A DNA stretch of 64,000 bases, taken from the NCBI GenBank assembly GCA_025558075.1, contig JAHLKF010000029.1, positions 62,001-126,000 on the forward strand, read 5' to 3'. Below, piece after piece: positions 1 through 64,000 of this stretch. Within the stretch, counting starts at the first letter, position 1; each line of letters starts with the position of its first letter. The notes below the pieces were generated by a model. It did no database searches and was not told the origin of the DNA. It saw only the letters and a program-made list of their open reading frames with translations. This stretch comes from Gaertneriomyces semiglobifer. Lineage: Eukaryota; Chytridiomycota; Chytridiomycetes; Spizellomycetales; Spizellomycetaceae. The position numbers were made by a program, and so were the translations under genes.

Positions 1-11
1 AAAAGATCAAG

Positions 12-3000
12 ATGGCTTCATCACCTATTAGGAAGAGGGACGGATCAAGGGAAGGCCGAACGTCTGACGAACACAAAGAGCCAAAGGATAGACGCCGGTC
101 GTACGATAATACACCATTGCGGAATAGGTCAAGAGACCGTCAAGTATATCAGGACCGACGGCAGTCGAGAGATCGTGAAAGTCGCCTGTCTAGAGATAGG
201 GAAGTATCTACGAGAGACCGACGATTATCTATCCCCTCTCGTGGCACTCCGGATATGCACGACAAAAGATCTTCCCGGCGTCTCTCAAGCCCGAGACGAT
301 CTGCTTCTCCTCGCTCCCGAGCTTCATCTCGAGGGAGACCCCTTTCTCAGGACCATTACAGTCCGCCTCGACCATCGAACGTTGCATTGTCTAGAGATAG
401 GTATGACCACTTTGAACCACGGTCAAGGGAGCGGGACGACTTGTCAAACAACGACAGACCATCTCGGGACCGGAACAGTGGCCCTTCGCGAACAGCCAAG
501 CGACCGCCGAGTAGAGATCGCAACATTGAACGTCCGCAAACGGAAAAGCGACCGCTAAGCAGGGATCGCGACATTGACCGTCCACGAGAGCCAAGGCACC
601 CGCCGCGCAACGAGGACAGTACGCATCGGATGCCCAGTGAAAAGCAGCAGGATGTAAACAAGGATCGTTACGTTGGTTGGTCACGGATAGAGAAGCAATC
701 CCTTAGCAGGGGTCATACTATCGACCGGCCGGCGAGCCGCGAGAGGGACCGTTCGCGAGACGAACGGCGGCTGTCAACGAGGGATCTCGATGCAAAGGCG
801 GATCTGCGTGAGTTGATTTCGAGGAAGCGCCGGGCATCCGAAGAGGTAGAGGCTAGCCGCTCCTCATCCAAATTACAAACGGATCAAACATGTGTCGAGG
901 ACGTGCCAGGCAGGAAACATCACAATGAAGTAGACACTGATAGTCCGAGTAAGCGCTTCAAGGCGGAAAATGGGGATGCAATACGGAAATCGGGCACCCA
1001 GATGCTGTCAGAAGCTAAACCGACAAAAGCGGGGACAGAGGAGGCGGCCGCGTGTGAAACCCCCAAGATTCGTGACTCTTCACCCGAGGAAGGTGAGATC
1101 TCCGAAGAAGGCGATGTTGTTGCTGAGGAAGATAAGCCTACTAAAAGGCCATATGCCGAAAGAGACAACGGACGAGCCAAAGTGGAGGAGAGTAAGCGAC
1201 TTTCCAAGTCTAAAGAGCCGAGCGAGGATGGAGAAATTGTCGCACACGATAGTAAAGTTTCCACAACGCCAAAGCAGGGGACCAACGATAAAGTTAAGCG
1301 TGCTGGAGAACATTCTACATCTGGCAAGGGTCCGGCCATCACACCAAAGGACGCCAAAAAGGAAGCTGTTCGTGTGCGCGATGGTCGCCAATCCGACAAT
1401 CGCACGCCAGATGATGTTGCTCGCGGCAGGTTGTCACCGCGTGGTCGTCAAGTCACGGACGGAACCCCTACTAGAGAACGTGAAGAGTGGCGGGTGCGTC
1501 GTGGCTCTGTTTCCGAAGGTGCCGTTGATCACAGCTCCCAAGACCTGACCCGCAACGGTGATGAACCAGATAGTAATCCGCGTGATGGTCATGACGCAAA
1601 AGCGAAAGGTGGAAAATCGCAGGCTTCTAGTGTAGCTTCTCATCCGTCACCACCGGGAGATAGCTGGACTGCTACACTCGACAACAAGGCTGCTTTGGAC
1701 GAGATATATACCATGCCACCAATCCCGCATCTTACAATGACCAATGGTCATCACTCTCTCAACACCATCATGTCCTCTTTCAAGGGTGCCGGGTCAATCG
1801 AAGCGTACTCTACCGAATCAAACTCAAAGATTGGTGAAGGCACGTTCGGAGTCGTGACGATTGGTATCCATAAACCAACCAATCGAAAAGTTGCACTTAA
1901 GAAGCTTGTCCTACAAGCGAACCAGCAAGGACTCCCAGTAACGTCCGTTCGCGAAATTGCTGCCCTGAAAGCGCTGGACCACCCTAATGTCATCAAGCTT
2001 CTTGACATTGCCGTGGAAAAGAAACCCACAGATCGCGCAAACTACACCATCCCCACGTTCTACATGGCTTTCCCATACATGACGCACGACCTAGCTGGAC
2101 TCCTTCAAAACGCCCAAGTTACCTTAACACCCGCCCAAATCAAGTCGTATATGCATCAACTCCTCAACGGTGTGGCGTATATTCATAAGAAAGGGATCAT
2201 ACATCGAGACATGAAGACAGCAAATATCCTGATCGATGACGGAGGTAACTTGAAGATAGCCGATTTGGGCTTGGCTAGAGCGATAAACAAGGAATTTCCG
2301 ATGACTCCCGGATCCAAAGTCGTGACGCTATGGTATCGTCCTCCCGAATTACTGTTAGATGATAGCAAAGACCCGGTAATGTACGACACCAAAGTGGATA
2401 TGTGGGGTGTGGGTTGTATCTTTGTGGAGATGTGGGACCGATGTGCGCCTTTTCGGGGAGCAACTGTGATGGAGATAGTGTCGCTTGTCTGGAAACTGTG
2501 TGGCAGTCCGTCTGAGGAGTGGATTCGTCGGTTGCCGGAAAACCCGCCCATTGATATGACGGTGAGATGCGAGAGGAGGATACGAGAGCGCTTTGAGCGA
2601 CAGTAAGTGTTGGAGAAGTGTAATCGCCTGCAGACTGTTTCCGACGTATTTTTAACGCCCATATCTCGGTATCAGGTTGGACTACTATACCATCCAACTT
2701 ATCGATCAGTTGCTCGTCATTGATCCCAAGAAGCGTCTCACTGCCAAGGAAGCTCTCGAGCAAACATACTTCAAGGTCGAGCCAGTGATGGCTGTGCCTA
2801 ACACACCCGAGTGAGTTTGCATTTGCGGACAGTCATGGGATCCGAAATTCCCTGAAACTCACAGGGGTTTCTCTCTAGTTTCACGCCTCTACCTACGTCA
2901 CACGAGTTTCTAGTTCAGCAGCGAAACCGAGCACGGGAAACACAGGCAAGTTATATTCCTGGCGGCCGCGTCCCAATTCAAAGGCCAGTTCGTCATTCGG

Positions 3001-3236
3001 ACGTTCTTTGGGACGAACGCAACCAAAACATGATCAGACGAAAATTAGTTAAGGGCATGCAAAGGAGTAGGGACGGGTCGCGGGGGCCAAACGCAGCTCA
3101 GCCGTCCTCGCTGAAGCGATCATGGGACAATAGTCGGGATACGCATGCGCGTTCATCATACACGAGAGATTCGTATTCTAGAGATGCGGACCGGCCTCCG
3201 AAACGCGAGCGTAGAGAATTGATTAGCTATGAGTGA
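12..3236 (+). CDS. CDK9/BUR1-like transcriptional cyclin-dependent kinase with RS-rich N-terminal tail
   Basis: Three exons (12-2602, 2676-2810, 2879-3236) give 1027 residues; both introns are GT..AG and the frames join cleanly. The first 580 residues are dominated by SR/RD/DR dipeptides, as in CDK12/13-type kinases. The kinase domain starts near residue 600 with glycine loop GEGTFGVV, then a PVTSVREI helix (PITALREI-like), DLAGLL, HRDMKTANILI, and a T-loop with VVTLWYRPPELLL. These are hallmarks of CDK9/BUR1 and CDK12/CTK1, which phosphorylate the RNA polymerase II CTD and elongation factors in the nucleus. HRDMK and DLAGLL favour CDK9/BUR1; the RS tail resembles CDK12. The ATG lies only 11 nt inside the window, so an upstream exon cannot be excluded. 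The C-terminal tail after the kinase is again RD/SRD rich. Confidence 0.9.
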
Positions 3237-3432
3237 CGGCTTGCCTAATAACATACACCCGTGCCCGGACAGGCTTGAAGGAAAGCTAATGCGATGACTG
3301 CGATCAGCAATTGAGTAAATATTGAGAGTGAGGCAGCCGACTGGGTCCACACACAAGAACTCTATTTTACATGCAAAGCGAAACTAGATACAGCGAACAG
3401 CACGACAGACACAGCACTTCCTTTCAAGCAAT

Positions 3433-4904
3433 TCAAACGTAGTCCTTCTTCAGAAGCTTGGCAATTGTCTGCAATTGAATGTTGCTCGTGCCTTCGTAAA
3501 TGGCACCAATTTTGGCATCCCTGTAGAACTTCTCCAATGGGAACTCGCGAGTGAAGCCAACACCGCCAACCCACTCGATTGCCTTACTGGCAGTCTTTTC
3601 GGCAACCTGGGATGCGTATAGTTTGGCCATGGCTGCTTCCTTGACAAAGTTTTGTCCGGATTCCTTAAGGCGCGCGGCGTTGTAAGTCAAAAGACGAGCT
3701 GCCTCGATCTCGGTAGCGATCTGGGCAACCTGATGCTGAACTCCCTGGAAGTCGGCAATGGCCTGTCCGAACTGCTTGCGCTGGTGGATGTATGGCAATG
3801 CCTCGTCGAAAGCACCCTGGGCGAGACCGATCATTTGGGCGGCAATACCAACACGACCTTCGTTGAGGATCTCGATGGCATATTTGTAACCCTTTCCAAC
3901 CTCTCCGAGAATGTTCTCTGCGGGGACTTCGAGGTCATCAAAAGACAGGGCGCATGTGGAAGAAGACTTGATACCGAGCTGAGAAGACAACAAAACGCTC
4001 ATTAGTAACGGCTATGCTGGGGCAACAAAACTTCGCGGTCTGCTCGCACCTTGATCTCCTTCTTAGCAATCTGCACACCCATGTCTTTCTCAACGATAAA
4101 GCAAGTGATTCCCTTGTAGCCCTTGGAGGGGTCCACATTGGCGAACACCAAGAAGATATCTGCCTCATATGAGTTGGTAATCCACATCTTGCCACCGTTG
4201 ATGATGTACTTGTCGCCCTTTTTCTCTGCACGCGTTTGCAAGGCAAAGGCGTCACTTCCGGAGCCAGCTTCGGAGAGACAGAAGCAACCAACGGTGTCAG
4301 TAGCGAGACGTGTGAGGTACTTTTCCTTTTGCGCCGTGGTTCCGTATTCGCGAATGAGGGTATTGACTAAAGTATTCTGAACGTCACAAGCGACGGAGAC
4401 AGAGGGGTCAATCTTGGCCAGCTCCTCGACGACCAAAATCGCGGACATGAAAGAGGCGCCTGCTCCTCCGAGTTCAGTATCTGTCTCAACACCCATGAAC
4501 TAATGAGGAAACGCGTTAGCTGCAGTGTTTAGACTGCTGGGGTCGATGTGACGCACATCGAGCAAAGGAGTATGGAATTACGCACTCCTTGCTCAAAAAG
4601 ACCCTTGATGACCGTCTTGTCCATCATCTCCTTCTCGTCCATCTCGTGCACCTTTGGCTTGACAACCTCGTTGGCGAAACGGGCGACAGCCTCACGCATC
4701 ATCAACTCATCGTCAGTAAGAGTGTGAAGAGACGGAATCGCACTCCTGCGGATGGAGCTGGTGGCGAAGGTCCTAATATGTACTGTCAGAAACACTGTTT
4801 TGTGTAGGAACGAAGCATTCTGCACGATCTGACGCTTACCTTGCTCCAAAGCGGGCGGGTTGGATGCACCGGGCGATCCTGCTTACGTTGCGTACAGCAG
4901 ACAT
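3433..4904 (-). CDS. ACADSB: Short/branched-chain acyl-CoA dehydrogenase, mitochondrial
   Basis: Four exons on the minus strand (4904-4840, 4772-4586, 4499-4050, 3978-3433) give 415 residues. The N-terminus is a likely mitochondrial presequence rich in Arg, Ala and Ser and lacking acidic residues. The mature part carries the acyl-CoA dehydrogenase fold: a middle domain with [13 protein letters not shown] and WITNS, and a C-terminal domain with [16 protein letters not shown] and [10 protein letters not shown], where the Glu of YEGT is the catalytic base. The pattern fits human ACADSB (2-methylbutyryl-CoA dehydrogenase) better than the straight-chain enzymes. Expected role: an FAD-dependent step of isoleucine/branched-chain acyl-CoA breakdown in the matrix, passing electrons to ETF. 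Intron 3 holds a TACTAAT-like branch site. It is convergent with the upstream kinase gene, with about 200 nt between them. Confidence 0.92.
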
Positions 4905-5249
4905 TCTTTGAATCAAGCCGACGAGGGTATGGACGTGGGAGCTGGGATCTGCGAGTGGTGGTGGTGGTGGTGGAACTGAAGGAGGTGAACGTTGGATGGC
5001 TTCTTTATAAAGTTGTGTTGGAGGCAAGTGAGGCGATACCAAAGTGACTTGCGTGACTAACCTTCTAATAAACTCACTCGACAAGTGACTTGAGACCCGA
5101 CACAGGACCTTGCGCTGTTTAACCGCCTCATCCGGTTCTGTCCGCGACGCATGGGACTATGAGGATCACGTGGCCTTGCTGACGTATATTTACATAATCA
5201 CATTCGAGTGACGTGCTTGGGTAATCATATTTCTTTTCACTTGAGAGCC

Positions 5250-5257
5250 TATAAAAA
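5250..5257 (+). promoter_or_regulatory. TATA box (TATAAAAA)
   Basis: A clean TATAAAAAGGG sits 72 nt upstream of the ATG at 5322 on the plus strand. No annotated gene starts nearby, so it either drives the small candidate gene at 5322-5499 or is fortuitous. Confidence 0.4.
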
Positions 5258-5321
5258 GGGACCTGCGTTTCTCCAGCACTCTTTGTTTGCGAGAGATGAT
5301 CTTGTTCGAACTTGAGTAGGC

Positions 5322-5499
5322 ATGGCGCACATCTGCAAGCAAGGTATGTACTGGATCCCGGGTAGATATAGCACATATGGAAGATAGGACGCTGATCGAG
5401 GATGATAACAACTCGACTCCTGACCCTTCGTGGGATGAGGACCAACTATTATATACACCAAGATCGTTGAGATCCGCGTCATACATTGGAAGAAAGTGA
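5322..5499 (+). CDS. Candidate mini-protein downstream of a TATA box (weak)
   Basis: The ATG at 5322 opens seven codons that end in a good donor (GTATGT at 5344). Splicing to an AG at 5382-5383 gives a 45-residue hydrophilic product ending at the TGA at 5497-5499, without internal stops. The intron would be only 40 nt, shorter than others in this window. Unspliced, the frame closes after about 22 codons. No homologue is recognised. The only support is the TATA box and the open spliced frame. Confidence 0.2.
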
Positions 5500-5741
5500 T
5501 TCGTAACTCTTCAAAGGCCGTTTGACTAATGACGTCTCTGCGAACTAGATCTGATCTGATTGTCTGAATCCTCAAGTCACACCTGCCGTGTAGTAGGATT
5601 CACACAGTTGATGTTATTTTGCGTGTGGATGTCGTTGATTTTGGAGAGTTAGGAAAAGAATGTGCAGGAGCGAGAGCGGGTCCACCACTGGCACAGCCGA
5701 TGATGATCTTTTGATTCCAGAATTCAACCATGTTGGTTCTT

Positions 5742-6086
5742 TCATAAACTACAATTCCCTGATGGCTTTGTGGTGGGCCTCGCCTCTGCTACGTACTTTT
5801 CGCATATGTTTATAATGAATACAATATTACTTTGTGCGTATACGTCAAGCGACTCCGCGATATTCTGTAAAGTGGTTTTTGAGAAGTAACGCTGAAGCCC
5901 TATCTCAGGTCCCATAGCGGAACTTCTTTTTCGCACGATCTCATTAAACTTTCCCACATAATTTGGACCTACTTTAACGAAACTGATATCAAGCTCAGCT
6001 CGCAGCTTTACAGGCCAGTTTCCACCTCCCCTTGAGGATGCGCCTTCAGTGACCTGTGGCTGTCTTTCCACATTCGGTTTTCCCAC
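5742..6086 (-). other. Unexplained open reading stretch, no ATG
   Basis: An open minus-strand frame of 114 codons reads like protein in its second half (alternating hydrophobic and charged residues around AESLDVYAQSN and IINICEKYV). It begins immediately after a TGA with GTG and no in-frame ATG near its start. I found no splice junction that links it to the neighbouring open stretch 6320-6123 without a stop. It could be the last exon of a gene whose other exons I did not find, or chance. Confidence 0.2.
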
Positions 6087-6458
6087 TCAATCGCAGTAAC
6101 GGGTTGGCTAGGAGATGCCGCGTCAGGCACTTGGCCCAAACGTGAGTTCTTTGAAACGTTCACCGAAGCCGTAGAGCACGAAGAAGGCTACCTGGATAAT
6201 TGATGCGGGATGCCTGTACTGTATTGATGAGGCGAAGAGAAATGGAACAACCAATGAATCGCCCGCCTCGCCCCACACAGAGGCTTTAAACTGGAAATGG
6301 GGAACATTGGGAAAGCGCACTCACACAGCAAGTGAAGGGCTGCAAATGGCCGCATTTCAAGTCGTGCTTGGTTTGCGAATAAGAAAACTAGTAATATGTA
6401 TTTGTAATTATGGTTGATTCAATGGTCGTAAGGTCAAACATAACTGGGCGGGCAGTTC

Positions 6459-6890
6459 CTACGGCTCCTTTGCCGAGTGCGTTCCATTTCGTGAGCGCGA
6501 GAATTGAGTCACCTTCTGCTCAAGTTCCGAATCCGCAAACAACTCTACAAGGTACCAAAAAGCCACACAAGCGGCATTGAAGTCAGCAAGATCATCGCTG
6601 ATATCGAGTGGGAAAACAGACACTGACTGGCGGCAAAACCGTGTATGTCATTCGGCTGGTCTTCAAGTACTCGCTGCATGAAAAACGAGAGAATGCTTTT
6701 GATCTCTGGATGCGTTCGCAAATACTGCTCGTTTTCTACACGAAGTTGGATCTACTTTGAGGATGCATTAAGCGCAAAGTCAACAGAACACGCAGAAATA
6801 TGGATCAACCTTGTCGCCGTTAAGCTTTTTTTGCATCGCATCGTCCAGAACATCATCCGAAGGTGGACGAGCAAGCGCTTCTAATGACAT
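6459..6890 (-). CDS. RIIAD1-like RIIa-domain (dimerisation/docking) protein, probably flagellar
   Basis: Three short exons (6890-6810, 6751-6624, 6597-6459) give 115 residues. Exon 2 encodes a clear RIIa-type motif: KIQLRVENEQYLRTHPEI, followed by SFFMQRVL and DIHGFAAS. This lines up with the RIIAD1 pattern (KIQ.R..NE.YLRTH.E...LI..F...L...P.NI..FAA). RIIa domains form a four-helix dimer that docks onto AKAP-type helices, and RIIAD1 relatives are associated with sperm tails and cilia. In a fungus this points to a zoospore flagellum. The first donor (GTTGAT) is non-consensus and the final exon is the least certain, because the second junction rests only on GT..AG and an open frame. It lies 464 nt downstream of the zinc-finger/WWE/RING gene on the same strand. 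Confidence 0.55.
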
Positions 6891-7354
6891 CTTGGGCTTT
6901 AAATCAACTCGGCAGCGCAGTTAGTCGCATAATAACTTGTTGTTGCTCTTGTTTACGAGTGCTGTCGACCGCGACGCGCGAGTCGGAGCTGAGTCAGCAA
7001 ATCAATAAATGGCCAGAACAGTCTCTCGCTCAACAAACAGCAAGCTCGTCCAATTGGCAAACAAGGTACGATAAAGCACTCTTACAATTCAGTGTTGTGT
7101 TGAGCTGGGCCCTGTTCATTTTCCAAGAATTGCTGTATTCTGTTGGTGAGATTATATTTAATGCACTAGAGTTTGTGGTAAAGCACAAAACCCATGAGCT
7201 GTCCTCTCTGACGCGCAAATGTAAGGCAAATGCTCCAACGATCGAAGGGTTTGGGGAATGCTAGTGTTTATCCCGAAACGATCAACATTATGTTCATCAG
7301 CAAGATACAGCAGACCACTATTACAAGCGCCCTAGCTTGCTTCTTCATGATCCC
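6891..7354. other. Intergenic, with a plus-strand open frame of doubtful status
   Basis: A plus-strand frame from the ATG at 6884 to 7264 (126 codons) includes one hydrophobic stretch. Its start overlaps the antisense ATG of the RIIAD1-like gene, and it has no recognisable domain. I see no other feature here. Confidence 0.35.
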
Positions 7355-8209
7355 TCAAGGATCAACGCTTTTGAAGCACACAGGACAAGAGCCCCGCAAG
7401 CTTACGTACGAAACGATGCACTGTTTGTGAAAGTAATGGCCAGAGCAGACCTTTAACTTGACCGCCTGGTACCCGCCGGTTTGTTCTTCGTCATCCGCAA
7501 ACTTCTCTTGGCAGATTACGCAACGGTCGTCCTTGTCAATGGCGGTTCGGTCCACCGCTTGCACTCCCCGACTATTATCTCGACGGCGAGCCAGGCGAGT
7601 TTTGCCCGTGTAGTTGTTTCGCTGGTAAAAAAGGTTTTGCACGTAGTCAAAATGAAACGTGTAGGTTGGCTCCAGTGAGAAAAAGGAGCCGTGCCTTAAA
7701 GAGGTTTGGCTTGTTCCCGCCTGGTATTCGCTCTCAATGTGTCTCGAGGTCGGTAGGTCGTACGGAATCCACTTGAAAAAATGGATCAGTGCCTCGCACG
7801 TAACGATGAGTGTTGATTGGAGTCATACTTGAGAACTATTGATGGCCCATTCCCAGTGACAGCTGATATCCTTGGCGGAAACTCGAAAGTGATTACACAT
7901 GCTGCAAGCGATTACTTCATTCTAGAGTGCGTGGTTTGCAAGTTGAATGCCGATCTGGGAGTGTCCGAGAGAAAGTAGGGGAGGGCTGTACACACCAAGT
8001 TGAGGTACGAGCAGGTGTCACACGTCCAAACTCCATTGGCGCCGGATGGTAAGAGACAAACCTCGCAGAATGTGCTGCCATGCTATTTTCCAGTATCAGC
8101 CTGAGCCAGCTTTTGAACTACTTCTGTGAACTTCACTGTATCTTACCGAATTATTGAACGTGCATGCCGAGCACGCCCACAGGTCACCGTTAGCGAAGGT
8201 GGCACTCAT
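7355..8209 (-). CDS. NZF-NZF-WWE-RING protein, predicted ADP-ribose-linked E3 ubiquitin ligase
   Basis: Four exons (8209-8147, 8082-7996, 7921-7829, 7771-7355) with in-phase introns of 57-74 nt give 219 residues. Two RanBP2-type zinc fingers come first, each split by an intron. Finger 1 has W11, C13, C16, N20, C27, C30; finger 2 has W40, C42, C45, N49, C56, C59. Both match W-x-C-x2-C-x3-N-x6-C-x2-C exactly. Finger 1 has the Thr-Phe pair typical of ubiquitin-binding NZF fingers. Residues about 71-145 fit a WWE domain (HWEW, then WIPYD, IE..Y, SL, TYTFHFDYVQ, YTGKTRLARR); the known WWE ligand is iso-ADP-ribose. A RING-H2 closes the protein (C165, C168, C190, H193, H196, C199, C210, C213). RING plus WWE occurs in RNF146 and Deltex, which ubiquitinate poly-ADP-ribosylated or Notch-pathway targets; the function here is inferred. 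Confidence 0.8.
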
Positions 8210-8613
8210 CCTGGGTTTGGAACGCAGGTTTCAGGCTCGAGCGAAGAGAGCTGAAGCAGCCGTCAAAATCGCCAACCTGTTGGTCCAGAGGACGCTCTGT
8301 GGGATTAGTATCAGGCCGTCGCTTAAGAGTTACGGCACTAGCTCCCCATGCGTGCCCGTGCGAAAATTAGGGTCCTGGCCCGCTGTCGCTGACGAAGAAG
8401 CCAGGGCGAGTCAGTTGCATTGACAGGTAGCTGACAGAGGCTTTGCTACAAATGGCTTTAAAGCCAAGCTGACAATGAGACTTTTCTTGTAAGTAGAACC
8501 GTTTACCTTCTTCATTGAGAAAGAGCCAACAGCTGAGAAAATCAAAACTGATGGCACATAGGCATCTATTAAGTATCCAAAACTGTCCCTAAGCTTCAAT
8601 AAACATATGTGAT
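8210..8613. other. Intergenic, nothing recognised
   Basis: About 400 nt between the stop of the MFS transporter and the start of the WWE-RING gene (both minus strand). It should contain the promoter of the latter. No further feature is visible. Confidence 0.5.
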
Positions 8614-10513
8614 CTACACATCCTTCGATTCCGTCCCTTTCTTTGTTGCATCTCCCATAGTGTCCTCGCCCACTTCGTCCTTCAGAAGAATTCGCTTTCT
8701 AGTGAACGACTCTTTGTACTCTTTCACACCAAGTGCTATTATGAAGATGCTTCCAGCAAGGGGAATCAGCACTTTGAATGCGATACTCAAACTCTCCACA
8801 ACCGCACGCATAACATCGCTTCGCAGCGGTTCAGGATACGTGTGCACCAATTCCATTTCTCTGTTCACTTCCTCGAAGCTCTTAGAAGGAGCGTAGTCGG
8901 CCAGCTTGTCTGCAAGGACATTGTTGAAAGTAGTGCCAACAACGGCAAGACCAATCACTCCGCCAAGTTGCTGAGAAAAGTTGACCAAGGCGGTTGCGAC
9001 AGCGATATTTGAAAGTGAGACGGACGCTTGAACACCGATGATCCGCGCTTGAATCATCGTTCCGATACCGGCACCGGCGAGGATCAAGTAGCCGATTCGC
9101 ATGCCATTATTGGAACCCTCGTCAAGTGTGGAGATCATGCCGCATCCAACCGTGAGCAGAACGGATCCGATGAAAAAGGTAAACTTGTACCTGCCCAAAC
9201 GGGACATAGACTGGCCTCCTGCAATGGAGAACAGGGAGACGCTGAGGATCAGCGGGATGCATTTGATGCCCGCCTCAGTTGCGGATGCGCCGGTGACAAC
9301 TTGGAAATAGATACTATGACATTCGTAGGTTAGCAGATACCCCCAACTCAATAGCACGAACTTCGAATATGTACCTAATGAAGTAAACCATGGCAAAAAA
9401 GTTGGCGCCCAAGCAAAATGCGATCAACTGGATAAGGATGACACTCCAGTTCTCAAAAACGCCGCCGGGAATAACAGGCTCCTTTGCAATATTCCTTTCC
9501 ACATATATAAAGGCGATGATGGTTGCCGCACCGACAATGAACAACGCGATAGTTTGCGGTGCATCCCAGTCCCAGTCGCTCCCGCCCAGTTGAAGAGGTG
9601 TCAAAATAAGGGACGTACCAATGATCAACAGTGGGGTACCAAGGTAGTCGATGCGGCCGAACTTTTGCCTCAATGGAGCTTTCGGGCTCGGAATGTCGAG
9701 TACAAAGTAGATTACGGTACAAACCAAGGCGCCAAGAGGGAGATTGATCCAGAAGCACCACCTCCAGCCCACGCCGTCAGTAAAAGCACCGCCAATGAGC
9801 GGGCCAACCACACTCGAAACGCCAAAGATGGCTCCGAAAATGCCCTGGTACTTTCCACGATCTCTGAAACTAACCAAATCTGTCACGATGATAAGAATCA
9901 TGGCGAAGATGCCTCCTCCGCCGACACCAGCAATGGCACGGCCGATGATCAGCATGGTCATGGATTGGGCAGCACCGCAGAGGGCAGACCCGATCAGGAA
10001 GATAAAAAGAGCGGAGAGAAATGTTGGTTTACGTCCAAAGATGTCGGCAAGCTTGCCATAAGTCGGTGTGCAGGCAGTCGTGGACAACATGAATGCAGTT
10101 CCTATCCAAGCAACTTGCTGAAATGCGCCGAACTCCATAGCTATCCGCGTCGTGGCCGTTGAAACGATCGTCTGGTCTAAAGCAGCCAAGAATAATGCCA
10201 TGGCCAGGGCGCAGAATACGAGGATAAATTGCCCTCGATTTAGCGGATGGGCTACATATCCAACGTTCTTTGCCGGGGGAGCGGCGCCTTTCTCCACGTC
10301 TTCAATGCGAACCGGTTCCTCGCCGTCATTTATTGTCAAAGCATAATCGGATCCTTTCGCCTGCACGTCGACCGTCGTTGGCTTGGGTGGTTCAGTCGAT
10401 GATGCCAAAGCCGAGGGCATCACGCCAACGCTATTTGCATCGGCTGGAATTGATACTTTCATTTCGTCGACGTCTGCCAAAGGCTTTGTGGTTTCGCTAT
10501 TGGGAGGGGCCAT
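8614..10513 (-). CDS. MFS drug:H+ antiporter of the 14-TM (DHA2) type
   Basis: Two exons (10513-9375 and 9313-8614) give 612 residues. A roughly 100-residue hydrophilic N-terminus precedes the first membrane segment. DHA motifs are present: LDQTIVSTA in TM1, GKLADIFGRKP after TM2, GRAIAGVGGGG, and the antiporter motif C region SSVVGPLIGGAFT. The second exon continues with further hydrophobic segments, including SIAFKVLIPLAG near the end. Family members export toxins, drugs or siderophores from the plasma membrane or vacuole using the proton gradient; the substrate cannot be read from the sequence. Upstream in-frame codons reach 10558, but the first ATG is at 10513, so I start there. It is divergent from the barrel protein at 11158. 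Confidence 0.9.
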
Positions 10514-11157
10514 CTTGTCGGGGTCAGCAGAAGCACGTCGGGTGAGGGTACCCAGCAAAGGACAGGCGGACTACTTCTTATATGCAACAAAGTGCGGACA
10601 CGGATAACACTGGCTGAACTGTTCGAATCTTTGAAATTATTTCGGAGCAGTCATTGGAAAGTCATACTCAGTGATGCAAAAAGAAGGGTGGGACAAGCAG
10701 AAAAAGCGCTAAGCAGGTTGAAGGCCACAAGAACAATCTGACAAATCCGAAATGACTGCACTTGCTGCCTGCGATGAACGCCATGGTCCATTCCCCGCGC
10801 CCACGGCCATGGTCGCCTGGCGAGAATGAAATAAACGGAATTCCCCACGAACAAGAATGTCAACCGATGGGATTATTTTGCTCATGAGTCGAGTGAATCC
10901 AGTGACGACGGCCCCTTTCGCAACGGTTCAAGAAAGAGCGCGGCACCCCCATTTTTATTTTTTCCGGGAAGCGACACTGACGTGTGAAGGCACAGTCATA
11001 GAGTTGCCTGGCCCAGTCATCGTAGATGTTTCGGATCACGTACGGGATGGGAGTGTGAAATGAGACGGGAAAGCCACTCACTCCCTCAATCCCTCAGCTG
11101 TCCCGAAAATCGATTTCTTACCAAACCTCCTCCTTCAATCCAACCAATCATACAATC
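10514..11157. other. Divergent promoter region
   Basis: 644 nt between the ATGs of the MFS transporter (minus) and the alpha/beta-barrel protein (plus). A T-rich run lies near 10950. No gene is seen inside. Confidence 0.5.
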
Positions 11158-11933
11158 ATGCCCGTTACTGAGCTCGGATGTGTGGTCATCAAGCCCGGCA
11201 CAAACCCTATGGACGAGGCCACCCATGAAGGGCAGGTGCTCGCTAGTGCTTGGAAGGCCGTCGCGGAAGCTCCCACCGGCCCCTACCGCGTCTACTATGG
11301 TGGAGAAGTAGAAGATCCAACAAAAATATGGGGATTCTTCGATTTCGAGTCTGTCGAGGATCATGACAACTTCGCTAAAACGTGAGCGGGTTTCTTTCGG
11401 TTGAATCGTTGCCTACCCATTCAATGCAAGTCTCATCGGCTGTCATAAACAATTTCAGATTCGGCGGTGAAGCAGTGAAAGAGCTTCCTAACATCCTCGC
11501 CAGCAGCGAATTCGGCTCCAAACACGTCAACTTCAACCCATCCCCTCCAACGGCCTTGAAAGCCCCGGTCACCGAGATCCTTCTCGCTTACTTCGACCCC
11601 AATCTCAGTCAGCCCGCAAAGGACACTGCAACCTCTAAGCTCACTCAATTCTTCAAAAACGCACTCAACAAATGTCCTGATTGCCAGGGTGTCAACTTTG
11701 GGTGGGGCATAGAGAATGATTTTCCTGTTAGGGGTGGTGCAGTGGAGGGTCAGAAGGGAAGCATTTTGGTCGCGCTGATTGGGTGGCCGAGTGTGGAGGC
11801 ACATATGAAGTTCAGGGACACGGAGGTGTTTAAGGAGAACGTTCATTTGCTTCGTGGCTGGGAGGGGAATTTGGCAATGACGATGTTCCATGTTAAGACT
11901 AAGGTATTAGAGAACACTGTAAGGAAGGAGTAG
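11158..11933 (+). CDS. Two-domain dimeric alpha/beta-barrel (ABM-like) protein
   Basis: Two exons (11158-11381, 11459-11933) give 232 residues. The N-terminal half (VTELGCVVIKPGTNP, then VYYGGEVEDPTKIWGFFDFESVEDHDNF) and the C-terminal half (TEILLAYFDPN, VALIGWPSVEAHMKFRDT, and WEGNLAMTMFHVK) each look like a ferredoxin-like ABM or stress-responsive barrel. Such domains occur in monooxygenases of small aromatic substrates and in many fungal proteins of unknown role. No cofactor motif or signal peptide is visible, so a cytosolic location is likely. The function is open. The intron between the two parts is 77 nt with a TTTCAG acceptor. Confidence 0.8.
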
Positions 11934-12694
11934 TGTGGAAGCCCTTCAATGGAATGGTGGACGTCCTGTAGAATAACCAAACGATCTTTGGTGGCTGGTG
12001 AGAGTTGACACACACGTCTATCTGCACGGCTTGGGGAATTGACATAATCAGCTTGATCTTTGGCGTCATCGTCGTGCGCCCACGATCTCCGCTCATACAC
12101 GATCAACGGCTCTTTTGAGACTGCAAATGAAGCGAGTGAAGCCCATTTAAAGCACGATGAATCGACCAGGCAGATCACTTTCCCATTTAGAAAGGCTGTG
12201 TCTATTACGACAGGCAGGTAACTGTTTCCTTGGATTGGGTGTGAAGCATTATACGGAGTTTCCACACGGCGAAGTCCCAGAAGGCTCGCTTTCTTTGGAA
12301 GTGGGCTAGTTCAGTGGACCCAACGCTCCAACGCCGTCGGCAGCGAACGACATCAAAGCCAGCTGTTGAACTTCATAAAGGATTTTCGTGGTCTCGTTGT
12401 CTTCAAACCTCTTGTCGTTCAAATGTTGTGAATGCTACTGATGATTGCAGAATGCCCATGGTCGCACTAAGGGGCAGTTCTTCGACCAGTCTCCTTTGGA
12501 AGCCACAGCGGCAAGATGCATCCGTTCAACGTCAGGCATTCGCCTTTGACTTTAGATCTCCGTTATTGAAACGCAATCTCTTCAAGTTCATGAATCAATC
12601 CATTACGCTGATCCCTGATCGAGTGTATTGAAGTTCATTACATGTCTAGCGTTCTACGCGATCTATCGACCTAATCCTACTGATCTATACCCAT
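11934..12694. other. Convergent intergenic region
   Basis: 761 nt between the stop codons of the barrel protein and the S41 peptidase. Only short chance frames are present; no domain or RNA gene is recognised. It should hold both 3' ends. Confidence 0.5.
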
Positions 12695-15338
12695 CTATGC
12701 AGAGAGTCGAATATTCTGAATGGTGCACCCAGGTGTAGCCACACCACCGTCAGACGTGAACCGGAAGGAGATCTCAACGTTGCCTTCCAAGCCGTCGATG
12801 GTCCACTCTTTCTTTTCTGCTCCTTTCCCAGAAACCTTGTACAGTTCTTGGGTCTCACCTTTGCCATTAGCCTCAACCTTCTTGACTGTCACATACAAGT
12901 AATCGTAGTCCACTTCAGTGTCGTAAGTGATGTCCGCCGAGAGACGGGCAGGAACTCCAGCGACAAGCTTGGCGAAGATGGATAGCGACGTGTCAACGTC
13001 ATCGGCGTACGTGGCGCCGTTTGCGGTACCAGTGGTAATGCTCTTGCCCTTGACTTGCCATCCGTCTGTCGGTTTGGTGCCAGCATTGTAAATGCCAACG
13101 AACTTGCGACCGTCGGTTACACCGTATTCGAATGTAGTGCCCTTGTTTACTGTGAGGAAGTCGGTTGCCAACGGAACAATCACCGCTTGACGCCTTGTTT
13201 TCAAAACTTGGGAGTTGTAAAGGTCATAACCGTAAATGTGGTACGTGAAGTATCCGAGTTCAGTAGGGGCAACCGATGATGCGAGGCTGCCAGTTGCGCG
13301 ACGGAAATAGTTCGCCGGGGTAGAGGTCCCCAAGACTTTGTTAGCCTGGTCACGAAGCTCCAAACGCCTAATGTTCTGGGCTTCATAGCTGAACGAAAGC
13401 TTGGCTCCGGTGGTGGCATGCAACATATCAAAAGAGGACTTGAAGAAGCGGTTTTGTTTCATCTTCAGCAGGCCTTCCGTCTTCAATCTCGCAGCGATGT
13501 ACTCAAACTGAGAGAGTCGCCCAGAGCGGTCTCCCGTTATGTCTCCAATGGTAGGGCGGATAATAGCGTCGGAGATGATGCCCGTGTCCTCAATCAATTC
13601 ACCCTTGTGCAACAACGTGCGGACACTTTGACGCCATCCGACACGCATATCACTGATCCCCAAGCGACCGGCTTGTTCACTGTAAGGCAATTTCCGGTAG
13701 ACAGTGGGAGCGTAAGGAACAAGGTTACTGGAGTGAGTGATGACATTAGCACCTCCAGCGCCTGTGGTACCATCTTCACCAAAGACAATGCCGGCTCTGT
13801 TGTCCTGCATTGCGGCGCTGAAGATGTCACAAGAGCTGTAGCAGTTGGCATCCGTAAGAATACCTGCCGAATGACACGTAAGCCACTGCGTCTGACGCCT
13901 TGTAATACGGATTTTTCACTTACCAACGGGCTTCAACCAAACTTGGCCAACATCATTGGCCTTCTCAAATGACGTGAAGGGGATTGGAACACTGTATTTG
14001 TCTCCAGGCTTAGCTCCCAAGTATGAAGCCTTCCAGTCCTCACCCGCAGCGGAATTGTTGACGAAGATCAGTTCATTGTTTTTGGAAATGAGGGCGCGGG
14101 CGGTTCCAGGTCTGAAGTCAGCAGCAAAGAATTGGGTAAGACCTTCACCAAGGCTGATCCAGCCGCCTCCATTGCTTCTCACATCGATCACAACCGCGGA
14201 GGCATCTTTGAGTTCGTTAACCAGAAGATCCCTGATGGCGGCCTTGCAAAGCTCACCGCCGGTGTTATCGCCATTTTCCACAAATGAACTCAGGCGAATC
14301 ACACCAAGGTTCGTTGTTTTAGGTTGGTATATGGTCCACCCGACAATCGAGGATTTGGTGGGTTGGTACTTGAGCTGTGCGAACTTGGTCGGGAACAAAT
14401 CGGCCGCTAAGGGGTCTTCCATTTCTGGAGTCAAACCGAGGGGTCTCTTCCAGTCCAGGTCCAATTTGGGGGTGCGGTCAATGTCAACCGGTAAGAGGTT
14501 TTGATAAGTGCTTCCCGGAGCATCAGCGAGGCAGTTGTTGTTGGCGTAGGCAACAATCGGTACTTTGACGGTGAAGGGTTTACCAAAGACACCGCGCTTG
14601 AATTGGAAGGTGATTTCATCCTTTTCTGGAGCCGGGTAGAGCTTTCCGCTACGGGATTGCAGTAATGAAAGAGCACCTCTTTGACCTCCGTAAGCATTGG
14701 CACCTAAAACCGCAATTTATGAGAAAAGCTCAGTGTGACCGCACTGAATAATGGGTAAACTCACCTCCTGTCATGGCTGCGATCTCCTGGAAGTACTTGT
14801 AGAAGGGCTTGCCGTCAACGCTGATCAAAACATCACCAGGCTTGACACTCTTGACCGCGTCAGGCATAACTGCCAGGAATTCGGGGTGCTCAGTGATACC
14901 GCGGACAGCAACTACGGGATTCTTCTCCGGATTTTGAGACGCAACAAAATCGAACACAAATGGTCCGAGGAAGCGGAAGCATGAATGAGAGCCAGGAATG
15001 TAGTAGTTGGTGTGGAAGTCTCTCAACGACAGGAAGAGCTTAGCCAGAGAGTAGTGAAACGTCTGGTCATCCATGGAGGCTGCCTTGGCGACGATATCCG
15101 CAATGCCAGCATTAGCGTCGACGCCATAGGTATCCTTCTTGATGTAACTGTGAACATAGACATTCATAAGTTCCTGGGCTTGCGAAGCCACAAACGTCTT
15201 TTGCTCTGGGGTGTAGGGAGCAAAAGTCAATTGGTCCCTGACATCTTTGAGGTGATGGAAGCTCACGCCCAGATCGGCAGAGACTTGCACCGCGTTCAAC
15301 GCGACGAAAGCCGCAGCGAAGGCACTGGCGAGCAACAT
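12695..15338 (-). CDS. Secreted S41-family (tail-specific-protease-like) serine peptidase
   Basis: Three exons (15338-14765, 14703-13924, 13863-12695) give 840 residues. Residues 1-21 form a signal peptide (ASAFAAAFVALNAVQVSA). A PDZ-like strand (VKPGDVLISVDGK) follows near residue 170. The peptidase core shows the S41 signature: GVIRLSSF, VVIDVRSNGGGWI, and the nucleophile region ANCYSSCDIFSAAMQD, where one of the two Ser residues is the expected catalytic Ser. After the core comes a C-terminal half of about 270 residues, probably beta-rich, that I cannot assign. The usual CtpA/tricorn-type enzymes are shorter, so the extra C-terminal region is notable. Likely role: extracellular or cell-surface proteolysis, for nutrition or host or substrate contact. 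All introns join in frame. Confidence 0.88.
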
Positions 15339-16166
15339 GGTGCCAATGGAGATGAGGTCGAAGGTATTATGAAGTCAACAAAGCGCTGAGGGTCCCCAGG
15401 TGCAGGTGAACGTAAACGACATCTCCTATTTGTATTCGCAGGCTTCCCCATCCCATCTTGATCTGCTCGCTGGGCGTGCTCCGTGCGATACATCTTGCCT
15501 TGGTACAAATTTTTCGGGCGAAATTGTTATCGACATTCCCTGATGTGAGCGAATCAACCTGTCGTACGGAGGTGTTTGGGCAGAATTCTGCCGTCGTCAG
15601 ACTCGTCCCCCCAGCAGCCAGTAAATGGGCGGCCACCAGAGTAAGACCGAATTCGAAGCGCAGCTCTTTGGATTGTTCTGTCGCCAACTGTTGCGTGATG
15701 AAGCGGTGCTTTTGGTGCAACGGGGATTTTTGCAGAAATGATCTGCGCGTCGCGCGACTCCGACGAGGTGAGATAAGCGCTAACTCCGCGGGGAATTGCT
15801 TTATTACGCGCCATGTTCGCTTGATGGTGTGAAATGCAAATGTGAATCCAGCGCGGTCACACCTTCGATACGTTTATGTGAGTGAGTACATCGGCTGTCG
15901 GAGCCTGTCGCGCCAGTCATTTCGCTGAAGAAGGTTTACACTGTCAGTCTCCACCTGAACCACTGTTTCAACAGTACGGCCGAAGCCTCTTTATGCTTTT
16001 CCCTCCATCAAGCGACTAGCGCCGTTGGCTGACTATGCGCATAACACACGGATCCGCTCTGAACAGACCGCTGTACACATGTAGATCCACAGCTCGACTG
16101 CGTCTTTGGCAGCACCAGATTGTTCAAATCCCCAATCACATTGTCCGCCCAGTTACATGTTATGAG
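15339..16166. other. Intergenic, promoter of the S41 peptidase
   Basis: About 830 nt between two minus-strand genes. It carries the peptidase promoter and the 3' end of the next gene. No further gene, repeat or RNA is recognised. Confidence 0.5.
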
Positions 16167-18842
16167 TTACAAAAGTCCGTTTACTTCACTAGCTGCTTCA
16201 CTGTACCACACCTCAATGTCCGCAATCACCCCCCGATGGTCACTAAACCAGTTCGGAACTACCACATCGTCTTTACGCGCTTTATCATCGTTCGATCCGA
16301 TCATCGCCGCATGACGCACTTTCCACCCAACACTTCCCTGCCGTCTGCCGTGGGCATCGCAAACAATTCCACCTCCGCCAACAAATATGAAATCAATCCT
16401 ATCATGGTGGTCGGTGGTGGAGAGCTCGTCTGTAAGCGTGCACCAAGTAAATCCCGGATGAGTAACAGGATCAGGATGCACTGCTCGGTATGCGTCCACT
16501 AACGGATACTTTTCATTGCCACTGAATGATTTTGTGCATGGCCATTGCACTGGCAACGGTTGGTATCCGGAAAGGGTAGATTTGGGCGTCCAATCCAGAT
16601 GAGATGGTTCATTGAAATCTCCACACAAAAGAATGACGGATTTCTTCGACTCATCCGTCAGCTCTTCCATGGTTTTTTGCAATTCGCGGACATGGTGTCC
16701 TCGAGTCTTCTTCGAAGATTCTTCCGCGTCGGTTGCGCTATCCAGAAATGGTTGCTCGCCGTAGGGGATCTTGAGCAGTTGGTACGGCTCGTACGGTGTG
16801 TACGGTAAGTGGGTATTCAAAATTTGTATCGGCACCGAACTGGAGCCGAGATCAAAGTTGATGGTTGCTCCGAATTTAGTCGAGGCAACACGTTGGAATG
16901 GATACCGTGATAAGATGGAGCTGAAGTGGATGCATCCCGGATGGGGTATTGGAACGCCTTGTTGCAGCAAGTGCCAGTCCGGTCCAAGAACAGTTGCAAC
17001 TTCTTTGGATCTGTCTACCCTTGTGTCTGTGGTGGCGGTCGGGTTCCCGTCTACCTCTTGAAGGGCCACAATATCTATGTGATTGTCGAGGACCACTTTG
17101 GCGATATCGGACGGCGTTGCTTTCCCACTGTCTCCTCCGTGCCAGAGATTCAGTGACATGACTCGCAGTGTCTTGCTTTTGTCACCCAGAAGCGGTGACT
17201 GAGGCAATTGATGACATGCAAGGTCGAGGTTGGTGCGACCGTTTTCTTCTGGGAATGTGAACTCGGCTGCTAGACCCAGAGCGTTTTTGGTGTCCGGTAA
17301 TGTTTCATCCTCGCCCTTTTTATCCTCCTTGATGGCACGAAGTATAATGTCGTACCAGTGGCTTGTCACATCAGCAACCAGACCACGGTAATCATAAGAT
17401 TTCTAAAAACAAAAGCTCCCATTGGTTTTTGTTGCTCACACTGTTCAAGTTGTGTCGTTAACAAACCGTAGTAGATGTATCGCACTTTCGTGGCCAACCG
17501 GCTAGAATTCCGTACCGCAATTCTTCTTTCCCATCAGGATCACCGTACATTTCCTTGAAGAAAGACGCATCGCCTTTAGGTTGGGGTAACTCTTCGAGTA
17601 AGCGAACAAGCTCCGGCTCTGACTGAAACACGTTCAGATTTTTCAGAAACTCTGGGTCACGCCGAGCTTCATAGTCTGCATCGTTATGCCAAGCGAGAAT
17701 GGTCTAGCATGTTACCGGTTTGGTCAGCATTTCAACGGACGGGCTTAGTTAAGCTCATGATAGGACGAACCTTTGGAGAAAAGTAGCTCGCCATGAACGC
17801 GACAGTACTATGCAAATCGCAAAGCAATACCTCAAACGTCTCCAGGAAGGGTAACAAGGACGGCTTCCATTCATCGGTAACTTCAAAGTTGTCAAAGATG
17901 AATTTGACGTTGCGAACTTCCTCAATGTGCGGTGGGTATGTCAAATCATAATCGCCCGGGTTGTAAACCGCGGGATGCATTTTGAAGACAAAGCGATACT
18001 TTCTATCCTGGTGTTGCAGTTTGTACATGAGGTCGATGATGGGGCGTTGAACAATCAGAGAGGTTTCGCCTGTGGAAGGTGCGACTAGGACGTGTACAGG
18101 TTCCTGTCCTTCCTGGGGCTTTGACGGAAAGAATTTCGACGGTGACTCAAAGTACCACTGTCTAATATCCTGTGTGGTATATGGTAATCTGATGGTTGGA
18201 AATGGGTTTGTAAGATCCTGTTGAAGCCCGAGCAAGAATTGGCCGTACTTACTTTCGTGCAAAGTAGCGCGTAAAGTAGATGGGTACTTTATGCTCCGCT
18301 CCTGTGCAGCTCATACACCCATACATGCAATGGCCTATTACATTGACGGCAGCGATTTTGTCAGGCAAGCGTTCCTTGAGGTCTTCCAAAATTTCTTTCT
18401 GAACTTGACCAAACGGATATGCCATGCTCGCCGTAAGTATGAACACGACCTTCTTCTTCTCTTGCAGGAGGCACTTGATGATGTTCCGCGGTGAGAAATC
18501 GAAGACCTGTACCCGACCATCAGGATAGCTGTCCTCGTAATACTTTCTCATCTTGTCCCGCAGAGCGTGCCATCTGTAGATAAACACCTTGCCGCCGTAA
18601 CGGTCCAAAAAAGGCGCTGCATGTTCAATTTGGGAAAAGTCATAGTGGCAGGGAATGTAAATCGACACATCGAATGGCTCTTTTTCGAGTTCCGCTATTT
18701 GTTCAGTCACTTGCAATGGATCCAATGGCTTTGCTGGCATAGTAGCTGTCAATACGTGACGAGTGGTTGGAAATGATGCTGCCGGCCTTTTGAAGAAGGT
18801 GCGCAATGCTACTCTGCAGATAGGTGGCCAAAACGAGAACAT
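16167..18842 (-). CDS. Fusion: CDP-glycerol-transferase-like domain + endonuclease/exonuclease/phosphatase domain
   Basis: Four exons (18842-18253, 18188-17771, 17703-17467, 17402-16167), joined by three 64-67 nt introns, give 826 residues in one frame. The N-terminal 470 or so residues resemble the TagF-like CDP-glycerol glycerophosphotransferase layout: VSIYIPCHYDFSQI, VLVAPSTGETSL, FVFKMHPAVYNPG, and VLLCDLHSTVAFMASYF. The C-terminal 380 residues are a complete EEP phosphodiesterase fold: RVMSLNLWH, IVALQEVDG, ILNTHLPYT, LLCGDFNEPSHLDW, DRIDFIFV and SDHRG, carrying the expected metal and catalytic Glu, Asp, Asn and His. There is no in-frame Met between the start of exon 4 and the MSLNLW strand, so the EEP half has no start of its own. 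The first ATG used is at 18842. The substrates are unknown; glycerophosphate or phospholipid-like phosphodiesters are a guess from the families. The transferase assignment is weaker than the EEP one. Confidence 0.72.
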
Positions 18843-19960
18843 TTGTGACGAGCCATGCTTCAAGCGGGTCTCAACACGCGTGTTCAGTCTTCCGCGGAGT
18901 TTCGCTTATCACATCATTCATCCGCGCCATCAATTCCGAACTTTGATCTCGAATACTCAGTGCGACAGCCATTTCCACCTCCACAGAATAAAACTCATGG
19001 CGACGGATGATCACTCTTTACTCTCAAACTCCATGTTACAGTTCGTTCTCGCGGGTATTTCACCCTGATTTCTGAAGTGGGATATTCGATCGAACCTCAT
19101 TGAGGAATACACCTAGGATCACTCCTTGGGTTCATTATCCATCATACCAAACGTTCTTAGGTTTTGCAATCCAAAGAGCTGTAAGATGTCCCAATACATA
19201 TCTCATTAACATTAGCTCCCATTGTAAATAATAAGACGAATGATGGAAGACATTCGATTGTGGCACAGTAACAATTTAAGGTTCATTTAGCGTGATGCTT
19301 ACGTTATGAGCCTGAAACAGTCGGCCGCAGGGGCGTCTCTCCGCGTGGCAAACCGAGTTGCCGCACCGCCCTTTTTGAACCCGATTTGTGCGCGGGTTGT
19401 GGCGCGGGGGCGAGGCAAAACAGCGACGAGGCAGCGACGAGGCAAATGGCCGAGGAGGCGAACGCAGCATAAGGCGAGTAGTAGTAAGAGTAGGAGGAGG
19501 CACACACGGCAGAACGACAACCACAACCAAGGAAGATCAGAGCCATCGGGCAGTAACAGAGTCTGCAGAGTTGGAATCAGTCTGAGAAGAGGCAGTGTAA
19601 ATAGGTGGCTGGTCTGGACACTTGCTGCCGTCGGGCCGACTTGTCGTTGGCATCTCGGTGGATTGGAAGTCATTCAGTGTACACCAACTTTCGCAAAAGG
19701 GTCCCTCCGTACGCACACAGTCCCAATGTGCTGATCGCTCCCCCATCTTCGCTTCCGTAGTAGTACAGGCAAACTGCCGTCCGTACACGTACCACCAACC
19801 AACGTTTGGCCAAATCGGCATTCTATGAAAACGACAACATCGCCAGCGAGGATTCATTAAATCTATCGACAATCCCAGTCCGTCTCTCGGCTCGTCAACC
19901 CAATCTTCGCGAAACGCTGTATATTCGTACACGTTGATTGGAGCACGATCTGAAGACACT
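18843..19960. other. Divergent promoter region
   Basis: 1.1 kb between two divergent genes. A GC-rich core lies around 19320-19520, and several long frames there look like GC-driven artefacts. No gene is supported. Confidence 0.5.
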
Positions 19961-22900
19961 ATGGAAGGAACTACTCTAACATATCGGCATTCCGGTCGCC
20001 CCTCGATCCTGTCAATCCTTGTCATTCTTCTGGCGCTCCCCTTTTCATCAAACTCCCAAGTAGGTCAAAGCAGATTTGGTGTACCCGGTGCATGTCGAAA
20101 CTTTCCGACACCTCCTGCCATTGTCGACATCATCGATTCCGGCTCCGCCAATGCGTCCGTACAGCATTGCGCAGACCAATGTGTGGCCCAAGTACCTGCG
20201 TTGGACCGCGCTGTCATCGGGGCGTCCTTGCAAGGCGGGCGGACCTTGATCTCATGTGGATGCTACAACTCGGCGCGGCCGATCGCTTCCACGCAGGTAG
20301 ATATCACCGGTTGCGACACCCTTTGTCCTATGGATAGTAATAGCTGCGGAAAATCTACAAACGGGAATCTGTGGACTGTTTATGCTGTTGTTGCTGCGAG
20401 ACCCGGTGATGCCAATAGCGGTCCTGGGAGGGTACCCGCTAATGGTGGATCAACCACAACTATCGTTGTTGCGGTCATTGCCGCAGCAGTAGTCGCAGTT
20501 GCTGGAGTCGGCATATTTCTCTACAAGCGTCAGAGACGAAACGCCTCAAGACGGAAGATTGGCTCCACTTCATCATTTAAAGGCCCAACTGATATGGGAG
20601 GTGGAGGAGCTATGGGCATGGATATAGATATGTCTCTGATGCGTCCAGATCCGAGTGCAGGTTTTAGCCCCAGGAAGGAAGCCAGTGCACCGAAGAAAAA
20701 CAATTTGGATGTTGAATGGGGTTTTGACAATGAAAGACCGAGCGAGTTTGGGACGCTGCAAAGTAAACGGGTGACCATAGCTGTTGCAAGCGACAACGTC
20801 AAAACAAAAAGCGTCTCTAACAGCCCATCCAACACGAGCATCCTTTCTGAAGCTACCACTCAAATGGCCACCTTGGATCGAAGATCGCGGCTGGCAGAGT
20901 CTCCTGAGGTACCGTTCGGAGCGCGTGTGTCGAACGGACCAGGATTAGGATCCCTGGAAAGGGTCATTATGTCTATTGGAAACACTTCGGACGGCGGGGA
21001 CAATGTGTCTCCACCACAGAATAATGCTATGCAGGTGGTGCCACCAAGAACCCGATCACAGCCGAGCTACAATGGAAGTAATAATATCATTGCCATGCCG
21101 GTCCGCATTCCGTCTGTCATCATACCCTTGCCAAATAAAAATGAGGCAAAAGTCGAGAAGGAACTTATGGTGATAAAATGCTGCGTTGACATGAGCACCT
21201 TACGTGTTACTGACTTTATTTTTCCAGAACCGCGGACGATCAGATTCGGGGTACGGAGTGTCTCTGGAGCGGAACTTTCCACACCGTGCATCACAAGTTG
21301 CACCCGCTCCACCAGTGCCAGCGATGCCGCAAAATTACCAGTCGTCAATCAATTCGACTCCATATTCAACTCCCACACCACAACCGGTTGTTGTGGCGCC
21401 GCCACGCACCGCTTCAGCTGTGGAAAGCTCAAATGGGAAAGGTACCAGGCGCGCTCCATCTCTACGAATTCGCACGGACGTCAAGCCTGGGGTTCCCGTT
21501 AAAGGAATGCAGGCTCCGCCCCGCAAAGCGTCTCAACCTCCGGGAGTAAGGAATACACCAGCTCAGGTTCAAGCAGCGGTTTCCAAGGTGCTTAAACCAG
21601 TTGAAAGAGGATACTCGGTGTCTATCGACATCTCTCCGGTCAAAGCTCCTCCGGCAGCTGAACCAGTTGTTGCAAGGCCACCAACCAGCGCAATATATAC
21701 CGTGTCTATTGAAGAGCCACCCGCTGCCATTCGCTCCGCGAAACGAGGACCTTCGTCCTCTGGTCAACAGCCTAGACCTAAACAACCTTTGGGAAGAGTA
21801 CCGTCCCAGACGTCGTCTACTGCTGGCTCAGTTAACATGTCTATGGGCTTCCCGAACGGTGGTATTGCTCCGCCACAACGACCTGCACCGACGGCCACGC
21901 TGCCGTCACTCCCACGAACTGCCAGTAACAGCTCCAAAGCGAGCGCTGGAACATCAGCATCACAACAATCATTGCCTGCGAGAACGCCAATTCAAATCGA
22001 TGAGCACTTGAAGAACATGCGGGACCGGACAGTATTGTCGCGTATGAGTTCATTGCCAGAATCCCGGCGGCAGCAAGAGAGGACTCCGTTCTCCCCCAAG
22101 GTTGAAGAGACCCCCAAACCGCAAATTTCCAGTCCGCCCACACCCGTTGTGTCCGATGTTGATGCCCTGGTTGCCTCTCCGCGCTCAACATCTACTGTGA
22201 GCACAGCGGATCGTGCGGCTTTGGGAGTTAAGAGTTTCCACAGTGATATGAATATGGTGGAGGTTCAATCGACGCCCACAAATGACTCCTTCGTCGCATA
22301 TAGTGCGAAGATTGAGAATACCGCATCTTTTTCTAATGCTGATGACGACGAAATGGATTACCAGGATGAGGCATCGCCGTTGCTGGAGTCTAAGTGGACG
22401 AACTCTGTTATGCTGGGCAACTCGTTCCTACTCAATGGGCCACCGATGGAGGACAACGCTGACAGATCTGCTTCAATTAACGGCAATTCTGACGACGTGA
22501 TGCTGGGGAACTCTCTGCTCCTCAACGGACCGCGGATGGACAGTGAGGTTGAAAAAGTTACACCCTATGGGAACGCTACTCATGAGGAAGAGTCTGACGA
22601 AGAAGTCCTCGTCGTTGACGAGTCGCTCGCGACTCCAATGTCTCCCCCTATTTTTATGAAAACGGCTGCGCCCGCCCCACCACCTTACGCGCCATCTCCG
22701 TCGAGCGTTCCCAGTGCACCAGAGGAGCGTATGGCCGCAATCAATGCACCCAAATCTCCCTCCCCGCTCAGCCAATTGCGCTCGACAGTAGCGACGCCAC
22801 CGATGATTATTCCTCCCCGTAGAGAAGCATTGGAATCCAATCGGATCGTCTCACCACCCCCACGAACAGCGTCTAGCGCGAGATTGACATCACCAGAAGC

Positions 22901-25900
22901 CATGTCCACGAAGTCATCAACTGTGGAAACCGTTAAACTTCCTACCCCTCGTGAGGCGTCGCCCTTGTTGAAAACCGCCGCTGCGGTAAATGTGAATACA
23001 ATGTCTCCGCCTCCTCGGCGCATGCCACCGGGTATCCCTGAGCAGCCAGCGGAGAGACAACTGCCGACGTCAATGAGCTCGTTGCCTCGACCTCAGGTGC
23101 TGGCCGACGCAGTTGTTTCATTATCATCCGCCTCTTTGGATCGTGGCACAAAGGCCCTTTCCCCACCGATGTCTCCTCCCAAAACCCAAGCGCCAAACCC
23201 ATCTGACATCGAGAAAGGTGCATCATCCCCCGGCTCCTCTTTCTTGACTTCTAGACCACCTATTCCTCCTCCGCCCGCCCCAGAAGAGCAACCACCGCCA
23301 ACACCCAAGAAAGCTGGTCGGAAGTCTGTGCGCTTCACCCTTCCTCCTCCGGAGGAGCACCGTAAATCACGACCGATCTCTGCGCGCGTGAGCTCCATGG
23401 TTAACGCTGAAGTACGCGCGAAATCAGTAGCTCGTTACATGCAAGCTCAAACCTCGAATGGGACTGACGCGCAAATGACATCGGTACCTGTGCGTCAAGT
23501 GTCGTCGCGCTTGTCGTCGCTGCCTAAGCCGAATGGGCCTGTATTGTCTGCTTACGCTATTGGCCAGCAAGCAGCTATTCCTCGAATGCGTCGTCCGCAG
23601 CGCAACGGCGAGAGAGTGAACCTCAATGCGCCACCTAGTTGGGCGCAAAGCAGGGACGTACCCAGTACGATTGATGTGAACATGGACGACCAAGTTGACA
23701 TCATGAGTGAGGAGCAGTATGAGATGTCGTTGTCGTCCTCCTATTCATCGAATCCCGAAGCGGACATGAGTGTTTCCTCTTTCGAGCAATCTTTCACATC
23801 TAACACATCTAACGATTCAGTGCCGATTGTGGAAATTATCGATGATTCTTACATCTCGGAGCGCTCGAGGTCCCCCGTGCCGGAAAGCAGCGAGAGTGTG
23901 ACGGAAGTGCAGGAACGTAGCCATGCAGCCGTAGATGAAGAGGACGCAGAGGAGGACTTCTTGGATGCGTTCTTCGACTCGGAAGATTACAGGGATGCCA
24001 CGTCTTCACGAATTTCGTATATTGCCGATAAGAACATGTCCGACATGCCCGGCGATGACGAGCCGTCTATCTTTGATCGTCCACAACGTGCGCAGTCGAC
24101 AATGTCTTTCCTAGACTTCCTTTCGGGCAACTTTGCTGACGAGAAGGATCCTGAAACCTCAGAGGTGTATGTAGAGAGCACCGAGGATACATTTGAGGAG
24201 GAAAGATTCAGGGAGCAGGAGGAGTCGGTACCGTCGAACCCCTCGAGTCCGACCGAAGATGATGTGATGAATTTGATGTCAGAGGTGATCATCCCTGAGT
24301 ACACCATCGGCACAGTTTCCACCATGCAGCTTGTTATGATGGAGGAACGTCCGGTGACTGTCGCTCAGGCGGAAGAGGTAGCTTTGAGCTATATCCTCGA
24401 GCCTGCAGTAGGGCACCTTGTTGCGACAAACGTTGATCGTATGAACCGTCCACTAGCTATTGAGGACATATTTGCAGATGTTGAAGAAGTGCAGGTAATG
24501 CCCGTGTTTGCGTACACCACGGCATCAGTAGTTTCCGTTCGATCGTCATCTCCTCAGAATGTTATCCGCATGGAGCTTCCGATGGATGAGGCAGTACGCG
24601 TGATGCCGATTCTTGCGTACAATTCAGCATCGATCGTGACTGTTGAGGCACCAGCCGCCCAAACAGTTGTGCCCGTCGTGCCCTTGCTGAGCGAGGAAGT
24701 ATTGCTGGAAGAATATGTCCCCACTTTCTCGCCGCAAGTTTCTGAAGAGGACTCACCCGTCATGGACGCGGATATGCTACCCAGCGCGACTGACAGCTTG
24801 GACGACAACGACCGGGACTCTTCTGTCGATGATAGAGAGGACGAGCAAGGATTCGATTTTGACGATAGTCCAATAAGTCCTACGTACAGCATCGGAAGCG
24901 AACTCGAAGTTGAATCTTCCATGCCGGTGACGCACGAGCAATCTATTCGAGCAGTGGTGGATGATGAATTCACACCTCAAGTCGTGGCAGACATGGAAAT
25001 GGACGACGCGGAAGCGCCTTTGGCTGCGAATGTTGAGCCGTTGAACACAGACGTCTTGGAGATGGAGACTTTACCGCTCGAAGTGACCAACTCCGATAGC
25101 GCTGTGACACCTCAGAGAGAAAAGTCACAATTCGACATGCTCGACAAGCTTCTTCATGAGATGGACAGCCTCGGACCTAACGAGACATTGACTGCAACGT
25201 CTCCGGTTGGATCTGAGAGTTTCTTCCAAGATATCTTCGCCGGTCCACCAGTGACTCCTTCGAGTGAAGGTGTGGCTTCGCCCGTGGAGTCAGAAGATTC
25301 CGGTTACAACATCTTTGCGGCTGGCCGTGACGATATGGTGGATGAACCCGAGCTCGAGACGTCTATCAACGAACTTGTCTTCAATGAGGTGTCCCGGTCG
25401 GCCGAGGACTTGAATGGTCCAGTGGATGGCACTGATGATGATGATGAGTCCGAACAAGACGAACCAGCTATTGATACCGATGTGATGGTGCTCGACTTCG
25501 ACAGTGATGCAGAAGAATCTATAACGGTACCTGACGATGATGTGGTGATACCAGCAGAGTTAGAGGCGTCACCTGCCATCGTTGAGCGGTCTTTGGCGCC
25601 CGAAGATACCGATTCCCTTATGTCCGAAGATGTTAGCGTCGCATTGGATGCCGATGCAGGCAATGATACGGAAGATGACGAGGACGACAAGAATTCGGTT
25701 CTCACGGAAGATGCCGGTGATCTGTTAGCCGCCGAACTGATGTTGACTGAGGCTCCGGTGGAAACGGTTGTGAGTCCTTTTGTGATAGACGAGGATGAGC
25801 TTGTAGAGGACCTGTTTGCGGCAGCGGTGGCTGAACCGGCTTCGGCTACCACCTCTTGGGATGACGAAGAAGTGGTGGAAGGCGCTGAATCGAGTGATGA

Positions 25901-27038
25901 TATGGAATCTGAAGCACAAGAAGTAGGACGCATGCCACGCGAAAGTATTTACGTTGAAGAGGACAGCGTCCTAGAAGAAATTGCTCGGGCGAAAGCACTC
26001 GCTGCCGCCTTGATGAATGGCGGCGACGCGCCGGCATCTTTTACTGACAACGCAGAAAATTTATCCCAAAATTCTGACCTTGACAATCTCGCTACCATGC
26101 TGCCGGATACACTGGACGCCGTCGCTGACCACTCACCACGAGCTGAACCCCCACAGGTGGATATGGATTACGACGAAGAAGAGGAGGCCATGATGGCTGC
26201 GGTCGCTCAAGCCAAAGCCATTGCTATGCGAATGATGGAGGAGGATCAAGCTGACGAGAGCACCAAGACGTCGGAGCCAGTGGTATCACCTGAGCAGGCG
26301 AACACTACTGGAAGCGATCGTGAATACATCGAGGATGTCTCTGATGATGAGGACGCCATGGCAGCAGTTGCTGAGGCGAAGCGTTTGGCTCAAGCAATGC
26401 TAGAGGCAGATGCCAATACTCCTGCAACTACTGCCGACAATGTAGAGGTACCGCCTCCACCACCACAGAAAGACGCGCATGTGATTGACGCTCCAGACAT
26501 GGAACGAGAGGACCAAGAAGATGATGCTGATCTCGAATTCGTTCTCGACGCCGTTAAACGCACCTTGGAATCATCCAGAATCATCGCTGGTGAACTCTGC
26601 ACCGGGACCGACACTTCCAGCGTCTCTGCCGGGAAATCCGTGCTGGCCACATTGCAAGGCCAAATGAAAGTTGTCGATCGTCTAATGAAGCGGGATTCGA
26701 TCATGGAAGTTGATCCCACGATGCTCATGGAGCTATCTCAACTGAAGCTGAATCTCCGCAGCGAAATTGAAGAGTTAAATGACCTGTGTGGAGACCAGGT
26801 GGAGGCAGTGGATTTCCGAAATGGGTGGGATAGCGACGAAGAATCGGACGGGCAGAATAATGACCGTCGCCAGTCTATGAGTCTTGCCAAGGAAGCCCGC
26901 AAGTCTTTGGTTATGATCGAAGAAACTCTCTCGAACAGACGGAAATCTATGGCGCGGAAATCAATGGTGCGTAAGTCGTTTCTGCCGGTCCCTTCAAAGG
27001 GATCGAATGAGAAAGGGACGGATGGAATGCGTGTGTAA
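19961..27038 (+). CDS. Giant WSC-type membrane sensor with 2.1-kb-residue cytoplasmic tail
   Basis: Two exons (19961-21169, 21228-27038) give 2339 residues. In-frame codons reach 19934, but the first ATG is at 19961. A hydrophobic N-terminal signal (SILSILVILLALPFSSNSQ) precedes a WSC-like Cys-rich domain at about residues 40-142 (ACRNFP, QHCADQC, LISCGC, CDTLCP, SCGKS). One membrane span follows at about 165-188 (IVVAVIAAAVVAVAGVGIFLY), then KRQRR. WSC proteins are cell-wall stress sensors that signal to Rho1/PKC; typical ones have tails of 50-200 residues. Here the remaining 2150 residues are Ser/Pro-rich at first and very acidic later. Repeats include VMLGNS(F/L)LLNGP twice (about 795 and 824), a VMP(V/I)(F/L)AY..AS(V/I)V(S/T)V pair, and three AKA-type helices (about 1981, 2055, 2111). 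The last 150 residues are basic. Confidence 0.82.
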
Positions 27039-27327
27039 ATAGTGTAGATAGTTCAATCGCATAGTTAGTAGATTTAGTCAAGAACAGTTTTTAGAATGCA
27101 TGCTCCTAAATATTAAACGAAGGCTCACAAGCGTTTCTCTTGAATTTTGTGCACATCCGCAACCTGGATGATCCTCTGTGGCCAGTAGGATCGGTACAAG
27201 ATTCGTCTGCCGGTTACATGCCATACAAATGCGCTAATTGTGCGCGAAGGTTTAATTGCACGCTAGTAGAGGGGAGAAATCCTTCTGGGTGATATATTGA
27301 AAAACCATCTGAAAACCAGCTTTCTGT

Positions 27328-27908
27328 CTACTTTCTCATATTGTTACCCCAATCTTGAGCCTTCCTTTGTGCCTGAGCACTGGTATCTTCAGCCGCCCTC
27401 TGTGCACCCTTGCCTATATCCTGAGCGTTCCTTCTTGCGCCAGATGCCATGTCCTGACCCGATCTCTTCGCATTCGCGCCCATGTCTTCCACTGTCCTCT
27501 TCGCATTCCTCATTGACTGACCAGGATTCCGCTCCGTACTGCGAGCGGCAGACTCGACCTTTTCTGCAACCTTCTGGCCAGTACCACCAACAGCTCCATC
27601 GGTTGTGAATTGCTTGCCTACGGATCCCTTCGAGCTGAAGGCACCACCAATGTTTTCTTCGATAGTTTTTCCAATTGCTCCCTCCCGAGTAAATTGCTTG
27701 CCAATGCTGCCATCTTCCTTTAATGCTTGTGCGGCCTGTAACAGTCGGTTACAATCGATGCCTAACGAATCATGGTTGCTTCCAGATGAATGCATACCTC
27801 TTTGATTTTACTCGCAGCAGCGGCGGCAGCCGAGGCTATCGGGTTCTGGTTGCTCTTTTGGGCAATACGAGCGGTGGAGAACAAGCGAACGGTGATGCGA
27901 GAAGCCAT
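27328..27908 (-). CDS. Mitochondrial LEA-like protein with 11-residue repeats
   Basis: Two exons (27908-27798, 27735-27328) give 172 residues. The N-terminus (MASRITVRLFSTARIAQKS) is a strong mitochondrial presequence. A Gly-rich block repeats GSIGKQFT, GAIGKT, GSVGKQFT and GAVGGT. The end is five perfect 11-residue units at about residues 114-168, each of the form x-A-x-R-x-x-(E/Q)-D-x-x-x (NAKRTVEDMGA, NAKRSGQDMAS, GARRNAQDIGK, GAQRAAEDTSA, QAQRKAQDWGN). Such 11-mers are the hallmark of group 3 LEA proteins, which are disordered in water, fold into helices on drying and protect membranes and enzymes. Likely role: protecting the inner membrane or matrix in resting spores or during desiccation. 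It is divergent from the SDR gene at 28429. Confidence 0.85.
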
Positions 27909-28428
27909 TCTGTATTGTCGTTCTTTTTGTTTATTTCGTGAAGAGAGATTTGTGTTTGAGTTGGATTGAGATTCGTTGCAGTAGTTGTTGTGAGGAGGGG
28001 ATGCCAACAAAGGTCACCCCATTATATACCCCTGGCTCCACACCGAACCCCTTTGAGGATGACGTGCGTGCAGGCAGCATTCAATCTGCGATTTCCAAGT
28101 TCGGAGAGACGTAATGCTGTTGTCGTGTGTTGCTCTGCCATGCCATGCCCGTCTGTGACGATGCCTCAACAGAGGCGCGTAGCTGTCATTCAAAGCCCCG
28201 CTTCGGCGGTCAACCAGCCACACATTGTCATCCCAACTTATCAATCACGCATTTCACGTGCAGACGCTTTGCACGTGGAAATCATGTGACAGACGCGTGA
28301 GGACTGAAAGCTGTTGAATCTTGCTAATGAATCTTGTTGAGTCAGTCTGGAATCCACAACATAAAAAAAGGACAGGAGAAGAGGTTCTGACTGGCGGACA
28401 CAACTAAGAGAAATTAGAAGATATCGAA
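27909..28428. other. Divergent promoter region (LEA / SDR)
   Basis: 520 nt between two divergent ATGs. A run of A at about 28362-28369 precedes the SDR start. Nothing else is recognised. Shared regulation of the two genes is possible but not shown. Confidence 0.5.
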
Positions 28429-29399
28429 ATGGCTAATTACAACTGGAATACGGCGCTAATTACTGGGGGAGGCAGTGGTCTTGGCCGGGCACTCGCAGAG
28501 TTGCTGATCCGCAAGGGCAAGGTGGGATCTTACCTGCCGCTGTATATCCGCCTAATCAGCCAGTTTGACTGATGTATGACCTCTTTGAAACAGAAAGTTA
28601 TCATTGCAGGCCGAACGGAAGGAACATTGAAGCAGACGGCTTCTGAAATTGGTGCGGCCTACCTAATTGTGGATGTTGGAAAGCTCAATTCCTTGGAAAG
28701 CTTCGTAAAAGAAGCAGTTCAGAACCATCCTGAGATTGACTGTGTCGTTGCAAAGTACGTTCTGTTTCGATTCGAAACCATGCTTCGGCACGGCCTCATT
28801 TTGCTTGCAGTGCGGGCATTCAAAAACCCATTAATTACAAGGCAGAGAGTCCTTCAGAACTGATCGCGCTCAGTGAAGCCGAGATCGACACCAACATCAA
28901 GGGGTCACTCTATTTAATCTATCACTTCTTACCCCATCTGTTGAAGAAGCAGCATCCCGCAGTGTTCACCGTAAGCTCTGGCCTAGCCTACGTGCCGCTC
29001 GTCAGATGTCCGGTATACTCGGCAACCAAGGCATTCATCCACAGCTGGACGCAAAGCTTTCGCTCTCAAGTTGGAGACCGCGTCAGAGTTATTGAAATCA
29101 TCCCTCCATTGGTGGGAACAAATCTTCACAGGGTATGCGGACAGCAAATTGCGTTATGCTGATGCGCCACTGGTATTCAAGAGGTGTTTGCTTTCTCTCT
29201 CTAGGACTTTCCTGACCCCGACGACAACAAAAAACATAAGAATCCTTTGGCGCTCACCATTGAGGAGTTTATCCGCGATGTCGATGAAGATATGAACGCC
29301 GGGAAAGATGAGGTAGCAGCTGGGTTCGGTAGAACGCGCGCTGCAGCGAGTAGCGAGCTGTGGGCTGCAGACTTTGCAAGACAGAATGGGGCGCATTAG
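28429..29399 (+). CDS. Short-chain dehydrogenase/reductase (DltE/YdfG-like)
   Basis: Four exons (28429-28521, 28594-28754, 28811-29132, 29205-29399) give 256 residues. The Rossmann motif TGGGSGLG (residues 12-19) and a cofactor-side KVIIAGRT strand are present. NAG (split across intron 2) and the active site SSG...YSATK, with catalytic Ser, Tyr and Lys, follow. The C-terminal IIPPLVGTNLH and a substrate loop match the classical SDR fold. The Arg in AGRT after the second strand suggests NADP(H) preference. It is close to the bacterial DltE/YdfG group, NADP-dependent oxidoreductases of short hydroxy acids or aldehydes. The substrate is unknown. No targeting signal is seen. Confidence 0.9.
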
Positions 29400-30667
29400 C
29401 ATGATCAAGCAAGGAGCGGTGTCTAACGCTGTGTTATTGATGTTACCGAGTATATGTACATTACTGCAATCCGTCATGTATCTACTAGCACTCACTCGCA
29501 TGCAAATCCTGACAAGTAGTTCGATTTTATCTTAGCTACTCAATCAAAGTGTAGGTGAAATGCGGTGAAACGCCCGCTTATTTCATGCCCATATCCCCGC
29601 TATACTTCATGCCCTCATTGACGAAATGCTATCGGCCGCGAAACACCCAATGCAATACCCCGCGAACTGTTCCGGATCCCGTCAATCCCAGTTCGGCGCG
29701 ACCTTTCCCTGTCTTTGCTGACTTGGCTGATTTTGCAGGGTGCATTGCCTTTCCACCGTTCACAGAAGCGGCCCACGAAGTAGGGCTTGGTCGCGAGAGT
29801 AACGGAAACGAGCCAAGTGGTGCGAATGGGCGGATGACACGGAAGGTACGAAGCATTTTCACAAACAGGCAACAAGCTACCACTTGAGCATCTTTCAACC
29901 CGAGCAACGTTTAAGGAACGCCGTGAACATGTTGTTTCCTTCATTTCTTTCTCTCCATCACGAAGTTTGCTCTGACATCTCAAACGGTTACGTAAGCAGA
30001 AATGCTTACAAGCGGAGTTTGCTTATGTAATACAGTTAGTGAGCTCGCGTGGCAACTTGTCCAACAATCAACTCGAAAGCTCTTGAAGGCGATGATCTGT
30101 ATTATTTCGATAATGTGGATGCTAGAGCAAATCAATTTCTAAAGATTGTTCCAGCGTGGATCGTCGAATATGATTGCTGTTGGGTATGCTAATCTTCTCT
30201 CACACGTAGCAAACGCTTCCTGGTACATCCGCGATACCTCGGCGTTGTTTGCGAGGATTCGAATTCTCATAACACTACCATGAATGAATTAAATTTGAAA
30301 GCTAGCACACGTCTTGACTTCTTTAAGCGTGCGGTGGTGTCAACCCTACTCAAAGCATTTTCTCGATGGGTTTGGACGCTTGGTCACACGCTGGACTGCG
30401 TGTAGATGACATTTCCCGGAAGCACGTCAAATCGCCTTGTAGTGAGTTACGAGACAGGCGTAATCGCCGATTACGATCGTGCAGCAGAGTCTTTTGCACA
30501 AGGCGTTTTCATATATATGTATCGGTTACAAAAGAAACAACAACAGCTTATACGAGAGCACAGCCGTGGCAGAATTCCACATCCAGTGCCCCTACATACA
30601 GTTTTCGCCGACTATTCACGTCGAACTATCTCATCCACATTACAAATTCCACCTACTCACGCCACGC
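29400..30667. other. Intergenic, one small candidate ORF
   Basis: About 1.27 kb between the SDR stop and the vasculin-like stop (convergent). Apart from the 75-codon frame at 29629-29856 I see no gene, repeat or RNA. Confidence 0.45.
29629..29856 (-). CDS. Candidate small mitochondrial protein (75 aa)
   Basis: An unspliced minus-strand frame from an ATG at 29856 encodes 75 residues. The N-terminus (MLRTFRVIRPFAPLGSFPLL) is rich in Arg, Leu, Phe and Ser and has no acidic residue, as expected for mitochondrial import. The middle is Lys/Ala rich (AKSAKSAKTGKGR) and the end is GTVRGVLHWVFRGR. No homologue was recognised. The ORF is intact and its composition protein-like, but it is short and isolated. 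Confidence 0.3.
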   Translation of the reverse strand: MLRTFRVIRPFAPLGSFPLLSRPSPTSWAASVNGGKAMHPAKSAKSAKTGKGRAELGLTGSGTVRGVLHWVFRGR

Positions 30668-32299
30668 CTAATAACCAGTATAACGGCCAACAGTAACTCC
30701 CAACGCAGTCTTTCCCAGCCCGAAACCGCTCTTCCCATTGCCAAAAATACCATCGCTGAGACCAATGACATGCCCGTAATTTTTGAAGAAAGCCTCCTTC
30801 TCCTCCTCAGTGATTATAAACTCATCTTCGTCCAAGTCTGAATCGTAAAACTCTTTCTTATCCCAGCCCAAGGTTTTCAGGAATTCTTCTTCCTTCTCCA
30901 ACGAAGCCGAGTACCTGAAAGTCTCCGCATAAGCATCAGTCTTACTGTTGCTGCGTCGGATAGTAATAGCATCTCCACAAACGGTATCGTCAGACGTGGA
31001 ATCAGAACTAGACCTCGTCCGCACATCGAAATATGGACTGGTACGGCCAGAGGAGGTCGGAGTGATGGGTGAAGACGCTCCAGAAGCGTCTGTAGAGTCA
31101 TGCATGACGGGTATGCGCATCGTGTCCACCTCCTCAAGCAAAAATACGTCCTCCTCTTCAACCGCAGCCGTAGAAGAAGCTGAAACGCTGTTAGGAGACT
31201 CGGGGTGCTGTTCAGCATCGTCACGGCTTTGCGAGTTATTGCCATGCTCAGCATTCTCAGTCTCATCTTGTCCCTGGATAGCTAAAGACTCCTCCCCACG
31301 ACCCTCAAGCTCTGTAGAAAAAATGCTCTTCGCGGTTGGTGACGCCTTCATAGTACTGCGAAGTTTTGGTCGGTTCTTAATCATTACCGGCACACCATTC
31401 GACCCGACTGGCTTCGAACTTCCATTACTTCGAGGAGCTGCCGCGGTCTTGGGAAAAGTGCGTGCTGTCGCGGTTGCATTCTTCGTCGAAATTGACTTGC
31501 TCCGTTCTCGCATGGAGACACTCTTTCCTTTGGGTTTGTCCAGCTTAGGAATAAGTGCTTTCAACCGGGCAATTTCGGCAGCTTCTTCGTCGTTCTGCTG
31601 TTCTTCATTTTCTTCTGCGGGCTCTGCGCGTGGTGGTGGCGCCGCAACAATGGAAACGACGTCTGGCTTGCCCCACGCAACTTTCGGCTTAGACGGAGGA
31701 GTTGCAGCCGGAGCAACACTGTTTCTCGCGACAGCATTACCAAGGCTTGGGAAGTTATTCTCGAATGCGATGGGCGCACTTTTGAGAGCCGGTTTCTCAT
31801 ATGGTGGAATTTCTGGTCGAGTTTCAGAGAGAGGTGACGCCGTCATCGGCTTAAAACTGCCTAATGTCGCAGAACTGAGCTGTGGCCACGGCTGCTGACG
31901 TGTGGAAGACTGGGAAGCACTTCTCCATGGGTTTGGTGGAAGAGAAATATTCGCTGGAGCATGTCTCTCCCGACGCTCGCTTCGTTTCGAAGTAACAAGC
32001 GAAGAATCTTTGGATAGAGATGCCGTAGCCGATCCGTACTGCTGGGCATTCCCACTGCTGGGTCTGCCTATAGTGCCACCAGGGCCTAAAACGATATCCT
32101 TCGTCCCAAACGCCGCGAGTGATGATGTGCTCACTGTACGTGGTCGAGGATGACTACTTGGGGTACTGCTCCTCGTGCCAAAAGCCCCACCACCATGAGT
32201 GGTGGTCCGTGCTCTATTTGAGCCATTACCAAGAGAGCCGGTATTCGCCGAACCGGCTTGACCATTCGTGGACCACCGCGGGGAAAACACTTTGTCCAT
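30668..32299 (-). CDS. Vasculin (GPBP1)-like nuclear protein
   Basis: A single exon gives 543 residues, starting at the ATG at 32299 (MDKVFSPRW). The N-terminal half is Ser/Thr/Gly-rich and disordered and carries PNPWRS and AFENNFPSLG, the FPSL motif typical of vasculin-type proteins. After an acidic stretch, the C-terminus has SLEKEEEFLKTLGW followed by ITEEEKEAFFKNY, corresponding to the conserved vasculin ending (SLE.E...LK.MGW ... LTEDE...F). Vasculin/GPBP1 binds GC-rich promoter DNA and RNA in animals; a fungal role is not established. The family assignment rests on two short motifs in the right order, so it is moderate. Confidence 0.6.
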   Translation of the reverse strand: MDKVFSPRWSTNGQAGSANTGSLGNGSNRARTTTHGGGAFGTRSSTPSSHPRPRTVSTSSLAAFGTKDIVLGPGGTIGRPSSGNAQQYGSATASLSKDSSLVTSKRSERRERHAPANISLPPNPWRSASQSSTRQQPWPQLSSATLGSFKPMTASPLSETRPEIPPYEKPALKSAPIAFENNFPSLGNAVARNSVAPAATPPSKPKVAWGKPDVVSIVAAPPPRAEPAEENEEQQNDEEAAEIARLKALIPKLDKPKGKSVSMRERSKSISTKNATATARTFPKTAAAPRSNGSSKPVGSNGVPVMIKNRPKLRSTMKASPTAKSIFSTELEGRGEESLAIQGQDETENAEHGNNSQSRDDAEQHPESPNSVSASSTAAVEEEDVFLLEEVDTMRIPVMHDSTDASGASSPITPTSSGRTSPYFDVRTRSSSDSTSDDTVCGDAITIRRSNSKTDAYAETFRYSASLEKEEEFLKTLGWDKKEFYDSDLDEDEFIITEEEKEAFFKNYGHVIGLSDGIFGNGKSGFGLGKTALGVTVGRYTGY

Positions 32300-34019
32300 C
32301 AACAGTTTTGAGCGAAATCTATGCGCACGTCACCAAGGATCTCCACTTTGCGGTGCTGACCTTGATGGCGCTAAAAGTTGAATCGCGCGCCTCAAATCTG
32401 AGCCAGATTGTCACACCTCCTTGCAAATCCAAACTGGACGAAGGATATGCCTTCAAACGGAACGATGACTGGTATCGAATTGTGGCGTCACGACCCTAAG
32501 CGGTACTTCTTCGTGGCAGCGCGCTACGCGGCGGAGCGAAAGCTTTATCGAGGACACAGCCATTATTAAAAGGTCTTTCTTTCCTAAGAAAAATGCAGAC
32601 CTACCAGCAATATACCAGATATCTGCAAACCAGCGCCTCCCCTAAACCAGAACCAAGCTGTCGTGAGACGGGGACGCGAGTGCCGTGAAGTTCGTGATAT
32701 GCCGGCTGATACACACACACGCACTGGGTTAGCAAGAGAACAACCCTGCGAGGCGGGTTCCGCGACAAGCGCGTAGACTATGCAGTGCGCGGTATGCTAG
32801 TGGTTCGCGCCAGTGTGAAGAGAGTTGCGAAGGAAAATGTCGTATCGTCTTCTCACCGCCGCCAGATACTCCGAGAGGAATTGTACAGTATTCTTTCGGT
32901 GCGGAGTCAATCGACAATGAAAGGGACCGATGTTACAACCTCTGGCTGCTGCTGTTTCCTAGGATGGCTGCGTGGGCGAGGAAGCTCTATTGGTAGCTTC
33001 TCCGATGTGGTCGTACGTTGAAGCCAACTATATCGAAACTCCTGATTCCCAACAAAACCTTACGTGCTAGGAATATCTTCCGGGATAAGAGCGCGAATCG
33101 GGCTCTGGTTAACACTCGTTGAAGGTGCCAATCAGCGGTATCGCGTCAGTCGAGATATGTAGGGGCCTCGACAAGCAAACTGTTGAAGTGCCAACTGTTG
33201 ACGGTTAACAGCGGAAAGTTTGTTCCAGAATTTGACGTATGTCAAAAAAGTGGGGTGTGAGGTGTGAGGTCCTGACTCGCGGGACGGAAGTGGGAGGAAA
33301 ACCTCGCTTGGAGAGGAAAGAAAAGAATACAGAAGCAAGCGAAGGCCTCAAAAACAGCGCGGCGTAGGCAGCTGTGCGTCAAGATGTAATAGACGGCGGC
33401 AATGGGATGCCTGTGGAGATATAAGGTGGGTAGAAAAGTTAAAAGTTAAAGAAATTGTGAGCAAGAGACGAGTAGAAAATCCAACGGACGTTTTTGGGCG
33501 TGGAAGTCGGAATCAAATGCTCTCGTAACCGTAATAGGTCACATGATTGTGATCACATAATCATACTAGCCAGTTTCGTTTCCCGATTTTTGGATGAGGA
33601 CCATTTAAGCCGATAGCTCCACCACAATTGACGACGCTCACCGCCCACTGCCTGTGATTTCGGTTTTCCGATGGAGGTAACGAGGCTTGAGCGGTACATA
33701 AGTTGAATTGAAGCCCTTCGGGGTTCGTAGTTTGTTGAACAAATCTGTGCGCCACGTCCAAGTCGTCTGTCACCCGTAACCAGCATCTTGCGCCCTTCTC
33801 CTGCGATCATAATGTTCCCAAGCTCAAAGTTCAAGGGTATAAGCTGCCCGTACTTTCCAGAATGTCCGCGTGGCGATAGTTGCTTCTTCTCGCATGAATT
33901 AAGCAAATCTGAGCCGGACGATGAGCCGGTAGTGGCTTCTGTGAAAAGTACGTTGACAGAATGACGAGCCATCCCGTTTTTGAGCTCCTTGTTAAAGGCT
34001 TCATGAACTACTTGTAGAG
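32300..34019. other. Intergenic, with a candidate ORF at its right end
   Basis: 1.7 kb upstream of the vasculin-like gene and the exonuclease gene. It contains the weak candidate at 33553-33972. I see no other gene, RNA or repeat. Confidence 0.45.
33553..33972 (-). CDS. Hypothetical protein, 139 aa (weak)
   Basis: An unspliced frame from an ATG at 33972, running divergently from the exonuclease gene with only 47 nt between the two start codons. The product is basic and of mixed composition (FELGNIMIAGEGRKMLVTGDR in the middle) with no recognised domain, signal or membrane span. It may be a real gene sharing a promoter with the exonuclease, or the exonuclease 5' leader read backwards. Confidence 0.28.
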   Translation of the reverse strand: MARHSVNVLFTEATTGSSSGSDLLNSCEKKQLSPRGHSGKYGQLIPLNFELGNIMIAGEGRKMLVTGDRRLGRGAQICSTNYEPRRASIQLMYRSSLVTSIGKPKSQAVGGERRQLWWSYRLKWSSSKNRETKLASMIM

Positions 34020-36309
34020 ATGCCTATGCGAAATGAAGTCTTGTCCTTTAGGCAACCGCCTCCTGCAGCTCCGGTGGTTTTGCTCCGGGAGGCCGGCGCC
34101 ATGGCCTCTTTACCAGCACGAATGAAGTACGATGCTGTCCAGACCCTGACCGGGAAGAATGCCGCTGCTCCTCCACCCACGAACCTGACTGACAGACCAA
34201 GTGCTGCTGGGAAAAGACCTGGCGATGCGCTACTGGAGCAACCGCCAAGCAAGCGCCCCTCTGTTGTTCCCAATAGTTTCGCGGCTGGAAACAAGCCAGC
34301 ACCATTCGTATCAGCTGCTGGCTCCCGCGTGCTTTCGGCTGCAACTCCCGCAGCTATAATATATGTAGGTTGATCTTCTTCGTCATTCGCAAGTGGGAAA
34401 GCCTTTTCAACTTCCTTTCTGGTAGTCCCCAAAGCCGCGGGAGATGCCGCCCATGCCAACCGGAGTATGATATAACGTTTTGCTTGCACCTGTCGCCATT
34501 TTGCTCATCGACGTATGATAGAACTTTTTGCCTGGTAAGCCGCCTCAACTTGGCCCAGATCTCCACTCCAAAATAGAGAGAAAGAAGCGGCAGAACGTTG
34601 TCAACCAGTACTTCACCGAGTTTAGCCGCATATATGCGCCGCTGTTGGCTGATCATCCCACGCTACCCCATGTACATGCTCTTCAGTAAGTGGTACATTA
34701 ATCTTGCATCCGAGTAACGTATTGCTGACCATCGAACGTGTCATCGACATTGGCAGACAAGAGAAAGCTGTTATGGCAAAAGCAACCATCAAGACGTACA
34801 TCAATGCGGCCGTGTCCACAATCAGAAACTTAAAGAAACGCCCTGTTGCAGTGTCTGCCACAGACGTGGGAATAGATGGGGAATGGGTGGCACCACCGGA
34901 AATATACTCACCGGGTATGTTTGTTTGTTCGGCAGCGTAAGCGTCGACCACTGCTAATTTGTTGGGTAGAACATCAAGCCAAATTGGAACCTTTAATTGC
35001 CCCAGAATCTGAGCTTGTCAAACATGGCTACTCGCTCCCGCCGAAAGAGCCTGTTATTGTTGAGCCAGCTGACCAGCAGATTCCGCAAGAAGAGGGCGAA
35101 GATCAACCAGCCGAGCAGCACAAGTGCAGCAGATGCGACCGAGAATTTACCCTAATTTGGCCGCTGGATGAACATGCGCAGACCGCTTGCTTGCACCATT
35201 GGGGCAGCGTTCGCACATTCAAACGATCCGGTGAGATTGTGAAGTCGATATGATTTTAAGGTGCTTCCACTAATATTGTAATTAAGGCACTAAGGATCGA
35301 CTATACATTTGTTGTCAAGAGCCAGTTGGCCATCCAGGTATACCGTTGACATTCGTGGCCGCCATGTTCGTGTGCGGATCTAATTACTGTCGTAGGCTGT
35401 TCTCGAGGACCACATGTGTTCAAGGAAGAAGGACGCGACGAGTTGGACCGTAGAGTGAGCCTCTGTTATTTTTCACCATTTACTGCGAATCATCTGATGC
35501 GCTATGCAGATACCATTTACCTTCTTGCCAGATCCTGCGGACTCTCCAGGGGCGGAAAAAGTTGTCGCGATTGATTGTGAAATGGTATTTGCAGCCATTT
35601 CTACTTCCTGCTTCTTCAGTAATGTTGAATAGCATTCTGGGCTTCCAGTCCTATACCACAGCTGGGATGGAGCTCACTCGTCTCACCGTTTTGAATTACC
35701 TGGGCACCCCAATAATAGACGAGCTTGTCAAGACCACTTTTCCCGTGCTCGACTTGAACACACGTTGGTCAGGTATCTCAAGTCTGGACGACGCAAAGTA
35801 TGATTTGGCTGGGATCAAGGAACTGATGGGAAAGCATCTCAATAGTTCGACGATCATAATTGGTCATGGGTATGGAAACCATCGGTGAATACTTGGTGGT
35901 GACTAATCACTCATCAAAACCCGATCTGTCCGTAGACTAGAAAATGATTTGAATGCCATGCGGGTACGCACGAGTGATGCCAGTTTTTGCGAACACTGAG
36001 ACGTTTCTCAGCGTTGGGTGCTTTTCCAGATCTACCACCGAAGAATCATCGACACGGCCATTCTGTTCCCGCACCCGTCGGGCTTGCCGCGGAAGTACCC
36101 CCTCCGAGTTCTCACTCAGCAACTCCTGCGACGCTTCATTCAACAAGGCAATGAAGGACACGATTCCGTTGAAGATGCGAAGGCGTGCGTTGATATCGTT
36201 CAATTGAGAGTGGAAAAAGGTACGTTCCAAGCAATGCTTACTAATTTAACGTGAAACCCAACGTTGACCAGAGGCTGCTTCACCAGGCGACGGATTATAT
36301 ATTCTCTAA
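34020..36309 (+). CDS. REXO1-like DEDDh RNA 3'-5' exonuclease, 12 exons
   Basis: Twelve exons (34020-34364, 34426-34464, 34522-34685, 34757-34914, 34970-35230, 35287-35337, 35396-35454, 35510-35584, 35649-35869, 35936-35963, 36030-36219, 36272-36309) join in frame to 542 residues. The N-terminus is disordered and Pro-rich. A helical region follows (KKRQNVVNQYFTEF, VHALQQEKAVMAK). A zinc-finger segment comes next: KCSRCDREF, CLHHWG, YICCQEP, GCSRGPHVF. The exonuclease core carries VVAIDCEM (Asp, Glu), SYTTAGMELTRLTVLN, GHGLENDLNAMR (Asp), and HDSVEDAKA (His, Asp): the full DEDDh set. REXO1/Rex3-type enzymes trim the 3' ends of structured RNAs in the nucleus. The last 12-codon exon is the least certain. 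Confidence 0.88.
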
Positions 36310-36969
36310 ATTTAGCGTGGGACATCGGCTCCCGCTGTAGGTTTCTGCAACTTAGTTTCGCTGGCAGCTCATGGCATTTTATGGAACGACTGCAAGCAGG
36401 ATCACGGATGTGCCACGGACCGCGTCGCTTCCGTATTTGGCTGGTCCGTGCATTTGCTTGTAGAAATAGCCGAGTCGCTCGATTCCCTGAGCTGCCTTAC
36501 CGTGTTGAGTTGCGAAGCAACTGAGCGATTGACAGCACTGCCGTGCAACTTGGGACAACACCAAGTGCAGCGTGTAGCTAAGCCTCTTCCCTTGCGCTCC
36601 TACTGGCCGCGAAAGCTCACAAAGCTTCGCGTGCTTGCAGCAGCTGCTGTTGATGTCCTTTTGTTTATATCACTTGGTAGAAGTTTAAAAATCACATTGT
36701 TCTATAGAGCTCAAAGGTTTTAATTCACTTGTATATACAATCGCACTCTCAAAAGTCTTTACATAAACAGGAGTTGCGAGTCTTGAGACCTTTCCAGAAT
36801 TGTCTCTTGATGTTCAATGTCTCCCTCAAAATGTATACATGTCTACGGAAGAGCCGCGGTCGATAATATGATACATGAAGCGCGAGCCCAGCGCGCAAGC
36901 GAAGGATAAACGTATAGGAAACGATGGGTATAATGCCGGACACTGACTATGATGGTATGGACGAGTTTC
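36310..36969. other. Convergent intergenic region
   Basis: 660 nt between the stops of the exonuclease (plus) and the PASK-like kinase (minus). No gene, repeat or RNA is recognised. Confidence 0.5.
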
Positions 36970-38527
36970 TCACATCCCCAACCATGGATGGGATGCCACG
37001 TCAAGGATGGTTGCTCGTAGTGAGGCCTTCTTCTCGAGCATTGCGTCCAGAAGCTCTCGGCATTCTGCACTCAAGGAGTGCTTCGGTTCGCTGTAAGGCT
37101 GCTGCGCAGCTTGGGCAGGGGTACTGAACGGGACTTCTCCGTTGAGCATGATGTACAAGCAGCAGCCGAGCGCCCAAATTTCTGCCTCAGGACCGCGATA
37201 CTTTTCACCGCGAAGAATCTCTGGCGCAGCATACTGAATTGTTCCGAGGAAGCGATCGAACAGTTTTCCCCCTGGCAGTTGGGGAATGTAAGCTGCCGAG
37301 CCAAAGTCGACGATCTTGACTCGGAAGTCGCTGTCGACCAAAATGTTCTCATCTTTGATGTCGCGGTGTACTACACCAAGGGAGTGAAGGTATTCGATAG
37401 CAGATATAATTTGGCGGAATACTTTGCGGGCCTGGTCTTCTGTGAGGCGATCATGTTGCTCGATGCATTCAAATAGATCCATGGATGGGCGACGAGTGAG
37501 TTTGGGCATGACTGGTGAAAGTGGTGGGGAAGCCGGGGCGCAGGAAGTAACAAGGCCTCCAGAGGGCGGAGTGGAAGTCCCGATGGAAGGGAATCCATGA
37601 GGTGTGACTGGTGATGGTAGGCTAAGAGCCGATGGTAGGGACGGACGATCGGTACGGGACGATGTCCATGGGGCGCCGTGAAGCTCAGTTACGAGGTAGA
37701 AGAAGGTTGTGTCTTCGTAGAAGTCAAGGAATGTGATGATATTTTGATGTTTGATCTGTAAGAGCGCATAGGAGTGAGCGGCATGTTTATGATATCAGGC
37801 TTTCGGTGGCAAGACTCACGTTTTTGAGCATAAAGACTTCCATTGGAATAACACCGCACTCTGGATCCCAAGCCCATCCCTGTGCAGGAACTTTGGTCTT
37901 CAAGATGAACTTTACTGCGACCTCTTGACCATCCGCTTTTCGCGTAGCGGAGCATACGAAGCCGAAGCCTCCGCTGCCGAGCTCCTGCCCGATCTGGTAA
38001 CGACTTGCGAAGACAGCCTGAAGCGAGGAAGTACGTAGATGACGTTCTGCGACGGTTTCAGGGGTTTGCGGAGTGGTAGCTGGCGATGGGTATGCGGTGC
38101 GGCTTGGTTGGGTGTTACTTTGTGAGCGGTATTGTGGAGGCGCGTGGTGATACTGGGACGCAATATGATCTGGGTATGGATATTGTTGCAAGGGACTTGC
38201 ATTAGGCCTCGGCGGAATCGGTAAAGGCTTAGCTGGTGGAGGGCATGCTGGAGGTAGCGTGTGTGTTGCAATGGCAAGCTTGTGCACATTCTTAGAGCGT
38301 TTGACAGAGGAGGAGGAGCATGAGCGGTGAGAACCGGATGGCAGAGGGTATACGGCGGATCTGGGAACGTGGTATCCAGGTTGATGGTGATAGGTGAAAG
38401 AGTGATGCTGCTGATATTGTTCAGCAAAGTGAGCGTCGGAGAACAGCCGACGAGATTGAAGGGGTTCGCGTTTGTAGTGTTGGGAATAGTCAGGATAACC
38501 TGAGCTATGCCTTTGTACCTCGAACAT
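36970..38527 (-). CDS. PASK/Psk1-like serine/threonine kinase with hinge insert, no PAS domain
   Basis: Two exons (38527-37820, 37755-36970) give 497 residues. The N-terminal 165 residues are His/Pro/Tyr/Ser-rich and disordered. The kinase domain runs from about 171 to the end: GSGGFGFV, EVAVKF, an FYLVTELHG hinge, MDLFECIEQHDRLTEDQARKVF, HRDIKDENILV, DFGSAAYIPQ, GTIQYAAPEIL, YRGPEAEIWALG, HPWL. DLFE.IE, DFGSAAY and YRGPE.E.W are typical of PAS kinases (PASK/Psk1/Psk2), which couple nutrient status to glycogen and translation control. Unlike PASK there is no room for a PAS domain. A 64-residue Ser/Pro-rich stretch (264-327) sits between the hinge and helix D. Residue 497 is followed by TGA. 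Confidence 0.87.
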
Positions 38528-38772
38528 GATATGGAAACACTATACTTTTGCGATCGAGAAAGAGAGGAGGGTAGGTGGTAGTGCGGCTAGTTGTCCGGCA
38601 GGCGTTTGCGCTTCTACTGCGAAACTATACAGGTATGGCGAACAAGGTATGAGAGCAAAACGCTGCCTGTGGCAACCCCGCAATGCGAATAAATATATTC
38701 AAAACCCTGGGGGATGGCAGGACAAGAGCCGGGTTTTTATATTTGAGGAGAACCCCCATTTTTTACTTAGGA

Positions 38773-38795
38773 GGGGGGGGGGGGGGGGGGGGGGG
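38773..38795 (+). repeat. Homopolymeric G tract (23 G)
   Basis: An uninterrupted run of 23 G, followed by AAATG. It lies about 250 nt upstream of the PASK-like kinase start. Length slippage or sequencing uncertainty is likely; G-quadruplex potential is obvious. Confidence 0.9.
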
Positions 38796-39909
38796 AAATG
38801 AATAGGTGGAGGAGGACATCGAGCTGTGTGAGAAAAGGGTGTGCCTGGCTGGTCAGCGAGCAACCCGCCACCACGTTGTCCCGTCGAAAAGAATATGGGA
38901 ATCAGGGTCTGGCCGTTCTGCGCGGGAAGGAAATTGAATTGACCGAGTTGATGGATGGTTCAATTCAGGCCTTTACGACCTGAAGGTTGCGTTCGAGACG
39001 CACATTCATAGCGCGGGCTGCACGCGGTGCACAATGGGAGTCCCTGAAGGGTTTGGGTCCACCGTATTTACTCGGAAAATGAGTGTGTGTGTGTGCTGTT
39101 AAGGAAAAAGGGATTAAGATAAGATCACAACACCCACAAAGCGAAAGTGTGCTGTTAGGCCCGACATGGCCCATTGATGACGACGATCTTATTATTATTA
39201 TTTATTGTGGAAATGAGGAGTGCACACCGAACACGGAACTCTGTGATATGTCGTGTACACCCAACCAACAAACCAATTGGGCACAACCTAGAAAATTCGG
39301 ATAGGAGCATGCGCATGCACGACCACAACTGAGCGACAAGGTGGAGGGTTAGCGCAGATGAACTGCCCTTGATTTTGAAAGAGCGTTGCTGTTGGTTCTG
39401 TTGGATTTCTGGTCTCTCACGCTTTTGTGCTTGCGCAAATGTCGAACCAAGACGCGTACGAAGGATAATATAATCCCGACAAGCATAGCCATGAACACAG
39501 CGATGGGTGGCAGATACCAACTTCCAATCTGATATTTCCACAATCAAAGACCAGTATCATCAGCTTCTAGCATTTTTCTTCTTTGTCTCCGCAGCTTCTT
39601 TTTTTTGATTTTTAATTTCTTCATTAATTTAAGCAGTGAGATTTTGCTGGCAAAGTAATATAGATCATGATGATGTCGACGTGATGACTCGCTCCCTCAC
39701 CCCGTCTGGAATTAGATCTAGATCGAGGAGGCTCTCTCTCCCTGCCAGCCCTGCATTGGATGAAGGGAAGCCTGGTGGCTGCAATTGCTGAATATATGAA
39801 TTGAACGCCGACGCATCTCCCATCAACCCCAGGTACCACCACCCTTTTTCGAATCTCCTTGCTTTCTCGGGAGTCGGCCCGCGCGCGTTTGTTGCACGCC
39901 GGGCATACG

Positions 39910-40194
39910 TCAGGTTTCCGCTATCAAGTTAGTATCAACGAAGGTCCCCACCACAAAAAGTCCGTCCGATTCCTGCATACACCAAAAAGGTCGGTGTTCC
40001 ACATGCAACACGCCTGAAATCTTAAATTCTGGTCGCACATAAACACCATTGCACGAAAACTGCAAAACTCCAGCCAACTTGCGATCAATGACACGAGTGA
40101 ATAATACACCAACCATCAAGGACCCGATAAATAATATCATCCACCCTTTGTGGACGGTCGGCCGGTCGACGAAATTAATAACGCTCAACTGCAT
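39910..40194 (-). CDS. Candidate small single-pass membrane protein (94 aa)
   Basis: An unspliced frame from an ATG at 40194. After a short hydrophilic start (MQLSVINFVDRPTVHKGW) comes one membrane helix (MILFIGSLMVGVLFTRVI), then about 60 residues with no recognised motif. No homologue is recognised and the position is isolated in gene-poor DNA. It may be chance. Confidence 0.25.
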   Translation of the reverse strand: MQLSVINFVDRPTVHKGWMILFIGSLMVGVLFTRVIDRKLAGVLQFSCNGVYVRPEFKISGVLHVEHRPFWCMQESDGLFVVGTFVDTNLIAET

Positions 40195-40975
40195 TTTAAT
40201 TAACCTATACACAAATTCACGTCATTTTGTATTGCCCAACCCTTCTCGTGCTGTACAATTTAAGAGTTCCACGAATATGTACATTGTAGCTGGAATTGTG
40301 CCATGTGGGCCGTCCACAATTGTCGCACAAATGGAGAACCTCGTCGTTCCTCAATTTCAAGGGAGAAAGCAGTCAGTCGCCCAAACCTGCGGAAAAACCC
40401 TTTACATGTGGCCTCCTCTCATTACGATCTCGTGGCCACCCCTTCTGCCAGGGATGATGCTTTATCAAAGGTAGTCAGTCAGGAGGTTTAATTTCCTTGC
40501 CAACTCATTCTCTGCTTGTCCCTGGGGATTGTTCGTCATCTTGTGGCCCAAGGAACTGAATTACTGTTGCTTGCTTGTTGTATCCTGGGGACCACATAAC
40601 TGTGAACGCGGGAGAAATGATGAACCAGATGCAGCACAAGCACACCAATTAATAACAGCAAGTATAATCGATAAACACGATTATGTAATCAATTCAAAGT
40701 CACACACGCGCTGCCCCTCCTACGAGAGCCTTTTTAAAAAGCAAGTCGTCGGGATTTGCTCCGTTCACGACAGAATACCTAGTAGCCCGCTAAACCATGA
40801 GTGCTCCTGCTTCGGCAAGTAGGCGGTGTACTTCCTTTTTGCCCTCGATAGCATTTCCGGACGGAGCTACCCGTTGGAGGGGTACTATAATATTTAGTGT
40901 TTTTTCACCAGAACGTCCACTTTGACCCCCGAAAGGTTACCACCTCTCGTCGGCACAGAAAAACGTTGTACTGTT

Positions 40976-42136
40976 ATGCGCGAAGAGTCACTGGGATCTA
41001 ATTCTGGACCTGATCTTCCTTCACCTCCGCCATCCCCTTATGGCGGTTCCTTTGAGAATGATGTGGACAAGGATGATGGCTATTTCTTGCCCTGGCCCTG
41101 CGAGGATTACTACGAGCCCGAAGACATCGAATGGGAAATGCCCATCACGCCTCCGTGGTCGCCATATTGCCGTGTCGGTTGCAGCAAACCAGCAGCTACG
41201 CCAGCTGACCAGGCGGGCGATGATGACCGAAGCACTGGAACAACTTCTGGCGACATATTGACGGATGAAGCTCCTCGACTTTGGCCAGCCAACTTTCCCA
41301 GCAACTGTCTCTTTTACATTAGCTATTTCCTTAGCTTGAATGACCTCACCTGCTTCTCGCTCACTTCTCGCAGCATCAATGCTTCCATGAAAGCCATTCG
41401 TAACCGCGTCCTGGCCAGTCGCCTGACTCAAGGACGCCATCTTTCCGCGGACCTAGTGGCGGCTTACAGATCTGGCCTTGCGCCGTACCATGTTCTCGAT
41501 GGCATTGCGCGAGCTGACGTTTACAAGCTACTGCGTCGCGATCAGCGCTGCGTAGAGACCTCCGTCGGCGCTTTGGTCACGTTCGTGTCGCGAGCGCGAG
41601 CAGACAAGACGTGCCTGATTGGAAGAACTGAATCAGGGGAATGGGATGAAGCACTTGCTCGGCGGGAGGCAGTTAGGGCGTTGATACTGATATGGCCAGT
41701 GGTGGATGATGTCAAACAAATTCTAGAAACGATGCGACGAACACAAGAAGAAGGTGGAGGGAGAGATGGAAAGCTGGACTCCACAGCTATGCATAGTGAA
41801 GTGCGACAGGCGCTCGCCCCTTATTCAAGCGCGACCCTTGAAGTGATCCGTCATATGCTGCACCCGCTTGCTCGTCACCTCCTAACGCACTATTTGATCA
41901 CTCGAAATTATAACCCACCTGTCCCTCCACGCGAAAGCATGGCGAGTGCCCTGTTGATTCCTGGTCGCGATGCGCTTGTAAATATGCTTTCGCAAAGCTA
42001 TGGTGCGGTCGTGGCCGATGAGTGTTTGAGCGACTTTGAGACCTATTTAGAGTTATTACCAGATGATTGGTGTCCTCTCCGCGAGTGTATAAACGCAGAG
42101 ATAGCCCGCCGGGAAAAGGGCGAGCCTATACTATAG
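40976..42136 (+). CDS. F-box-like protein
   Basis: A single exon of 386 residues, starting at the ATG at 40976 (in-frame codons extend to 40922 but without ATG). Residues 1-100 are acidic and Pro-rich (DLPSPPPSPYGG, EDIEWEMPITPPWSP). At about 105-160 an F-box-like segment reads LWPANFPSNCLFYISYFLSLNDLTCFSLTSRSI, with the usual P, I...L..DL and SR positions. The rest is helical with no identifiable repeats. F-box proteins link substrates to SCF ubiquitin ligases through Skp1. The match is by pattern only; the C-terminal substrate region is unrecognised. Confidence 0.6.
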   Translation: MREESLGSNSGPDLPSPPPSPYGGSFENDVDKDDGYFLPWPCEDYYEPEDIEWEMPITPPWSPYCRVGCSKPAATPADQAGDDDRSTGTTSGDILTDEAPRLWPANFPSNCLFYISYFLSLNDLTCFSLTSRSINASMKAIRNRVLASRLTQGRHLSADLVAAYRSGLAPYHVLDGIARADVYKLLRRDQRCVETSVGALVTFVSRARADKTCLIGRTESGEWDEALARREAVRALILIWPVVDDVKQILETMRRTQEEGGGRDGKLDSTAMHSEVRQALAPYSSATLEVIRHMLHPLARHLLTHYLITRNYNPPVPPRESMASALLIPGRDALVNMLSQSYGAVVADECLSDFETYLELLPDDWCPLRECINAEIARREKGEPIL

Positions 42137-42261
42137 GGGCTGCACTTGGTAGGGCTTGGTCACAATCAGGCGTATTTACTTTAATCACATACTTGGTTTA
42201 CAAGAAGCGGTCGACTATATACGAAAATGGCATAAACTCTAGCTGTTGCAGGACTTTCGGT

Positions 42262-45200
42262 CTACAGTCTTTTGTAGATTTTATTTCTCTTTTGGTCATA
42301 CCGGAAACTTTCCTTGAACATACGGCACTGGTAGTATGACCGCAGATCGTGGATGTTGAGCTGTTTAGCCCGCATCTCAAACTCCTCAGCGTCGATTTGT
42401 ATGTCCTCCGGAAGAGTATCTCTTCGGTAGTAATTGAACCGAATGTGCTCGGTGACCAGCTCTGAAAGAACGTGATGGAGCAGTTCAAAGAAGTCCTTGT
42501 CTTTGCGCAGGTATTTGTCAAACGTCTATCGTGGAGCGATGAAGGTCAGTGAATGCGCCCAACTTCAATTAAATCCCACTAAGAGCTTACCCTCTGCATT
42601 TGCCTCTTTATAGAATACTTCTGTGATCCGATGAAACTTTCGACAACAACTGCGATGGCGCCATCTATATCGTCTTCCTTTACCGAATCGCGAAGGTGCA
42701 TCCGAGCGAACGCCTCCGATATCCGGATAATGGATTCTAGGTAACGGACCGTGATTGGGATACCACCCGTCAACTGAAATATTTCAGATCAGTCTCAGCT
42801 ATAAGGCAGCTTCATCCATGAGCGCCCACTTACCATTGACTCTCTACGCAGATCCGCATACAGCTGCTCGAGCTTAAGTTCATTCACTTTGTGCATCTTT
42901 GGTTGACAGCGAGTTCTGGCGTACATGACGTATTTGCGTAGCATATCCTGGGGTATCAACTATATACGAGGCGTCAGGCAAAAAACCAACAAACAGATAG
43001 CCTAGCAAGTTGACTTACGTCTTCAGGCTGTGGAAATGCAGTAGCAACATCCCTCACGGATGATTCGTCGTCAGCGTCCCGCTTGTACAATGGATGACTT
43101 TGAATATGACTGTTCAATACAAATCGCGCAAGCTGTTCGTCGATCATTGGATTCGCATTGTCCTTGACTACGCAAAGAATATCGAAACGGGACAAGATTG
43201 GTTCTGTTAAATCAACATTTGCGGCAAACGGCTTTTGCGGGTAGTACCGTCCGTCGATAGGATTGGCGGCAGCAATGACAGAGCATCGCGCTTGCAGTGT
43301 TGTCACAATTCCAGCCTTTGAAATGGAAATGCTTTGCTGTTCCATTGCTTCGTGAATGGATGTGCGGTCCTGGTCTCCCATTTTGTCAAACTCGTCGATC
43401 AAACAAACACCACGGTCGGCCATAACCAAAGCTCCTCCTTCCAAGGTCCACTCTTTCGTTACCACATCTTTGTGTACCGATGCGGTCAAACCCACAGAAG
43501 ATGTACCCTGACCGGTAGCATAGATAGCACGATGGGCCGTCTTGTGCACATATTTCAAAAATTGCGATTTGGCAGTACCAGGGTCACCCATCAACAGCAC
43601 ATTGATATCACCCCTCAGTCTAATCTTCTTCTTGGGATATTTTGTTACCCCTCCAAACATTGCTAAGGCAACGGCTGTACGGATATCATCGTGGCCATAG
43701 ATGGAAGGTGCAATTGATTTGATTATCTAGCATATATCCGTTAATGGCCACTCCTGTAAATGGCCAGCAACGGCGCTGGACTCACCCTTTCATGAATGTT
43801 CGGATCGGATGCTAGCCGCCGAATCTCCCTTTCGTCTTCTTCAGTAACAAGAAACTTCATTGAAGTATCGTCCAGCTTCCTGATATGGTTCGCCTCAATA
43901 ATGGTTGAGAATACCGGAAATCCATTGCTGTTATTGAGAGATACATCAAAGTTGTTCCGGTATATCCCAGTAATTTCGACTTCCTCTCCGGGTCTAGCGT
44001 GATCTACCAAATCCCACAAGCATATTACGTCTTTCGTTCTTGGTAAGTGACCTTCTGGGATAGTGCCGGGAATCTCTTGGATAGACATCCGCTGATAATT
44101 GCGGTAAATGGTTTCTTCACTGTTGATGTTGAAGGGACCCTTCGATTGACAATCCGGGCAGCTTCCCACGTGGATCTCGGTGTTGACGTCCTGGTAAAAT
44201 GGACCAATTATGCTTCCACACTTAACACAGTCGTACTTGACGTATTTGAGTTGCGGAAAGATTCCTGTTCTACGTGTGACAATTCCGGATACTCTCACCA
44301 AGGTGTTTAAATGAGTTTGTCTATTTGATACCCATTAGGTTGAGGCGCTTCTCAGAAAGTAAATGTGATTTCTCACCTCAATTCGCGCAGAGATTCAATG
44401 ACCGGCAGGTCCGTAATGCGAACGTGAATTTCGCTTTTGATCTTATCGTAGTTCTCAAACCCGGACAAAACGACCTCCAACGCCACCTGATCAAAAATTT
44501 TGAGAATCTCGGCAGGGGCGTTGGCGACGTAGAACGCTAGGTTGGCCTTCGTTTCCACCAAGTGTATGTAGTTGACGTCAAGACTTTCTCGGTTTGCTTC
44601 ACACATTTCGCGAATACGTTCACCGTACACCGAGTCGCCGTTGGCGTCGACGAAGGAAGTCAAGAAATGGTGGAACTCTCGCTTGATCGTTTGTCGCGGT
44701 CCCTCCAGAATCACCCATTCGTTTAGTGGACCACGGATGTCGGTAACGTCGGCAGGAGCCTCGACCTATAGCATAACAAACAGCCGCTCCGCTTAGAGTT
44801 ATGCACGAACAAATAGTTGAGTGGCAAGCTTACATCTCCGTCAAGGTCCATCGGGAAGTCGGGATCCAAACGTTGCTTTCTTCGACGTCGCACAGGCATT
44901 GGCCCTTCAAGATCGTCACCATCTAGGGTTCCATTCTCTCAGTCAAATGCTGAACATGCATGGATACATTACGATATCACGAACCGTCATCGTCCATGTA
45001 TGCGGCGGGTAGCCGTCCTTCTCTTCTCGCTTCTTCACGATCTCTTCTTCTCAACTTAGCTTCCACCAACTGTCTAGTTTCCATATCCATGGCATCGTAT
45101 GCTTCTTGGTCCACTTCCTCTTCAATGTCATACTGATCGAGTCGAACGTTGGGACGGTAGTCACTATAAGTGCTTCAGTCAGCGAAAAGGCAACTTCAAG

Positions 45201-45433
45201 AACATTGCAAGTCGAGCGTACTCTTGTAAATCTCCACCAAACAAATCCTCTCCGTCTCCATCTTCCTCTTCATCGTCGACAAGATCAAGCAAGTCTTCCA
45301 GGGCAACTTCTTCGGCTTCCTGATCCTCAAAAGGAGGCAAGGTCTCGTCCGGGCCGCCAGGAGACGTCGGCAGTCCTACGGGTGACGTAGAACGAGCCCC
45401 TATCGGGGAAGGAGTACGCTGTCGCTTGCTCAT
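42262..45433 (-). CDS. MCM2: MCM2, subunit of the replicative MCM2-7 helicase
   Basis: Nine exons (45433-45222, 45163-44985, 44937-44834, 44765-44377, 44320-43786, 43726-43019, 42959-42834, 42773-42591, 42525-42262) give 899 residues in a continuous frame. The acidic N-terminus ([22 protein letters not shown]) corresponds to the histone-binding/kinase-target tail. The OB region has a C4 zinc finger (CVKCG ... CPDCQ). The AAA+ core shows Walker [10 protein letters not shown], Walker [10 protein letters not shown] and the arginine finger LSRFD. The C-terminus has the winged-helix-like [17 protein letters not shown]2-7 is loaded by ORC/Cdc6/Cdt1 and unwinds DNA with Cdc45 and GINS. LRQTHLN before the OB fold is also MCM2-like. 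The E2/E3 junction uses a GTTCGT donor and is the least certain. Confidence 0.96.
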
Positions 45434-45671
45434 GGTTGCGGTAACACTTTGACCTGGCTACGGGATAGTATTATTGGCTAAAATCATGTTCAGGCCATCG
45501 TTAAGACAAATCCTTGGCTGGACAACTTCGGACACATCGGACATTATGTAAGCGCCACGACACGGGATGTTTCGTCCACAAAAATGTCTTCGTGATTGAC
45601 TGCGAGCAGAAAGATGCAGCATCGAACACAGTGACTGATTGATTAACCGTACGCTAACGCTATAATACTAT

Positions 45672-47044
45672 CTAACTTCGTTCATAGACAACAGAATGAT
45701 TTCTCCTCGGCGGGGTGTCCATAGAACTGGTGGCTGGAGCTTTTACAAAGTCATCAAATCTTTCCGAATCACGTGTCCGCACGAAGGTCCTTCCACCATA
45801 AGACGCTTCAAACTCATCATCGCTTGACATATACGAATCGATAATGTCATTGTTGCTGGCAGCTGTCTTATCCGATTTGATGGTGCTAAACGTGTTCCTC
45901 GGATGTGCAAATTGTGGCCGCTCGCTTGTGACAGCGGTGATACTGGGTGACCTATCCGGCGCGCCTGCTTGCACTTGCAAGGAGCTGGTGTCATGGCGTA
46001 GCTGATAGTTGTCCGCGTCCAGTTCTTCCGCCTCCATGGAAGGCACATCCCCAGTTGACTCCTGCCCTGGGCTGGTATAGACTGGCTTGGGTGTGCAGGG
46101 TCCAACTGGAGATGACGGATATACATCATACGTGTTGTAGTAATGTTGGCTTGAGGGTACGTATTGCTGAACCTGAGGGTATTGTGGAACGACGGTCGCT
46201 GCTGCTGGGTACGGGGAATAGTTGGATTCATATACAGGCTGTTGATAAGGTGCGTAGTAGTAGTTCGGATAGCTTTGGTCCAGGTAGTCTGAGTCAAGTA
46301 CGACAGTGGCCGAGTTGTAAGATCGTAACGGAGTCTGGGACTGCGGTGAGACGTCAGCCTTTGGCTCAGAGTCGTCATCAGATGGTCGAGAAACGGCGAG
46401 GTTGAAGTGGGCGACGACAGCGGCAGCTGCTGCCTGGCATCTACTCTTGTGCACTGCGACGGAAGTTGCCATATTTATAGCGATGATCACAAGCGTGCCC
46501 GCAACTAGATGCAATAATTATTAGAGTAATGGCATGCATTCGCAAGAGCAACAGGTACGTACCACAGATCGCATATATCACGAACCGTGGCATTGGGCTG
46601 CTCGGCTCACCACTACTGGAGAAAGCCTTTGCCCGCACGATTCCCACAATGGAAAGAGCCAGAGCAGCACATGCCACGACAGTAGAAATGATGGCAAAAG
46701 TAATATGCGCGAGGTACCGAGTGGCAGCATACTTCTTTGGGTCGGTTCTACCGGGGACAAACACCAGTCCAAAAAACCCGGTCAGCACAAGAAAGCCGCC
46801 AAATACCCAAAACGCTGCGAAGTCATTTTAGTTTTACTCTTGCATGGCGTGCGATGACCACAGGTATATGGCATTTACCTATTTGCAGGAGGAGATTCCC
46901 AATTTTGCTTGATGGGTCGACCCATGTTCGATGTGGAATCCCATCGCCCAAGGTGGTGCGGTTGGCGAGGAATATTTGGAATGCTCCAAAGGAGAGCAGA
47001 ATCACATTCGTGATGGCAAAAATGACGCTGATAGACCGAGGCAT
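45672..47044 (-). CDS. Four-span membrane protein with Tyr/Pro-rich cytoplasmic tail
   Basis: Three exons (47044-46879, 46814-46563, 46504-45672) give 416 residues. Hydrophobic spans: residues about 4-27 (SVIFAITNVILLSFGAFQIF), the AFWVFGGFLVLTGFFGLVFV span, the span beginning YLAHITFAIISTVVACA, and the one from FVIYAICG across the intron into TLVIIAINMATSVAV. The remaining 270 residues are hydrophilic, with a Tyr/Pro/Gln-rich block (YYYAPYQQPVYE) and many SP/TP sites. The layout resembles four-TM fungal membrane proteins, but no family signature was recognised. It is probably at the plasma membrane with the tail inside. It is divergent from FGAM synthase. Confidence 0.72.
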
Positions 47045-47802
47045 GACCTGCCAAAACCTGGCGGATCAAAAAGTTCAACACGATGAGGCCCTTAAGCAAA
47101 AAATCTATTCCGCACGCATTAGACACAAAAGAGGATGGACCGGTTATCGGCAGATGAGGTATTTCTGGTTGGAGAGGTGGCCCAAATATAAAAGATTTAT
47201 GTCTTTACTGCAACCATCCCACCACGCCAGCCATCTCCACTTTTTCGCCCCCTTCTCAATTTAATGTTCCTGATGCCAGACTATTATTATGAATTAATAG
47301 ACACACCCAGCGGAGATCTACACATGCATCCACCTTCCCCTCGCCGTCACCTGCTGCATGCATGCACGCAGGTTACTCCCCCATCTGTCTACTATCATTC
47401 TCTTTCTAAGGTGTATATGAATACTTTCTTAACATAAGTTCACTTATCTCCTCCTTTCATCGTGGTCCAGATCCCACATTGCCAAGATGTCCGGCATGCG
47501 TTTTTCCCATCCGCTTTGCCGCGCGCATCGATGCGTGAAACGAGTCATGGATCAACCCTACTCCTACCGCGTCCCCCTGATTCCTCCGATGGCTCCTATT
47601 TCTTTGTTTACCCCGCATCTGGCCGCCTGGGGACCTTCTCTCTCCCCTCCCCTTCAGCTGTAGCTGCGTGTGGGGGCAGGCAGAGAGCGGATACTCTCTA
47701 CGTTCATTATCAAAGAGTGTCATCACTCTCTTCCACATTCTTCGTTCCGCTGCCAGTCCTCTTTGCCTGTCTGTCCGCCACTTCCTCTCCAACACCTGCA
47801 TC
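47045..47802. other. Divergent promoter region (tetraspan / FGAM synthase)
   Basis: 758 nt with pyrimidine-rich stretches (CTCCTCC, TCTTTCT) before the FGAM synthase ATG. In-frame codons continue upstream of that ATG to 47668 but carry no better start. No other gene is seen. Confidence 0.5.
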
Positions 47803-50800
47803 ATGCTTGTCTTGCCAGGATCCGCGGCTTTGTCGGATTTCAGGACCGACAAGCTTCTCGCCGACATTCAGCTTGCTGCTCCTGTAGTCACTGATGTGCG
47901 CGCATTCTGGGTTCATCTTGTGCGCACCACCGACGCCTTCACTGCGTTATCACCAAGTGAACACGAGAAGATTGTCACAACCTTGAACGCGCTGTTGAGG
48001 TATGGATCCGCTCAAGCGAACAGTTTTACAGAGGAACAAAGGGCCTGGCTGAATTCATTGAGCACGGGTGCGCCGTTACCCGCGGAGGGCAAGAACGCGC
48101 GCCAGACGTTTCTTGTTTTGCCGCGTCCGGGAACTATTTCTCCATGGTCTTCAAAGGCTACCGACATCGCACGCATATGCGGTTTAGATCCGTATGTGCG
48201 TCGCATTGAACGTGGGATTGCATACTTCATTCATGCTGAAGGCGGCGCCAAGGTCACTGATGAGGGCCTTGCTGGCTTCACCGATCTCATTCACGATCGG
48301 ATGACGCAGACCGTGGTTAGGGCTGTTCCAGCTGAGGGCGAAGTTTTCAATACCGGTGATCCCGCACCGCTGAAATCTGTAGACCTCCTTGGAGCTGAAA
48401 AGGCCGGTGCTGACCCTCGCGAGGTTCTTAGCCAAGCCAACATGGCGTGGGGTCTGGCACTTGCCGAAGATGAGATCGATTATCTCGTGCAAGCATTCCT
48501 TCACCCTTCACAGAATGGCGAGCCGCCACGGAATCCCACCGATGTCGAGCTCATGATGTTCGCTCAAGTCAACTCTGAACATTGCCGCCACAAAATTTTC
48601 GGTGCCTCGTGGACCATCGATGGGGAAGATCGCGAACACTCACTGTTTCAAATGATCAAAAATACCTATAAGCTTCACCCTCAGCACATTATCTCTGCGT
48701 ATTCTGATAACGCGGCAGTCTTGGAAGGGCCGAAGGGAGTTCGCTTCGCTGTAGATCAGGCGGATTGTGTATACCGTGGCGCTACTGAGGAGCTTCACAC
48801 TCTTGCTAAGGTTGAGACGCACAACCACCCCACTGCTGTCTCTCCGTTTCCAGGAGCCTCAACAGGCTCTGGAGGCGAAATTCGTGATGAGGGTGCGGTA
48901 GGTCAAGGCTCAAAGTCTAAGGCTGGGCTCACTGGTTTCACTGTTTCCAATCTGCGCATACCTAATTTCGTGCAACCTTGGGAAACGCATGACAACGGCA
49001 AGCCCGAACACATTGCATCGGCGCTTGACATCATGATCGAGGCTCCATTAGGCGGGGCAGCCTTTAACAATGAGTTTGGTCGCCCAAACCTCACGGGCTA
49101 TTTCCGTACTTTCGAACAATCTGTTCCGACTGTTGATGGGAACGAAGTGCGCGGTTATCACAAACCCATCATGATCGCAGGAGGCATGGGAACTGTTCGT
49201 CCCATGCATTGTTTCAAGCAGAAAATCGAACCCGGTGCCAAGTTGATTGTCCTTGGTGGACCCTCGATGCTGATTGGGTTGGGAGGCGGAGCTGCGTCTT
49301 CCATGAATCAAGGACAGAGCTCTGCAGAGCTGGACTTTGCATCTGTCCAGCGCGACAATCCTGAGATGGAACGAAGAGCCCAGCAGGTTATTGACGCTTG
49401 CAATTCCTACGGCGAGAAAACGCCTATTGTTGCGATCCACGACGTTGGGGCTGGAGGCTTGTCCAACGCGCTTCCGGAAATTGTTCACGATGCCGGGCTC
49501 GGCGCCATTTTCCAGCTTCGCGATGTGCCCTGTGATGACCCACGTATGAGTCCGATGGAAATCTGGTGCAACGAATCTCAAGAACGTTATGTCCTTGCAG
49601 TCCAACCTGAGGATTTGGACCGCTTTAAGGCGCTTTGTGAACGCGAGCGGTGCCCTTATGCCGTCGTGGGTGTTGCAACTGCTGAGGAACGGCTCGTCTT
49701 GCAGGATTCTCTTCTTGGTACTACACCCATTGATTTGCCGATGTCAACCTTGTTCGGCAAGCCGCCTAAGATGCATCGTATAGCTACTTCACTGTCCCCC
49801 AAAAGGTATGAGTTCCGCTTGCCTGCTGACGCGACGTTGGAGGATGCAGCTAGTAGAATCTTGCACTTGCCTGCCGTTGCCTCTAAATCATTTCTCATCA
49901 CGATTGGTGATCGTACCGTGACTGGAATGGTAGCCCGCGATCAGATGGTTGGGCCATGGCAAGTCCCTGTGGCTGATGTAGCTATCACTTTCTCCGCGTA
50001 CGAGGGTTACACCGGGCAAGCTATGGCGATGGGGGAACGCACTCCACTTGCGCTTCTCAACGCCGCTGCGTCAGCTCGTATGGCCGTAGCAGAATCCCTA
50101 ACAAATATCGCTGCGGCAAATATTGTGGACCTTGGGACCATTCGATTGAGTGCGAACTGGATGGCGGCTGCTGCTCACGAAGGTGAAGGCTCGGCATTGT
50201 ACGACGCTGTTCAGGCTGTTGGCCTCGACCTTTGCCCGAAATTGGGTCTGACCATTCCCGTCGGTAAGGACTCTATGTCCATGAAGACGAAATGGCGGCA
50301 AAACGACGAGGAGAAGGCCATCACTGCCCCTCTAAGTTTAATTGTGACTGCGTATGGCCCGGTGGAGGATATCCGTAAAACGCTGACGCCACAACTCAAG
50401 ACTGGCGAAGGAAACACGGTGCTCATGTTTATCGACCTTGCCACCGGAAAGCAACGTTTGGGCGGTAGCTGTGTGGCGCAGGTGTACAATCAGATCGGCC
50501 TGGAAGCACCGGATGTTGAGAGCGTCAGCGCCATCAAATCCTTTTGGACAGCTGTACAGCAGGCCCGGGCGGATGGACTCATTCTCGCATATCACGACCG
50601 GTCGGATGGCGGTCTCTTTGCCACCATTACTGAGATGTGCTTTGCTGGCCACATTGGCGCTACAGTGGACTTGTCAGTTTTGAGGGGCACGGACGCTCTC
50701 GCAGCCTTGTTCAATGAAGAATTAGGCGCCGCAATTCAAGTGCGGTCTTCGGACGTGGACAAGATCAAATCTGTCTTTGCTGCTAATGGATATCCAGAAC

Positions 50801-51894
50801 AGCACTTGCACATACTCGGAACCGTTGGTGCTAAGGGATCGGATCTTATCACGTTCAAGATGGGAGATCAGGTCGTGTTGGAAGGCTCGCGTTTAGTATA
50901 CCATCGTCGGTGGGCGGAAACATCGTACAAGATGCAAGCACTTCGTGATAACCCGGAATGCGCTCAAGCCGAGTACGACGCTCTACTGGATCCGCATGAT
51001 CCTGGTCTGCACGTTCGTTTGACATTCAACCCGCAAGACGATGTTTCAAAGAGCGTCCTATTAAAGTATCCGTCGACATCCGCTCCCCGTGTTGCAGTCC
51101 TTCGTGAGCAAGGTGTGAATTCATATGCCGAGATGGCTTGGGGCTTCCACAATGCGGGTTTCGAGGCTGTTGATGTCCACATGACCGATATTCTGAGCGG
51201 AAGAGTTGACCTTTCCGGATTCATTGGCCTTGGATGTCCCGGTGGTTTCAGCTACGGCGATGTCCTGGGTGCTGGTGCAGGTTGGGCCAAGAGTATCCTG
51301 TTGAATGACCGCGCCCGGAACATGTTCGCACAATTCTTCGAGCGCAAGGACACGTTCGCTCTTGGCATCTGTAACGGTTGTCAAATGCTCTCAGTGCTAA
51401 AATCACTGATCCCAGGAACTGAACATTGGCCGACATTCATGCGAAACCGCAGTGAGCAGTTTGAGGCGCGTGTGGCTATGGTTGAAGTCCTACCCAGCAA
51501 CTCTATTTTCACCAAAGGTATGGAGGGCAGCCGTCTCCCAATTGCCGTTGCTCACGGTGAGGGCCGCGCTGAGTTTGCCGGGGCGGAACACATGGAGCAA
51601 GCTATTGCGAACGGAGCTGTCGCTGTTCGTTTCGTGGACAATTATGGATCTCCTGCAGGACGGACCCGGTATCCGTTCAACCCTAATGGAAGTGAAGGGG
51701 GTATAACTGGAGTATCCAGTGCAGATGGTCGTGTTCTCGCGTTGATGCCTCACCCTGAGCGTGTTATCAGAGCGTGGGCAAATACATGGGGAATTGATAC
51801 GCAAGGAATTGCTGACGGATGGAAGGATGGCGAATGGGGAGGATGGATGAGACTTTTCTGGAATGCGAGGGTATGGGTTGCTAGTCACCAATAG
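47803..51894 (+). CDS. ADE6: Phosphoribosylformylglycinamidine (FGAM) synthase
   Basis: A single uninterrupted exon gives 1363 residues, the usual length of the large eukaryotic/Gram-negative PurL. Order: an N-terminal PurS-like region, a linker with [14 protein letters not shown]-synthase-type ATP-grasp-like halves ([75 protein letters not shown]), and a second half with [11 protein letters not shown]. It ends in a class I glutamine amidotransferase: [22 protein letters not shown], the catalytic Cys in [11 protein letters not shown], and His/Glu in LMPHPERV. It converts FGAR, ATP and glutamine to FGAM in the fourth step of purine synthesis in the cytosol. The yeast orthologue is Ade6. Start at 47803, the first ATG giving the conserved [11 protein letters not shown]. 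Confidence 0.96.
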
Positions 51895-52018
51895 CGTGGT
51901 AACACATAGGGATGCGCATGCAGTAGATAGAAAAACCACGTAGTACGCATCTGTTTCTTAACTTTATATTGACATGTTTTGGCCAAATGGACCAGTAAGT
52001 TTGAGTGCGTTGCTCAAA

Positions 52019-52520
52019 TCATCCCGTTAAATCTGCGGTGCCATCAGGCTCGTCCACGTACACGACGTCGTCGTTTTCTAAATGTGATCGTTGCAATTGA
52101 ACCTCGTCAGGCAAGTGTGAACGTGCGACTATATTGTCAGGATCGTCCGCTGGTTGAAAGAGATTAAGCATAGTCTCACGCGGCATTTCATTACGAAGGA
52201 ATTGTACCTGGTGTGTTGTCCTCAGACCGCAAGGTGGGCAACATATCTGGTCTTGGTTCAGGGAGATTTTGAGCTCCATTGCCTGAGACCCATGACCTGA
52301 TCACGATCTAGACTAAGTCACATGCAGCAGCTTTCAACTTATGCCGCAACATTTACCAGTTCACTTCATGCTGCCTGTCTGGTTCTTCTCGCTCCGCTTG
52401 CGCTTGTTGCTGAGCTTGCTCCTGGTCGCTTTGACCAAGTTGAGATTCTCTTGCGTGTAGAAGGTGTGCCTTCGCGGATGGGTCGCTTATTGAAACAGAG
52501 TTGGAATGGTGGGAAGCCAT
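52019..52520 (-). CDS. Small hydrophilic protein of unknown function, three exons (127 aa)
   Basis: Three exons (52520-52357, 52296-52208, 52149-52019) give 127 residues. Both introns are canonical (60 and 58 nt, GTAAAT..CAG and GTACAA..CAG) and all phases match, good evidence for a real gene that simple ORF scanning would miss. The N-terminus is Ser/His-rich, followed by a Gln/Glu/Ala-rich helical segment (QEQAQQQAQAEREE) and an acidic C-terminus (ENDDVVYVDEPDGTADL). No family was recognised. It is convergent with FGAM synthase, with 124 nt between their stops. It looks disordered and may be a small complex subunit or regulator. Confidence 0.6.
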
Positions 52521-53120
52521 TGCTCGTTGATTAACGCTAGATAAGATGGTTGTTTTTGATGGCCTGGGACGTTCATCGTCTTTGAAGTTTATAAGTAGGA
52601 GCCGAAACGCGAAGTGCTTTGGGTTGACATCATCACCTCGGAAACTTTGTGGAGGACGTCAACAGCAGGAAGTCGACGCCGTGGCTATATATATATATTT
52701 CAACTGAAAAGCGACATCATGAACGTCCAGCGTTACCTGTCCCCACTGCACATGCATCTGGATGTCCGTTTGACCGGGTAAAGCATTGAAGTACATGGAA
52801 CTTGCGCCTCACAACGACAATTTACCAAGGAGAGGCAATGTGTGATATACCTCTAGTGTTGTCCGCATCCGTTGCGCAGGGTTCAAATTCACGCCGCTAA
52901 AGGCTGGGTCCTGACATCGTTTGGGTGCTTAATTGTGAAAAAGGAAAGTGTGATAGGGTTTGCAAGATAGACTTTGCGCTCGGCCCTTTTTTCAGACCAA
53001 CGCGCTTTCGCCCACGAAGAGTATCTAAGAATAGTTGGTTGCCATACCGAGTATCTTTTTGAGGACTAGAACAGCAATGCCAACATCGGAGTCCACCTCG
53101 TTACCTTGTTTCGAGTCATC
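52521..53120. other. Intergenic between divergent genes
   Basis: 600 nt. A run of alternating TA (about 52686-52698) precedes a tiny ATG frame that I do not accept as a gene. Otherwise nothing is recognised. Confidence 0.45.
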
Positions 53121-54658
53121 ATGTCAATTAGCTGGGACGACCTGCACGAGTTTGAAGACCTCGCAGCGGGCTCGTTCGGTGTCCTACAGAAAGCGGACTA
53201 TTTGGTATGCGAGCAACCAGTTGCTCATCTGTAAGGCTTTGCTGACCGCTTTTTAGGGAACAGAAGTTGCTGTGAAGGAATTTCTCGATTTGTCCGGTCA
53301 ACCGGGGTTTGACTTGAAAAAGTATATTGGTCGCGAGGTAGAGATCCTTCAGGCGACGAGACACCCGAATGTCGTCCAATTCATGGGTTGTTGTCTGCAT
53401 GACAATAAGCTTTATCTCGTCACGGAGTTTGTACCTGGAGGTAACCTGAAGCGATGGATAAAGGATTCGCAGAAAGACTTCGGCTGGCGGCTAAGAGTTG
53501 GGTTCGCTACTGATGTTTCCCGGGCGTTGTCGTACCTGCATGCACACAAAATCATTCACCGTGATTTGAAGAGTGAGAACTTGCTCATTACTGAGAATCG
53601 TCGTATCAAGATATGCGATTTTGGCTTTTCACGAGAGGTAGCGGTAACTCCTGAGGAGCGCAAGCGTTTGTCGTTCTGCGGAACGGACGCGTACATGGCA
53701 CCCGAGATCATGCTAGGCATGGACTTTGATGAACGAGTGGACATATTCTCTTTTGGGGTCATACTATGCGAAATCATCACACGCTCAATAGCGGAAGAAG
53801 AGAAGTTCAAAAGAGATGTGCCTTTCATGAATATCGCACCAGACAGCATATGTGCAGACCTCGGCTGCCCACCCCAGCTACTGGAGATTGCGGTGGCATG
53901 CACAGACGCGGATCCAGAGAAGCGACCGAAGCTCAAAGATATAATGCAGAAGCTACGGCTATTGGAAGCAGAAACTATTAAAGCCAACCCGGAACATTTG
54001 GGCGTATTACGCAACTCCGCGCTCTCTCTCATAGGTCATGATACCTTACAACGATCCGATTCAGTTGCGAGTATCATCAGCGTTGAGGACGAGTCCGTGC
54101 ACTCTTCTGCTGGTTCACGTACGTTACCTGCATTTTGACGCGTGGTTGTCTCTGGAGCATAGACTGAAGTGTCGCGCATAGTTGCCAGGAAGTCCATAGC
54201 AAGTTCGCAAACCGACGTAGGATCGGTCACGTCCATAACAACGCCATCTTCTATTGTGTCCCCTACAGTGGGTGACGCTCAGTATATTGCTCACAACCCG
54301 TCGAGCCCCGCCACCACGCCTCAGCAAACCAGCGGCAGCGTCCTCGCCGCACGTCGTATAGGACATAGTGTACCGCACCGATTTTCAATTGTGGCGTAGG
54401 TGCACTGTGACTCTTTTTAGAAGTGCTGAGGGTAAGCTGACATGGAATGGTTCTAGCACACCAACGCTAGCCAAATGTCAACAATGTCACAAGCGCTTCA
54501 AGCTAGCACATAAGCACATGGAATGCGACGACTGTTCGGCCGTATATCACAAAACCTGTGCGCCTCAGGCGGCCCCTAACTGCGGGTTGCCTGCGGAGTT
54601 CCGTGCACTCTTTGACCCTCGACAACGAACAGGAAGCAAATTGGGTAGAGCTTCTTAG
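53121..54658 (+). CDS. TKL-type protein kinase with C-terminal C1-like zinc finger
   Basis: Four exons (53121-53204, 53257-54118, 54170-54395, 54457-54658) give 457 residues. The kinase fills residues 5-270: AAGSFGVLQKADY, VAVKEF, HPNVVQFMGCCLHDNKLYLV, HRDLKSENLLI, DFGFSRE, GTDAYMAPEIMLG. HPNVVQFMG and the small KADY loop are typical of tyrosine-kinase-like (Raf/DCTK/LIMK-like) kinases. HRDLKSEN predicts Ser/Thr activity. A Ser/Thr-rich linker follows, then a C1-like finger (CQQCHKRF, CDDC, YHKTC, NCG): C-x2-C-x13-C-x2-C-x4-H-x2-C. Such fingers bind lipids or proteins at membranes. The ligand and pathway are unknown. The junctions after exons 2 and 3 are less standard (51 and 61 nt). Confidence 0.85.
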
Positions 54659-55044
54659 CTTTACATTTGGCTTCATTGTCATCGTTTAATCCAACACTAT
54701 ATACATACACACATTTTACTCGTACCTTTGATCTGTCACTGGAAATAGACCTCCGAAGTTGCCTCTGGAAGCTGCCGTGGGGCACACGCGTTTGTTTAAT
54801 AAATCGGGCTTTTATAAAGTCCACGGGTGCCGCTCGTAGCAACACCTGTGTAGATATCGCATCGTTCCTTGCAACCGCTAGTTGTCCATTTGTCTTCCAC
54901 GTTACAGCTCAGGCAACCGACCATTCCTGTTTTAAAGATTAACATTTACCTAGAGTTTATTTTCTAGCAAGGTCAGTAGATGCACTGAAGTTGACTACTT
55001 TTACTTCTCTCATTGGCGTACCTACCCCACCGGTGATATTGTAG
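54659..55044. other. Intergenic, nothing recognised
   Basis: 386 nt between two plus-strand genes. It contains the kinase 3' end and the promoter of the SET-MYND gene. No other signal is seen. Confidence 0.5.
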
Positions 55045-56999
55045 ATGGTCGAAGCCAAAGAAGAAATCTTGTCAGCAGCGACCACCTCTGGTACTTCTCT
55101 CTCGAAGCATAAGAATAAGAGAAGACATCGGAAGGTCAGCCGTAATGGCACCAGTTCAGATGTGAGCAAGTATGCCCCTTTGGTAGAAACTGGAAAGTGG
55201 CCCATCACCATCCGCTTCTCGCAAAACAAGGGCAGACATGCTGTTGCAGCTCAAGACCTTGAACCTGGAACGATTGTCTGCGAAGAAAAGGCTGCAACGC
55301 TCGTCGTCAGCACGGCGGCGTCCAAGGACTTCTGTCACAACTGTGTGTCCAGTTTAGTTAAGGCTGAGTTATTGCAGCAACGGGTTTCCTGCGGCAAATG
55401 TCGTATGGCGACTTACTGCTCTGCAGGTATAGTGGTTCTGGGCATTATCTTTCGTCTCCAACCCACACTCATACCTGTTATTGCGGCGATCCAGCCTGCC
55501 GGCAAGCCGACGCCGCTCGTCACTTCCTTGAGTGCGCGATTGTACCGAAGCTCGCTGATATTGCAATGAAAAATGAGCTCAACCCTGACTTGTTACGACT
55601 CACCTTGTCGCTTATTGTGCGCAAGTGTTTGGAAGAGCGCCGCGCTACGATAACCGACAGTCACGACGGGCCTGAGCACGCGGCGGTTGCCCCGTGGTGG
55701 ACTATCGATGAGCTGTTCCTTCTACCTCAAACTCTTGACAAGAACTGGGTTAGCAACGTCAAGAAGGCTGCAGAGGAAATGTCTGCTATCTTGCCGGCGA
55801 CTTTAGCTATGAGCGCGGATGACATTACCAAGCTTGCCTGTCGCATCAATACCAATGCCCACAGCTTGACTGATGACGAAGAAAGAGCTCAGGACACTGC
55901 TTTTGGTCTGTTCCCCATGGGTTCTCTGTTCTTCAATCACAGTTGTTCTCCCAACGCCCACTTCACAGCTGATAAGGGCATTCTCACTTATCGCGCAACA
56001 AAATCCATCAAGGCTGGAGAAGAAGTGTTGATCTCACACATTGAGCTTTTCCAACCGCGTCCAGTGCGGAAGCAGGAATTGTTGACGACAAAGCAGATTC
56101 GCTGTGACTGCAGTCGGTGCCGCACACCTTTGATCAACTCTGTCGATCGCTTTTTGGACGGCGCATTGTGTACCGAGTGCCACGAGGGCGTTTTCCTCGC
56201 TGAGGAGGAGTTCCCGGACTTTGTAGAGCCCGAAGATTCCGACGAGTCGGCCAGTGAGGAAGATACTACTCAAACGGATGGCACCGTGACTGAGGAAACC
56301 ACCGAAGCGACTTCTGACCGAAGTGAACTGCCTGTAAATGCCGCAAGTGAGGGCGAGAAGCCTGCCGAAGGCGAAGAGAAAAAGGAGAAGACCGAGGAAG
56401 AAAAACGTCAGGAAGCTGAAGAGGAAAAAATACGCCAGAAGTTGATGAAGAAGGAATGTCGTTGTGACAAGTGTGGACACAAGATCAAGCTGTACCAGGT
56501 CGAGATGCTTCGCATTCAGGCACAGAAGGATTACCAGCAGATTTTCCAACTTGTTCAGACAAAGAATCACGCCGTGATTATTCGGTTCTTTAAGAAGTTC
56601 CAGGAAAAGTATGGCAAGTCGAAGCTTCTTCATCCGTGGCATGTTCAGATTGTCAACTCGAATCTGCCACTCTTGACCTCATACAAAGAGCTTGGGAACT
56701 TCGGGGCGTGCTTGCCGATTATCAAGCATCTTATTGAGGTGTATGAGGAGACAAAGATCATCTCACCTTATCGCTACGAATTTGTGGAGCTTTACTCTGA
56801 ACTAGGCTCTATCCTTCAAGCTTTGGCGTCAAGCAATCGTTCTAGCGAAGGCGGTGGCAGAAACGCGGGTGAGGTATTGGAGAAGAGGTACAGGAAGGAA
56901 GCACAGGAAGCTTACAGAAAAGCCTACGAAGTTGCTAAATATTGTATGGGAGAGGACGATCCGAAGGTGCTGGAGTACAAGAAAAAAGCGAAGATTTAA
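55045..56999 (+). CDS. SMYD-like SET/MYND-domain protein
   Basis: Two exons (55045-55426, 55495-56999) give 628 residues. The N-terminus is Lys/Ser-rich. A split SET domain starts with RFSQNKGRHAVAAQDLEPGT. It is interrupted by a MYND finger (CHNC, CGKC, YCSAACRQ, HFLEC). It resumes with helical sequence and the SET core LFFNHSCSPNAHF (about residue 290). The post-SET Cys-rich segment has CDCSRC, CTECH and later CRCDKCGH. Between the last two lies an acidic/Lys-Glu insert of about 90 residues. The C-terminal third is TPR-like helical, as in SMYD2/3. SMYD enzymes methylate histone or cytosolic lysines using SAM. The insert within the post-SET Cys region is unusual. Confidence 0.88.
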
Positions 57000-57483
57000 G
57001 TTATTTTTCCATGCGGGTAGCAGGATGATAGAGTTATGACACGCAGCTACGTTAGGTCAAACCTCATGTGGGGACAGTAGCCGGACCTTGGAACGGAGCC
57101 GGGTGTATCATTAGAACGCGCGGGTTGTTTAGCCAGCGTAGTATACATTAGTCCTTTTGCATTTCATTGAGATCTGTTACAATTGCGACGGACTGATTGA
57201 TTGACTGACTTGCGATTGGCCCTTCCTGTGTGTGTGTGCGCCTTTCACTATCACTTGCATGTAGTTGATAAGAGCCGGGTAGTCGCGGCTTACCCAACTT
57301 TTTGCTCACGTGACGCGGCGATTTGCAACCGCCCCTTCGTTGCGCCGTTGCTAGGTAATGGCGATCTCGGGAGGAGGGGGAGGGGCCCGGCCTTCTTTCC
57401 CGGCCTTCTCGTTGTTGCATAGGAGGTTGCCCTTCTTACCCTCATCTGCATCACCCACCCCCCGCCCGCACACACATCCCAGA
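57000..57483. other. Promoter region of ATP synthase beta
   Basis: 484 nt, with C-rich stretches just before the ATG at 57484. No other gene or RNA is recognised. Confidence 0.5.
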
Positions 57484-59490
<2,007 letters not shown>

Positions 59491-59815
59491 AAACAACAAA
59501 ATTCTGTATATTCCATAAATACCATTTGTCTCGACGAACTGGCTGTTTTCAAAAGAACTGGGGAGGAGGGTGGGAAATGACATGTGCATACTCAAAATAC
59601 GAAGGCGCTGTGGCCTCATCAATTTCCTATACATTCTGTGATTCATCTCAGCTATGATAAGTTTAGGGTAACGATGATATTCCCACCGTTAGGTTGTTGG
59701 AGAATTTTCGGCAAAACCGGACAACGCTCATAATACCAGCGGTCATTGGGAAATGCGCCTGCGGTTCGCATTGGGCAAGAGTAACAGGCGTCGCGATGGA
59801 GGGTTTCCATCACAT
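59491..59815. other. Convergent intergenic region
   Basis: 325 nt between the ATP synthase beta stop and the stop of the small zinc-ribbon gene. Nothing else is seen. Confidence 0.5.
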
Positions 59816-60082
59816 TCACTCCCCGGACTCTTCAATAGCCTCTCCCTTCCTGGACTGTTCCATTTCACTTGATGTTGATGGTGCTAATGGTGAGGCAGGT
59901 AGATTGCGAATCCGGCGTCCATCGGGAATGCGAACGACGGAATGTCGCAGCGCAGAGACCGCTATTGAAGGACAGGATTCGATGAGAGCCAGTGCACGGT
60001 ACCAACAGGGCGGGCAAAAAGAGGTGATGTGATGAATGCTGCGTCCACACTGTAAGCATAATACTGTAGATCCAGATGACAT
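59816..60082 (-). CDS. Small zinc-ribbon protein, candidate (88 aa)
   Basis: A single exon of 88 residues from an ATG at 60082. Residues 8-27 form a putative zinc ribbon C-x2-C-x10-C-x2-C (LCLQCGRSIHH ... FCPPC), followed by WYRALALIESCPS. The last third is hydrophilic and acidic. It lies between the kelch gene (upstream, 168 nt) and the end of ATP synthase beta (convergent). No known family is recognised. The spaced Cys pairs make a real protein more likely than chance. Confidence 0.45.
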   Translation of the reverse strand: MSSGSTVLCLQCGRSIHHITSFCPPCWYRALALIESCPSIAVSALRHSVVRIPDGRRIRNLPASPLAPSTSSEMEQSRKGEAIEESGE

Positions 60083-60250
60083 TATGGTCGTAACAGGTAG
60101 CCTATTCGGAGCAACTCAGCCATGAGTGATCCAAAGACAAAAAAAAGATATTCCCACTCAAGAAAGGATATATCAATAATTATTTACATCAAGCACCAAA
60201 GCCTACGCTGATTTCTTTCTCCAAAAGCAGTTGCTCCAGTGTCCGGCCAA

Positions 60251-62254
60251 TCAAGCACGTCTATCTAAATACTCTGCACCGTTCGGTGGTTGCTGAGCAT
60301 CGGCTCGCGGAACGGGCGACACGATGGACATTTCATCGTCCGATTCATTACGGTACATATCGAGTCCTTCGCGTGCCCATGACTCGAATGCCTCGTCGTA
60401 CGCTCCCAACGTGTTGAGGGATGTGCGGGAAAGTCGTGGATTATTGCTTGTTGTGGTGAATGTACTATCTATAGTGGTGGGGGTTGGGGCAACGTGGAGG
60501 AGAGCTAACGGCGGTGGTCCTAGATGCGGTGAAGGCGACGTGTGCGTAATAATGGCAAGCGGCGGAGGTGCCGTGGGAGTGCAAGGGGAATCGTGCCGGT
60601 GCGAGAATGTAGAATGTTGTGGCGTTGTGACGGATGATGTCGTCACTTGGGTCTGTGAAGTGTTGGCGGTGGCCTGCCGCGATAAGCCCATTCTCAATCG
60701 GTTCTCCACGGCTTTAAGGAACAAGCCCGTCGGCCGTGTGATGGTTGCATTGGACGGGCCACTTGACATGCGTATGTGAGGCGACTGATGCCTGTGACGC
60801 ATTTGACGTGTGCGACGGACAACAACGGCGGCACCTACAACGGTGATCAAGCCTGCCGCACCGATACCCACTGCCATACCAATTTGGGAAGAGCTAAAGC
60901 CTCCACTGGGAGAGGACGCACCATCGCCCGGGGAGGCAGGGTCGTCCGCGTTTGGATCTTCATCGGGTGAAAGCGGGGGTCGTTGGGTGCGCCCCGAAGC
61001 CAAGCGATGCACGGACCCACGTGTCCAAACACCTTGGTTGAAAAAGGAGATGGTCGAATTCATTGGACTGTTTTGTCCTTGGCCGCCGTAAATTCCTATA
61101 ACACCATCAAAATCCGCAGTGACATGAAATGCACGCGGTTCTGGTGCTCGATCAAGTGGTTCGGCAAACCACTTCAGAGCTGGCAGCGTGTCCAGTTCGA
61201 GCCTCCAAAGATCACCAAGATAAAGCCCGTTTGTCGGATCCACGCCACCGAAAATGAATGCAGTTCTTGTATCATTGATGAGCTGCACTACTGATGCGCC
61301 TTGTCGAGGTCCGGGTTTGGTGTTATTTACATACGTTGGTAGCGACCACGCATGGCTCTTGGTGTCGAACAGCCGACACGGATTGTCCAGGTCGAATGAA
61401 TTCCCAAAGCAGACCACCATTGTGTTATTATACAGCATCGCATTGCCATCGATTACGGCAGGAGTATTCGTGCTAGGAAGTGGGATACTTGCCCACGTCC
61501 ACGTTTTGATGTCCAGAGCATGCACACGGTGAGGACTCATATCTGGTACCGGATTGCTTTCTTCGTCAATTATCTGTCCACTATACACGTATACAGAATC
61601 TGTATCGCGATCGTAGACTGCGACATGATGTGCACGTCGACGAGGATAACCACCCGGGGCGGCCTCGGAGGTCGTTATCGTCTGCCATCGCTTTGCCTTC
61701 GTGTCAATGACCACGGCCTCATTAGCCGGTACATAAGACAAAGGATATCCCTGCTGGCCGAACAACACCAAGATTTTGTCATCTCCTATGGCCACCGACG
61801 TGTGGCCAACTCTTCCCCATAAGGGACTGCGGTTGTCTGATCCGGTCCCTAACACATTCTGCGACTGGAGAAGCATGCTGGTACCGCTCGCGGTCTGAGA
61901 GGGAACATAACTCTTATTAAAAAACAGAGCTCCCCCCCAGACGCCAGACTCCGAGTTGTCCCCAAATTCTTCCCAATCGGGAATGCGGCCACCAAGACTC
62001 CAAACTCCGTCATTTCCAAGAATCACCCAGGTTTGATTGGCAAGCGCTGTGGCTGAGGGGCCCGCTGGAGCGGTGCTCGTGGGAGTAGGCGTGATGATTT
62101 GAGCCTCCACTTGAATGGACGAAGAAAGCGACAATGCAATTACGAGAATGGCGAGCACGAGTGAAGTCAAGGGAGGATATCCGGTAACTGGCATGCTCTT
62201 TTGTGGTCGCCGGGGAAAAGGGCTATGTACGCCCGCCCCAACGGGGTTACCCAT
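60251..62254 (-). CDS. Kelch-repeat single-pass membrane protein
   Basis: A single exon of 667 residues from the ATG at 62254. In-frame GTG codons lie upstream but are not starts. A signal-anchor-like stretch (SLVLAILVIALSLSSSIQVEAQ, residues about 32-53) is followed by an extracellular region of about 380 residues. Its kelch-like blades carry GNDGVWSLGG, ILVLFGQQGYPL, YDRDTDSVYVYSGQ, TMVVCFGN, RTAFIFGGVDPTNGLYLGDLWRLEL and VIGIYGGQGQN. Then come a Pro/Ser stalk, one membrane span (IGMAVGIGAAGLITVVGAAVVV) and a basic RRTRQMRHRH stop-transfer. The cytoplasmic tail is Ser/Pro rich. Membrane kelch proteins of this layout are common in early-diverging fungi; their ligands are unknown. It is divergent from the chitin synthase. 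Confidence 0.88.
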   Translation of the reverse strand: MGNPVGAGVHSPFPRRPQKSMPVTGYPPLTSLVLAILVIALSLSSSIQVEAQIITPTPTSTAPAGPSATALANQTWVILGNDGVWSLGGRIPDWEEFGDNSESGVWGGALFFNKSYVPSQTASGTSMLLQSQNVLGTGSDNRSPLWGRVGHTSVAIGDDKILVLFGQQGYPLSYVPANEAVVIDTKAKRWQTITTSEAAPGGYPRRRAHHVAVYDRDTDSVYVYSGQIIDEESNPVPDMSPHRVHALDIKTWTWASIPLPSTNTPAVIDGNAMLYNNTMVVCFGNSFDLDNPCRLFDTKSHAWSLPTYVNNTKPGPRQGASVVQLINDTRTAFIFGGVDPTNGLYLGDLWRLELDTLPALKWFAEPLDRAPEPRAFHVTADFDGVIGIYGGQGQNSPMNSTISFFNQGVWTRGSVHRLASGRTQRPPLSPDEDPNADDPASPGDGASSPSGGFSSSQIGMAVGIGAAGLITVVGAAVVVRRTRQMRHRHQSPHIRMSSGPSNATITRPTGLFLKAVENRLRMGLSRQATANTSQTQVTTSSVTTPQHSTFSHRHDSPCTPTAPPPLAIITHTSPSPHLGPPPLALLHVAPTPTTIDSTFTTTSNNPRLSRTSLNTLGAYDEAFESWAREGLDMYRNESDDEMSIVSPVPRADAQQPPNGAEYLDRRA

Positions 62255-63348
62255 TTTCACTGTACACGCTATCGAAAGGCGTCAATTGGCTTGAATGCCA
62301 CGCGGGCAGCAGTCTCGAGTCGACTGGAAGAGCTTTGCCAGCACAATCGGTGTAATTTTTGATGCACCATGCACTAAAATGCTCCTGTGTCGGAAAAGAT
62401 GGTAATTCCGACGATCGGCGTAACTGTGGTGGTGGTGTGAACGAGGTGCTGGGATGCACACGCAAACAGTCTCCAGCGGTGTTAAATCGCTAGGTGTCAG
62501 CTGGTGATATTGCTGAGCGTCCAGGAGTCATCTACTTGTCTAGTGTCGGTCCCGTTTTCGGTATCTCGTTACCGTCAGTCTCTCCGTCGTTCACAGCTGC
62601 CGGTCGTTGAACGTCGGCGGTAAAGTATTGTGACCTCTCGATGTCAATATGAGGCCCTGTTTCTTGCGTTTATACAAATAGCTATCAATAAGCAACCACG
62701 CCACGTCTGATTACGTTATTCAAACCCTAACCCTGTTGTCCTTCTTGAAACGAGGTTCCCGTTCCCCAGGGCAAGTTAAAATTTTCAAACTTGTGGAGCC
62801 GCTGCGCGTTTCACTTTTTGCCCCTCGTTTTTCTTGACTTGGACTGTTAACTGTTATCACTGCAGTCAAGTGACCCTATCATCCACCGGCGACCTGACTT
62901 TGACTTGCTCATAGCGCCAGAGGCATACCAAGTCACTTGCCCTTGCGGTTGAGTGTTGCGGAGGTCACCCGTCGCAGACAAACTCGACAGGCAAGATGAC
63001 GGCGAGTATAATAGATCTATACTAGAGCAGGTTTCCCCCCGGCTTGCAGGTTAGGTTCTCCATTTCACAGGACACCACCCATCTTCTCGCTGGTCGAGAG
63101 GTTTGTAGAGGCAGGCAGGGAGGATTACAGAGAGAGAGAAGAGAGGGCGCCAGTTGTGAGACGGGACGGGAGGAGGATTTCCACGGTGTTCAACGCTGTG
63201 CTCGCTCGCCACTTGCTAACTTTGCGAACGTTGGAGCCGCCCACTTCGCCACTTGTGTCCTACTCATAGAAAATCCGTTATTAGTATATAGTTGGGAGGT
63301 GCCTTCATACATTTGGGAGGGGGAAACGGCACGGATCCTCGCTTCGTC
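62255..63348. other. Divergent promoter region (kelch / chitin synthase)
   Basis: 1.09 kb. It contains a two-unit (CCCTAA)-like stretch near 62727, too short for a telomeric tract. A G/A-rich run (about 63108-63180) precedes the chitin synthase start. No further gene is seen. Confidence 0.45.
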
Positions 63349-64000
63349 ATGTCCTACAACAACCCAGGCCAACAGCGCTACGGAGCTCCTTCACCTCAAA
63401 TGAGCCAACCGTCAGGACAAGGCCCACCGATACGTTCTCAGTCGCAACGGAGTGGACAGCAACAACAACAGCAGCAACAACAGCGCGCGATGCCTCAACC
63501 GCAGCGCTCTTATACTCAGAATACGGTCGGTTCCGACTACTCTGCTTCTTCGTACGGATCCAGCGTTCCTCCGCCTCCGTCATCGAATGGATACTTCCCG
63601 CAACAACAACGAGGGGCTGGCGGTTACTCGCCAGTCACACGCGCACCGACTCGGGAAGATCTTAGGTATATGCCTCCAAGTCCAGGGCATCCACTGACTC
63701 CACCCCCTCAGGCGGTGATCGACATGCCAATCCCTGGTGAGTCAAATACCGTGCTGGTATTCTACGCGCTATCACAGTCTAATGGTATTTGATATAGGTG
63801 CGCCTGGCGGGTTTCTTGCTCAAAATGGATTCGCACCTGCAGCGCAACGCAAGCGTACCGTGCGCAAGATCCCCCTCACTCCACAAGGCAATCTGGTCAT
63901 CGATATTCCCGTGCCCGACCGCGTTCTTCAGTCCGGCAAGTATCGCGATAGCGAAGAGTTTACCCACATGCGTTACACTGCTGTCACTTGTGGGGCCGAT
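63349..64000 (+). CDS. Chitin synthase, N-terminal part (partial, runs off the window)
   Basis: Two exons are visible (63349-63736, 63798-64000+). The N-terminus is Gln/Ser/Pro-rich and disordered, with a run of nine Gln encoded mostly by CAA/CAG. Exon 2 carries RKRTVRKIPLTPQGNLVIDI followed by PVPDRVLQ and EEFTHMRYTAVTCGAD. This is the conserved N-terminal block of class I-III fungal chitin synthases (NLV.D.PVP..LL...... EF..MRYTA.TC.P.DF). The enzyme polymerises UDP-GlcNAc to chitin at the plasma membrane. The catalytic and membrane parts lie beyond the window. The start is the first ATG in the open frame. Confidence 0.92.

What the first reader, a model, noticed from the sequence alone, without database searches (positions are those of the whole stretch)
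7355..8209. Compact NZF-NZF-WWE-RING protein: possible ADP-ribose-gated ubiquitin ligase in a fungus
Seen: four small exons encode two exact RanBP2-type zinc fingers (Cys spacing 2-10-2 with the invariant W and N), a WWE domain and a RING-H2 within only 219 residues. Each domain except the RING is split by an intron, so it is easily missed. Known: WWE reads iso-ADP-ribose, NZF fingers can bind ubiquitin, and RING recruits E2. RNF146 and Deltex combine RING and WWE, but I know of no family with two NZF fingers in front. Inference: a reader of both ubiquitin and PAR that adds ubiquitin to ADP-ribosylated proteins, perhaps in DNA damage response or mitotic exit.
Basis: partly seen in the sequence, partly recalled or inferred. 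Interest (0 to 1): 0.8.

Follow-up and report, generated by a model that had tools for sequence, protein, structure and literature searches.

The report
Chytrid ADP-ribose-reading ubiquitin ligase family
A small gene in a chytrid fungus encodes a protein that looks able to bind ADP-ribose tags and ubiquitin and to attach ubiquitin, and related genes in other chytrids suggest a small family that has not been characterised.

Summary
Four exons splice into an open 219-aa protein, identical to an unnamed-function NCBI protein of Gaertneriomyces semiglobifer. Pfam finds WWE (2.6e-9) and RING-H2 (7.8e-8) over cut-off; the zinc fingers score below cut-off here but relatives back them. I aligned 17 members: all 17 keep the 8 RING ligands; NZF2's W, N and 4 Cys stand in 12 of 12 records that reach it; NZF1 is in 3. 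The genome has 3 PARP loci, a PARG and a one-finger paralogue. WWE residues match the ADP-contact set of HUWE1/TRIP12, but RNF146's iso-ADP-ribose tyrosine is tryptophan. Best reading: a compact ADP-ribose-directed ubiquitin ligase with a ubiquitin-binding finger, working like RNF146/Deltex but a member of neither. A twist: Phe (11 of 11 named chytrid members) where RINGs usually have an activating arginine, suggesting a weak RING helped by the finger. No biochemistry is shown. New variant of a known kind.

The parts
7355..8209 (-). whole gene, 4 exons, 219-aa NZF-NZF-WWE-RING protein
   Evidence: splice and translation; identical to NCBI BC832DRAFT_566916
8147..8209 (-). exon 1 (codons 1-21; first half of NZF1)
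8083..8146 (-). intron 1, GTAAGA...TAG, splits NZF1
7996..8082 (-). exon 2 (codons 22-50; second half of NZF1, first half of NZF2)
7922..7995 (-). intron 2, GTGTGT...TAG, splits NZF2; same site in the C17 paralogue
7829..7921 (-). exon 3 (codons 51-81; second half of NZF2, start of WWE)
7772..7828 (-). intron 3, GTATGA...AAG, splits WWE; same site in the C17 paralogue
7355..7771 (-). exon 4 (codons 82-219 and stop; most of WWE, RING-H2)
8047..8182 (-). NZF1, residues 10-33 (intron included), T17-F18/V29
   Evidence: Pfam 16.7 bits alone, below cut-off 27; Npl4 NZF is the best PDB sequence hit, 3.3e-4; equivalents in P0005 and P0008
7886..8031 (-). NZF2, residues 39-62 (intron included), S46-Y47/M58
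   Evidence: Pfam 17.8 bits alone, below cut-off 27; W, N and 4 Cys kept in 12 of 12
7580..7864 (-). WWE domain, residues 70-145 (intron included)
7373..7525 (-). RING-H2, residues 164-214
   Evidence: Pfam 7.8e-8; 8 zinc ligands in 17 of 17

Best explanation
The gene encodes a compact ubiquitin ligase directed to ADP-ribosylated proteins. The WWE pocket binds the ADP part of ADP-ribose or the end of poly(ADP-ribose) on a target, typically a PARP or a protein modified by one. The C-terminal RING-H2 brings in an E2 loaded with ubiquitin. The NZF finger(s) hold ubiquitin, either on an already modified target or on the E2, which keeps the enzyme bound and lets it add more. Shown: gene structure, domains, conservation of zinc ligands and of the ADP-contact residues, and PARP and PARG genes in the same genome. 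Inferred: every binding and catalytic step, the DNA-damage setting and the outcome (turnover or release of PARylated proteins).
Against: No binding or activity data. The position after the last RING ligand is Phe, not the usual cationic linchpin; in RNF38 the same swap weakened E2~Ub binding 18-fold (PMC12326332, passage), so the RING may be weak or inactive alone. NZF2 has Ser for Thr in 6 of 12 members, and NZF1 lacks the T-F motif in 2 of 3. Neither finger reaches Pfam's cut-off in the window protein. The structure model is poor for residues 1-69 (10-residue pLDDT means 37-65) and pTM is 0.48, so domain arrangement is unknown. Some WWE domains bind ADP-ribose only weakly (DTX1 709 uM).
Confidence: 0.6

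Rival explanations
1. A reader or adaptor rather than an active ligase: WWE and NZF bind ADP-ribose and ubiquitin, while the RING mainly serves dimerisation or E2 docking, or works only with a partner RING.
For: Phe at the linchpin position in 11 of 11 named chytrid members, Ala (3) or Lys (3) in the 6 unnamed ones; RNF38 R454F raised the Kd for E2~Ub from 2.5 to 45.4 uM.
Against: All 8 RING ligands and the proline of CPxC are kept in 17 of 17, which suggests selection on the RING as an E2 binder (inference); the linchpin varies among human RINGs (PMC12326332 section 6).
Confidence: 0.2
2. A Deltex derivative that lost its C-terminal DTC domain: the same job as Deltex without ubiquitylation of ADP-ribose itself. 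This is about origin and can be true together with the best explanation.
For: DTX1 is the best solved match of the WWE profile (1.7e-9); a Deltex-like protein with a DTC domain, P0012, appears at E 0.45 in the first profile search, with a look-alike RING.
Against: One WWE, not two; the RING profile finds RNF126, ARK2C, AMFR, RBX1 and others and no Deltex among 36 hits at E <= 0.01; P0012 did not return in the second profile search at E <= 10.
Confidence: 0.15
3. The fingers bind RNA or another protein, and the WWE binds a free nucleotide such as ATP; the protein is a ligase unrelated to ADP-ribosylation.
For: RanBP2-type fingers bind RNA or other proteins elsewhere (abstract of PMC7154859; Ran complexes among the fold hits); NZF2 aligns with Nup153 fingers; TRIP12, DTX1 and HUWE1 WWE domains were also solved with ATP or an analogue.
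Against: NZF1 resembles the Npl4 NZF best; a TRABID finger aligns with NZF2 by sequence, though weakly (E 0.05); PARP and PARG are present in the genome.
Confidence: 0.1

Closest known systems
RNF146, RING-WWE ligase
   Different: Order reversed (WWE before RING), finger(s) in front, Trp instead of Tyr107, weak profile match (RNF146 chains at E 0.059 to 0.13).
Deltex family (DTX1/2/4)
   Same: WWE then RING-H2; DTX1 is the closest WWE by profile.
   Different: Single WWE, no DTC domain after the RING (the protein ends 6 residues after the last RING ligand), fingers added.
TRIP12 and HUWE1 WWE domains
   Different: Those are HECT ligases (TRIP12: abstract; HUWE1, 482 kDa: passage); this is a 219-aa RING protein.
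NZF-bearing ubiquitin proteins (Npl4, HOIP/RNF31, TRABID)
   Same: NZF joined to ubiquitin machinery; Npl4, RNF31 and TRABID fingers are among the sequence hits.
   Different: HOIP is an RBR ligase and TRABID a deubiquitinase (abstract, passage); a WWE in them was not looked for.

Membership tests
WWE domain family (PF02825) | match over the curated cut-off | tested here: met
   37.7 bits against 21.1
WWE domain family (PF02825) | conserved ADP-contact residues (stacking W/Y, Tyr, Gln, Asn, Arg) | tested here: met
   W75, Y118, Q131, N133, R140
RING-H2 (PF13639) | C3H2C3 ligands and match over cut-off | tested here: met
   32.9 bits against 27.3; 8 ligands in 17 of 17
RanBP2/NZF zinc finger (PF00641) | match over curated cut-off | tested here: not met
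   10.4 bits in P0001, 16.7 and 17.8 for single fingers, cut-off 27; met in relative P0008 (27.1)
RanBP2/NZF zinc finger (PF00641) | W-x-C-x2-C-x3-N-x6-C-x2-C pattern | tested here: met
   both fingers; NZF2 in 12 of 12
Ubiquitin-binding NZF (Npl4/TRABID type) | T-F motif plus a hydrophobic residue about 10 on | tested here: inconclusive
   NZF1 T-F/V fits; NZF2 S-Y/M is close to TRABID T-Y/M; binding not tested
RNF146 | RING before WWE | tested here: not met
   order is WWE then RING
RNF146 | Tyr107, tied to iso-ADP-ribose selectivity | tested here: not met
   W75, Trp in 15 of 15
Deltex | DTC domain after the RING | tested here: not met
   protein ends 6 residues after the last RING ligand and has no DTC hit. 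A whole-genome DTC search was empty but its control rang nowhere
Deltex | tandem WWE | tested here: not met
   one WWE stretch
PAR-dependent ubiquitin ligases (functional class) | PAR or ADP-ribose binding and PAR-stimulated ubiquitin transfer | not testable with these tools
   needs purified protein

The most novel reading that the evidence does not exclude
A fungal ADP-ribose-to-ubiquitin relay separate from RNF146 and Deltex: a minimal RING ligase with no activating linchpin arginine that works only when its WWE sits on ADP-ribose and its NZF supplies the missing grip on ubiquitin. It would act as an AND gate that extends ubiquitin on proteins already carrying both marks.
Probability: 0.15. 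Interest if true: 0.75.

Novelty: new variant of a known kind. Interest (0 to 1): 0.52.

Why it matters
The link between ADP-ribosylation and ubiquitylation is known mainly from animal ligases (RNF146, Deltex, HUWE1, TRIP12; general statement recalled). A 219-aa fungal protein with an ADP-ribose reader, a ubiquitin reader and a RING in one chain would show a fungal form of that link and would give a very small model for how a ligase combines two marks. The family holds the only two WWE stretches found in this genome (which ignores introns), so removing two genes might test the whole WWE branch of the pathway.

Tried and rejected
Chance or wrong splicing: rejected by the identical NCBI model, shared intron sites in the paralogue and relatives in several genera. 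No shuffled control was run for the finger pattern.

RNF146 or Deltex membership: rejected on order, Tyr107, single WWE and missing DTC (Membership tests).

Deltex-type RING: the RING profile gave no Deltex chain among 36 hits at E <= 0.01. This does not exclude kinship.

NCBIfam gave nothing over a cut-off for P0001-P0003. The first single-sequence search passed 3 of 89 candidates; the alignment searches passed 12 of 4345 at E <= 1 and 19 of 4409 at E <= 10. Dropped before counting: P0020 (wheat NF-X1-like, 5.3e-6), P0012 and P0021, taken as RING neighbours without WWE, and P0011 (69 aa, RING only). Of the 17 kept, P0003 and P0010 lack the start of the WWE. P0002, P0018 and P0019 begin at the Met just before the last NZF2 Cys, and P0006, P0007, P0009 and P0013 at the Met just before the NZF2 Trp; I read these as possibly missing upstream exons but could not fetch their DNA, so NZF1 may be commoner than 3 of 17. 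Taxonomy was looked up for 3 species only; that the other named genera are chytrids is recalled.

Tree (18 rows, 157 columns, WWE-RING part): 3 of 15 inner branches firmly supported, root arbitrary. The three two-finger proteins lie on separate branches of the chytrid part, which fits an ancestral second finger lost (or missed) several times but does not prove it.

A pattern look for PARP catalytic motifs found the His and Tyr motifs at 3 of 3 loci and the Glu motif at 2 of 3; the third may lie across an intron.

Literature: searches (open-licence PMC only). Judged by titles and abstract starts, none of the listed papers describes this architecture; I did not open most of them. Opened: passages of PMC4245714, PMC11269756, PMC4386640, PMC10511788, PMC12326332 (outline 73; section 6 in 79) and PMC10665377.

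Full report
The thing itself. On the minus strand, four exons (8209-8147, 8082-7996, 7921-7829, 7771-7355) splice into an open frame of 219 codons and a stop; all three introns are GT...AG and 57-74 bases long. The product is identical to an NCBI protein of Gaertneriomyces semiglobifer, named only as a hypothetical protein (Chytridiomycota, Spizellomycetales). The genome held here has 20.9 Mb in 66 contigs.

Domains. Pfam reports WWE at 2.6e-9 and RING_2 at 7.8e-8, both over the curated cut-offs, and a RanBP-type finger at only 10.4 bits; each finger scanned alone gives 16.7 and 17.8 bits, still under the cut-off of 27. Sequence comparison with solved structures puts the Npl4 NZF first (residues 8-33, E 3.3e-4) and lists Nup153, YY1-associated factor 2 and TRABID fingers over NZF2, the last at E about 0.05. 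So the fingers are real by pattern and kinship but would not be called from this sequence alone.

Relatives. One search with the protein found 3 records. Searches with alignments found more. I aligned 17: 11 named records from Gaertneriomyces, Spizellomyces, Fimicolochytrium, Geranomyces, Thoreauomyces, Powellomyces and Phlyctochytrium arcticum (NCBI places the last in Chytridiales), and 6 unnamed ones taken as metagenomic. RING: all eight ligands in 17 of 17. NZF2: W, N and four Cys in 12 of 12 records that reach it. NZF1: 3 of 17 (the window protein, Fimicolochytrium, Phlyctochytrium). Seven of the other records begin at a methionine inside or directly before NZF2, so missed upstream exons are possible. 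A tree places the three two-finger proteins on separate branches, but support is mostly weak.

The second gene. Two WWE stretches were found in the whole genome: the window gene and one on contig C17 (the search ignores introns, so a split WWE could be missed). The C17 gene splices to a 212-aa protein with one NZF, WWE and RING. Its two introns sit at the sites of introns 2 and 3 of the window gene. Its product matches P0004 of Gaertneriomyces sp. JEL0708 at 200 of 212 residues. A protein search of the same genome gave 6 matches at E <= 0.01, all from these two loci.

What the WWE should bind. In crystal structures of human WWE ligases a conserved Gln holds adenine, a Trp (Tyr in RNF146) stacks on it, and Tyr and Arg hold the near phosphate; HUWE1 uses Trp1619, Tyr1658, Gln1667, Asn1669, Thr1672, Asn1674 and Arg1676 (PMC11269756, passages read). 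In the window protein W75, Y118, Q131, N133, T136, K138 and R140 stand at the matching places, with identical spacing from the Gln to the Arg. Across the alignment: W 15/15, Y 14/16, Q 17/17, N 17/17, T or S 17/17, R 17/17. Of six contact positions that I chose, 4 are among the 13 invariant columns of 73 (P = 0.008); the rows are related, so the figure is rough. The same paper ties iso-ADP-ribose selectivity of RNF146 to Tyr107, replaced by Trp in HUWE1 and TRIP12, which prefer ADP-ribose. Here the residue is Trp in 15 of 15. I therefore lean to ADP-ribose or PAR ends rather than internal iso-ADP-ribose. DTX1, which also has Trp, binds iso-ADP-ribose better than ADP-ribose in that paper (190 against 709 uM), so this is a lean, not a proof. 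Profile comparison of the WWE: DTX1 1.7e-9, TRIP12 6.9e-6, fly Deltex 3.8e-5, RNF146 0.059 at best, HUWE1 0.13.

The fingers and ubiquitin. TRABID NZF1 binds ubiquitin through T14, Y15 and M26 (PMC4386640, passages). NZF1 here has T17, F18 and V29; NZF2 has S46, Y47 and M58. Over the family NZF2 has S (6) or T (6) in 12 of 12, an aromatic residue in 11 of 12 and M, V or I in 12 of 12, while NZF1 keeps T-F only in the window protein. NZF2 is thus the standing part and NZF1 an extra.

An unexpected point in the RING. The residue after the last ligand, F214, lies where most RINGs have the cationic linchpin that closes E2~ubiquitin (PMC12326332 section 6); RNF126 has Arg there in the alignment. 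RNF38 R454 is that residue, and the end of the fold alignment with RNF38 (458 with 218) agrees, though no residue-by-residue map was printed. It is Phe in 11 of 11 named chytrid members and Ala (3) or Lys (3) in the 6 unnamed ones. In RNF38, Arg to Phe weakened E2~Ub binding from 2.5 to 45.4 uM. The chytrid RING may therefore need help, and a ubiquitin-binding finger in the same chain could give it. That step is inference.

The pathway in this genome. PARP catalytic domains occur at three loci: one PARP1-like (zf-PARP, PADR1, BRCT, WGR, regulatory and catalytic parts in neighbouring frames), one with WGR, regulatory and catalytic parts, and one with an ankyrin-repeat frame before WGR and PARP. 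A PARG, a macrodomain and two PBZ loci are present.

Novelty. Judged by titles and abstract starts, no paper in the searches named under Tried and rejected describes NZF, WWE and RING in one protein; the library lacks most subscription journals. Public records exist under names such as hypothetical or uncharacterized protein, and for one relative the precomputed domain list already shows all three domains (P0005). I rate it a new variant of a known kind: it should work like a PAR-directed ligase but is a member of neither RNF146 nor Deltex.

Noticed in passing
L021 (G000:C1:1362658-1362726) and L022 (G000:C2:247008-247079): Two PBZ (PAR-binding zinc finger) loci; a 2014 survey said PBZ could not be found in Fungi (PMC4245714, passage). 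At L022 a DNA ligase domain lies about 1 kb downstream on the same strand, which recalls the PBZ-bearing ligase E reported in the fungus Mortierella, where PBZ is C-terminal (PMC10665377, passages).
   Followed up: partly
L018 (G000:C9:562001-569000): A long ankyrin-repeat frame next to a frame with WGR, regulatory and catalytic PARP parts: tankyrase-like repeats on a DNA-repair type of PARP, if the frames are one gene.
   Followed up: partly
window 8614-10570, - strand: Major facilitator transporter frames (MFS_1; TRI12 also matches the longer frame) directly upstream of the ligase gene on the same strand, probably unrelated to it.
   Followed up: no
window 4529-4882, - strand: A frame matching the N-terminal domain of acyl-CoA dehydrogenase.
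   Followed up: no
P0008, Phlyctochytrium arcticum: This relative carries a long, partly acidic insert inside the RING, between the first and second ligand pairs; Geranomyces relatives have shorter acidic runs at the same place.
   Followed up: no
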